Source of the DNA: Isoetes taiwanensis
Taxonomy: Eukaryota > Streptophyta > Lycopodiopsida > Isoetales > Isoetaceae
Direction of reading: 5' to 3'
DNA: 64,000 bases
NCBI GenBank assembly: GCA_021234155.1
Contig: JAJEKV010000010.1
Location: 5,058,871 to 5,122,870 of the forward strand
Shown here piece after piece: positions 1 through 64,000 of the stretch. The translations under genes were made by a program, and so were the position numbers. The notes under the pieces were generated by a model, which worked only from the letters and a program-made list of their open reading frames with translations, did not search any database and was not told where the DNA came from. How positions within the stretch are numbered: the stretch's first letter is position 1; each line of letters opens with the position of its first letter.

Positions 1-1127
1 GACCATTTTTCGAACGAGGCATTGAACCTATGACCTTAGCAAATATAATAATTTTATCAAACTCGGAATATGCTTGGGAAAAATAAGAAATCTTTGAGTT
101 GCCTCATGATGATTGTACATTAGCAAGATTTAAATTGGCTGAATGATCCTATTGGAGTTGATTATGACGCTATCATGCATGTTTGGATCACTGTTAGCCT
201 CATTCCATGCTTGAGCTAGTTACTCTGAACCAAGTATCTCGATAAAATCACATAACTGTAGAAGAGGCAACGCAATTACAAAGATGATGATAGGAACGTC
301 AGTGAACCATGAAGCAATTTGATCACCACCCGTTACATGACATGGACTTTTTGGGATAGGGACGAGATTAGAAGATGGGTATAGGGTACGTGTATGGGGC
401 ACATGATGCTAGAACATTATTCAAAAATTAAGAATAGGAATTTTTGTTTTATTCCCACAATATCCAAATCATTGTGGATACAAAATACTGCTACTGTGTG
501 GCCCGTTTTTACTTATCTAACATTTCCACGTGGCATAAAGAGGGAGCACGTAGCATGAACGTCCAGATAGGAGCCATAGGAATCTTAACAAATCGCCACC
601 CTTTAACGCTCGTGTCGGAACGAAGTTGAGCATTGCAGCTATGGAGGGCTCTGTCCTTCCCTCCGGCCCAGGAATGGCAGCTATGCTACATTATAAAGAG
701 TGTTTTAGATTTCTTGCATCTTCTGAAGAGAATTTCTAGTTTTATTCTGAATTCGACGAACCCACAGACTAGATTGATCCCAATGCCAAATGGGTTCTGC
801 TGGAGCTCTAGGAGGAGGAGCAACAAGGGCAATGGCAGTTTCCTGATGGCAGTTTCATGCACGATACAGCTATGGTAGCAGCAGCTCCATCATTTTGTTC
901 TTGCATTAAAAAGAGAAATCCCGAGTCTTCAACATGCTTAGCTTCAGCTTCTGATCACGAGAGTGGATCATTACCAAATTCTTCGGCCACGGAAAATGTA
1001 GGTTGTAGTGGTATAATTGTGAGTCTGGATATTCCTGATTTGCCGTTGAATTCTGGTAATTCTCAGCAGCTTTCTTATAGTGACCCTAGAATTGCCAGTT
1101 ATTTATTGACAAACGATCACCAGTAGC
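1..1127 (+). pseudogene. Truncated duplicate of the MRL1 5' region and exon 1
   Basis: This stretch matches 43869-45562 almost base for base and runs off the left edge of the window. Relative to the intact gene it has lost about 85 bp (44648-44732, ends sharing GAT), about 30 bp near 44772, 45 bp near 44831 and about 409 bp between two ATTGCCA repeats (45118/45527). The first loss removes the start codon and the uORF; the last removes the end of exon 1 and its splice donor. Homology stops at 1127, inside what is intron 1 of the intact gene. It cannot encode the protein. The remaining open stretch, 857-1126, is the middle of exon 1 followed by intron sequence. Confidence 0.9.
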
Positions 1128-1440
1128 GCCCGAAAGTTTCCCCTTCTAACTTGAGCTTCAATTATTGAAGTTGGGTCAGCCTCCATGGGAACTTACCATG
1201 GCCTTGCCAAAGATTAGAGTGCAAATTTTCCGAATCGTGTTATCGAAGGTTCCTATTGTTAGAAGCCTTTACAAGGAACCGCCAATTCACAAACTGCTGG
1301 CTTTTGAATAATGTCTCTATTTCATAGTGCTAAAATGTCGTGCAGAGCTGTCATTTAAGCCTCCACATTTTGAACGCGTAATGCTACCACATTTAAATAA
1401 ATAACAACCTACCAACAAAAATCTCAACACAAAAGCAAAC
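1128..1440. other. Spacer and probable promoter of lectin copy 1
   Basis: No coding potential is seen. A TTTAAATAA box lies at about 1392, some 45 bp before the lectin start codon, and is a plausible TATA element. The left boundary is the break of the MRL1 duplicate. Confidence 0.35.
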
Positions 1441-2649
1441 ATGGCTTTTCTGCAGCAAATGCTCGTCCTCTGCTTCATCCTATTCAATGCAAATTCCATC
1501 CACAGCTTTCAATTCGATTACCCATCTGCAGTAAAGGGCACGAAATGGATCAATAATCCATCCCTGCCCCATTCTATCTCCTTCACCGACGGAAGCTTGA
1601 TCAGGGCCATATTATTAAGTGGAAATTTGGGCCCAAGCTTTGCCGCAGGTTTCTACTGCAAAACCGCCGGATCCTCTTCAGGATCATGCGATCAGTATCT
1701 ATTTGGAGTTTTCATAGTAGTAACAAACAGCGCATCCGGGATTGTGATGCCCAATTTCGCATTTCCACAATTGATCTGGGCTGCAAATCGAAACCGCCCT
1801 GTTGGATTAAATGCAACTCTGGATTTCCGCCGGGATGGAAACCTGGTGCTTTATGATCACGATGGTACCTTAGTCTGGAATTCCGGTACTCTGTTCCGGC
1901 CTGTGGGTCTTAATATTACTTCTGCAGGTAATTTGGTTCTTCACGATGGCCAGAATATAATCTGGCAGAGTTTTAATCACCCATCTGATGCCCTTGTTCC
2001 GTCCCAAATTCTCAATTCGGGAGCCAAATTGTATGGATCCGTTTCTTCATCTAATTACAGCGAAGGACCTTATTATCTGGCGATGGAGAAAAGCCAGCTT
2101 GCTGCATATGCTTCCGCTTCTAAGCCCCAGATTTATTGGGCACAGAAAACCCAAGCGGCCAGCACGATTAAATCCCCTTTTGCGATCTATAAAAACGGAA
2201 GCATAGATTTATTTGCAAGCTCGGCCTCCAAGCCCGATTCAAGCATTGCAATACCTGCATTTGGGGCAAATTCGATTCAATATTTGAAGCTGGAGCCCTC
2301 CGGCCGAATCCGACTGTACAATTGGGGGTATTCAAAGGGCTGGACGATGCAATACGATCTGACAAGCGAGGGATTTTTTGCAACGACGACAGAAAGCTGC
2401 AGCCTGCCGAGTTCCTGCGGCAGATATGGGATCTGCACAGATGGAGAATGCAGCTGCATCAAAGGATTCTTCCCAATTGATAAGTACAGGCCAAGCAAAG
2501 GATGTTACAGAAAATCATCCTTGCCCTCTTGCAAAAATCCGAAGCGGTCCAAGCTCTTGAAGCTGGGCGGATTGGATTATTTTGCGAATGATTTTTCCGA
2601 TGGCACTATAGTGGGCTGTCTTCTTATGAATGCCAAGATTCATGCTTGA
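1441..2649 (+). pseudogene. G-type (bulb-type) lectin protein, copy 1, frameshifted
   Basis: The 402-codon reading frame starts with a signal peptide (about residues 1-22, hydrophobic core LVLCFILF). A bulb-type mannose-binding lectin domain follows (about 60-180), with WAANRNRPV, DGNLVLYD, GTLVWNSGT and a second GNLVLHD repeat ending in WQSFNHPSD. An S-locus-glycoprotein-like middle and an EGF-like cysteine cluster (about 325-360, CGRYGICTDGECSC) come next. The order matches secreted EP1-like or S-domain receptor ectodomains; no kinase or membrane segment is present. At about 2605 it has two extra bases (CACTATAGTGG against CACTGGTGG in copy 2). These shift the frame and end the protein inside the PAN-like module, whose cysteines survive out of frame at 2610-2720. 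A further deletion near 2739 removes the original stop region. Confidence 0.85.
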
Positions 2650-5544
2650 AAGAATGCAATTGCATGGCCGCCTTCTACAAGAACTCTGCTGCAGCGGCTA
2701 ACAGAAATACTGGGGGCGTATGTTATACTATAGATACCGTGGAATATTCTGTGGATTGTTCCAGATCGGCGGCTGACATTTTGATTAAAAAAATAAGCAA
2801 GATTCCAATGGTGCACATTGACCAGTATGGTCGAAAACATTTATATCATTACTTTACACAAGAAACTTATCGCGGCGGCCAAGGCTGCCGCGAACATTTC
2901 TCTTTCTTAATCCCCTGTCCTCTACCTAATCACTTACCAGTGTTGCGATCAAGGACCATTGTATTCCCAGTATACCTATGGCTGCTATGACTATGGATTT
3001 AGAACATGCGATCTAGAGTTGACATTTAACTTCTCATTTTTTTCAACCTTAGATACTTCCATAATCATCATACTACGTTCACCATTGAAGAGTTGGACCT
3101 AATGCTTAATCTTTTTATATAAAATGTTGTTCCCGACCTCACCATGCAAGATCTAATGGATGCATAGAAACTCGGGTATCTAAACTTGTATGGACATGAT
3201 AAGAACTTTGCAAGACTACGTAATAAGTAATTCCTCTGACAAAAGATGCATAAACAGTTATTCTAAGTCACAACATTATTTTTTAGACATTTGAAAGTCA
3301 ATAAGTGTCATCTTTATTCTTAATAAACCTAGATATCAATGTTTAACCATTCAGGAAAAAAAAAGTGCAAATCCCAAACTATTCATCAATGTTTAACCAT
3401 TCAGGAAAAAAAAAAGTGCAAATCCCAAACTGTTCAACACAATAGATAGATAGTATTTTTACGTCATGCCATTAGGCAACATTCAACTGGACATGTGACC
3501 ACACACCACACTATATTGCTTTAGGCAGAGCCAGTTATCAGAGCAGTGGATTTGGAAGATGGTGTGGCGCCATGTGCAGCGGTGGGATGGGCAGCCTTGT
3601 GATTGGTCCAGAATTTTGAATGCACAAGCATGATGTTCGAGAAGCCCAAACTTCAATGTATGTGCCTAGAGAGTCATGTTTGCCTGCCTAGCTTATTTTT
3701 TGCCTTTTTTCTCACAGGTACGCTCCTTTGATTATGGGTTCAGTATTTCCAAAAGAGAGAGCTGGAACTTATTTTATCTCCAGTTATAATCTTAGAAATC
3801 GGTTTTCCAATGTGTCATGTTCATGTTTTGATTCCACAAAGAGGTAAGATCTCTGAACAAAAAGTCACAAGCAAGATATATTTACGCCCTTAGTGCGCAG
3901 ACCAACGCCATAGCAACGGCCATACCAAGGGTTTGTGTTTGGATTCAAGGAAAACATTGCATAAAAAGAGAAGGAATCGAACTAGACTCAATTGGAAGTA
4001 AGAGTAGACTTACTTGGAAGCAATCAAAGGGGCAGAGCCGATTTGAGCAACCGATTTCAGAATTATACAGTGGGCAACACTTCTTATATGGCAAATGCCG
4101 GATCAAGCTGTCCACCGCCAGACTGGTCATTTAATTTACCTTCAAGCTGTCGCGACAGATCTAGAGCAGAGGATTGCTTCCAAAGCAAGAAATCCGGAGC
4201 CCGTCAAATTTTCTTTCTTATTTTCATTTATTCTTTTTCAAAATCACGTGTCTCTCCCAGGTTTTTTGCTGGGAAACAAATATTACCCTCAAACAGAAAT
4301 GGGGACTGCATTATATATGTTTAGATGTAAATTACATAACCCAAAGATTTCTAACCACAAGCTAACTTAGACAAGCAACATTATTTACAAACTCTTCTCC
4401 ATTAATTGCTCGGTTGCTCTCAACTACGTTCCAGCGTTGAACCCAACTACGCTTCTTGTGTTGCCGGAATAAATAGTCTTTGAAGCTGTGCTAGCGGATC
4501 AAAAAGTATCTCGGGTGCATATTGTAGATTTGCTATGGAAACAATGCATGTAGCTTTACTAATGTATGCCAAGAATAATAAGTAAGAGATCAGCAAGCTC
4601 GTCTAGGACGATTCAAAATAGACATCGGCAATGTTGGAATGTGCTATGGGAAGGATGCTCATAGTTGTCCTGCCCTGGGTAAAAGCAAGCAAGAAGCCCC
4701 CCACCAGAATTTGGGCGACAGAAATCCACACTTGTGAAGCAACATGCAACTCCCCTCAAACATGTACATGAATCCAAGCTCTGGATCGGACCTGCGGGAA
4801 ACTCTAAGTCGCATACAAATTTGTAGATTTTGTTGTTGCTGATGGGGGCTTCAAACTTTGCCCTTCCAAAATAGAAGTTACCCTGCAAAATTTGATCGTT
4901 GCATTATGGAGTAACCATCACTGCTGTGCTGGATGCATTGTGATATTTACGCTAAAACAAAATTTGTTGCATGGCGTTTTTTTCCTCCCGCTGATTCCTT
5001 GGAGCTTCTGCAACCGGATCACCCAGCAGCCCTTCTGATCGCAGGGGTATCCTCATGCGATGATTGTAGACACGATGTGGGCAGCAATTCGGGCATCTGA
5101 GCCATGCACACCGAGTTCCCTCAGCCTGGCTGCCGCACAGGTGGCCGATGCAGATTAGAGCGATGCATATCAGACACGCCCACAAAAAGGCTTGTCTATT
5201 TCCAAACTTGGCCTCTGGAAAAACTGCTACAAAAAAAGCATTCAGGAATCAGGTACATCACCCAAAATAGAAGAGACCATTTAACCATTGTACCAGATGG
5301 CAAAATATACCATTTCTGATACAATACTATACTCAAATCATAGCCTCAACATGCGGGCTTCCGTGGACGTTAATAACTTTCTATTCTATTCTATTCAACC
5401 ACTGCCAAAATACCCCCCTCCCCCCCCTCCCCAATACGAAACGAATTGGGCATGCTATATTGGTCTTGGGAAACATGCCCCATTCTTTGTATTCTCTAAT
5501 GATTAGGCCTTCGAGCAAAATCAAGCTCAATTTGGTTGGACTCG
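2650..5544. other. Lectin 3' flank, left unit of the tandem duplication
   Basis: No gene is seen. The block is collinear with 7302-12269, apart from the 2-kb extra block in the right unit and small indels. Examples are a 29-bp insertion at 2867-2895, about 150 bp missing near 3226, and 37 bp missing near 4826. A pyrimidine tract rich in C lies at 5417-5442. Short open frames here occur in both copies without coding character. Confidence 0.8.
3333..3436. repeat. Two tandem 52-bp units
   Basis: Two nearly identical units, each beginning ATCAATGTTTAACCATTCAGG and followed by an A run and AGTGCAAATCCCAAACT. The same pair is present in the right duplicate at about 8050-8153, so the repeat predates the larger duplication. 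Confidence 0.85.
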
Positions 5545-6410
5545 TGTGACGTTCCAGCATAATATACGGTCCGAATACGTATATTATACTGCCATGTCAC
5601 ACGTACATGTCACGAATAACATGTACTTGGAAGCCGTAAAGGGGCAAGAGTTGCACCTAGGGGGCAACCTCAAATGTTGTGCATGTTAAATAAACATACA
5701 CAATTATAAACTCCATGGACCCCATTGCCAAATGGCTAAACCCCATTTGGCCAATGTCTAACCTAACCCTAAGGGTTTCTATATAAGGGCTTTCCCCTTA
5801 AATCCTAAACCTTTTCTTCTCTTTGCATTTAGGATTTTCCTTGAGCTCCCTTCCTTCTCTCGCATTTAGGGTTCTCTTGAGCCATTTCGGCCAAGCCAAG
5901 ACCCCAATTCGCATTGCCAGGCTCTGAAAAGCCGCTCTTGCACAACAGATCTTCGAATAACAGCAGTCTTCAGCAGAATCAGAGGCATGACGCATTCCGA
6001 GGATCAGGAGCAAGTCAGGTGCCAGGTAATTGTCATTCTGTTGTGCAAAGCCGCCTTTTAGCTTGGCAATGAACTGGTTTAGCATGTTAGTTTAGCTTTA
6101 GAGGCCTTATAGATCCTGAGATCATAAGCCCTAACAAAGGAACCTAACTCTGGATATTTAGGTAGATAGATTAGATGTTATTCTTCATTTCAGTTCTGTG
6201 ATGATGTTGGTATTTCACTCTGTGACCTTCATGTATTGGGAAGGGGGGTAGAGGCCTAAAGCCTGTATAACAGATGATTCTAGACAGCCTACTAGTTCCC
6301 AAATACATGCGGCCTGTACACAAGAACCCACCGGGTTGAAGGTGGAGGGGCTAGACCGGCAGAACAAGGGGGTACTTGTCCCAACACAGAGCAATCCCTC
6401 TGGTGTGTAA
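5545..6410 (+). mobile_element. Truncated solo LTR, left copy
   Basis: Begins TGTGACGTTCC and follows the intact LTR at 12270-13500 for 866 bp, stopping at the tandem-duplication junction. The preceding bases (TCAAGCTCAATTTG...CTCG) also match the flank of the right LTR, so the two arose by duplication, not by separate insertions. A TATATAAG box is at 5780-5787. Confidence 0.88.
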
Positions 6411-6423
6411 ATCCCTCTGTGTA

Positions 6424-7301
6424 CAGGTAATTTGGTTCTTCACGATGGCCAGAATATATTTTGGCAGAGTTTTAATCACCCATCTGATGCCCTTGTTCCG
6501 TCCCAAATTCTCAATTCGGGAGCCAAATTGTATGGATCCGTTTCTTCATCTAATTACAGCGAGGGACCTTATTATCTGGCGATGGAGAAAAACCAGCTTG
6601 CTGCATATGCTTCCGCTTCTAAGCCCCAGATTTATTGGGCACAGAAAACCCAAGCTGCCAGCACGATTAAATCCCCTTTTGCGATCTATAAAAACGAAAG
6701 CATAGATTTATTTGCAAGCTCGGCCTCCAAGCCCGATTCAAGCATTGCAATACCTGCATTTGGGGCAAATTCGATTCAATATTTGAAGCTGGAGCCCTCC
6801 GGCCGGATCCAACTGTACAATTGGGGGTATTCAAAGGGATGGACGATGCAATACGATCTGACAAGCGAGGGATTTTTTGCAACGACGACAGAAAGCTGCA
6901 GCCTGCCGAGTTCCTGCGGCAGATATGGGATCTGCACAGATGGAGAATGCAGCTGCATCAATGGATTCTTCCCAATTGATAAATACAGGCCAAGCAAAGG
7001 ATGTTACAGAAAATCAGCCTTGCCATCTTGCAAAAATCCGAAGCGGTCCAAGCTCTTGAAGCTGGGCGGATTGGATTATTTTGCAAATGATTTTTCCGAT
7101 GGCACTGGTGGGCTGTCTTCTTATGAATGCCAAAATTCTTGCTTGAAAGATTGCAATTGCATGGCCGCCTTCTACAAGAACTCTGCTGCAGCGGCTAACA
7201 GAAATGCTGGGGGCGTATGTTATACTATAGATACCGTGTATACTCTACGAAATGGTTACAGGGGCTACAGATACGTATCTGACGCTTTCGTCAAAGTTTA
7301 A
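6424..7301 (+). pseudogene. G-type lectin protein, copy 2, lacking its 5' part
   Basis: Starts abruptly at the equivalent of position 1925 of copy 1 (CAGGTAATTTGG), directly after LTR sequence. It has no signal peptide and only the last strand of the bulb-lectin domain. It keeps what copy 1 lost: the correct frame through DGTGGLSSYEC, the PAN-like cysteines (CQNSCLKDCNCMAAFYK) and a natural end (SDAFVKV, stop at 7299-7301). The two copies together show the ancestral gene, but neither is intact. Nearest relatives in my judgement are secreted EP1-like S-domain glycoproteins. Confidence 0.85.
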
Positions 7302-8359
7302 TTATTTTTTATTGTGCATCGCCGATCTGTGGAATATTCTGTGGATTATTCCAGATCGGCGGCTGACATTTTGATTCAAAAAGATAAGCAAGATTCCAAT
7401 GGTGCAATTATGGTCGAAAACATTTATATCATTACTTTACACAAGAAACATTTCTCTTTCTCAATCCCCTGTCCTCTACCTAATCACTTACCAGTGTTGC
7501 GATCAAGGACCATTGTATTCCCAGTATACCTATGGCTGCTATGACTATGGATTTAGAACATGCGATCTAGAGTTGACATTTAACTTCTCATTTTTTTCAA
7601 CCTTAGATACTTCCATAATCATCATACTATGTTCACCATTGAAAAGTTGGACCTAGTGCTTAATCTTTTTATATGAAATGTTGTTCCTGACCTCACCATG
7701 CAAGATCTAATGGATGCATAGAAACTCGGGTATCTAAACTTGTATGGCTATGATAAGAACTTTGCAAGACAGAACAACAAATGAGCGACTTGATGCAGTG
7801 ACAAAAAATCTTCTTGATCCATAGATTCCTCGAAGGCTCTGTCCATTTTTTTTTTTTGCTTCTCCATTTTATTTGCGTTTTTTGATGGTTCAATAGAAGA
7901 TTCTAGTCTCTTATATTATGTAATAAGTAATTCCTCTGACAAAAGATGCATAAACAGTTATTCTAAGTCACAACATTATTTTTTAGACATTTGAAAGTCA
8001 ATCCAGGTAGTTAGTTAAGTGTCATCTTTATTCTTAATAAACCTAGATATCAATGTTTAACCATTCAGGAAAAAAAAAGTGCAAATCCCAAACTATTCAT
8101 CAATGTTTAACCATTCAGGAAAAAAAAAAGTGCAAATCCCAAACTATTCAACGCAATAGATAGATAGTATTTTTACCTCATGCCATTAGGCAGCATTCAA
8201 CTGGACATGTGACCACACACCACACTATATTGCTTTAGGCAGAGCCAGTTATCAGAGCAGTGGATTTGGAAGATGGTGTGGCGCCATGTGCGGCGGTGGG
8301 ATGGGCAGCCTTGTGATTGGTCCTGAATTTTGAATGCACAAGCATGATGTTCGAGAAGA

Positions 8360-10318
8360 ACATACCTGTTCTGACACGAGCCTAAACGCTCTGCCAATTT
8401 TGAGTTTTTGGAAGAAATGCCATGCCAAACTCACGGATGGATTGGACTTGTTAAGTCATGCAATACGTGATTGAGCATAGATTGTCAGTTTGGTAAGACT
8501 ATGAACAAAGCATATTGTTCCTAACCGTGGTGAATCAACCTTTTTGTATATTGTATAGAGTAGTCTTATTGTCTAGACAGTTTATTGTGTTCATTGTTTG
8601 TGGTTAGCAACGGTTGACAATTTTCCAATGCCCATGATCACCATTCCTTGATCCTGTGTGTGTAGTGTAAATACCTAGGCCTAGAGATAGAAATCAACTG
8701 TTTAGTCCCCAAGTGTTTGCCAAGGTTCCAGGGTATCTAAGAAGTACTTTTTACCATAATACCAGTGGCTCATTACCAGCGTCCTCCATCCAATGGTATG
8801 TATCATTTGCCCACGAGTAAAGCTTCTCTCCAAGCTCCTACTCCATCTGTGACATGACAGTAAATGCATCCACTTTAATAGGCGTAAGAGACAAATGACC
8901 CTAATGTTTAAGAGATAAAGCTTACCCAAGCAGTAAGACTATTTCTTTCATCCATAAGGCCAAGGCTCTTTAGTCTTCTCTTTGCATAATATTCAAGCCT
9001 GTCCAGCTCCTCCATGTGCCTCTCAAACCAGATCAAGAGCTCCTGTAGAACCTGCTTCTCGCCCAAGCGGACAACTGTGGCAATCATCATTCTTGGCCTT
9101 AGTGTATCCTCCCCAATAAGAGCAAGGTCCTGATAGTGTTCAGACTAATGACTCAGAATATATGTTGAACGCACTTTTACCAACATAACAAATAATAAAC
9201 AAACATCATAACCATGTTCAGCACTCCATAGGAGGGTTTCATTCACATACAAAGAACTTTGGAGCGGGTTTGAAATATGGTGCCAGTGGCCAACTACATA
9301 GAAGGAACTAGAAATATCCCGTCAAGGACACATCATTTACTCATCCAAGATACAATGTAAACCATGAATAATGCTTTTGCACCAAACTCACTTATGGACA
9401 GGAAACATTACAATGTAAATTTTCGAATTCAAGAAATCCTTTTTCCCAGAAATGTCATCCAATCAAAATTTAAATGCAACCATGGGCTTCACTTGTGCAG
9501 TGGGAAAGATGGCAAAAAAGCTATATGCCAATAATGAAAACTTGTTTGCCTTTAGAATATATGATTGTGTACCACATAGAAACCCTAAGAGACCAAAATA
9601 TCTAATGTATGAAGCATGAGATTAAAACTATTGTTGTCATAGACGAGAACCAGGTAAAAAAACATCCACCTCGTCTATTGTAGATGAATATCCTGCTAAG
9701 AAAGAGGAACATCCCTCAATCATCGCTTGATATAATGCTTCTTCATTGTCATGGCTAATTGGTAAGCTCAGATGACCCCATACAACATTCCTAAACAAGG
9801 CCTACAACAAGAAAAGGTGCCAGTTTAAACAATAAATACATGCTCCCACCAAGTGCAACTAATCTTAGAAAGGCCAACATCTCTTCCGGTTGCCTGTTGT
9901 CTGTTGCCTTCATGGATACAGTTAAATTTACTGTGTTCAAAAGTCCTTTACTCTTCTGGGCCAAAACAAGCTAACATCCCTATTTCATTTTCAAAGAAAA
10001 GCTGCGGATTATTAAGGGCTTGCATCTATGCTAAAGCGGCCCCGATTGGCATTCAATCTATTCCGAGAAACAATAGAGAAGGGGATTTCCCTGATGTATA
10101 TCACATACGATGCTATTATCCACAGATTCTAAAAGTCTGGCAGTACCTAGCAATTGGATAGAACTCATAACTCTAAGTAATGTGCTAAAAAGTGATTGAT
10201 CTGAACTAAGCCCCCGGCATCTGGACCTATTCCATCTTCCCGCCAGCCCCATTTTTTTCCTTCCATGCCATGGCCATCGCCATAGCCAGTTTCAAACATC
10301 GTCGTTTTGCACAGGGCG
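8360..10318. other. About 2-kb block present only in the right duplicate
   Basis: In the left unit the bases read TTCGAGAAGCCCAAAC without interruption. In the right unit about 1.96 kb lies between TTCGAGAAG and GAAGCCCAAAC, so the block is flanked by the 4-bp repeat GAAG. It contains the two SET-protein exons listed separately. I found no inverted termini and no Helitron ends. It is either an insertion with a 4-bp duplication or a segment lost from the left unit through GAAG microhomology. Confidence 0.7.
8926..9801 (-). pseudogene. Two exons of a Rubisco-LSMT-like SET-domain lysine methyltransferase
   Basis: Reading the minus strand, an acceptor (TTGTAG) opens an exon at 9801-9670 encoding 44 residues that end in FLAGYSSTIDE, followed by a GT donor. 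A second exon runs 9129-8926 (acceptor ATCAG, donor GTAAGC), 68 codons, with VVRLGEKQVLQELL and ELDRLEYYAKRRLKSLGL. This helical pattern, with LEYY.RRLK.LGL, is the substrate-binding C-terminal region of plant Rubisco LSMT-type enzymes. Both exons join in phase 0. No SET catalytic part is visible, so it is a gene fragment carried within the extra 2-kb block. Confidence 0.7.
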
Positions 10319-12269
10319 AAGCCCAAACTTCAATGTATGTGCCTAGAGAGTCATGTTTGCCTGCCTAGCTTATTTTTTGCCTTTTTTCTCGCAGGTACGC
10401 TCCTTTGATTATGGGTTCAGTATTTCCAAAAGAGAGAGCTGGAACTTATTTTATCTCCAGTTATAATCTTAGAAATCGGTTTTCCAATGTGTCATGTTCA
10501 TGTTTTGATTCCATAAAGAGGTAAGATCTCTGAACAAAAAGTCACAAGCAAGATATATTTACGCCCTTAGTGCGCAGACCAACGCCATAGCAACGGCCAT
10601 ACCAAGGGTTTGTGTTTGGATTCAAGGAAAACATTGCATAAAAAGAGAAGGAATCGAACTAGACTCAATTGGAAGTAAGAGTAGACTTACTTGGAAGCAA
10701 TCAAAGGGGCAGAGCCGATTTGAGCAACCGATTTCAGAATTATACAGTGGGCAACACTTCTTATATGGCAAATGCCGGATCAAGCTATCCACCGCCAGAC
10801 TGGTCATTTAATTTACCTTCAAGCTGTCGCGACAGATCCAGAGCAGAGGATTGCTTCCAAAGCAAGAAATCCGGAGCCCGTCAAATTTTCTTTCTTATTT
10901 TCATTTATTCTTTTTCAAAATTACGTGTCTCTCCCAGGGTTTTTTGCTGGGGAAAAAATATTACCCTCAAACAGAAATGGGGACTGCATTATATATGTTT
11001 AGATGTAAATTACATAACCCAAAGATTTCTAACCACAAGCTAACTTAGACAAGCAACATTATTTACGAACTCTTCTCCATTAATTGCTCGGTTGCTCTCA
11101 ACTACGTTCCAGCGTTGAACCCAACTACGCTTCTTGTGTTGCCGGAATAAATAATCTTTGAAGCTGTGCTAGCGGATCATAAAGTATCTCGGGTGCATGT
11201 TGTAGATTTGCTATGGAAACAATGCATGTAGCTTTACTAATGTATGCCAAGAATAATAAGTAAGAGATCAGCAAGCTCGTCTAGGACGATTCAAAATAGA
11301 CATCGGCAATGTTGGAATGTGCTATGCGAAGGATGCTCATAGCTGTCCTGCCCTGGGTAAAAGCAAGCAAGAAGCCCCCCACCAGAATTTGGGCGACAGA
11401 AATCCACACTTGCGAAGCAACCTGCAACTCCCCTCAAACATGTACATGAATTCAAGCTCTGGATCAGACCTGCGGGAAACTTTAAGTCGCATACAGATTT
11501 GTATATCAAACTCTCATGAAGCCAAGCACCAAAATCTAGATTTTGTTGTTGCTGATGGGGGCTTCAAACTTTGCCCTTCCAAAATAGAAGCTACCCTGCA
11601 AAATTTGATCGTTGCATTATGGAGTAACCATCACTGCTGTGCTGGATGCATTGTGATATTTACGCTAAAACAAAATTTGTTGCATGGCGTTTTTTTTTCC
11701 TCCCGCTGATTCCCTGGAGCTTCTGCAGCCGGATCACCTAGCAGCCCTTCTGATCGCAGGGGTATCCTCATGCGATGATTGCAGACACGATGTGGGCAGC
11801 AATTCGGGCATCTGAGCCATGCACACCGGGTTCCCTCAGCCTGGCTGCCGCACAGGTGGCCGATGCAGATCAGAGCGATGCATATCAGACACGCCCGCAA
11901 AAAGGCTTGTCTATTTCCAAACTTGGCCTCTGGAAAAACTGCTACAAAAAAAGCATTCAGGAATCAGGTACATCACCCAAAATAGAAGAGACCATTTAAC
12001 CATTGTATCAGATGGCAAAATATACCATTTCTGATACAATACTATACCCAAATCATAGCCTCAACATGCGGGCTTCCGTGGACGTTAATAACTTTCTATT
12101 CTATTCTATTCAACCACTGCCAAAATACCCCCCCGCAATACAAAACGAATTGGGCATGCTATATTGGTCTTGGGAAACATGCCCCATGCTTTGTATTCTC
12201 TAATGACTAGGGCCTTGAATCTAGATTATGTGTTAACGAGCAAAATCAAGCTCAATTTGATTGGCCTCG

Positions 12270-13500
12270 TGTGACGTTCCAGCATAATATACGGTCCGAA
12301 TACGTATATTATATTGCCACGTCACACGTACATGTCACGAATGACATGTACTTGGAAGCCGTAAAGGGTTGCACCTAGGGGGCAAGAGTTGCACCTAGGG
12401 GGGCAACCTCAAATGTTGTGCATGTTAAATAAACATACACAATTATAAACCCCATGGACCCCATTGCCAAATGGCTAAACCCCATTTGGCCAATGTCTAA
12501 CCTAACCTTAAGGGTTTCTATATAAGGGCTTTCCCCTTAAACCCTAAACCTTCTCTTCTCTTTGCATTTAGGGTTTTCCTTAAGCTCCCTTCCTTCTCTC
12601 GCATTTAGGGTTCTCTTGAGCCATTTCGGCCAAGCCAAGACCCCAATTCGCATTGCCAGGCTCTGAAAAGCCGTCTTGCACAACAGATCTTTGAGTAACA
12701 ACAATCTTCAGCAGGATCAGAGGCATGGACGCATTCCGAGGATCAGGAGCAAGTCAGGTGCCAGGTAATTGGTCATTCTGTTGTGCAAAGCTGCCTTTTA
12801 GCTTGGCAATGAACTGGTTTAGCATGTTAGTTCAGCTTTAAAGGCCTTATAGATCCTGAGATCATAAGCCCTAACAAAGGAACCTAACTCTGGATGTTTA
12901 GGTAGATAGATTAGATGTTATTCTTCATTTCAGTTCTGTGATGATGTTGGTATTTCACTCTGTGACCTTCATGTATTGGGAAGGGGGGTAGAGGCCTAAA
13001 GCCTGTATAGCAGATGATTCTAGACAGCCTACTAGTTCCCAAATACATGCGGCCTGTACACAAGAGCCCACCGGGTTGAAGGTGGAGGGGCTAGACCAGC
13101 AGAACAAGGGGGTACTTGTCCCAACACAGAGCAATCCCTCTGGTGTGTAAAGCCTACCAGGGATTCTAGTGAGCTAGGCTTAATGGCTTGCCACTACGTG
13201 TGGGCAAGGCATGAGCTCGACACTCCTGGAGTGATGCATCACTCTCCATGGAGTTCAAGTCGAATAAGGGCAGTGGCCCTTGTATTGATATATTGTTATT
13301 ATATGCTCATGTTTATTCACGCTTACATAGCTAGATCGACCCGAAGGGAGATGGGTGAATGACACATCCACTCTTCCCTTGCTAACTCATTCCACTGGGA
13401 GTGGTGTCAGGTGGATGGCCCCTGCCAGTTTGGCTGTCAGGGGGAATGCTCCGCCTTCTGATACGATGTGTGCATCGTATAAGGAGTAGCGGACGTCACA
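12270..13500 (+). mobile_element. Complete solo LTR with target duplication
   Basis: The element starts TGTGACGT and ends ACGTCACA, which are inverted complements, and is flanked on both sides by CCTCG (12265-12269 and 13501-13505). No internal retrotransposon region remains, so it is a solo LTR of 1231 bp left by LTR-LTR recombination. It contains a TATATAAG box and several AAACCCTA/TTTAGGGT motifs just downstream, plus an imperfect hairpin (ATAATATACG...CGTATATTAT) near its left end. The superfamily cannot be told from the LTR alone. Confidence 0.93.
12519..12526 (+). promoter_or_regulatory. TATA box of the LTR with nearby telo-box motifs
   Basis: TATATAAG about 250 bp into the LTR, repeated in the left copy at 5780-5787. 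Within 90 bp downstream lie AAACCCTAAACC, TTTAGGGTTTT and TTTAGGGTTC. These resemble plant telo-box elements, which are known near starts of highly expressed growth-related genes. Confidence 0.6.
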
Positions 13501-13505
13501 CCTCG

Positions 13506-14213
13506 CATAGAAACCTTTCCTGTTTTTTCATGAAACCTTTTCTGTTTTCCATGGAAACCCATCCGAATTTCTTGCTTTGGGATTACGTTGGCAAATGCTT
13601 TTCACAAAATTTTGGTCGAAGGGAAAAGGATTTAATAAAAAATAGATCTGTAGAGAGCTTCTTTTTTTTTTTTTTAGCCATTCTATATTGAATCTGTATT
13701 GTATTGTATTGTGCTTATTGTATTGTATTGTATTGTATTGTGGGTTTCGTTGTGGCTTAAAGAAGCTAAAAGAAATTAGGGTATCTAATACAACTGGGGC
13801 GTAACAATGAAGAGGCAAGGAGAAGAGATGCTTCCTCCTCAAACGGAAGGCGCTAAAAGAGATCCTCCGATTCTGCCATCCTTGACCAGAGAGGAGCACA
13901 TTGTATTTTCATTATTCTATTTAAGTTTTATTTTGAAGCTAAATTCAATCTTGTTTGAGTTTTTCAAATCCTTGAAGACCATGCGAACCTCATTCTACAT
14001 CGGCCACTAGCAAGCACATATTGCCTTGGAGACTTGGCTATTGTGAAGGAGCCAGGCAGGCCGTCAGTTACAGGAATAGACCTCGGTCCAAAGAGAGTGT
14101 CGACCAGCTCATAGCTTTATGGAAACTCTTCCTATTTTCAATAATAGAAAATAGGAATAGTTTTCATTAATTTTAATTTTAGTTTTATTTTAGTTTTGGT
14201 TTTTAGTGTGACA
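13506..14213. other. Gene-free spacer with ATTGT microsatellite
   Basis: Holds a T run at about 13661-13676 and a short GTATT/ATTGT microsatellite at about 13696-13741. No gene is supported. Confidence 0.6.
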
Positions 14214-14395
14214 TGCAACTCAATGGCGCACCATTTGATTAATGACGACGTCTATCTTGGTAAAAGTGCAACTCAATGGCGCACCATTTAATTAATGACG
14301 GCGTCACCATTTGATTAATGACGGCGTCTATCTTGGTAAGAGTGCAACTCAATGGCGCATCATTTAATTAATGACGGCGTCTATCTTGATAAGAG
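14214..14395. repeat. Minisatellite, about 54-bp unit, about 3.4 copies
   Basis: Units begin TGCAACTCAATGGCGCACCA and contain TTAATGACGGCGTCTATCTTGG. The second unit carries a partial inner copy (CACCATTTGATTAATGACGG), giving an irregular spacing. Confidence 0.88.
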
Positions 14396-14516
14396 TACTG
14401 GGTCTTTAAGGTTGACATGCTCTTGATTTTTGTAAATTATTTTAAATGTACAAGAAGCCATGGTCGGGAAAAATCCTCTTATTCATGAACACTGTGTTAT
14501 TGTGGCATTTTTGCAT

Positions 14517-14668
14517 TTTTTTTTTCTATTTCTATTTGATTAATTTTTATTTTTATTATTTATTTATTTATGTATTGGCCACCATCCGGTGGTAGTCAGT
14601 GGGTTTTGAGCCTGGGTGGGGATTACCTGTAACCAATGGCTCGACCACTAGGCCGCCAGCTACGATGG
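14517..14668 (-). mobile_element. tRNA-derived SINE, copy 1
   Basis: On the minus strand the body begins CCATCGTAGCTGGCGGCCTAG. An A-box-like GGCCTAGTGGT is followed about 35 bp later by a B-box-like GGCTCAAAACC. After the shared segment CCACCGGATGGTGG it runs into an A-rich tail (14517-14576, AAATAAATAAATAATAAAAAT). The head is typical of a tRNA-derived RNA polymerase III promoter. No protein is encoded. Confidence 0.65.
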
Positions 14669-14783
14669 TTTTTTCATTTTTTTATTTTCTTTTTCCACCA
14701 TCCAATGGTAGTCAGCGGGTTTTGGGCATGGGTGGGGTTTGCCCATAACCAATAGCATAACCACTAGGCCACCGGCACGATGG
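14669..14783 (-). mobile_element. tRNA-derived SINE, copy 2
   Basis: Second copy immediately upstream on the minus strand. It starts CCATCGTGCCGGTGGCCTAG, has TGGCCTAGTGGTT as A box and a weaker B box (CCCAAAACCC), and ends with its own A-rich tail (14669-14694) that abuts copy 1. About 80 percent similar to copy 1 over the 85-bp body by eye. Confidence 0.65.
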
Positions 14784-15141
14784 ATAAGGTGGAGTCCCCA
14801 CCAATGGTGAACTTAAGAGAAAAACTTCTCTAGAAATGTCCACACAAGGTCATTTTCTAAAATGATTATATAGATGTGTTCTCCAAGATCTATTCAATCT
14901 AATTCTATTCTCTTTACTTTCTAAAACTTAAACTACTGCCTGCAATTTACCTTCAAAGTCAAGGGGTGCTGACCCGTGATACCAGAGCTTGAATGGTGCA
15001 TTCATAATGTGTTTTGCAGGTCTCCATAATGGCGAAGCTGTATTCATGTAATGGTGAGGCATTGCCCACCCCAATGGTGCTGCAATGCTACCTTACTGGT
15101 GAAGATGAAGTGAGATACTTTTCCTTTCTCACAAGAGAAGG

Positions 15142-15399
15142 AAGGCTTGGTATGATAAATGGTTGAAATTGAAGGATTTCAAACTCGGAGAGTTAGTGTT
15201 GCTCTATGATAGTAAATATTGGAAGAGACCAGGAAAATTAAGAATGAGGTGGTTAGGGCCTTAGAAACTTAAGGAAGTATTTGAAAATGGGTCTGTCACA
15301 CTTGAAGATTTAAGTGGCATGGAATTACCTTCACAAATTAATGGTGCACGGTTAAAACCATATTATGAGTCTAAATCTGAAATTGCCCAATCGCACTGA
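15142..15399 (+). pseudogene. Ty3/gypsy polyprotein 3' end (integrase C-terminus)
   Basis: Reads KAWYDKWLKLKDFKLGELVL, then LYDSKYWKRPGKLRMRWLGP, a stop at 15262-15264, then KLKEVFENGSVTLEDLSG and NGARLKPYY before a stop at 15397-15399. The pattern of lysine-rich helix, F..G..V, GKL...W.GP and the LKPYY end is the chromodomain-less C-terminus of Ty3/gypsy integrase. The upstream polyprotein is missing. A purine-rich GAAGGGGGAA at about 15489 could be the polypurine tract. Confidence 0.75.
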
Positions 15400-16490
15400 T
15401 GTTTGGGATTGCAGGAAAAGAGACGAAACAAAAATAAAGCTCGTCGCGACGTCGAGCCAAGTTTGAGGGGACTAAATGTAATATAGCTGAAGGGGGAATT
15501 TTTTTTAAGTTTTGCTTAAATTACTTGTTTTCTTGTGTAACTACTAATATTTGGAGTAAAAAGAAGTCAAATCATAGAGAAAGAGAAGGATATACGAAAT
15601 CTGAGCATGACAAGTGTGATCCTTCCTATTGAGTTGTAGTTTTGTTAAGCCATGTGCTAATTGAGAGACGAATATATAAGGGATAAATGGATGTGGTTAT
15701 AAGGAGGGTAGTAACAATATGATCATATAGAATTATTCTAGAGAATTCACAATGGCATTTAAAAGGGGTTATATTGCACAACTATGAGAGGATGATGCTT
15801 CATGATTAGCGTAATCAATATTGACCAGGCCAGAACCAATTAATTATTTGTAGGCCTTGCAAGGGGATTAATAGCTTGAGGCTAATAGGTGTGCTTATCT
15901 AGAACTTTTCATCCTGAGTAACTAACACATGTGTGCCGCCCGAGGCTAAGAGCAGATGTACAAAGCCACAACGTTAAGTAGGAGCGGGCTAAATATTATA
16001 AAAGTGGTAAGATAATGAGAGAAGGAGAGTGAACCATTAATACCGGATCTTGAAATCCGAAGTGCATGGCACCCAGTGTATTGGAGAATGAACAAAAAAA
16101 GAAAAAAGAAAAGAAAGGAAAAGAAATAAAAAAGAAAAAAGAAAAAGAAAAGAAAACAAAAAAATAAAAAAGAAAGGAATTTATGAATATATGAAGAAGG
16201 TACTAAGTGAAGAAAAGCGTGTGAAACATTCTATATCGAAGAATCTAAGATGAAGACCATTGTTGTAAGAAGAAATATACTGATACATGAGACTTTTAGA
16301 GCACCATGAAATGTAAAGGCTTATGGATGTCCAGTTCTCTATAAGCACTGCTGGTTGGCTTCGGTTATTAGTCTTTGTGCAGTGCCAGTAGCACTGCCTA
16401 TCCCAAGGATTAGACTATTTGTATACTTGTTTGTGTGATTGGATGCAGCCATATTCTGTAATGAAAATGCTTGTACATTGACTTTCCAGG
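15400..16490. other. Retrotransposon-like 3' sequence, A-rich tract
   Basis: Follows the gypsy remnant and has no gene. It contains a near-palindrome at 15439-15457 (GCTCG...CGAGC around TCGCGA) and a long A/G-rich tract at 16089-16183. The segment 16392-16478 is imperfectly repeated at 16517-16595 (shared TTTGTGTGATTGGATG). Confidence 0.6.
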
Positions 16491-16520
16491 GCCTTTCTCG
16501 ACTCGCGAGTCGAGAAAGGC
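16491..16520. repeat. 30-bp perfect palindrome
   Basis: GCCTTTCTCGACTCG followed at once by its exact reverse complement, with no spacer. A related imperfect form (TTCTCGACTCGCGATCCGAGAA) is at 17209-17230. Confidence 0.9.
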
Positions 16521-16673
16521 ACTGCTTGTCCCGTTGATGAGACCATTTGTATGCTTCTTTGTGTGATTGGATGTAGCTATATAGAATGAATGCTCTCCAA
16601 TCTATTTTGAATTCTCCATTCTTTTCTTCGTTATGACTAATAGGGCACCGTAATTGTTAATCATGGACTTTCT

Positions 16674-17105
16674 TTGCTCCAGGTGGTTCAGACAGATACC
16701 GCTCAGGCTACACTCTTGCCAGGGCTTTGGGATAAGCTTGCTCGTGATTGCAGACGCTATGGGACCTCAAGGGATGAAGAAGAGAGGAAGAACATTTTGC
16801 AAGTCCAGAAAGCTCAAAGGATCTTGCAAGCATTGCATGACATCCACAGAGGTTGGGGAATGAGCATATTCGACCCAGCGATTGATGAAAAGATGCGAGA
16901 GGAGAGTGGAGAAATCGGGTGGACAGGTCAGCGGGTGGCTCACGAGGCACCTCCTCGTGAGGCATTCCACGTTCTTCAGGTTGCCCCCAAGGCTTACAGA
17001 CGGCAAGAAGAAGCCCCACACGTTCTTCCCCTAAGGTGGACCACCTACCATGATGATGTAACTGTAGTGACAGCAAGACCGCCATGGTCTCTGCGTCCGA
17101 TGTAA
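16674..17105 (+). CDS. Unrecognised exon-like reading frame
   Basis: An acceptor-like CTCCAG at about 16677-16682 is followed by an open frame starting VVQTDTAQATLLPGLWDKLA. It contains a lysine/arginine- and glutamate-rich helical stretch (RDEEERKNILQVQKAQRILQ) and a histidine/proline-rich tail ending PPWSLRPM. The frame is followed by AATAAAAA at about 17121. I do not recognise the family. It lies between two related palindromes in retrotransposon-like sequence and may be the last exon of a transposon gene. Confidence 0.3.
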   Translation: MLQVVQTDTAQATLLPGLWDKLARDCRRYGTSRDEEERKNILQVQKAQRILQALHDIHRGWGMSIFDPAIDEKMREESGEIGWTGQRVAHEAPPREAFHVLQVAPKAYRRQEEAPHVLPLRWTTYHDDVTVVTARPPWSLRPM

Positions 17106-17551
17106 AATACATTGTAACTATTCAATTTATTAATAAAAATTCTTTTTCAACTACAACTTTGGTTTCAATCTGTAATGAAATTCCTTTGTTTGCATTGTAT
17201 TCTTCTTGTTCTCGACTCGCGATCCGAGAAAACAGGGGGAAAGATTGGACGCACCCTAGCACAGAAATATTCAAATTCTGGACAGTTTTGGAGTCCGAAT
17301 AATTTTCCCTCGTCCTTTTTGTGTAAAATAACAGGGTTCCAAAAAAAAGATGGGAATGGAATGAGACCCATTTTAATTAAATGCGACTTTATTCCCTTCT
17401 AGAAGGATCTTCTCGTGCAATAACCTACATAACCAATGTGATAAATGGCCAATTAATAATTGTTTCTAAGACCATGAAGACGAGTTCAACATATAACGTT
17501 TATTGATAAGATAATAAAGAAAAGCCTATATGAACCAACAAACTAATTAAG
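17106..17551. other. Spacer with imperfect palindrome
   Basis: No gene is seen. Contains the TTCTCGACTCGCGATCCGAGAA palindrome relative at 17209-17230. Confidence 0.5.
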
Positions 17552-18756
17552 TTACTTTAAAAGGTCAGATACACTTGTATTGCTCCATTGGTACTTCGTT
17601 TGTAAATTGAGAATTAATAATCTAGCAGACAATTTAGATGTTTGAGAGCCTGGAAATAGATTTGTCTCTGCCTCCACCATTATGGAATCATTACCATAAT
17701 AGTCAAGTGCATTCCGCCATCACCAACATCTTCCTCGTACACTAAATCATCCAATTCAACATTAAGACTAAGAGCTTTTAACATATCCATCATTGGGTCC
17801 TCGCCACGAAACTTTGAAGAAGAGGGAGCACCCTTTAGTGTTTCTTGTTCTTCTTTCATTGCACTTTTTAAAGCTTTCTTATGCTTGGGATTGAGAACCC
17901 GTGGATCGGGTTGAATGACCTACAAGAGAAGATAATATAAATTCTATGTCATAACTAAAATCATATATAAACTAGAGTTCAGATAAGCACCTCATAGATG
18001 TAGTTGGGGCTTTGTGTCCTCCCTGTTTAATGAGATGATCCGTGGCAATTGATCTGAAGCACCTTTTTTGGCCCACACATTGTTTGCAATCACACATGAT
18101 CTTATTTTTTCATGGAAAAAATGATATAGTTACTTTGAAGATAATAACTAAAAGCAATGAATTCTTACCGTTGAAAGAGGAATCTCATCTTGTGGCTCGC
18201 TTCTGCTGACCTCCTCCATAATCCTCAAAGTACGTTGTACTCGACGATCAGCGCGACTCGGAGCAACACTATCATCCATTAATAGAAGCCTCTTCTAGGC
18301 GCAAGCTAAGCATACAAAGGAAAATAAGTCTCGGTTTTTATTAGGGTTCTACTGAAAAAAATTGTATCAAACGTGACATCACACTTAAAATGTACAGGAT
18401 GTCGCACCTTCGATGTGACATAAAATGTGCTACATTCTATATCGAACATACAAAGTGGCACGTTGCACATTCAACGCGACGTCGCATAAGTAACGCCGGT
18501 CTTTTGGTCTGCGACCACGTTGTAGTGACAACGTTTTACTAGCTCCTGTGATGTGGCGCATTCCAGTTTCGACGTGGCGCATTGCCATTGCGCATAGGCC
18601 GTAGCGATGTCTGCTTGGACGTCTGTGGTGCGATGTTGCACGTCGCGCCTGCGACGGTTTGAAAAAATCTTAGCGACTTTGTGGGAACGCATGATCATTT
18701 TACGATGTCAAGGCTTAAGTCGCAAACTGACGTCGCTAAAAGCCCCTTCTCTAGTG
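17552..18756 (-). mobile_element. End of a CACTA (En/Spm-type) DNA transposon
   Basis: On the minus strand the sequence starts CACTAGAGAAGGGGCTTTTAG (outer end at 18756), followed by about 370 bp rich in short GCGAC/GTCGC repeats, as in CACTA subterminal regions. Then come coding pieces. The first is an exon 18279-18169 starting MDDSVAPSRADRRVQRT. Next is an exon 18100-17991 with MCDCKQCVGQ, resembling the cysteine motif of the transposase-associated domain. Last is 17919-17552, whose end reads SKLSARLLILNLQTKYQWSN and SVSDLLK, matching the N-terminal part of TNP2-type transposases. A frameshift lies within this last piece and the rest of the transposase is absent. Confidence 0.75.
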
Positions 18757-19071
18757 ATTGTCCTTCTTTGGACCCTATAGAGTGAGACTCCAGTGAGTCC
18801 CTTTTTTTGATGTAGTGTTTGAAGAATCTTGAATGTCAGCAGGATGGCCAAGACCAAGCTATTCAAATACACCTTCTGGCACCTGCCCATAGAACTATAG
18901 ATGCATATTCCTCTCAACAATGAACAAGCTATATGATACTCATGTTGGCAATTCGGTGGTAAACTTAAGCTGTAAGCTTTAAAGAAATTCTAGACCACAT
19001 GCTAAAATGTATAAAAAGGATTTTTTCTTTTCTTTTTTTCTTTTTTTTTTTGAGGGTAAGAGTATGCACTA
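18757..19071. other. Spacer
   Basis: No gene is seen. A T-rich tract occurs at 19022-19050. Confidence 0.5.
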
Positions 19072-19150
19072 ATATCCTAATATTAATATAGTTATATCGC
19101 ATGAGGGGGGTTTGTTATGCCCCCTCCTGCATAACCCATGTGCATGCATA
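19072..19150 (+). repeat. Dispersed repeat, copy 1
   Basis: About 75 bp matching 29488-29566, with shared CCTAATATTAAT, GCATGAGGGGGGTTT, ATGCCCCCTC and AACCCATGTGCATG. Flanks of the two copies differ. The centre can fold (GCATGAGGGGG / CCCCCTCATGC in the other copy). Confidence 0.75.
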
Positions 19151-22100
19151 CCCCATGGACTCCCTTGAATCCCCACCGTCCGCTTTAAACATGAATGGTA
19201 AAGATCTTGACAGTTCATAGGGATGCATGGATGGGCTGATGCATGGTCATAGATGGAGTTATGAACCATGCTCCTAAGCCGTAGGATGGAAGGGGCAGGG
19301 CGAATCCTGGCCGTCTATTCTGGATGGGGAGATGCAGGGGAGGTTTTAGAAAGGTGTGAAAATTAGGGCTTTTGATCTGGAACATTAGAATTTAGGAAGA
19401 GGGCTTCTATCTTGGCTGTTCGTTAGAAGAGACTCTTCTTAACATGAAAATTAGGGCTTTTGATCTGGAACGTTCATTTCGATGGGAATTTGGGGCTTTA
19501 ACCTTGGCCGTCGAAATTCGTCGATCCTTTCAGGTCTCTGTTCTTCGTTGGTATCGAGAGCACTCTGTTCATAAACAAGTATTTGTCTTTAGGTTTGTGG
19601 GTTGCGTTTTTCTTCCTGCTAATGAGGTCCACCATAGCCGGGTGCAGCGGACTTTCGAGCTTCGTAGGTTCTGCAATGCAAGAAACAAGTCGATATTGTT
19701 CAGGATATTTGTTTGCTACATGATAATCCGGCTTTTGGAAGATATGTGACGAGGGAATTGGGAAAAAATTGCACGAAGGTTTCAGAAATACAAGATTTTG
19801 GAGATATAGACGTTTGCATGTGATACAAAAAGGGCGAAATCCACCATAGCCATAGCTTCATCAGAGACTACCTGTGAATGCTATGCCATTTCATGAAGGG
19901 CCCAAAGTAAACACGTTTAATTATTGAGGATGAAATTGTTTTGGAGGGAGATGGGCGTGTTTGTGAGAGTCCTGGAGTTTCAAGAACAATCCAGATGCGT
20001 GGTTCGCTGTTTAATCCATCCAAGAGGCCTAGGTCTCCTACAATATTGTCTCCAGCTCCTATTTCTGTCAAGAAAGTTCACAATGGGAACAGATTTTCAA
20101 AAGAGATAGATCTCCTGGTATTGTGGCTTCCCGATGGCAAGCGTGCTTCAGGTATTAGCCTAACCGTTCTTTACTTCAGAGGCATAGAGCTTTTAAGTTG
20201 ATGGTTTCTTACAGAGTTTTTACAGGGTTTTTTTTAGAGCAGAAGCAGCAACAAGCCACAAGCACTCGAGCATTTTTTTTGGGTAAGGTTTGCTGGTTAT
20301 TTGCTTTCCGTGCTTCAGGATTTGCACCGGCGTGCTTCCGGATTTGCACACGTTTACTATTTGCTTCAAGATTTGTATTTGCTTGAACTAAAACAGTTGG
20401 GCCATCACTCAGGTCATGCGCTTGGAGCGGAGCAGCTGTTGGAATCCATCAATCCGGTCGTTGTGGGCGCGTTAGTCTGCTTATGCTCTTGGTAAAATGC
20501 TCTTGCTCACAGTTCAATCCCTGGACAATGTAGCTCAGTAATAGAAGTCTCCTTATGCGAATGACTGCTTGAGGGGTTTTATTTTTTTTCTGATTGTATT
20601 TGGTCAGATTTTTCATCTTTTTTCCAGCTCATTCATGAAGCGATCTTATGGCAATGCTTTGTTAGACGTCCATAACTGTTTACATGTCCATGAAACTGAT
20701 AGAATTAGAAACTGATTTGTTTAAGGGGATGCCAGTCGTTTAAAGTCTGCTAATGATAATCAGTACCAGTATTCTTGATATTTGGATTTTACTAGAAGAT
20801 TTACTTATTCAGTGTCATAGATTGCGTCACCTAATAACTAACTGTCATGTGTTATAATTTAATGTCAAATCTTCTAATTATCTCTCTTACTTAATTACTA
20901 TGTTGTGCAGCAGAACCTGTCTTTACAAAGGTTATTTAGCCAGAAGCACTCGGGACATTTCTTTACAAAGGTTATTTGCTATCTATGCTTTACTCGGATT
21001 TTGATGCACTTTACCTCATTCTCTAAACTGCATTCTGATCAAATATTTTAGAGGTTCAGCATGGCTGTCTTCTTTGAGTTTTGTGATGGGAGTTGGCACT
21101 TAATGACTGTCACAAAACAAAGGAATTATTCCACAGATTACCATGAACAATAGTGCGTTTTGCAAAGCCAAGTCCAGATCAAAATCCTGAGAAATGTTGC
21201 GAATCTGTTGAGAGCTTAGCCGCATTCAAGCTCATGCAAGACAGGTCTGATTTCTTGCTGACGCTGCTCAATTATTCCTTCATGTTCTATTCAGGTCTTT
21301 TTTCCCTTCAGGGTCTGCGGTCTGGTTGATGGTCTTTATTAGTTGTGGTATCCTCCCATTAACTCAAGAACTTAAATTCATAGGCTTAGTTGTTATAACA
21401 TTGCAAGTAAATCTTTACCAGGCATTAAACTTGAAGGCTAGAAAATTGCAAGTATATCTTTTCCATGCATTAAACCTTGGCTTTGAGGTAATAACGTCGT
21501 AATTTCTCGAAGTTAATTCTCAAGAACTTGCATATAGTAAGTTCCATCCCATCATTGTATAAAAGTCTATTATATAGTTGGATATGGCTCAAATCAATTA
21601 CTGAATTGTGCATGGAGAAAGGTCGCAATAGACGTGGCACCTGGACGTAGATAGATGTGGCACTTGTGCATATTTTTCGTAAAGTTTTCTGCAACCCAGC
21701 CTGGTATATTTTGTCTTCTAATTCCTGTCTGATACATACTGAAGAATTGCTAACGCTATTAAATAATGGGACGCCTGTGTTTGAAATCCCATGAAGGTAG
21801 GTCAGCCAGCGGAGGCTTGATTGGAAAAGAGGTTTCCTTGGCCTAACATGGTTGTGATGAGAATCAGGTCCAATTCTAAACAACACACTAAGAATTAATG
21901 TGTTTGGTTATGTTGTCAGGATTATATTATAAGTAGCTATTATTGACAGATAGAAGAAGTCATGTTTCACTTGTGTATTCATAGCTCTGACCTGCCAGCC
22001 TCTTTCCCTATGAGTGCGATAACGTGATTGGAATTTGTTGATTTTGAAGTGCTTTGGAAAACTGTCCTAATGCTGAAAGATTGATGAATTGATGTTTCTG

Positions 22101-22337
22101 GCTGTTGCCCTTAGAAAGTAAGCACAAAGCCCTTTGTTTTCATTATAGTTTCTTGCACCTTTTCCTTGAAAAAAGGTAAAGCTGGTTGAGTGTATCTTGC
22201 CCTTGATTTTTCCTTTTACAATATCTATGCCATTTTGATTTGGATAGATTGTTAGTTTAGTGTTGGGTTTGTGCATGTAGTACTCAACAATACTTGTGAA
22301 TATGGGTCGCCTCAAAGATTCATGTTTTCTGTTGTAG
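19151..22337. other. Region upstream of the NF-YA exons, with coding-like remnant
   Basis: GAAAATTAGGGCTTTTGATC occurs twice (about 19357 and 19445). Around 19930-20170 the bases read IEDEIVLEGDGRVCESPGV, then SPGIVASRWQACFR after a frame change, which looks like a decayed exon of an unknown gene. Earlier NF-YA exons must lie here if the gene is real, but I could not place them. Confidence 0.4.
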
Positions 22338-22968
22338 GCTCTGAAGAAAATGGGTCTGATGACAGCCAGCAGACTCCAGTTACAGTCGTCCCTCCTCCAG
22401 GCGAATACATGTTACGGCATCCACAACTTGAGTTAGGGCATCCAATGGTATGTATCATTGTACGTGGTTTCTGAACTGAGTAGTTTACATCTTTATTCTG
22501 GAGTCTAACTGGTTAAGAACAGTCTGATTAGCTCTTTTCTACTATGTGCAGCATTTACCAGAGATGACCTATTGAAATTAGTTTCTACCTTCGGCTGGTG
22601 GTAATAAATATTCTGTAGCTATATAACTGATCTTGAATTCCAGGTTCGGGCGGCATACCCATATGCAGAGCAGTATTTTGGAGGTATTGTGGCAGCATAT
22701 GGGCCTCAAGCAATGGTTAGATAATTTCTGTTTTTCTTTATTGGGTTTTCAAATGTAATATTTGCCTGAAATCTGCATCTTTGTGACTCTTTGATACAAG
22801 ATGCACCCACAGTTGCTGGGTATGCAGCATAGCCGTATGCCCTTGCCCTCTGAGATGATGGAGGAGGAACCTGTTTACGTTAATGCAAAGCAATATCATG
22901 GAATTTTAAGGCGGAGGCAGATACGAGCAAAGGCTGAGCTGGAAAACAAGCTTGTGAAGACCAGAAAG
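22338..22968 (+). CDS. NF-YA (CCAAT-binding factor subunit A), partial
   Basis: Three exons join in frame. 22338-22447 (donor GTATGT) ends [19 protein letters not shown]. 22644-22715 encodes [20 protein letters not shown] with its end QAM. 22801-22968 encodes [20 protein letters not shown] and [15 protein letters not shown], then a GTATAT donor. The last contains the NF-YA subdomain that binds the NF-YB/NF-YC histone-fold dimer. The DNA-binding subdomain, usually starting PYLHESRH in the next exon, was not found in the following 5 kb. NF-YA gives the NF-Y trimer its CCAAT specificity, so this locus as seen would lack DNA contact. The first exon is also not identified. Confidence 0.8.
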
Positions 22969-24869
22969 GTATATCTAATTTCATTACCGTTGTTTGTTGT
23001 TCCTATGTCTATTGAATGAAGTTATGTAGACTGTTCAATTATTTTAATTGTTCTTTGGAGACAATTCGGCTTGACATTATTGATTGTCAGCTAGTCAATT
23101 TAAATGTCTGAGCACTTCTGTGTGGAGACAAATTTAAATGGGTTTGAAATAATTGAAGAAGTCTGTAAGGGTTCTATCTTCTCGCTTGCAAATAGACATA
23201 TATTTATTGTGATCTATGTTTCTGATCTCTGCTCTTAGATACAAGATACTAGTTAGTTTAATGCTTCAGACCTACAGTGAGGGCTAACTGTGTACAAAAA
23301 GTAGCTGGTGTTTCAATGACTAATGTTTTGGCCGCTGCAAGTGTACAGATTTAAGGCTATGCTTTATTTAGCGTTTGCTATGCTTTATTTATTTCTGGAA
23401 AGAAAAGCGTTTGCTTGGATTGTTTTTCTCCGTTCAGTCTCTGCAGTAAGAAATAGTGAATGCAGGAAGCACCATTCCGAGCAATTTCAACCAAGAAATC
23501 TTTCCAAATCAGCATTCTCGGATCTGCTAGTGCATTCCCAGCTTCTGACTGCTGTGCTATTTTCAAAAGGGAAAGTAGAGGAGGCATGAGCTCATGTGCG
23601 CAGGGACATTTTATGACTGAATTATGTGAGTCTTTTTTTTTCCTTAACTTGCATATGGGTAAAACATTTCTTGAGCATGTCAATTACCACATTATGAAGA
23701 GGTACCAATCCAACGTATTAATCTGCGTTTGTCCTTCGAAGAACTGCTTTTACACTGCATGCTTTGGGCTACTCAAAACATGACGCATAAATGTTTAAGA
23801 TATAATGATAATCGGTCCATGTTTGACTCATGCACATAGGTTGACACATTTGAGATCACTCCTTGCAGCTCATAACATAGATATTTGTATCTGCTCTCTG
23901 GCGTAGCTCCAGCAAAATCAGAGAATGCATTTTGATCCCATATTTGCCAGGCTAGAATTCAAGTGGAAAAGCTAAGGTCAGAAATACATCCAGTTCTTTT
24001 TATTGAGTTAGTTAGAGGTTCGGTTTAGCTTTACATCAATCCGCAGGAGATAGTACAGTTTGCTTAAATATTTGTTTCCTGATCATGCTTTGATTTGAAC
24101 AGGTTTTTAAATGCATTGAAGAGCTTCTCTTGATCTTCAGTACGCTTCTAATCCATGCAGGTAATGCAATGTTATGTTGTGATAGTTCCATTGCTGAATT
24201 TGGTTAATTCATCTGACTATCATTTAGTTCTTAAATGTGTTTAAAATACGAATGCAACATAATCTATATTTTTACCCAGAGCGGCTGAGGCAGAATCATG
24301 GAAGGATTTTTATTTTTAGGAGTCCTAGAGCATTCCGGCATGGCCAAAACCTACAGAGATTTTCTGTGAGATAGCCAATGATTTCGTTTCGTTACTTGTG
24401 GGATCATGGAGGGATCATGGAGGAAGTATGCAGGTCTTCAATAAAATGCTAAATCATGATAATGATGTGGGGGCGATGATTGCTGGATATCCCGAGCATG
24501 GTAATGCAGAATTGTGTGTGCAGTCGTGCAAGCTCAGTTGATGAAGGCAGGGCATATGAAATATCTGAAGGAATGTTATGGAATCCACTGCAATCCACTG
24601 TAGTTATGCAGTTGATGTTCTAGGCCATGTAGTATTATTGAAGCAAGCTGAAGACGTTTATTGTAGCCAAGTTGTCATGGCTAGAGAACACTAACGATTG
24701 CTTGCAGAATGCATAGACACAGAGAGTTAGGGAGGCACTGTTTTCATGAAATCTTTTCTCTAGATTCAGGTAAGGCTCTAGGATATGTTTTGATTGCAGA
24801 CCATTGTGGGTATTTATATGCATGCATATACTTGGCATAATTTAATATTTATGTGGTATGTGATGCCAG
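22969..24869. other. Gene-free sequence after the last NF-YA exon
   Basis: Searched for the missing NF-YA DNA-binding exon in all frames by eye, without success. No other gene is supported. Confidence 0.5.
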
Positions 24870-26846
24870 GAAATATTCGATGGCCGCAGCAGCCTCTTGC
24901 AAGATCTTAAACTATTGATTCCTCATTTTGCCTTTGGATACAGAGTGGCATCCATTTCGACGATATCCTACAACTTTGATGGAGCTGCAGACCCCAAAGA
25001 TGGGTATTTTGTGCCACCGCCATGCTTGGTAAGACTCCACTTCCTTGCTTCTGTATATGGTTCACAGAGATATTTATGTGCATAGAGCAACGAAAATATT
25101 AAAAAAAGAAGAAATTGAGCTTTAACAAGCCATTGAGTGAGAAGGCCAGCCTTTAAAAAGAAGGAGTTGATGGAAACTAAACTGGATAGAGAACCATATC
25201 ATTCAGAAAAACATTAAATGCGTGCCTCCAGGCAGGATTTAGTTTATAGTATCTGCGTTCCATGAAAGGTTAGCCTTTGTACCCATCCATATGGCTGCCG
25301 AAATTTGGTCTATTTCTTTCTATGCAAGGGTACAATCCCATATTTACTGCGCCTCAGATCTGTCCTGCAGAAGGTTTTTATTGAGAGCAGGTGTAAAAGC
25401 CCTGACAAAGTTATGTGCATTCATCTCATGAAATTAGATGAATTAATGTAAACATATATGCCAGCATTTCTTACGTTGAAAACCATTTGTTTGGTGCATG
25501 AGGATAAAATTTGGAATGTATAACAAAGCTCCAGCCATTTTCAACTCCATTTAGTTTGTTCATTTTATGGACATTTTTCTCTCAACATCTTTCTGTTCAT
25601 TTTTTGGACATCTTTCGAGTTCTGGTTCGTTGAAATACTAGAGGTATATGTTAGTTTTTCTATTTTATATGCTAGAATTCACTCTCAAGATATGAAAATA
25701 TGATTTCAAAGTTTATGAAGTAGCTGCAGCATGGTGGCTCGTTGCAGCACCGTGGCTCTTTGGCTGCCAGATTTGTTTTGCAGCATAAAGCACAAATTTG
25801 TGAAGGAACTTTTAAAGTTTTCTAATGCAATAATGATACATATGCTTGGTTTGTCGTAGCATCCAGAGACTAGTTGGTGCTAAGTGTAAAAATGAGCTTC
25901 TTGGTTATTGTTAGCTTCCCATCGTTTTAACATATAAAATCACTAATTTGCAGCTTTTCCTTTCAGAGGCATTTTGATGGTGCAGAATTGGAGATGGTAT
26001 TATGCGTGGATTATTGCAAAGGTGTTACTGCTGTAAGTTAGCATCATTTGGCCACAATCACAGTGTATCCAGATTTCTAGAAAGGCTACCCAGTCACAGT
26101 GAATTTGAGGCCTACTATAGTTGCATCGGAAAAGTGTGACTAAGCTCTGCCACAAAAACTAAACTCAAAGGTTGCACAATTGTTATTGGTAGCTGTTATG
26201 GTATGGATACACTGGGTAATTTATGGCTTGATTATGGCAGTCATGCTGAGCAATGGATAGATTATCTTAATGAGGTGAACGTGCATGCAGTAGAGTCGTG
26301 CATGCAGTAGAGTCGCGGAGGTCTGCAGGAAAACTGATACAGTTTTAGGAATTTCAGCTGGCTCATTTAATGGAGGTTGAAATGATTTTTGCAAATGATT
26401 CACTTGGTGTCCAAGATGAATATATGTCTTTCCTTGACCACCTCCTGAGAGATGCAGAGAAAGAAAGGGCTGTAGGAGGGGGAAAGTTCTATGAACTTCC
26501 AATTCGCATCATAGATGTTGCCTCTAACAATAAAAGTTGCATTGTAGAAGCATTTTCAATAGATGAAAGCATGGCGTATGTGGCTGTGCCTATCTGGGGT
26601 GATATAGCAAGTATATATGAATTCATTGAAGAAGGTGGAAAAGAAGCCTTGAAATATGGGAGAAAGTTCAAGATGGAAGAGGTGAAAATTGATGATCTAA
26701 AATCTCATGTCAGGAAGAAACTACGCCTAAGGAACTTGACTTTTGACAAGCATTTAAGGCCTGACCAGCTGCAGTCTGCTTGCATGCAGTCACGCTTCTC
26801 AGCTGCAAAAGTATACAGAAGACCTCGCACTTTGCATATCTTATGA
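24870..26846 (+). CDS. Unrecognised three-exon gene, partial
   Basis: Three exons with good splice sites, all joined in phase 0. 24870-25028 (53 codons) starts EIFDGRSSLLQDLKLLIPHF and ends DGYFVPPPCL. 25967-26032 (22 codons) reads RHFDGAELEMVLCVDYCKGV. 26358-26846 starts LAHLMEVEMIFANDSLGVQD and ends LHIL at a stop unless a GT at 26811 is used. The last exon is acidic then basic, with VKIDDLKSHVRKKLRLRNLT. The opening IF.G...L...L..LIP resembles a SIN3-type PAH helix pattern, but this is weak and I assign no function. A consistent phase over three exons argues for a real or recently real gene. Upstream exons are unknown. Confidence 0.45.
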
Positions 26847-27621
26847 GTTGCAGTTGCCTAGGCACAAAGGGTGTGGCTCACTTAAACTGGAACTTTAGTA
26901 TGTCTGACCTATAAACAAGGCATACAAAAAATCAATGGTACCAGAAATATGTTGTATTGGGAGAAGTAATGAAATGCTTTATTACAACCCTTTCTCACTT
27001 CCATGGTTAGGCTGCTGTTCGAATTTCTATTCTGCTGATTCCTAATGATGGTTTTGTTAGTGTACCACATTTCATATGCACTGCTTTTGTATCTTTATTG
27101 GATGCATTACAATTCCTTTAGAAACAAGCTGAAATTAGACTCAACCCATTTTTGCATGCAATGTTACGGATGATAGCTTTTACACTTTTGTTCCCTAGTC
27201 TTTGTTAATCTCATTGTGTTGGATATCCAATGTGTAGTCTACATACCGAGATGCTCCGGAAAAATTGATCAGAGCTCTATTTCTGAGGTGAAGGCAGCTG
27301 AACATGTTGCTTCCTAAGTTGTGCATAGAGGGTGAAGTTTTTTGGAGTCATAGTTGCAATTTGGAGCCAACATAAAATTAGGATGTCAATTCCAAAGGCT
27401 TTTTTTTTGGCAAAGACAAACAAACGGCAAGGATTAACAGTGAAACAGACTAATATTTAATATTTGCAGTTCATTGCTTTTTGATGAATGACAAGAGTTG
27501 TGCAGCTCAAACCTTTTGTCATTTTGTAGAATCTCAGGTGTTGTTCAATTGGTATGCTAGCAAATATCTCAAATGTTGTGAATGGGTAAGAGCATAAGCT
27601 GTGATTGAAATGCTGTGGTTC

Positions 27622-27685
27622 GTATACAAAATAAAAAATGGTATGGATGGTTTGTATACAAAATAAAAAATGGTATGGATGGTTT
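27622..27685. repeat. Two exact 32-bp tandem units
   Basis: Each unit starts GTATACAAAATAAAAAATGG and ends TATGGATGGTTT. The copies are identical, suggesting a recent duplication. Confidence 0.9.
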
Positions 27686-29487
27686 TGTTGAACTGAACAG
27701 AGAATGGCATAGAACTTTTGTGTTATTACAGGGGTCTCAAAATAATAATATGATTTGATGTGAATGGAATTTATAGGGTCCATGTTGAGATTTTAACAAT
27801 TTGGTCGTCATTCTTTAGCAGCCATGGTAGGTGCTCAAGAAGCACTTCTTCACATATGCTATATTCATGACGGATCACTAGAAACCGTATTCTTCAAAAA
27901 ATTGGTCAGAAAAGGTTTTGCATTTGGGATGATTCAAGTAGTTGTTTGACTTTTCTCTTCGTCATAAGTCCATGTTTCTAGATCTAACCAGTTTATTTTG
28001 GTGGAATCCTTTTGTTTTATATATTTCTGTACATCTTCATAGCCTCTATGCATGCATTTTCTTTGGGCTTTTCTATATTGCACCTTGAACTTTTTCCAGA
28101 CTATAATATGGCTCCCATTGTGCTCCAAGCAATTGTGCTATTCATCAGAATTATTGATCATTACACTGTGACATGCCCCTGTATTCTTCGGTTTTGAACA
28201 CGCAAAGAAGGTGCTATGTTTATATAAAGTGCCTTTGTAAATGTAAATTCACTTATGAATAAGGGTAAACCCAAACAAAATGCCGCAGATTTTATTCTTG
28301 AATGAAAAAGAAAATGGTTTGCACATATATTTGCTATTGACACCAGGCCATGCATTTGAGGCATAGACCAGTGAAGAAAGGAAGATTGAAAATATGTTGA
28401 ATAGAAGCATTAACATCATTTACTATACATTTTGCACACAAAGCACAAAAATGTTTATTCAAACACGAAAAATACTCCAATATATGTGAGCAAAGAATGG
28501 CACAAGATGTTTGGATCTTTATACAACTAGGATGAACTTTGCAAATACAAAATACCTTAACACATTTGGCATGCTCAATTTGTCTTAGCCATTATGTGAT
28601 GATCACTCGTAGTTAGAACTAGAAAATACCAGCCTTCTTGAACTCTTCTCAAAACTTGTGAAAGTATATAACCTTGATAATCTGGTTCTGTATTATTCTT
28701 GTGCATCTGTTGCAGGCACCTATGGGACAACAGAAACCAATGGAGCAAATAATTTGCAATTCACCAATATAGCCAAAAGTGAGTTCTTAGCATTTGAGAT
28801 TGTCACAACCCCTGTGCAATTCACATGCTTGTGATCATAAAATGTTGACCAAATATGTTGTCTCTATTGTGGAATTCAAGCCCTTAATAATGTGAGCTCT
28901 ATCAACACATTACGCACTTTATAAAATTTTTAATTGTGAGCAAAGGCTTGGATTATTGCTTGAGTCTCATTCCATTAAGTCTCAACTTAGAGTTATGGAA
29001 GTAAGCCTTCACCTCGTGCAGTGTTAGATTTGAATCACTTGACAACCTATAAGGCTTTTGCATCTGTCTATAACTCTTAAAATAGACATTATAATTGACA
29101 TAACATATTCATTGGAAAGAAATCCCATCTTTATAGAGTCTTTAGGGATCTTAAGTTAATTGAGGGGAATTCATAGAATTCTATTGAATCTAAGTGTGTG
29201 TTTTGCAGGAATAACTTGACACACTCTTTCATATTACGAACATAATCTTAGAGAATCTTAAGGAATCTCGAACTAGCCTTTGTAAATTCCTCATACATCA
29301 ATTTTGATAAAAAAAAACGACTAGTCGACTTGATACACTACATCTGGTATATCATTTTTGAAATGAACCTTTGTATAATCTTAAGGAATACTGGCAGTAT
29401 CTTGGAGAATCCTAATAGATTCTTCAAAAATCTATGTACGTATATTCGATATCCCGACAATCAAGTGCTTCTTGCAGGCTCATGTCC

Positions 29488-29566
29488 TAATATTAATTTA
29501 GTTACTTCGCATGAGGGGGGTTTCTCATGCCCCCTCATGCACAACCCATGTGCATGAGGGGGCATT
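29488..29566 (+). repeat. Dispersed repeat, copy 2
   Basis: Second copy of the 75-bp repeat at 19072, here with CCCCCTCATGC twice around GTGCATGAGGGGG, making a foldback. Confidence 0.75.
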
Positions 29567-31724
29567 CTTTTTCTTTCTATTTTGTACTAAAATCCATCAT
29601 TTGGCATTTGTGCAGCTTTAATTGTACGGCATGGTGGCATGGGTTGTTGGAGCTCTCATTCATAATAAATGATTCTTGCAACCCTTTGCAAAGGTATGCA
29701 TTTCTGCTCTGTCCTTGTGTGGTTTCATCAGATGTCTGGTTTGATTCAGACACCCTTGCAGCAGTTTATAAAGTAAATGAAAACGTGTACCTTCTTGCTT
29801 GAGAAATTTGTGCAAAATGTGGCGTCTTGGTCTGCACTAGATGAATTAACGATGGTAACTATCAAGATGCTCTTTCTCTGAAGAAACATCAGCTTGATTT
29901 AGATATCATGTGTTAGCCTGTGGGTTTAAATCAATGATGTTGGCAAGATACTCATGAGAGTGGCTTTCTTTTCTCGAGCTTTTTGCATCTTCATCAAAAA
30001 ATGGGTGTGCTTGCACTTCATATATCTCGTCCAGACTCTTATTTACAACCTTGCACTATAATAGCAGACATGTTTAGTGTAAGTGCACTGCTTCATTCCA
30101 TATGTTGAACCTAAAGTGATTTTTTAAAGAATCTGATAGAGCTGTTAGTGTTTCTAATGTAAGTGGTAAATATTTCAACGAGTTTAGAGCATTTGCTACG
30201 CTCAGTGGTTCTAGCAGAGTTAGCAGCTCATCGTGGATGTGCCTCATATACAAGATAGATTTGCTCTAAGATAGGTCTGCATAATTGAAAGTTCTAGCAG
30301 CTTTTGAGAATTTCCTGTATAATCTTAGCTGGTACAATATTCTGAATACATCAGCTTACTATCAACAATTCATTGTCTCTCCTTCTAGGTTGGCTTGGTT
30401 TATATTTGAACATTATTTTAGTTCCATTTACTTAAACTTGATGTTTAATTTTCCTTACATGTTTATATTTTCAGTTATTTTTCTTTTTCTGAACTTGGAC
30501 ATGCTTGCAGTTTATAGCTTCAAAAGCTATTGAGCAATGCCAAATCGACTAGATGCATGGATGCAGACTGGGAACATCTAATGATACAAGTTCATGAGTT
30601 GTCTTAATTTTTGGAAACAAACTTTTGGTGGGCAGGTGTTAATGAATGACTCACTTCATTGACCATCAGATCGCATGGCATATGTGTGCCTACATCAAAG
30701 TGCTGTCAAACAAACAGATATCTTTCACATGACATCTGTGCAACACCAGTGTATATTTTTTGGATCGATCCTTTGCCGTCACTCGGTTTAAAACAAATGT
30801 GGTGGCATTCGGAATAATGTTCTAACTCCATCTTCTGGAATCCTACTGGACCACATCTAGCATGCATATCTTTCCAAACAAATGCTCATTGGTAGAAGAC
30901 TTAACCGTGAATGGATCATCATAGAGAGCTTATAGAAAAAATAAATAAATGACATGCCATCAAAGATGGTGATATATCTGCCTTTGGAACTCTGAAAGCA
31001 ATCTTTTAGTGCTTTCCAACCATAATACAATGATCACCAAAAGCAAAAAAGTTGTTAAATTATTCATGTCAGAGCAAAGATAAAAGAGACAATATAGCGA
31101 AGAACGTTCGTCTAGACATTGACAACTTCAGTTCGATTGCAACCATTGTGGACCAACATTGAGTCTCATTCCCAATTTGATGCACTAATATTTTGCAATA
31201 CATGCGTTGCTTTACATTCCTTGATACACTTCATGCATTCTTTTAGGTATAATGAATCTTTATTTGTCATTTTCTTATCACACTAGCCTAGAAATGAACA
31301 AGCTATAACTATTGTATAGCCTTCCTATAATAGTAGATGCCCCAGAATGACATGTTTAGGTTGCAAAAGGAAGCTGCAGACTGAATGGCATGATTTGCAG
31401 TGCCATGAACACGAAGGACAAGAAAGGGTTCTAAAACATTTAGGACTATTTCTTTTATGCTTAAACATGGTCTTCAAATGGTCTATTGATTTCCAATTTT
31501 TGTGGCATTTGAGGATGTTATCCCAGCTTCACCTAGAGGTGAGCTTATTAGTTGCCTCTTCTTTGATGATGATTATTTCTAGATTAAATAAATACATTTT
31601 AAACAATAATATCATGTGTATACCAACGTGTAGAATCTAATGCAGTCCTCCACGTTATGTGCAATAACCAATCCAGATAACAAGCGTCCCCCCACAAACT
31701 TCTTCGTAGGTTAAACTCATTCTC

Positions 31725-32080
31725 TATAGGAATCTAGGAGATCTACATAGAACCTTGAGGAATCTAGAGAATCTTGGGGAATGTAGAGAATGTTCATAGC
31801 ATCTTTAAGAATCTAAAAAAATCTTGGTAGAATCTTGGAGAAACTAGGGAGATCTTCATAGAATCTAGGGGAGTCTCTATAGAATCTTGGAGAATCTACA
31901 TAGAATCTTGCAAAAACTAGAGGAATACTGGGATAACCTTTGAGAATCTAGGAGAATCTAAAAAGAATCTTTGTGAGAATAGAAGAATCTAAGGAAATCT
32001 TCGTAAAATGTTTGAGAATCTAGGGGAATCTTGATAGAATCATAAAGAATTAGGAGGAATCTTTATAGAACTTTATAAAA
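31725..32080. repeat. Degenerate minisatellite of AGAATCT words
   Basis: Some 20 irregular units of about 18-24 bp based on ATAGAATCTTGGAGAATCTA, with point changes and small indels. Confidence 0.8.
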
Positions 32081-34817
32081 TATGCATTGAATAACTATGC
32101 ATTGGCTTCCAGTCGAATTTGCATAGTCCCTCATAGTACAACCCTCATAAAAATTTGAAGCCTCTGCTCCCATGAAAGAGGTTGAAAACTAAGCTTGCCA
32201 TAGAGATGGGCAGGTGCAGGATCTATTCATGCTTCTATGCTTCTGGATCTGTTTGCAGGATTCATAGCTTGATCTGATAGCGCAGACATTGTTGCATGTA
32301 TGCAACTTGAAATTTTGTTGGAGATGCTGGTGTCATATGTACTTGTGAAAGGAGACATCTGATAAAAGAAGATTGGATAGATGTATGAATGCGTACGACC
32401 AATTATGTTTCTTCAGCTAGACACTATTGTTAGATGTGATAGAGGTCTCCGAACCAAAGCTTTGGATTTCTGAAGAAATTCGCGTTCTAAGATGATTAAG
32501 TTAGATGTTAGAAACCAATTAATTGTTAGGATGTGCAATCTAGAGTAGGTACATGTATTACATCTTGAACTTGACCTTTCGGTTTTATTTATTGCGGGGT
32601 TGTTGCAATTGCACTATTTTCCATCCTTGCAAGTTCCCCTTGAGCTATAATCTCGATCCGGTTTCTACATGCATTTTAAATGGCATAAATTTATTTGCAG
32701 CACAATTACCAAGGATGCCGATTAACTCATATGCTCAAGACATTGCATTGTTAGGACCATAAATTGTGTACATGCAACATATTTAATATCCTTAAACTCT
32801 GTATCAAGGTGCTCTGATTAGACATACTATCTATTGTAAATCTGGATCTCTGTGGACCATGCAACTTCTCTATTGTGTTTTTGTATTGGACTTCTACAGG
32901 TTGCTTTGCAGAAGAAAGATCTGTTGAAGCACTTGCAATTGTAAACAAGTCCGATGGTGCGGTTCGTGTTGCAGCTATTAAAGCTCGTGGGTTTTGTGAA
33001 CGTAGGATAACATAGCTTCAACACATGGCAATCAGGTATTTCAATGGTCAATGGCATGGTATCTCATTAAAACATTAAATTCACCATGGTCTTAGTGCTT
33101 GCATATTCTATTCATCTTACTTCAGTAGTATTATGAAATTATTGCGATTTGGGTATGAGGTGTGCTTGCATATTCTCTTCAGTTTACTCCAATAGATTTT
33201 GAATTCATTGCAATCGACTTAGCTTCGAAGATTGAAAATGTGATATTGCAACACTTAAAGAACTGCCAGAAAGATCTAGGGCACCACTACACTCTAAGAC
33301 CTTGAAGTGGCCAAGCCCCAACTCATATCATCCAATGGAGGAATTAAAATGAACTTTTTCTGTTTATGAGTTCTTAAGGGCTCTGCAATTGCATAGTATG
33401 TCTACTTCAGATGTAGCAAAGCATCTGAATCGTACTTTCTTGAGACAAAAATCCTTCTATCTAGTTGGCGCCCTCAAGGAATTTTCTTCTTTTGCATTGT
33501 GGATACAGAATCTCAAGCATCTCTTCTAAATCTTTTTAATTTCCCTTTTTCTTTTCCATTTTCATGGGTTGCTATCAAAGGAGGCATTGGAGGAGATTTC
33601 CATGTTCTTGCTGTATCGATAAACGAATGTCAGATTAGTTCTCTCTTCCCCATATGCATGGATAATTTTGTAGGGATTCAGCGAAGCCTAAAGTTGTATG
33701 GGTAAGAATATGTATCTACAAAATGTCATGCTGCAATGGTCCTACTTCGTAATGACATTGCAATTTATTATTTTTAAGTCATCCATAAGGCCATATTGAG
33801 TTCGGCATCCAAGGTTTTCTTTTCGAAGTTCATGTTTTGCATGTATCATCTCTTTCTCTGTGGTGAGCAGGTTATGAGATTGTTAATTGGCCTTTCTGTG
33901 ATTCTCACCAGGGATTTTGAGTTTTATAACAAATGGAATACATGTCATGTTCTCAATTTTTGTTTGAGACATTGCTATACCATAGAGGTTAGGCTGCTTC
34001 TATAAGTTTGTCAGATATGATTCGCGATCTGGCTAAGGCTCAACAATTTGGAGCACAACATTTATGTTCAAGAAGTGAAGACTCTGGTTGGTTGATGAGT
34101 TGCGAGACCAAATCCAAGCTTGGAGCAAAATTAGAGCTTTTTATTGGAACATTACCATGTAGTAACAGGCCTATTTGGTATGCTACTGTTATTTCATGTG
34201 CTAAAACCTCTAGTGGTGGACCTCAAAAAAGTTGGTTTTCTAAAAGACGCCATTAGGATATATTCTCTTTAGTTTTGTGGAATATTTCGATTCCATTAAT
34301 TGCTGGATTAGTACCATTTGCTTCTCTGTATAATGTCCATTATTCATAAAAAAAAATCAACTGAAAGTGTATGTGAGAAGAAGTGCCGCAACACAGCCCT
34401 ATGACTTTTTTCTTCCCTACAATGGGATTCCTCAGATCATCTTTGGACTTGGTGCATGATACTAGGTTTGAATGCAAGAACTTATGATCTGTATTTTGCA
34501 ATCTTGGCCTTGCACTTACAATTCATGATCGTGATCTTAGGTGCAACAATTTATGATCTGCTTTGTCTAGTTATATAGTTTATTCGAGCTAATGTTCTTG
34601 AAGATACACGAGTGCCATGCTATAAAAAAGATTAATAACTACGATTAAATTTAAGATTCTATATAAACTTTCTTCTGCTTTATTCGAGTTGGAAACAGAA
34701 TATATTCTGCTTTATCTGTTAATTTAAACTGTGGATTTAGTTAGCTTAACCTACAAAACCTAGATAACGTTGCGCAAATTCCTATGTCCACTATTGCTGG
34801 TCTAAATTTTAAGAATG
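32081..34817. other. Gene-free stretch with one exon-like piece
   Basis: A possible exon follows CTACAG at about 32899, reading GCFAEERSVEALAIVNKSDG and then VRVAAIKARGFCERRIT to a stop. I do not recognise it and find no partner exon. Nothing else is supported. Confidence 0.35.
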
Positions 34818-34920
34818 TTATAGGGTAAGCTAACTGGGACAAGATTCCCAGTTTAGCTGCGACCGGCGGAGCCAGAAGCAGCAAACTGGGAATCTTGGAC
34901 CAGTTAGCTTACCCTATAAC
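34818..34920. mobile_element. Foldback MITE, 103 bp
   Basis: Starts GTTATAGGGTAAGCTAACTGG and ends with its near-complement (CCAGTTAGCTTACCCTATAAC). The arms extend about 40 bp inwards through AAGATTCCCAGTTT with few mismatches, leaving a loop of about 20 bp. AAT is found on both sides. Transcribed, it would form a long hairpin. Confidence 0.82.
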
Positions 34921-35902
34921 AATACCATAATTGGGGAGTTGTTTTTTGTGTTGCTCTTTTTTATTTTTGGCTTGAGCTCCTGGCTATGGCGTCTATTAGC
35001 TCTCTAGCCCTGCAGGATCTGAAAAGCCATCGCCACTGAAACCCCATCGCCGGATCTGGAACCACCATAGCCGGATCTGTCTGCTGGTCGCTTCTGTGCA
35101 AAACGCCACCGGCTCTACAGGTCATCGAGAATTTGTGCTCCCAATTGTTATTCCGTTATATTGGCATAGGACAGGTGTCGACGTGAGATTACACCACCGA
35201 CAAAAAAGACAATCCAATTATGATATTGTGTTGCATCTCGTAGAATTTATAGAAGACACATATGAAGGGATCAACATGCACTTTTGGATGGTCAAATTTA
35301 CAGAGAATGTAGTCGAATATTGAGTGGATTCAAGCGCACGCCCAAGGAGATTTAAAGGATTTTTTTGCAGTTGGTATCTTTATTTGGTAAAATTCCAGGG
35401 GCCATAGATGCCTCTGCAGTTATTGAACGTTTATTATGCAATGGATTTAGTCATACAGTCCTTAAATAATAAGGGACTTGTATTAATATGTAATAATTTA
35501 CAGATGATATCCCCACATGGGATTGATAGAAAGAATTGTCACCAAGCGGGCATTACTCATAAGAGTCAAGGCTTGTACTAAGGGGGCTGCCACTCCAGTC
35601 TTCCCTAGCCCTGGATTACTAGAGGATTGGCCGTCTTCATCCAGGCTTAGATACTATATGGAGCAAGTAGCCAGTTCCAAGCAACAAGACCTTAGGAGCA
35701 AGCCTGTCTAAAGATGAAGAACCTCCTACGGACACACAGATGTCAGGCAGGCCATCTGCCTCTACTGCACATTGTTTAAGTCCAACTCCCAATGGCACTT
35801 AAAGAAAGAGTAAAATCCTCTGAGACTACCAATTCTATCCAAGTTCTTGTTGTAATTACGACCAAACTTTCGATGGTGGGCCAGGGCCATGAGGGCTAAC
35901 TC
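34921..35902. other. Spacer, possible LINE 3' sequence
   Basis: No gene is recognised. The right part may belong to the 3' untranslated end of the adjacent minus-strand LINE, but no poly-A/T tract marks an end. Confidence 0.4.
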
Positions 35903-38900
35903 TTAATCTTTATTACTGAAGGAGACAACCCACCAAGAGCAACACCACATGGATGCTTCCAGATGCACCACAGTGATATATTGGTTAACGTGAATCGAAT
36001 CATGTCTGCACCTATGTTGGCTAGAATGGCGGGCCATGATAGCTGACACACTTGTACCACAAACACATCTCCAGAAGTCTCCTATGGTTGGCCAAAAGAA
36101 TAAGTGATCCATTGTCTTTGAGGCTCCACAACCGAGAGGGCAAAGATCATGTTGAACCACTCCCTTATTCATCAACCATGTCATAGTGTAAACTCCTTCT
36201 TGGACTGATCCAGCGGAAGAATTCTATCTTTTTAGAGCACAGGGCAGACCAAGACATGGCCAGTAGGTCCTTGGTTTCTGTCTGGTCTAATCCCAACCTG
36301 CTTGCAGCCTTTAATGCGGAATGTGGCATTAGCAATCCATACAACTTCCTGACTATATACTCTGCTCCATCATCACATAGCCATCTGTCGTTTCCCCCCA
36401 CGACACCAGAAAGCATATTTATATTCACCATAATCTTCCTGAAGATCTTCCTATCCCCTTCACCAGCACCTGGGACTAAAACTTTAAATCTTGTCCACGT
36501 AATCCATCTGTCATTTTCCCACATCTGCTCTACCTTGCAGATTCCAGCGGCCCGCCATTTAATGAACACACGAGGGTGTATAAGTGCAAGGGGAAGCGTA
36601 TTCCTCATCCAAATCCTAGTGTTCCAAAATATGCTTAGCCCCCCTCCCATCGGAGCATACCGCTAAGCTAAAGAGATTCTGCACATCTTGCCAAGCTTCT
36701 AATATTTTCCACATTATTGGGCAGACCTCGGCCCATTGAAAATTTATAGAAATAGGAACCAACCTCATCTCTAGGGGTTGAAGGTTTCCCCTTTATCTTC
36801 CCATGTTTCAGCCAGGCAATAGCCGGAGATGCTTCCTCTTGAATAGCCCTCCATACAAATTTTGCTGCTAGAACCTTCCCTTGAACCATTGGGTCTTTAC
36901 ATCCCAATCCCCCATCTTTCCTATCACGGCACATTTCTGACCACGCAACCCCAGCTATCTCCCCCTCCCCCCCCCAATGAATTTGCGAATAACTACTAGT
37001 AATTGGTCGTATATATACTTTTGTGCCACAATCGCCGAAGAACAATAGATATGAGTAGCGTTGAGGATTGCATTGGCTACTGTCACTCTCCCCATAGTGG
37101 ACAAGGACTTGCAAGACCAGAGGTTAACCTTTTTCCGAATTCTTTCTATGATCGGTGACCAGAGACCTGTCAAATTTTCTCCAAGGTTGAGTGGCATACC
37201 CAAGAGCTTAGTAGTCTCCATAGCTGTCACTATATGGTAGTTCCATGCCCTAACCCTTGTATCAATGTCTTCTTCAAAAGGCCATATGATCTCATACTTA
37301 GCGTGATTCAGCCCAATCCCAGAGATAGAGTAAAAGGACTTTAAAACTTGTTGGAAGGCATGAAAACTCCCATCGTCGTACTTTAGGAAAAGGAAGGTAT
37401 CATCGGCATATTGCATGATAGCCAATTCTTGATTGATGCCTGGAGGGAGTAATCCATTTAGCAATCCCCTGGTCATCAAGCTCTTCACCATACAAGTTAG
37501 GAGATTTGCCATGATTAGAAAAAGGTAAGGAGCAAGGGGACACCCTTGCCTGACCCCCTTTCTGAGCTCGAAGAGACTAGACGGTTGTCCATTTACCAGG
37601 ACAGTTGTTGATGCCAACTTGTTCAACCCCATGACTAGCTCTATGAATTTTACCTCAAAGCCCATATGAGCCATCACCTGCCTTAGCCCACTCCACATGA
37701 GAGAGTCATAGGCTCTACGGAAGTCTAGCTTCAACATCACATAGTTCTGACGGGATAACTTGCACCAATGGAGCCCCTCTCTGGCTGCCAGATAGTTATC
37801 CAAAATGTACTTGCCTGGGAGAAAAGCTGATAGTTCACGTCCAATCAGACGGGCTAAGATTGGTTTCATACGATTGGCAATGACCTTCATGATTACTTTG
37901 TACATCACATTGGTTAGCGCTATTGGTCTCCATTCACTTAGCACCTGGGGCTTATTAACTTTTGGAACCAACGAGATAAAGCTAGTGGCTAGTGCCGGGT
38001 GGAGATATTTAGCTGCCCACGCACCCCTGACTGCTGCAGTAAAGAATGGCCCAAGTATATCCCAAAATTCTATATAGAACTCTCGTGGGAACCCATCAGG
38101 TCCTAGAGACTTGCCAGAAGCTAAGGAACACAGAGTCTTGTAGATTTCTACCTCTTGAGGCTCTTGAAGTAGAAGCACATTTTCTCTTTCTGTCACAAGC
38201 TGGCCTTGTCTCAGGAGGGGGAGCCACTCGGAGCATGTGCTATAGTAGTCATTTGGGAGAGGGTCCTCTTTGAACAACCTCTCGTAACTGTCTCTGAAGA
38301 AGGATTTAATTTCTACCTCCTCTCTAAAAACTTTATTCTGATCATTTATAACCGAAGTGATACTGTTCTCAGCCAACCTTGCTCCTGCCAATCTAAAGAA
38401 ACACCTAAAGCTTTCGTGGTCAACCTCTGCATATCATTTTGTCTTTGATCTAATTGCAGCTCCTCGGGCCTCTTCCTCTTCTATCGCTTTTATTCTGACC
38501 TCTAGCCCTTCCTCAAGTGTCTGATCGACAATATTGAAGGGGTTTAGAATCAAAGCTTGTCTAACTTGCCGAATTTGGTTACATAGGCCAACCTTAATTG
38601 CTTTAGCTTTGGTGGCCCGCAGCTTACCCCAATTTTTTATCCAACATTTCATATCGGCATTCTTCCTGATCCAAACCTTCATACTAGGAAGACCCTCATA
38701 CCTCGACTGGGTAAGAAGATATTCCCTAAATGGTGTACAGAAGAGATCCTTCCCTAGAAGCCCTGTATTAAATTTAAAGGGGTCATTACCTCTTCGTCTG
38801 GCCGAGGGGAGATCTTCAAATACAAGTTTCTGTGGGACATGATCTGACTGGGAAAATGCAAGGCCCCCTTCCACATGACACCGATCCATGAAGGGGGCTG

Positions 38901-39498
38901 AACTGTTAGCCACATAAAATCTGTCTAGTAGGCAATAAACTCTGTCCATGCCTTTTTGTTTATTAGACCACGAGTAGGGAGTATTACAATTGTTGAGAAG
39001 AGAGTCCCATGCCAGTCGCTCCTCACCTAGTAGGTTCCTGTACAGGCCAATTTTTTTATCCCAAATATCTGTCATGTTAAGGTCACCACCTAGTATCCAA
39101 TTAGCCACTGGCTGACTGATCACCCAGTCCTTAATTTCCTTCCATAGGATGGCTCTTTCTGCAGGCTTATTTGTTGCATATATGTTAATCACTCCCCACT
39201 GGGTCCCGTCTGTATCAAATTGCACAGCCTGCCACCTACCGTCTGTCCCCGCATATTGCAATTTACTAGTTAAACCCTTCCATAAAGTTCCCGTACCCCC
39301 TTTGGTGCCTCTGGCAGCACAAGTAAAAGAGGAGTACTGGTTACCTACCCAAGCACCTAAGGAGCTAGCCTCAAAGTCTAGAAGCCTATGCTCTTGTACA
39401 AGTAGGATATCTGCATTCATTGATCTCATTGCAGCTAGCACTCTAGCTCTCTTTAGAGGACCCTTGATTCCCCGAAGGTTCCACGAAACAATCTTCAT
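35903..39498 (-). pseudogene. LINE ORF2: endonuclease, reverse transcriptase, zf-RVT
   Basis: Starts MKIVSWNLRGIKGPLKRARV, an APE-type endonuclease, with ILLVQEHRL, GGDLNMT and FSQSDHVP. A single in-frame TGA (38434-38436) separates it from the reverse transcriptase, which has GPDGFPREFY, LDFRRAYDS, GVRQGCPLAPYLF and the catalytic QYADDTFLF. At a run of ten C (+ strand, about 36967-36976) the frame is lost; it resumes as GGLGCKDPMVQGKVLAAKFV. Further frameshifts follow near 36660 and 36180, after which LCPLGCGASKTMDHLFF gives the zf-RVT domain. Cuts target DNA and copies element RNA in active relatives. Confidence 0.9.
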
Positions 39499-40917
39499 AA
39501 GCTATCTATTCAAGTGACACCACCCCTTGTCGCTTCCCCTCTTGTCAGGATGGCAGAGCAGGCTAGATTTGTTATCCTTTAGTCGTAGCCATTTATGGTA
39601 TGTGTCAGTTTATTTCCCTCTCAAATATCTTTGTGAGGGCCCGATGACACAATGGTGGGTAAGTTTACACCATAGAGGGTATTTTATAGGGAATGACTCT
39701 TTAATCAACCCAGACCACTGTATTAGCCCTATTGCACCCCAACCAATTAAGGAGCCCCTATCCCCTTCCCAGGCGAACAGGGTAATATCCCATCCATTAT
39801 GTTGAGGTTTAAGCCGCTCCCCTCCTTGCCAATGCTGTGGGGGGCTCCCACCCCTGTAAAACCCACCAAATCGACTACCTCTCCAAATTATTAGAGGTGT
39901 CATAGCTAGATATGTAAATTCCTTATTTCTAGTGGCCCATGTCTCTATATTTTGCTTGATAAAAGGCCAACCGTCCCATTCCCCTATCTCTATTATTAGC
40001 AAATTGTCATAGTCATAGCCTTTTAGCTGTTTTTTGTAGCAAGAAAATTTTGACCATAATTTGAGCATCCATATTCCATTGTTTGAACTGAAAGGGTAAT
40101 TTGGTTCCATTGTGGCATTTTTAAACCATATTGAACTGATTGTTACAATAGAACACAAATTAAGGTTCAACAGCATGTCATTGATTTCAGCAGTAACATC
40201 ATTTACAATGTTTGCATCTACAATATTTGCTGAACCATACAAAAATATACTCCAAAACCTGTCCCATACTATTACATTCCTGTTTGCCCAGGCTATCCTA
40301 CTACTCAGCCCATATTCTTCATCTATTCCTCCACTTTTTATGTTTCGAACCTTCTGGCCAGCTTCTCTATTACCCTTCTGGTGTGCCTTTCTACCTAAAG
40401 AAGGCAAAGGAACTGTAGTAATTCCAACTTCCATGAACTGTCCAATACCAGTGCTAATCCTACTATCTGCCGTACTAGCAATCTGAGTATTTTTAGTCGT
40501 GCTTGTGCTGCTATGAGCTGAATTCCATAGACCAGCCCCATATATATTGTAGTCTTAGTGCCATAAACCCAGGTTTCCAGTAACAAACACTAGTCTAACA
40601 CTTAGTTTAGCCAAACATACTTTGAACCTTAACAGACTATATATGATGCATAATTTCAGGCAAAAGCATGAGTAGGAGCTGAGGGAAAACTTACCTCTTT
40701 TAAGAGATGAAACTCCCACCAATCGCTTAACAAAACATACATGCTGCATATGGGATAATGCTCCCGCTATAGGTATACTAGAAGCATTGCATGCTTCATC
40801 CTTTCCGTCCCTTATGACTGATTTCAGAGAGAGCGAGAGAATGTTCATGGAGAACCTTCGCAACTACTCCCGGCACAAAAGACACTTTCTTTTGCTGTTG
40901 TTTCCCCTTTTTCTTTT

Positions 40918-42434
40918 TTAGTACACCGGACAAGGGGCCATGGCATCACCTTCCTCTTCAAAAGCTGATTCCGGGGCCTGATTTTGGTGGCATGGAGCAT
41001 CTACCACCTCATTTGCTACCTTCAGAGGGGCCAGACCCTGATCCTGGCTACAGGCTCCATCTACCATCTCATTTCGTTGCACTTCTATTGCTACTGCCAC
41101 ATGTTTGTCAACTTTTGTATCAGAGTGTGCAACTCCATGCATCATCATATTCTGTGGCACGGTGTCAATATTTGGGGTAAAGACGTCCACCTGAGCAGTC
41201 ACCAAAGTTGATTGGGTGATTGTCAACGCTGACTTGGCAGCAGTCAATGCTGACTGGGTGGTCGGTATCAGCATCGATATTGGTTGTAGACCTGTCATCT
41301 CTCCATTGACTGATAGGTCAATGTCTGGACCAGGGAGGGAAGAGACCACTGGGGATAGATTCAGAGCATTGCTTTGGAGTATCAAGGGTCCCTTTTGAGA
41401 TCCCTCTGCTGCTGCTGCAACCTTAAAGTTGCCATCATCACATTCTTCTACTTCCTTTTGACCAATTGCATGGGTCATACTATCAAGAGCTTCACTAGAC
41501 TAGTCCTCCTGCAAGCTGCTTTTAGTGACTGAACATTCTCCAACTTGCAAATTTGTGTCAGGATTTTTTATGGACAGACTATAGCCACCTCGGCCTTTCC
41601 TTGCATTAGAATAACCTTTTCCTTTACCTTTGGTGGATGCAGGAACTAGAGTGAAACCTTCATCATCTGTTACAGCTGCACCTTTCCCTGTGGAGATGGT
41701 TAAATTTGGTACCACCTGCTGGGGTCACTTGGGACAACACAAATTGTGGAAGCATGAACCACTGCCCCACACATAGTACAAGGAGGTGGCAGGCCAGAAG
41801 TCATCAGCTTAAACAGAACCTTTTTACCGTTAAATAGCCATTAAAGGCGATATGCTCAGGGATGGTCTTCAGGATATCCATGGATATACAAATCCTCGGG
41901 GCCTCATTGTTGCTCATACCCATTGAGATGTATTCTCCAAGAGAGAATGCAATTGATTTGAAGGCCTTCTCTGTCCAATTTCGGACCTTAAATTGATAAG
42001 GGAGACTAAAACTGGAAAGTATAAAGCATCTGGGTTATATGGATCAAATTCCTCGTGCCACCTTTGGAGAAGGAACTGGCCATTCATAGATGAGATCACG
42101 CCCTTTTTAAAGAGAATGTTAGCATCACTTTCCGTAGCAGCTATTATGATGAAATACAGATTGCCAAGCCAGAAGAGCCTAGGTGGAAACCTTGCTCTAC
42201 ACACCGGTTCCAGCACCTTAGTGATTTCCTGAAGGCTTGGGTTTCCTCTTATGATCTTACCAATGAGACCAAGCTTTCGAGACGACGAATACGGTCTGCT
42301 ACCTCTGGAATATGCAGGAAAACACAATCATCTGCTGGGTCAGCTGGAGGACCTTCAAGATCAGAGACACAAGGGATAGTCTTCAGCCCTCCAATTATCT
42401 CATTTGGCGTCGTCATCAATAAAGTTCCAACCAA
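40918..42434 (-). pseudogene. LINE ORF1 (DUF4283-like, zinc knuckle remnant)
   Basis: Pieces in order are VFLHIPEVADRIRRLES, LIGKIIRGNPSLQEI with LLQRWHEEFDPYNPDAL (DUF4283-like RNA-binding fold), a knuckle-like PPPCTMCGAVVHASTIC near 41760, the tail DDEGFTLVPASTKGKGKG, and a low-complexity part with repeated SALTAAKSALTITQSTL. Frameshifts separate the pieces. In related LINEs this protein binds element RNA. Confidence 0.7.
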
Positions 42435-43868
42435 TATGAGCTTTCAAGCCAAGAGGGGCAAACCACCAATGCTTGAGATGGAAGGATTGATGGATCAGCA
42501 AAGAGTAGAAATCTAATGGTACGTCGAACAACTGCAGGATCACCTTGAATCAGCAGACCACCTAGGCAATGAAACTGATCTAGAAATAGAGACCTGTTAT
42601 CTAGAATTGTTGCCCAAAGCTCATTAACAGGTCCTTCAACCCAGCCCCACCACAAATAAACACCATTAGTTAAGATTACTGATCGCGAAATGGAGGCAAT
42701 CCGACTGATGGAATTGGCAGAAGAGATATATGATAACTGGCTAGAAGCATAAAAGGTAGAATCACGAGACGGCATTACCTCATACACGATATAACTCTAC
42801 TGAAACCATTTCACCCATTGAGTGACAGAAAACCATGAACAAGGATATCACCAACAACTTATCTAGTTTAATAGTGCAGATATTAAATGTTGCAGTAGTA
42901 TCCATTTTCAGCTTCCACAAATTGCTTAAGTAGAAATGCAAAAGTGATTGGTCTTCCTCTAGATCTTTTAACTCCTTTTCAAGTTTGTTTTTACATATGA
43001 TCTGCTCATTAATAGATGTAGAGTTCAATGCATTTTGTACCTTGTTCTTGTGCAAAGATTCAATTTGGACAATCTACTCCGAATTTAATTTCTATCTCCA
43101 ACTCACAGTTTGGATTAAGCTTGAACTCCTCTTGTTTTGTGGATAAAACTTTTGTGGCCTGTCTTAAACTATTCTCAACTTCTTCCAATGTCATCTTCTG
43201 TACTTTAGAGGTTTACTTTGTGTTCTTCAAGCTTAGGTATTGATATAGTGCAATTTCAAAAGCAAAAGCAAAGATCAGTTACTTTCTTATAATTCCTGTA
43301 GATTTTTCGACAGAGTGTTTCCAACTTTTCTTGAAAATGCCCCTTTGCACAATGACACTTTATCTTTCTCTTGTTCAGCTTCCTTATCCAAATAGATGCC
43401 TAATCTCGCTCGTAACAACATTTTCCAACTAATTTTCTTCCTCCTAAGGCTTCATCCCAGAATTGCACAGACCCCTTGAGCTGTGAAAAGCAGCATCGCT
43501 CCATTATTCCATCATTAATTGTCCTCCAAACCGCCGAGTTTTCTCGCGCCGAGAAAAGGAGAAAGATAAGGGTCTAACAGGCTTTGACTTCCGCAATTTT
43601 CAGCACTCAAAGTGCATAAATGCTTCATCAAAAAGTGTATTTCACTAGTGATTTTACACCCTATCTCTAAATCAAAGCGAATCCCAATACGAAGAGACGA
43701 TACAAACAAAAAAATAAAAAAAATACAAGGTGATGATAATGATAGAATTTTAATGTCAATGGGAAACCATAGCTTATGGGATACTATGCAACACACCAAG
43801 ATGGGTACCGCCCCCACCACTATACAATGGCTAAAGTGGGCCCTCCCTCCATTAACTTTACAATGCAT
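42435..43868. other. Spacer between LINE and MRL1 upstream region
   Basis: Contains coding-like fragments on the minus strand: about 43180-43020 reads TLEEVENSLRQATKVLSTKQ, a probable coiled coil, with a stop inside. They may be older LINE remains. No intact gene is seen. Confidence 0.4.
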
Positions 43869-44645
43869 GACCATTTTCCCAACGAGGCATTGAACCTATG
43901 ACCTTAGCAAATATAATAATTTGATCAAACTCGGAATATGTTTGGGAGAAATAAGAAATCTTTGAGTTGCCTCATGATGATTGTACATTAGCAAGATCTG
44001 AATTGGTTGAATGATCCTATTGGAGTTGATTATGATGCTATCATGCATGTTTGGATCACTGTTAGCCTCATTCCATGCTTGAGCTAGTTACTCTGAACCA
44101 AGTATCTCGATAAAATTACATAACTGTAGAAGAGGCAACGCAATTACAAAGATGATGATAGGAACGTCAGTGAACCATGAAGCAATTTGATCACCACCCG
44201 TTACATGACATGGACTTTTTGGGATAGGGACGAGATTAGAAGATGAGTATAGGGTACGTGTATGGGGCACATGATGCTAGAACATTATTCAAAAATTAAG
44301 AATAGGAATTTTTGTTTTATTCCCACAATATCCAAATCATTGTGGATACAAAATACTGCTACTGTGTGGCCCGTTTTTACTTATCTTACATTTCCACGTG
44401 GCATAAAGAGGGTGCACGTAGCATGGACGTCCAGATAGGAGCCATAGGAATCTTAGCAAATCGCCACCCTTTAACGCTCGTGTCGGAACGAAGCTGAGCA
44501 TTGCAGCTATGGAAGGGCTCTGTCCTTCCCTCCGACCCAGGCATGGCAGCTATGCTACATTATAAAGAGTTTTTTAGATTTCTTGCATCTTCTGAAAAGA
44601 ATTTTTAGTTTTATTCTGAATTCGACGAACCCACAGACTAGATTG
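43869..44645 (+). promoter_or_regulatory. MRL1 upstream region, duplicated at 1-776
   Basis: The segment up to the start codon is conserved base for base in the copy at the left end of the window. It presumably holds the promoter and 5' untranslated region; no convincing TATA box was fixed. Its short open frames, found in both copies, are not supported as genes. Confidence 0.5.
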
Positions 44646-44669
44646 ATGAATTCTGTATCTGCATTTTAA
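44646..44669 (+). promoter_or_regulatory. Upstream open reading frame of MRL1
   Basis: ATG followed by six codons and TAA (peptide MNSVSAF), ending two bases before the main ATG at 44672. Such a position would let ribosomes re-initiate or compete. It is absent from the pseudogene copy. Confidence 0.55.
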
Positions 44670-44671
44670 GC

Positions 44672-47600
44672 ATGGGGGAAGCTAGATGGGTGATCATTCC
44701 ATCTAATTCCGGCTGTTTCTACATGATGCGATCCCAATGCCAAATGGGTTCTGCTGGAGCTCTAGGAGGAGACAAGCTATGGATTCCAAAGGCCCAGCTA
44801 CAGCAACAAGGGCAATGGCAGATTGCTGCATGCAATAGAGGAAGAAAGAGTAAAAGAAATTTCGAATTTCCTGATGGCAGTTTCATGCACGATACAGCTA
44901 TGGTAGCAGCAGCTCCATCATTTTGTTCTTGCATTAAAAAGAGAAATCCCGAGTCTTCAACATGCTTAGCTTCAGCTTCTGATCACGAGAGTGGATCATT
45001 ACCAAATTCTTCAGCCACGGAAAATGTAGGTTGTAGTGGTATAATTGTGAGTCTGGATATTCCTGATTTGCCGTTGAATTCTGGTAATTCTCAGCAGCTT
45101 TCTTATAGTGACCCTAGAATTGCCAACGTCAAGGCTGTGGTAGATACTGCTGTCGGCAAGAACTCAGACGTTAATTCAGCTGTGGCAATCAATGGTGTGA
45201 AGTCAGGAAGTAGCGGAATTGAGAATGGAACCTGCGCAGAATCAGTTGCTTCAGCTTCTGGTTTTAGCTGGCTAGAAGAGCACAATGGCCTGGAAGTAAG
45301 TATCCAAATTGTTTTCTTCATATACAGTTTATGAGGGCTAAAATCCATAGTTTATTTTTTAATTAAATAATTTGCACCAGTATTTTGCATTTGAAGCTGC
45401 TTAATTCGTCTGTTAATGGCTGAGGTCTATAGCAATAGCTCATCTCTAGTACACTAGTTCAGGACAATGTAGGCAATGCGTTTTAAAAGTATAAACAGAT
45501 AAAAGTTGTGTTTTGTTAGCTAGTATTGCCAGTTATTTATTGACAGACGATCACCAGTAGCTGCACTGTCATGCATGAAAATTCCATTGAGTACTCTAAT
45601 GAGGCACTCTGTATATGTATAAGCACAATGTGTGATCTGTCAAAGGCAAAGCAGCTTCTACGTAAACCAGATACATATTGTGGGTATGTGGACAAGACAA
45701 TGAAGATGCATTATTTCTTTCCCAATTCCTTAATTCACATGGACAAACTTTTGAAATTTCATGCCTTTTGGTGCCCTGAAGCTGATGCAACTTTAATCAG
45801 CTTGGGATAGATGAATTATTGGTGCAACATATCTGTTATATTGGCATAAAAAATGCATGGTTCTTGCTAGTTCTAATAGTAGGGTGGAAAGGATTTCTAT
45901 GTTAATATTTAAACTAAACCAGAGAAAAATTAAACATGGGCCACTTTGTGCATGCACATGGCATTTACAGATAAACAGCACCTATGTTTATAGAAATAGA
46001 GAAATGCATATTGTACTAGAGAGCTGATTCAGCATGTGTCTCTTGCTGTGTAGCTTGCAGAGCTCATTGCTGTGGTGCATCATGAGAATGGAGAGTTGGA
46101 GACAACAGAGGCTTCCATGCATTTACAGCATCAAAATCCAGAGGTGGATGTAGTGGAGGGGAATGGCGCACCTCCTTCTACCTCTTATGCAAGGAGGGAG
46201 CTAGAGTTGCAATGGTCTGACAAATATCTTTCCTCTGATTTGGGGACTCCAAACTCCAATGGTACATTACCATCACCATTGGTCAATGGCAGCAAAAATG
46301 GAACTCCATCTGCCTTGCCAAAATTGGAGCATGGTTCTGGATATAACAAAACCAATGGCTTAGCCAACATCAATGGATCTCTTCTCGCTCATATCCCACT
46401 TAGAGAGAAAGAGGGTTTGCTTCAATTGACTGAAAAGGGGCATACTAAGGACACTTCAAAACCAAGGGAAGATCAAGAGAATTTGCCTAATGGAACAAAG
46501 GAAAATGGAACAGCGCATCTTTTAAACAGCAAAAAAGACAGGAAATCGAAAACAGACAGTGGGAACGGGGCACTTTTAAAAGATAAAAGACAGGACATAA
46601 ATGGTGCTGCATATGGACTGAATGAGTCAGGCAGAGCCCTTGCTTCGTATGAGATGCTTGTCAGGGCTGGCAGGTGTGCATGTCTTAGCAGCAAATTTTC
46701 TCTTTCTGTTTAATAGGTTATAAAGATCCTTTTGTGACTAGGGTGGTATTTCAGACTGCGGGATTGTCTAAACCTTCTTGAAGATCTGGAAAGAAAGGGA
46801 ATGCTAGATATGGATAAGGTGATCTTAACGTTTGTCACAGCAGCTTATATATAGCCATTCAAAAATCTAACATTTTGAAACTCTATTGCAGATTTATCAT
46901 GCAAGATTCTTCCAAACTTGTAAACGTCAGCGGGCCGTGGATTGTGCTTTTAGATTCATGCACTTAATAAAAAATCCATCGTTAAGAACATTCAATGCAG
47001 TTCTTTCAGTTTGCTGTAGTGCAGCTGATGTAGATGGTACGTCTTCGTGCATGCTCCACTTTCTTTGTATTATCCTTTGTGCATCTCATCTTTAGCATCT
47101 GCATGTTTGTAGAAACGCGAAACTGCCTCAAGAATTTCTTTATATTAGCTCAAGTGCTGCCACAATTTTTCTTTGACAGCCTTCTTTCAGATATCCAACC
47201 ATTGACACTATATTGCTTAAGGCTTCAGCTTCCTGAACCGTAGCATCAACAAATGTAGACATAAAAGCCACTACCCTGGCAGAATTTGATTCATGTTATA
47301 TTGGACAGGAAGCTAGACTTGTTTTATGACTATAGCCATGCTACGCATGTCTTTCTTCAAGTGTAAATAATTATGATTTGCTTTTCCATAGGGGCATTCA
47401 GGGCATTTGCTGAGGTTGAGAAGGCAGGGCTTAAGGCTGATTGTATGCTCTTTACCACTTTGCTTTCTACCTGTGCAAAAGCTGGTGAAGTTGACCTGAT
47501 GTTCAAGGCATGATCTACGAAAGACGATTAAAATTCATTTTTTCCCATCATGAAGAATTTTGATAAATTTCTTTGCAGGTCTTTCACGACATGGAAACTA

Positions 47601-50600
47601 AAGGTGTTGAAGCAAATGCTTATACATATGGTGCAATGATTGATGGTTGTGCTCGATCTGGTCAAACTGCAAAAGCATTTGGTGTATACAGGATCATGAC
47701 ATCAAAGGTAAAACAAGATACTCGTTTTTGGTGCTTATTTAGTGTTTGTCTTTTCACAGGAGACGTTCTTATGTTTTTCAGAAAATCAAACCTGATCGAG
47801 TTATATATAATTCCCTTATTAACGCATGCGGGCATTCAGGAGATGTTCAGCGTGCATTAAATGTGCTATCTGAAATGAAAAATTTGAATAAACCTATTGA
47901 ACCTAATCATGTTACAATGGGTTCATTGGTTAAAGCATGCGCACGGTCTAATAGGGTATCTTCCTTACAATGTCCTAGCAACTTGTTTCAGTTGGCCATA
48001 CCATCTCTAGTCTTGCAAAATATACTAGGAAAGTTGATCCTTTTCTTTTATGTGCTTTTCCAGGCTGAAGATGCACTCAATGTTTATCATATGATGCGGA
48101 ATGATGGAGTAAAAGCAAGCTGTGAAACCTACACCATAGCTGTCCATGCATGCAGCCAAGAAGGAAATGTTGTAGAGGCTTTCCGGATTTATGAAGACAT
48201 GAAGAAAGACCATGTGAAACCAGATGAGGTATGTAGGGGCCCTATAAATTATAAGCTATATGCATCCATTTCTGGTTTCAAACAACAGTATAGTTGGGCT
48301 ACATGTGTTAGGAATGCAGGAGTAACCTGGTACAAAGGAAACATTCATGCAGTCTTCAAACTGGTCATACAGGACAAACGTTTTAAGTGAATACCTACCA
48401 GAATGATTTTGTTAGTCCATCTCTTTATGCAAAACTCCACTCTTCGAGAACTATTAATTAAAGGAGTGACAAACTCTCTCATTTCATCAGCATGATTTTG
48501 CAATTGAACCATACTCGCAGTAGCATTCCTTCCTTCTCACTGAGCTTGCAATTGTTCCAGAGTGTTTGGTACCTACCTTCATTGTTGTATGTTACATAAA
48601 GCCTTGTTAGTTTGTAAACCCACTCTATCTGCCGAACATATTGAAGGATCTCACATTACTATACTGACAGGTATTCTTTAGCGCATTGATCGATGTTGCT
48701 GGGCACGCTGGGCAAATTAACACTGCTTTTTCCGTTTTAGAAGAAATGGAAAAGATTCAAATGGCACCTAGCCCCATTACTTATAGTGCACTAATGGGAG
48801 CCTGCAGCAATGTATGTATAATCTATTTATTCTATATGGATCTGTAGAACAAGTATTTTTATTAGCCATGCTGAGAGGACAACCAGTACTGATGGTTCTT
48901 GTCTGTTGATTTGCATAGACAGGAGACTGGGAAAAAGCTTGGGACCTCTATAATGACATGCAGGCGATGAACATGCAACCCACTGTCTCCACCTTAAATG
49001 CCCTGATCACGGCTCTCTGTAAGTCAATGAGAATGTATAAAATAACTGTATTCATGTCTCAAGCATTTCTATAAGCTGGCAATTTAATTATCTCTTCTTT
49101 AGGCAAAGGAAATCAGTTGCGGCAGTCTATTCAGGCTTTAACTGAAGCAAAACAGGCTGGCATTGCGCCTAACCAAATTACTTACAGTGCTCTTTTAGAA
49201 GCTTGTGAAAAGTAAGATTCAATTAAAGGAAATATAAAGCATATGTAGGTAAAAGTTATCCTCTAATATCTATTAATGAACAGGGAAGATGACTATGAAG
49301 CTGGGATTGAGCTTTACCTCGCAGCAATGAAGGACAATGTGCTCCCAAATCTGACTATGTGTGAGAGCATAATAGGTATGGTTGGCATTTTTCGAAATAT
49401 ATTGGTATCGGTCTATCAGAGGTTTAACAACAATTACAAGAATCTTATCTCTACTATGATGCAGATTTATGTTTAAGAAGAATACAAAGATGTGATCCAC
49501 GCCCGAAGTTAGCATGTCCATTTGGACCTCCTTTCTTACCAAAAGAAACGCCCTACCAGCAGTGGTAAGCTGCATTATACACATTTTTCAGCCATGATGT
49601 TTGATCTATTAACTCTCAGAACCAATGTAGATTTGTCCTCAGTAAAATTTTGCTCTCAAATGGCATTCAGGGACTATATAACTTGTGAAAATCACCTCGA
49701 AAAATATCTGTTATTTTCCTCACGCCTTCTTGCTTGATTACCTGGGACACCTTCGTTTTACAGCCCCCCCACCTGACGTCAGGTGGCACGGATCCAGGCC
49801 ATACAATCTGCAAATCAAGGGCTGACATAATGCCACGTCAAAGGGGGGGCTGCAAAACGAAGACTACCCGATTACCTTATATTTCCCTGTTGAATAGATT
49901 CTTTGATTGTAGATACACTCATAGCTTTCCTTGCACTTTTAAATTATGTAGTCACGTCCAGACACACATCTGAGCACTAATTCCACAACGTGTCTTGCAG
50001 GGCATCTTGGGCTCTTGCTACCTACCGACAAGCCATCTCAGCTGGTATTACTCCAACAAAAAGAATGCTTTCTCAACTCTTTGGCTGCTTACGCCTGCCA
50101 GAAGTACCATCTTTGCCTGATGCCTACAATGGACCGTATACCTTTGGGAATTCACAGCCTCCAAGACAGAATCCTTCAGTGGATGGCTTTGACATCTATG
50201 ATCCACGTGCATCGGCCATCTTCGAGGTCAAACAAGATTCATTTGCATTTTAGACTGAAAATACATATTCATCTGAACTCACATGTACCACTGATGGAGA
50301 AAAGCGAAAGTGAACTCACTTAATTGCCAAGAAATTAGTTCACTGACTGAATGGGGCAAATGCAATTGGCTTTGCATCTCTGTGACTAACCATGAGCAAG
50401 CATCGGAGATTTGTGTTGGCATCCCACTTACTGAACATAAACAAGGACACATAATTGAATTGAAGAGCAATGCAGAGAAAACAAAGAAAAAGGAAGAACA
50501 CAGAACATGGAGAAATGGCTGACTGTATCATGCCTTTATAATATGCCTTTGCCTTGTTTTTAATATTCGCAGTGAAGACTTCTTTAATATGTAAAATCAT

Positions 50601-51479
50601 ACTACAAAGCGCCACTTGCAAATTGTCATAATCTGTGAGTGATCTTATTACTTCTGATTCTCTTGAACAGGAGGCTGCAGCAATGGGTGTTGTTCCAACC
50701 TTTTCTTTTACCAAAGGTCCAGTTGTTGTTGATGCTGAATTGATGCCTTCATGTGCTGCTGAGGTTTGTTACTATCCTTTATTTCTTATTCAATTAACTT
50801 AGCCATGATGAGTTTCTCTTTAGGTGGTTTTTACCAAATTTGGTTGACCCTACAGGTCTGCATACTTACAATAGTTAAAGCTCTCAAGCACAGGCATGCA
50901 ACAGGTTAGACCTTAGCTACTACATTCATAAAATATTAGACCTGATAACTAGCTATTCATAAGCAATATGGCACGGTCTTTTCTCTGCAAGGTGCAAAGC
51001 TACCAAACATCATCATAAAGTTTAATGTGGAGAAGAAGATGATCAACGAGAACAACAATGTCTCAAGAGCTATCAACGCCTCAAGCAGGTAAGAAAGTCA
51101 TTACACAGCTTAAATGGGGCATTAACGTTGTGTGATGGGCTATATGAATATGGAGCTAAATAACATGCAAGTCACTTTACCGTTGTTATCCTGCTATGAC
51201 AGGAATGGGCATACACTTGCAGCATTGCTCAGAAGATTGAGAGTGCAATATAAAGGAAACGAGAGTCGAGGAAAGCTTACTGTGCCAGGTACATGCATAT
51301 CAGAATGGTTTAAACGCACTGCGGCTTCTTCTGGAGTGCAGGATTACTTGCATTCTCCATCTCTTTTGGGTAAAAACAACTTGAGACAACAAGAAGCCAT
51401 CCGCATGGGAGAAATCCCTCCAATATCGTATCTCCAAATGTGCAAGGAATGGGACAAAGTGGAGCAAATACAGAGTTAG
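44672..51479 (+). CDS. MRL1: MRL1-type pentatricopeptide repeat protein, chloroplast
   Basis: Eighteen exons join without a stop into 1106 codons: 44672-45295, 46054-46673, 46755-46818, 46892-47036, 47392-47507, 47579-47707, 47782-47955, 48064-48228, 48671-48811, 48919-49018, 49103-49211, 49284-49375, 49465-49564, 50001-50226, 50671-50763, 50856-50904, 50992-51088, 51203-51479. Residues 1-415 are low-complexity and poorly conserved. About 420-825 are PPR repeats (for example VFHDMETKGVEANAYTYGAM, then IDGCARSGQTAKAFGVY). About 826-1106 form a conserved tail (VDGFDIYDPRAS, LAALLRRLRV, RQQEAIRMGEI). In Arabidopsis and Chlamydomonas MRL1 stabilises and matures the plastid rbcL transcript for the Rubisco large subunit. 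Length and end match that family. Intron 5 has a GC donor. A fragment of exon 1 and intron 1 is duplicated at the left end of the window. Confidence 0.93.
47508..47578 (+). other. GC-AG intron in MRL1
   Basis: Exon 5 ends FK at AAG and the intron begins GCATGA, with a normal TTTGCAG acceptor. Only this donor keeps the phase-0 junction MFK|VFHDME expected for the family. No GT nearby gives the frame. Confidence 0.75.
49751..49863. mobile_element. 113-bp MITE in MRL1 intron 13
   Basis: Starts CTTCGTTTTACAGCCCCCCC and ends with the near-complement GGGGGGGCTGCAAAACGAAG. AC flanks both sides. The left arm contains a perfect 16-bp palindrome, CACCTGACGTCAGGTG, with an ACGT core. Confidence 0.8.
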
Positions 51480-51826
51480 AAAAATCTTCAAAAAAGCGAC
51501 CATGTCTCTGAGAATCCAGCAAATGTGGCCCGGTTTTCGTTGTAATAATTTTCGAGGAAGAAAAGAAATGGTCTGTTTCATTTTTGGTTTAAAACCTCCT
51601 CCCTGTTCCTGCCCCTTGGATAACGTTTCGGAGGCAGAAGAAGGAGAAGAATGTTGTACCATTTTTACTTAAGAAAGTGATCGCTGACACTGATCGCTCA
51701 ATACAACACTCGGAATTCCTTTCCAGTATGAAATTTGAATCCTTCTTGCAACAACAAATTTTTGAACTGCTAGAAAGAGAATTGGATCTGAACCACGATG
51801 CAGAAGTTAAAAGGAATGGGCTATAA
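51480..51826. other. MRL1 3' region
   Basis: Probable 3' untranslated region; no clear AATAAA signal was fixed. No other gene. Confidence 0.4.
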
Positions 51827-52255
51827 GGGGCTTTTCACACGACTAGTGTGTCTTATATTTTAAGGCATGCTATTGGTCCATGTCAACATTTAAGAAGAAC
51901 TGGTTTTCACACGGAACCATATAAGACATGTCCCATTTAGGTTCGGGTAGGTTTGGATAGGTTCGGTAAGGGCAATGGAGTCTTATTTTATACCGGGGGA
52001 CTTCCCCCGCCATAAAATAAGACACCACTTATTATATTCTATTTTATTCTATTGACCAATCATATTCAAAATAAAAGGTGGTCTTATTTTGTGATGGTTT
52101 TCACACTAGTATTTGTTAGTGTCTCATTTACATAAGACACCCTGTAGTGTGAAAACAACTTATATTTGTGTGTCTTATTTTTTGCTTCGGAGTCACAAAT
52201 GATGTCTCATATGAAATGGGACAGCCATATTATAAGACATCGTGTGAAAAGGCTC
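51827..52255. mobile_element. Tourist-like MITE, 429 bp, TAA target duplication
   Basis: Left end GGGGCTTTTCACACGA, right end TCGTGTGAAAAGGCTC (complement GAGCCTTTTCACACGA), flanked by TAA at 51824-51826 and 52256-52258. Three-base TAA duplications and GG-starting ends fit the PIF/Harbinger group. The inside repeats TTTTCACAC and GTGTCTTATTT several times in both orientations. The reading frame over 52168-52458 is a chance frame of this element. Confidence 0.85.
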
Positions 52256-52587
52256 TAAAATATCGTAACGTTTTGAAGCAACAGAATTTAGGACGACAGC
52301 TTAAGTTGCCAATTGGGCATGAATTGGAGCTAGCCCATCTCACAACTCTTTCTAATTTAACATTGAAAATTCCAACATCGGGTATGGTTGCCTTCCCTCC
52401 CTCGTGTTATATCAGAATAAGTAGTACAATGTTTCAAACACGTAAAGAATTACTGTAGGAGTAATCTTAACATCTTCACCCTCTACATGCAGAAACTTAT
52501 TGAGAGCTCTGACAGCTAGATAAACTTTAAGCATATGGAAAAAAAAAGCAGAATTACAATTTTGAGAATTTCAAGCACAGCTAATTT

Positions 52588-52687
52588 GCTCAAGCACCTC
52601 TTCATAATGTGGAAGAGCTGGGTCTTGTACAGGGTCCGCTCAAGCACCTCTTCATAATGTGGAAGAGCCGAGTCTTGTACAGGATAC
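52588..52687. repeat. 50-bp tandem duplication in the transposase-like gene
   Basis: Two units starting GCTCAAGCACCTCTTCATAA with four differences. Because 50 is not a multiple of three, the duplication shifts the frame after EEVLE. Confidence 0.85.
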
Positions 52688-53827
52688 GCTACCCATGCAG
52701 GACGCACATCTCCCGGCCTGACAACCAAGAACATGCCTTTCTGGACATCCTGGTATGGGTCGAATATTTCAACGGCATTTTTAGATTTATCCTTTGCAGG
52801 TCCCACGTAAGGTGGGGGAGCATTGCATTCATCAACCATGATTGGATCTGCCTCGGCTACCAGTTCTTGCCTCGTTTGAGGCCAGAAGTTCTTTATTTCA
52901 GTATTGCCAGAGGGAACATCCCTAGGACACGCAACAGATCAGACCAGTAGTCAATAACTTCACTAAACAGACTTTGGAGAGCTAATCGGTATCATGGGCA
53001 CACCATTGTCATCTGCTTTCCACATCCGAATACCCTTACTGGCAACCATTCTCTATGGCCTGGTCTCATCTTATACTACATTAGTGGCCACCCATCCTTC
53101 ATGCAGAACTTGAACAATAAGGGCTCCAAATGACCATCAAGCGATCCTTCTTATCAGAAATGTATCCTTTCACGAAAGACATCCAATCAGGAACCTCTGT
53201 AACAAGGTATGGTGCTGGTGCCTTAGTGCTACATTCTCAAAAGAGTTGCATTAGCTCTGGAATAGTGAGTGCATCCGACCTGCGCATTAAAGTGGAGTAG
53301 CTACCAAAGAGTGCATTAATATCATCATGGATATGTCCAACCATCATAAAACCTAGTTGTATTTGTTCGAAGATACCCAACCAAACAAGATAATAAGAGA
53401 AGAGATATCTATTCTTGTTCTGGCCTGAGCAGTTGTCCAACTGCAAGTAGAGCCTCCTGAGTAGCTTCTTAAGTTGAGCCCGTTGCCGTGGAGGTGCTAG
53501 AAAGTCATGGCCAGTGTTGTTCAGTTTTTTGGTTCTCAACCCCACGCTATTAAGAAGTGTTGATCCCCAAATGCATTCGGGGCAACCTTCTTCTCTCAAA
53601 TGGCCCTAGTTGTCTTCAGAAGTATCCTTCAACGTTTTGATAGCATGATTCAAAGAACCAACATAAAAATTCGAATCATCCTTCCAAAGATCGATTGACC
53701 CAATGCACCTGTGCCATGCCCATGCATCAGTGCACCAGTCACGCTAACTTTTAACCGTTCCCCCCTCCATACTGATTTTACTAGCTTCTCCAGCCTAGGT
53801 ATCATTGTCTTGTTTTGGTCTATTTTA

Positions 53828-55365
53828 TCTTATATTATAATGTTATAGCGTGTTGCATCAAGCCCTAATTTGAGTGGATGAGATCATTTGATTGCATCCA
53901 AAGGCTGAGATTTATTGCACATCCACCGCGATTAGTCATACTTTAATCTCTTACGGGGAAAAGGAAAAGGGAGGAGAAAACTGAAAATTTGAAAGGAAAA
54001 AAGGCAAGGGGAAAAGGTAAAAGGAAAGAAAGGAGAAAAGGGAAGGGAAAAAGGGCATGGGAGAAAGGGGATGAAGGAAAGGATGAGGAAAAGGGAAGGG
54101 AAAAATAGCACAAAAACAAAGAAAGGAAAAGAGAAGCGTAAAAGGGAGAGGGAAAGGGAGGGGAAAAAGGGCACAAGAGAAAGGAAAAGAAGGAGGGGGG
54201 AGGGAGGAGAAAAAGGAAAGGGAAAAGGGGAAATAGGAAAAGGATGAGGAGCAAAGAAGCAAAAAAAGGCCATTGGGAAAGGAAAAGGCAAAAGAAAAGG
54301 GGACGGGAAAGGGAAAAGGGAACCGAGTAAAAAAGGCACGAGGAAAAAAAAGAGAAGAGAGAAAGGGGAAAAGGAAAGGGGGAAAGGGCATGGGAAAAGA
54401 AATAAACAGATACGGTGAAGAAAGGGGAAAAAGGAAGTGAAGAAAAGCATGGAAAAAGGGGGAAGAGTGAAAAGGTGAGGAAAGGGAAAAAGGGAAGAGA
54501 AATATGGCATGGGAAATGGAAAAGGAAAAGGGAAAGGTAAATGGAAAAGAAAATGTCAGGGGAAAAGGGAACGGGAAAGGAAAAAAAAGGGAGAGAGAAA
54601 GGGTGAAAGGGGACTTGGGAAAAATGGCACGAGGAAAAGAAAGGGAAGGGGAAATGTAACGACGAGAAAGGGATGGGGAAAGGGTGGAGAGAGGAGGAAA
54701 AGGGAAGTCCGAAAATGGAATAGGGGAACAGGAAAAGGGCGAGAAGAAGGTAAGGGAAAAAGGGCATGTCAAAAAATGAAAAGAAAAGGGAAGGGGGAAG
54801 AGGTGGAAGGGAACCTGGGAAAAAGGGCACAAGGAAAAGGGGAAGAGAGAGAGGAAAATGGGAGAAGGGGAATAGGGAAAGGGTGAAGAAATGAGAAACG
54901 GGAAGCAAAAAAGAGAATGGAAAAAGGGAAAGAGAAAAAAAAAAAAGGAAGAGGGAAAGGGTGTGAAAAAAACAAAGAGGAAAAATGTTTTGGGTATGGA
55001 AAATAGGGAAAAATGTGGAAGGAAAGGGAAACGAGCACGTCAAAAAGGGGAAGAGGGAAAGGGTGGCGAAATGAGGGAAAGGGACAGAAAATAGTATATC
55101 AGAAAAAGGAAAGTTAAATAGGGTGTCAATAAAGGAAAAAAAAGGAAAGAAAAGAAGGAAACATGTAAGGAATATGAGAAAAAAAGAAAAATGAAAAGAA
55201 AAGTAGGAAAAACGAGGAAAACGGACAAGAAAAAAGTGTAATAGGCAAAGGAAAAGAGAAACGGTATCCATATTTTAACAATGGAGTACTCTCTTCTCTC
55301 ATTACTATAATATATCATTTACAAGTTCTCAGCTTATACCCAGCAACGCTGGGCACCGTTCCTAG
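53828..55365 (+). mobile_element. Non-autonomous Helitron, 1538 bp, filled by a purine tract
   Basis: Starts TC (TCTTATATTATAATG) after an A and ends CTAG before a T. Eight bases before the CTAG is a hairpin, CCCAGC-AAC-GCTGGG (55339-55353). These are the standard Helitron ends and A|T target. Joining the flanks (TATTTTA + TCATGTATG) restores the open frame TIIHD-KIDQNKT of the host gene with nothing missing or added. No RepHel protein is present. The inside is mostly one long purine strand. Confidence 0.88.
53955..55262. repeat. 1.3-kb purine-rich strand
   Basis: More than 90 percent A or G on the plus strand, made of irregular GGGAAAAGG and GGAAAGGGAAA words with rare T and C. It has no fixed period and could form triplex or G-rich structures. 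Long open frames on either strand (Phe/Ser/Pro/Leu or Gly/Lys/Arg only) are composition artefacts. Confidence 0.92.
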
Positions 55366-56640
55366 TCATGTATGATAGTAAGGGCCTGCTCAGGGGAACG
55401 GCGTGACAGTGCTCTCCAAGACCAGTAAAGACTTCTGCAAGAGATCTGGGCTGCCAGGTGAGACTTCCTCTCCATTTGCAACTTTCTTCTCTCCATTGGA
55501 TCTCTTGTCTTTGTCATTTTCTCTTCTATGACAATGCAGGTATTACACTTTGAAAATGCAATTCTTTTGACTATTGCTACCTCTGAATGGTGTTCCTTCC
55601 ATCTGCGCAAGAAAGAGGACAGAGAAACATGCTTTCTAGTCATGTCTATCACACTAGCATCAACCTCTAAATGTATGTTCTTCTTAGTCAAGACAGAAGG
55701 TAGCCTTTTCACATTCTCCCTCACACAATCAACTGTGATTTTGGATCTATGAGGCATAGTTTCTGTGTTCTCGTCTATGTACATAGATAGCACAGCATTA
55801 CCTGCCAGTGTATGAGATCTTATTTTCTTTGACCCGATATTCCCATGCTCAGCTACTCTGTGACCACCCAAGAAAAATTTTCTCCACTTGTAGAAAGTAG
55901 ACATTGGTATGCCGTAGGCCCTATGCCATGCTTTCAAGCAAACTTCCTTATTATTTAATATGACTTTCTTGACCTGCCCATTAAATGAACAAACATCTAG
56001 CATATTTTTAGCAAACGTAGTCTTGTCAGCTGCTTTCATGTTAATCTCATTGAAAGAAAAGCTGGCACAACATCTCCTCAAGCAACACAATGAAGCAAGT
56101 CATGCATTTCTGGCATTTCAGCACAAGCTTGACACCTCATCAATGGCTTCTCTAGCATAGGCTGCAGGCTCATTATGGTAGCAGCTATACAATCTTCGCC
56201 TAATCGCATGGTTGGGATCAGTGAAAACAATCACGCCCGTGGCATATGGGATGTCAGAGCATTCATGCACCAGCGTACATGCACGATCAAGAAGGTCATA
56301 CCTTGAAATGGCCTTAGGAACATCCGCATCACATGGATGAATCTGCTCCACGAGGTCTCGCCATATTATGCGCCTGATCTGTGCTGGGGTGTAGAAAATT
56401 CTTGCACCTCGGTTGCTATGTTAGCTATGTCCTTAATGGGCCATAAAATGAAGGCACCTTTGGAGTCCAATAGCATCCCCTGTTTTCAGATACGGCAACG
56501 GGAGTTCCTCTTCCAAAATACGTTCCAGGGACACAACTGCGCATTCTTCAGGCAAGGGCAAATTGTGATGCTTGACAAAATCATGCACCTTCCCTTCTGC
56601 AACCTTCCTGCCATTGATAAGCATGGACTTCATCTCCATT

Positions 56641-57658
56641 CTCCAGCACTCTGTTAGTCAGTAATCGGTATGAACGATCACGACCACAATCTTGTCAAGC
56701 AATGACAGCCCACGTAGATATGTGAAGCAGTGGGCCTTTTGTCACCAAGAAAATGCTCAGAAGGAACGTAGTCGCGATCTCATGGAGAAGTTAGCAGTGG
56801 CATTTATGCAAGAGATCGCAGTCGCGATTTTATTGAGAAGCTGTCCCTTTGGCTTGGAACACTGCAAGTAGCGATATAGAGCAGTTAGTGAATCGAATTA
56901 GGTATTTACTATGCACCAGCATTTAACAGACTTACTAGAAGAGAAAAGCACTCACTATAAGAGCTAAGCAATCTCCTAGACTGTACGCAGTTGTAATATT
57001 AGACAGAATCACACCAATAGTCATATGTAGCTTACTTACATTGCAAACATACTTTTCGAGGCAATTAACAATCCAGTTTCGAACAAAGATGTATTTTTAA
57101 GGGGAATCACACCTGTTGCCATAGTCGGCATCAAGAAAGAAGAAATGCACTGAGAATTGGAGCTTGCCTTCCTTGCTGTGATTGAATAAACAAACGAGTT
57201 ATTAATTTGGAAGCCCGATAGGGCCGATCGGCTGCACCCCGAAGATCTACAAGGCGATCGGCTCCAAAAAGCGCCCAGTCCTCCAAAACCTTCAGGCGCT
57301 ATGTATGAAATGGAAGCGCCTTACTTCTTGCTGCAAGAATTGCAATGCAACCAAATCCACATTTTTTGAATTTGAATACTCTTCTTGCTCGGACAATAAT
57401 TAGGCCTGGAAGGTGGCAGGTCAATTCTGCCAGGTGTCTTAGGATACCACATTTTGCGTGGAATTTATGTTCATGGCAGGTAGGACACGAATTCAGAAAA
57501 TGTCACTTTCGCCGTACACTTTATGGAGTCTGTTTCGGAAAGTGTCACTTTCATGGTGCACTTTTTTAACATAGTTGTCTCGTCCATCATAATGGCGGGA
57601 TTAAAAAATCTTCTCATTACGGCACTTCTTTAACTGGACCTCGACATAAATAGTGCCG
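56641..57658. other. Spacer with first ATCGC-N4-GCGAT palindrome
   Basis: No gene is supported. A palindrome is at 56815-56828 and half-sites occur nearby (GTCGCGATCTCATGGAGAAG at 56771). Confidence 0.5.
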
Positions 57659-57669
57659 TCGTTTATAAA

Positions 57670-58610
57670 TTTTTTTTTTTTTTGAAGGACTTGAGCTTTT
57701 ATTATCTAGAGAAAGTTACAGAGTACAATGGGGACTAATAACTCAGTGGAGAGAATGTCCACCAGAGCAAGACCACCCCACTCAAATACAACATCTATGA
57801 AGAGCAAGCAAAAACTCTAAGTATGAATCTGAAGATAGTGCTCCCAAATATGGCTCTTCACCTCATTAGCAAATTGATGAGCACCTGAATGCTTTGACAA
57901 TTCGTGCTGGGCATCAAGAAGGATCTGTGCATCTGAACAAGCAAGACCTTTGAATATGAGAAGATTCTTTCTTTTCCAAATGGACCAAATGATCCATGCA
58001 GAAGCCAAATGAAATGCTCTTTTTGCCAAATTATCCCAACTACTTGGATAGACTGCTAATAACACCTGCTGGCTATTCAAATTGCAATGAAAGAGGCCTT
58101 GAAGCCACAACCAAGCATGTCTGACATGTCTACACAGGAAAAAGCAATGTTCAATTGTCTCGTCCCTCTGTGCACATAAGGGACAAAGTGCAGATACCTC
58201 TGGACGAAATCTGTGCACTAGAATATTAACGCGCAGACAACGATGAGTGAGTTGCCACCATAAAACAGATACTTTGGGATGGAGTAGTTTATCCCATACC
58301 CATTTCCATACTGCTTTCTTCCGATCCCTAGGAATGACCAAAGGCCACTTGGACGAAGGAGGCAAGACGTCAGCATCAAGCAAGACCTTGTACATGGAAT
58401 TCACCAACTTATCTGCTTTGACACGCTCATGAACTACCCAAGGCTGGGGATCATCCACTTGTGCTACTGGAGGAAGAATTGAAGACACCTTCTGCCAAAT
58501 AGCTCGATCCCACCTTAAAAGGAGGAACTTAGCTCTAAACTCTTCCCATGTCAGCAACTCCTTTGATTATTATACCAATCAGATATCATATGCACACCTG
58601 CTGCTCTCCA
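57670..58610 (-). mobile_element. 5'-truncated LINE with 11-bp target duplication
   Basis: Minus-strand insertion ending in a poly-A tail (T run at 57670-57683). TCGTTTATAAA flanks it at 57659-57669 and 58611-58621. It encodes the last 246 codons of a LINE ORF2 (57817-58557) with VWKWVWDKLLHPKVSVLWWQ, LCPLCAQRDETIEHCFFLCR and WSIWKRKNLLIF, the zf-RVT domain. This frame is still open, so the insertion is fairly young. It is not a copy of the LINE at 36-42 kb. Confidence 0.92.
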
Positions 58611-58621
58611 TCGTTTATAAA

Positions 58622-58765
58622 AATGCCATCGGCATTAATGGCGCCATTCAATATGCCCCGTCGCCAATAAATATGCCTTCGTCAATAAATATGCCGTCAC
58701 TAATAAATACGCCGCCATTAATAAAACCCATTAATACGCCCATAAATACCCCCAATTAATACGCG
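58622..58765. repeat. Irregular AATAAATACGCC minisatellite
   Basis: Repeated words ATGCCGTCACTAATAAATA, TACGCCGCCATTAATAAA and similar, period roughly 16-20 bp. Confidence 0.65.
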
Positions 58766-58959
58766 GTCTATTCATATCGTCATTTCCCTCTCCTGACGTG
58801 ATTCAACACAGGCCTTAGCTGTCGTTTCGAGCGCCTTCGAGAAAATGAAGACCACTGTTAGCAGACGCGATGCCCTCAAATTAGGTTATTTTCCGCGCTT
58901 TCTTTGAGCACTTCTTACAATGAGCACTTTTCATATGTTATTGAATATAGTAAGAGCAT

Positions 58960-59395
58960 CACAGGATCGCGGCCGCGATCCTGCTGACATGAATCTAGTG
59001 TTATATTTAAACTGAGTAGTAAATCAAATCGCAGTCGCGATTATCACATAGCTATATTTCTAAATTCTTTATAGTAATATGCATTCCAACTACTGGAACA
59101 GATCACGACCGCGATCTCTGTGACACTTATTTCATTTCGGCTACTAATACGAATAGTCGTGGTTGCGATTATCATATAGCTATATTTCCAAATTCTTTAT
59201 GGTAGTATGCATGCCAACTAATAGAACAGATCGCGACCGCGATCTCTGTGACACTTACTGCATTTTGGCTACGTAGTAGATATAATCACGGTCGCGATTA
59301 TCTTATAGCTACATTTCCAAATTCTTTATAGTAGTATGCATTCAAACTACTGGAACAGATCGCGACAACGATCTCAGTGACACTTACTAACAAAA
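58960..59395. repeat. Tandem 128-bp units carrying paired palindromes
   Basis: Units begin at about 58960, 59097, 59225 and 59354 (the last partial). Each starts AACAGATCGCGACCGCGATC or close to it, then after 50-60 bp has a second palindrome ending GCGATTATC, followed by ATAGCTATATTTCCAAATTC. The last unit breaks at an acceptor-like TTGCAG where the next gene begins. Confidence 0.88.
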
Positions 59396-59412
59396 TCGAG
59401 TATTTCTTGCAG

Positions 59413-62400
59413 CTTTGGACTTGTTCCATGGTCCAGACGTGGAGCCTATACGTATAGTAACCCCTTCTGCAAGCCGAAAGTGGGCCATGGAGATAGCTCA
59501 GGCAATACCGCAGACCAAATGAGACAGAGGAAAGGACTTGTGTCTTTTCTTTAGAACAGGGAAAGGGTCGGAGGACATAGAACAGATGGGCATTATAGTG
59601 GCAATGTGGGAAGGATGCAAAAATAATATTGAGAATGCCGTCATATGCAGCGTGGAAGATACTCAACAACTGCAGTTTGTGGAGTTACGATCCTAGTATA
59701 ATGATTGCGACCAAGCAGAATAAACCACCTAATGCGAAGAACGTTCCGACAATTGCCAAGGGTTACGGATGGAGTCTTCCATCATAGGGTGAAAGCATGC
59801 TATGGTGTACCACTTTTGGAACCCTCAAAAGTACCTACACTGGGTACTTTTAAAACTGGTACTTTCTACTTTTTCTTTCCATTAAAATCAATCCAAAAAT
59901 TTTGAATTGAAGGTCAATAACATATCAATCTATAGTAGTAGAGGATGACAATACTATTAGAGACTAAAATGGATGAATAAACTCTCAAACTTATTGTTTA
60001 TTGAGACATTAATGCAAGTTCCCAGTACCCAGTGTTGGGTACTTTTCTGGGTAGTTTCGCACTCCCTAAAAAGAACTTTAGATGGTACACCCTAGCATGC
60101 TTTCACCCCATACGACTCCCTTTCTCTTTTTGGCATCAAAGAAAATCGTGATCTGCTGGTTGGCTTTAGCAAATGTAAGAATGGCTTGGCAAATGATAAG
60201 AAACCCCCTTCTTGTGCAATTAAGGCCAAGAAGGATAACAAGATGCCTCAGGTCATGGACACTAATTGGTTGAGAGCCGTGGCTAAGAAAAGGCAAGTGG
60301 TTCCCTTGGCCACTCTCGGTGAGCCATCTCATGCCAAGGAACAAACTCAGGTCCAAAGTGGTAATCCTCTATTCTTTGTAGTAGAGAATCCCTCTGAACC
60401 AAGACGAATTATGCCTCCACCTCAAGCAGACACTGATAAGCCCGGAAGAGCCTCTGTTCCAAAAATTAAAAAAATTAAGATTAACTTGAGAAAGTTAAAT
60501 ACAGACCCATTTGAAAAACATTCTTTTCCACCACACCTACATCTTCTGATATTCCCATAGCTTCATCATCTGCTCTCATCTACCCTAGTGCAGTACGCCT
60601 ACCTCCTGAACTGAAATTTAATCCTGAGGAGGAAAAGAAGTTGGCAGATAAAACTACTCAAAAACTAGAAGAGTTCAAGAGATTTTATCCTATGGGGGTC
60701 AACTGGTTTACTAAAGTCAGTATTTTTTATTATGAATCTGCATCGGCCAATATGACTCACAGAACTCGATCCAACGACCATGTCCATACATTACTGAGGA
60801 GTTTTAAATTTTGCCCTACAGAAGTCCTAATGCCTGTAGACATAGTGCTCTTTGATCCAATTACGAGGTAAGAGATGTTTGTTTTATGATGGAATTTATG
60901 ATGTGTTGCATTTAGCTGATATGTTGACATGTGCAACAGGAAGGTCACGTGATCAGTGCCAGAGGACCTAACTGGAAAGAAAATTCTATGTTATTTCCAG
61001 CAATCACAGTATATTTGCTGCTCAATTTCCATGCTCCCACATCGGTAATGTTCAGAAACGATTAGAATTTACAAAGGCATATGCGAAGAGGAGAACTCGC
61101 ATGTTGAATGGGAATCTGACTGACAAAGAGTATATACAATTGTCTATACAATGTAATGACCTAATTGCTAACATAGTGTATAAGGAACCCATCGTGGAAA
61201 AGCTCCAACAACTTCGCAACCAACACAAAGCTTATGGATGTCCACCTCAAGGACCAACAGGAACAGTGCATGGAAGGTAAGTACTTGTTTTTTGCTTGGC
61301 AAGATCGCCACCGCGATCCTTATGACTTATTTATTTGTCAGGATTTTGTTGAGGTGGCAACCACAACATTGAAGGTGAAGGAGCTAAAAGATGAAAAGCA
61401 GTTCATGTTCATGCAAGAAGAGCCTTGGTCGAAGTTCATGCAGGTTGTTTCTAAGTGGATGGGTAGGAAACTTGTCGATGATCATGGTGAATTGCCAAAT
61501 AGGCCCACCAAAGATTTCTTCAGCAAAACATTTTTGCGCTACTTACGTGGTATGTCGAATGCCGAAGTTTCCCAGCTTATGGATGAGATTTTTCAAAGGG
61601 AGGACATTCTTGAAAGTGCAATCAGGATATGCCGGTTATTTCGACTATAAGCAAAGGGCAATCGACATCAGGACACTCATTCTTATGCGTCGAGAAACAT
61701 TGTCTTATGTTAATAGCATTATGGACGATTGTTATGCTAGTTTTGAAGAGCTTGCAAGCAAGTTTCCAGAGTTTATGGAGCAGCGCCTTCTTGACATCGC
61801 AGGGTTTGATTTTGAGTATATCTAAGCTAATTACAACAAGGACCATGTGCAGGGGAATCTCCCAGGTTTTTTCTTGAAGCAATCAGGTCTATTCTTAGGC
61901 CGGAGGAAGCAAATAAGCTGAAAAAGAAAAGAAATACCATCTACGGGGTGATCAAGCACGGAATACCTGTAAAAGCACCAGAAATACTGTCTACAGGGTG
62001 ACCAAGCACGGAATACCTGTAAAAGCACCAGAGCCTCAAAACGCGACAATGGTGTTCATTGACATGAGGAGATACACCACAGTCTGGAATGTAAAGAAAT
62101 ATCTGGACCTCTTCAACAGGATTGCTAGCATGAAAGCTTCCAAGATTTATCACATTGTCACATTTTTTAGATCAGGTCAACTTCCTAACTGCTTATATAG
62201 CCAAAGTCAGGTGCAAGGTTATTCACATGTATCCATTCGTGCTTATGAAGAGCAGGGCTGGGTAAGCAAGAAAATGGTCAAGGAGTTCCATTACTACATC
62301 ACACATGTGACCATTAACAGAAGTGAGGCTCGCGTGATTCCCAGCCTAGCGTGGAACTCAGATTGACACAGGTGAACAACGCTCTGAAAAGCACTCCCAT

Positions 62401-63337
62401 TCTAAAGCACGAAATTACAGGCAACGAGGAGCAGGATGAAAAATTGAAGAAAAAATACATGCTGTACTTCACAGGCAAGCCTAAGTTTTCTTGGACGAAC
62501 ATGGACGGTGACTTTGTTTTGAAAAGTCAAGCCAAGACCTCATCTATTTTACCACATGGTTAATGAACTAGTTCCCATTGACGGGACAGTTCTTGATTTT
62601 TTCTCGGGGGGTATAGCCTCTAGGGTGGCTTTGATCTAGAGAAAACGGAGTGTGTCGTTCAAAGATGATTCTAAAGTATGCCATTTCCTTGAGTCATTTT
62701 TTGAGACATTGGAGAAGATGGCCAGGCCAAGCCCCCATGTGGAGGAAGAAAAAAATGTACGTGATGACCAAGTAAATACGGATCAGCCCGATGTTAATAT
62801 TACTCAGCATACGGATGTCATATTAGACAAATTAGATGCCAAAGGCTATGAAGAGAGACAACAGAAGCTAGGGCCCGCATACAAGGAACTGAAAAGAAAT
62901 GCGAAGAGCTTGATCCAAAGTTCGAGAAGCTAGAATTATTAAAACAACAGCTTGATGCAGCATTGCCCCTCCTCACAGGAAAATCAGCCGAAAAGCGCAC
63001 TTGCTCGACATTTGAATATATAGGATCTGATCAGCTCGAGATTGATGACGAGGCAAAGGACGGTAACAACAAATGTTTAAAGAAGAATGGCAGTCCTGAA
63101 TTTATCCAGTTGCTACAATGTCAATTATTAGGAGGTACAGACAGCATAGAGACCAAATTGTCGTCGGGCTCTGAACACGTCAGGAAATTGGCTGAGGCAA
63201 TGGAAGTGGACATGCCTACTGTTACTAGATATACAGAAATGGAACTGCCGTAGGCTATAGCTGCAAGCCAGGCACATATTACAAGAATATCAAAGCAGCT
63301 TGGTGTTGTTCCAGATTCCGTCCAAGAGACTCAATGA
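59413..63337 (+). pseudogene. Unrecognised multi-exon gene of a probable transposon
   Basis: After TTGCAG the frame reads LDLFHGPDVEPIRIVTPSAS, with a TGA at 59520 and a frameshift near 59690. It then reads DPSIMIATKQNKPPNAKNVP up to the MITE at 59787 and continues across it (SLPS-YDSLSLFGIKENRDLL) into a lysine-rich part (IKKIKINLRKLNTDPF). Introns are 60868-60939 and 61277-61341. Later parts are QFMFMQEEPWSKFMQVVSKW, FFSKTFLRYLRGMSNAEVSQ, FDYKQRAIDIRTLILMRRET, YGVIKHGIPVK, AYEEQGWVSKKMVKEFHYYI and a helical tail ending LGVVPDSVQETQ. Several frameshifts and stops (61650, 61824, 62364, 63251) make it a pseudogene. I know no family for it. Roughly 1100 codons remain, with no DDE motif I can see. 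Confidence 0.5.
59787..60108. mobile_element. 322-bp MITE inside the unrecognised gene
   Basis: Ends GGGTGAAAGCATGCTATGG and its near-complement (CCTAGCATGCTTTCACCC), with CATA at 59783-59786 and 60109-60112. The inner parts also pair (AGTACC...ACTGGGTACTTTT). Removing it with one CATA restores the frame SLPS-YDSLSLFG of the host gene. Confidence 0.88.
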
Positions 63338-64000
63338 AATCGCCATGGCGATTATATTCACCTCTTTTCTTAAATATGATATTCGATTTCTCCATGGCCT
63401 AATAGATACATGTAATTAATTGCTAATGTAAATGATCGGCATGTAATATATTTTCCAACGTTCTCTAATATCGTATTTCTATTGATTTACCACAATGTTA
63501 TGCCAATTTAATATGTTTAATTCTTCGATAAATCGCTATGGCGATCTGTTCGAGCAATTCAGTTCATATTGTAGAGGTTGTGGTCCCACATCGCATATAT
63601 GTCGGCATAATATGGATTCTCGCATTAAACATTTTATTGTTCGGATTTAGCCTTCTCAGACACTGCATCTAGCTAAATTAGGACAATTAATTATATTTCT
63701 GATGAATACTACAACCTATTTCGTTGTCGAATGAGAAAACGAAATTTCTCTCATTAATTAATTCTTGCTTAAAAGACTGCCTTAACCAGCCTGATGTAGT
63801 TGAAGCTCATATATTCCTTCCACTTGATAATTAGAAAAGAAGTGACAATACAAGAACAAAACATATAGCTTCCCGAATGATACAACCTGTCAAGATGGAT
63901 CATCATATCTTCCTAAAGTATGGAGAATAAGAAAGAAAATATATGATCTTGCTTAGAGCAAGATTTCATATCTGCATGAAGATACAGACAAGAATAGAAC
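63338..64000. other. 3' flank of the unrecognised gene
   Basis: AT-rich, with palindromes at 63339 and 63532 and no gene. The right end of the proposed transposon should lie in or beyond this stretch. Confidence 0.5.

Follow-up and report, generated by a model that had tools for sequence, protein, structure and literature searches.

The interiors of Helitrons are usually regarded as captured, arbitrary DNA, and arrays of the DINE-TR1 type are clear tandem repeats. DINE-TR1 itself is described from Drosophila as a Helitron carrying satellite-like arrays (PMC9659126). The element analyzed here lies in a 64-kb stretch of Isoetes taiwanensis DNA, referred to as the window, and is a non-autonomous Helitron as the term is used in PMC5876387 and PMC4778049. 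Like the HelibatN families and non-autonomous plant Helitrons, it features TC...CTAG termini, a 3′ hairpin, insertion between A and T and a non-coding interior, and has ends in common with a Rep/Hel element. Unlike these, it belongs to a lineage in which the interior, mostly 1-2 kb long, is ~90% purine on one strand throughout. As in DINE-TR1, an apparently repetitive interior spreads with the element, but here the presumed repeat is degenerate to the point that a 6-7/13-nt trace and the base composition are all that is left of it.

Far from being a peculiarity of one copy, the purine interior characterizes a lineage of Helitrons. An extreme composition is kept while the sequence nearly randomizes, beside ordinary sister elements with nearly the same ends. 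Together, lineage and sisters form a natural experiment for asking if rolling-circle-type transposition depends on how readily the travelling strand folds. The lineage also scatters kilobase purine tracts across a plant genome, where their replication cost could be measured. A limited search of titles and abstract openings returned no description of a Helitron family with such a purine interior, and Helitrons go unmentioned in the main text of PMC8566536, on Isoetes taiwanensis, and of PMC10541799.

Boundaries, target and host of the element

The element spans 1538 bp on the plus strand (53828-55365). It starts with TC, preceded by A (53827), and ends with CTAG (55362-55365), followed by T (55366); its first letters are TCTTATATTATAATGTTATAGC and its last CCCAGCAACGCTGGGCACCGTTCCTAG. 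A hairpin with the 6-bp stem CCCAGC/GCTGGG and an AAC loop (55339-55353, plus strand) lies 8 nt before CTAG; the most stable 30-nt window scores -6.2 kcal/mol. For comparison with other copies, we searched a genome of 1,658,258,908 bases in 1110 pieces. The 5′ terminal region (LTS; 53828-53956, plus strand) is 82-91% like its relatives, and the best 40 of 1490 matches, the window's own copy included, start at base 1 or 3. For the 3′ terminal region (RTS; 55264-55365, plus strand), the best 40 of 473 genome matches, again including the window's copy, all end at the last base. The 28-mer running from the hairpin through CTAG-T occurs 6458 times genome-wide at up to 3 mismatches, compared to 0 for the control.

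When the element is removed, the joined flanks translate in one frame (...ALTIIHD-KIDQNKTMIPRLE...). Using these flanks as a 442-nt query, 39 of the best 40 matches among 1037 candidates span the junction in a single alignment, while the last match is to the left flank in the window itself. Four paralogs located elsewhere were read base by base; all four carry the empty site TTTTATCATG, gapless at the junction, and continue insert-free in the frame TIIHDK(M/I)DQNKT(M/T)IPRLE. Because these empty sites are gapless and keep the frame, they establish the element boundaries, and they place the insertion in an A|T target without target duplication. The sequence-only reading had called the element a Helitron with an exact, in-frame empty site. 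Its identity is borne out by the termini, the hairpin position, the target and ends common to many genomic copies, and its boundaries by the 39 junction-spanning matches and four gapless paralogs. Its suggested check, a genome search with the element ends and alignment to empty sites, returned dispersed end-sharing copies as well as empty sites.

The host sequence reads on the minus strand, with an upstream part (55366-56099) that ends in ...TIIHD at the junction and a downstream part (53237-53827) that continues the frame across it and has stops inside. An open reading frame (ORF) at 53237-53605 matches DUF7869 (PF25273, E 1.1e-24, Pfam), and the host ‘gene’ represents one copy, interrupted by stops, within this repeat family. 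The DUF7869 family is large, with 1037 first-look candidates in the genome. Elsewhere in the window, a minus-strand ORF (57817-58566) with a zf-RVT domain (2.2e-13) is probably a LINE fragment.

Purine tracts in the close lineage and its sisters

Of the close relatives examined, 52 of 52 carry a purine tract, defined as at least 80% purine in 100-nt windows, and always with the same strand orientation; its length within the fetched stretches varied from 216 to over 1900 bp. The relatives were picked by likeness to the ends of the window element, and the counts describe this close lineage; the 52 are unique elements across four sets, with six elements belonging to two sets. The sequence-only reading had asked whether family members carry purine interiors of different length, and they do. 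In a 3′-end set (L001-L020, cut from the best 40 of 473 matches) and a 5′-end set (L021-L040, cut from the best 40 of 1490), the tract adjoins the matched end in 20/20 cases each. The shortest tracts in these sets comprise 316 nt (L003) and 579 nt (L032), respectively, with other DNA beyond. All ten elements picked from 84 exact 3′ 28-mer matches (L041-L050) contain the tract, two of them in short form (216 nt in L041, 413 nt in L043). It is likewise present in eight of eight further 5′ matches (L075-L082) beginning TCTTATATT, or TTTTATATT in L080, with the tract of L082 being mostly 65-85% purine. L041 is a mosaic with a different 5′ end, an ordinary interior and ~200 nt of purine tract beside the common 3′ end, and may illustrate either the transmission of the tract or its beginnings.

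The termini are conserved in these copies. CTAG ends all 20 members of the 3′-end set, each followed by T, and TC is kept in 19/20 members of the 5′-end set, where 15 elements are preceded by A, four by G and one by T (L032, the match without TC). Copies are dispersed, with the same boundaries in different flanks, except for L033 and L034. These two share an upstream flank on different contigs and may stem from a single insertion whose locus is duplicated or redundant. Some copies sit behind older Helitron-like ends: L077 (60/61) as well as L023 and L039 (1500/1501) inserted directly after the terminal CTAG, using a G|T target, and L022 and L028 at most 13 nt downstream of such an end. Both arrangements amount to head-to-tail stacking.

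Sister Helitrons with nearly identical termini differ in their interiors from this lineage. We fetched ten elements ending GTTACTAG (L051-L060; 2 kb from the 3′ end), which show one difference from the purine lineage in the 3′ 28-mer, and eight starting TCCTATATT...AGGG (L067-L074; 1.7 kb from the 5′ end), which show two differences in the first 40 nt. Unlike in the close lineage, a purine core was absent from all 18 fetched stretches, none of which had a 100-nt window at 80% purine. L067-L074 have a 5′ end of ~300 nt in common; beyond it, the interior is shared in three pairs and differs among the rest, a pattern like that of ordinary Helitrons. Two sisters of the TCCTATATT...AGGG type, once extended, proved to close with a similar hairpin and ACTAG after 2761 and 3201 bp.

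Composition, turnover and origin of the purine core

The purine core of the window element (53957-55263, plus strand) consists of 88.9% A+G over 1307 nt, with 50-nt bins at 0.80-0.96, and is the sole stretch above 75% or below 25% purine (300-nt windows) within the 64 kb. Of the 1.3-kb strand of more than 90 percent purine that had been proposed, the length and the confinement to one strand stand, while the purine content lies below the claimed value. Base fractions hardly vary among 12 complete elements (A 0.495-0.532, G 0.350-0.387, T 0.051-0.084, C 0.036-0.059). Cores show GGGAAAA-like words that recur weakly every 6-7 and 13 nt; autocorrelation is highest at lag 1, followed by lags 13, 7, 6 and 14, with means of 0.478 (lag 13) and 0.469 (lag 7) versus 0.412 (sd 0.018) over lags 1-160. 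The arrays detected by Tandem Repeats Finder were all short or loose (top scores of 111, for 46 nt x 1.9, then 78 and 60), among them a 13-nt array whose 14 loose copies match at 61%. A pure tandem array is unsupported by these results, and a minisatellite origin, therefore, leans on the weak periodicity. In 19 close pairs, we counted 9-37 indels per 100 substitutions. Most indels of at least 5 nt are not clean tandem copies, and a minority are near-exact ones, for example, 70 nt at 97%. Together, periodicity and tandem-copy indels suggest that the core is a degenerate minisatellite, and the 6-7/13-nt spacing together with a few tandem-duplication indels would fit ordinary repeat slippage. The sequence-only reading had thought of possible expansion through rolling-circle replication, along with possible polymerase stalling and triplexes.

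Across subfamilies, whose ends differ by roughly 6-24%, six pairs of cores were 57-66% identical, compared to 49-55% in shuffled pairs. Given this near-shuffled identity and the constant base fractions, the cores retain their composition much more faithfully than their sequence. Cores of the most distant subfamilies (similarity 0.57-0.61) barely exceed the shuffles (0.49-0.55), for which reason we infer, rather than observe, a single origin of the tract.

The explanation that we consider probable is a non-autonomous Helitron lineage with a degenerate, A/G minisatellite-like interior, presumably mobilized in trans by a Rep/Pif1-helicase Helitron. In this model, an A/G-rich tract with units of about GGGAAAA (6-7 nt) and a 13-nt higher order would have arisen once, before the sampled subfamilies split. 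Slippage, the likely main engine, and small tandem duplications would lengthen and shuffle it, and copying of the element would take it to new sites. The transposase of Rep/Pif1-helicase Helitrons with common termini would provide the activity, and an unfoldable travelling strand may be harmless or helpful to a transposon that moves by its top strand and uses the hairpin as terminator. The cautious reading is a repeat-born interior that spreads passively.

A different, rather unlikely view regards the core as a selected functional part, in which an unpaired top strand eases unwinding, circle formation and termination. As a maintained working part, a reading to which we give the same limited credence, the core would change in sequence yet keep a purine content of ~90%, through selection or biased renewal, owing to a single-stranded stage of the top strand in movement; G-quadruplexes may form in it. 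The purine strand is the top strand of the window element, and the Helraiser studies describe precise junctions in vitro from the top strand only and the 3′ hairpin as terminator (PMC5876387, PMC4778049). Mean fold energies are also far below those of sisters in magnitude, at -0.003 to -0.014 kcal/mol/nt for 12 cores versus -0.057 to -0.091 for ten sister interiors, so that predicted core folding is about one tenth of theirs. Within the final 1400 nt, 18 purine elements average 1.4 interior hairpins at -2 kcal/mol or stronger versus 17.4 in 12 sisters, with the best one averaging -2.9 and -6.4, respectively; on this view, the terminator would be left as almost the sole hairpin on the top strand. 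However, any purine tract is unfoldable, and this property thus follows from composition. Interior hairpins that match the terminator in strength are about equally rare in both sets (three in 18 purine elements, three in 12 sisters), leaving a ‘no decoy’ benefit unsupported, and the terminators of L024, L025 and L037 are themselves weak (-2.0 to -2.8). According to PMC5876387, Helraiser moreover depends on donors and circles that are double-stranded, and the RTS is not an absolute requirement; a single-stranded stage may, therefore, be brief.

Substitution patterns bear on the same question. Pooled singletons from groups A5, B3, C3, D3 and E5 (A3, whose elements overlap A5, was left out, and the L026 and L031 slices in A5 may slightly overrun the element end) comprise 265 purine-to-pyrimidine changes (R->Y) on 33104 sites and 100 in the reverse direction (Y->R) on 3616 sites. 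This amounts to a 3.5-fold per-site bias towards purine, with group values from 2.0 to 11.4, the highest of which (E5) comes from three copies, two of them with a common flank. A ratio of 1 is expected under neutral symmetry and about 9 for balance at 90% purine, whereas B3, the largest clean group, shows a 2-fold bias. Copies are less purine-rich than their consensus in five of six groups (B3, 0.884-0.893 versus 0.898), i.e., they decay slowly. Despite up to 15% end divergence, the first 300 core bases remain at 0.88-0.93 purine in 26 of 28 elements, and purine content was uncorrelated with end divergence across these 28 (rho 0.11, p 0.57). Lower values occur in the two elements that have diverged the most (L082, 0.71; L080, 0.75, the latter partly through a later tract start). 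Singleton bias and the lack of a fall with divergence point towards renewal of purine content; misalignment of low-complexity sequence, which may inflate Y->R, or a purer ancestor could yield the same signal.

Equally unlikely in our estimate, one Helitron may have captured a genomic purine tract that was then amplified. The varied interiors of the sisters behind the common ~300-nt 5′ end would suit it, as would the combination of another 5′ end, non-purine interior and short purine tract beside the RTS in L041. A donor tract was not seen in genome searches with the element ends and flanks, a type of search that passes over simple repeats. The purine stretch had initially been viewed as cargo; as an acquisition by a single copy, this notion did not hold up, since the core occurs throughout the close lineage (52/52).

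We see little prospect for a role of A-looped GGG runs that form G-quadruplexes (G4s) on the top strand and thereby engage a Pif1-type helicase or expose the other strand. PMC9964779 describes Pif1 as the more active on DNA G4 and the Hel domains of Helitrons as Pif1-like. Four-GGG motifs number 61 in 12 cores versus ~26 expected from dinucleotide shuffles, but the excess is modest, one core falls below expectation (1 versus 2.2) and such motifs arise unaided in an A/G minisatellite whose units contain GGG. That the 443-codon stop-free frame present on the pyrimidine strand is a gene can practically be dismissed, since composition accounts for it (stop-free frames exceeded shuffles at P<0.10 in 0/12 elements, with P>=0.10 on both strands), frames other than this one are open too and lengths equal those of shuffles, in agreement with the earlier statement that the core is not a gene fragment. 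Deamination of cytosines in an exposed top strand was rejected on the reasoning that its product would be T, not purine, and an assembly artefact is thought unlikely in view of copies of varying length at many sites.

A putative helper type and another purine-leaning stretch

A candidate source of transposase was found among the sisters. L051 and L065 together form a ~7.65-kb Rep/Pif1-helicase Helitron that starts TCCTATATTATAATGTT, a 5′ boundary resting on a pattern match, ends GCCCAGCAACGCTGGGCACCGTTACTAG and lacks a purine core. It differs from the window element at one position in the 3′ 28-mer and one in the first 17 nt. Its domains comprise Helitron_like_N (3.3e-14), PIF1 (8.8e-30 and 1.9e-19) and Pif1_2B (8.4e-18) in broken frames, and an element of this type is likely the kind of helper that mobilizes the lineage. 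Genome-wide, Helitron_like_N profile matches gave 1813 candidates, the best 150 of which were scored. An intact helper with the exact ends of the window element was not found in four extended neighborhoods (C2, C27, C996 and C1065); C996 and C1065 correspond to sisters of 2.76 and 3.2 kb in which no Rep/helicase frame was seen. At C27 (L056/L066), a helicase relic (PIF1 8.6e-31 in L056) lies beside a purine-leaning stretch (about 1.4-1.7 kb in L066) of ~75% purine, with 66-79% in 100-nt bins of its main part. This stretch consists of different, CAAATGAAGCAAATGAG-like words and is perhaps a second purine-rich repeat.
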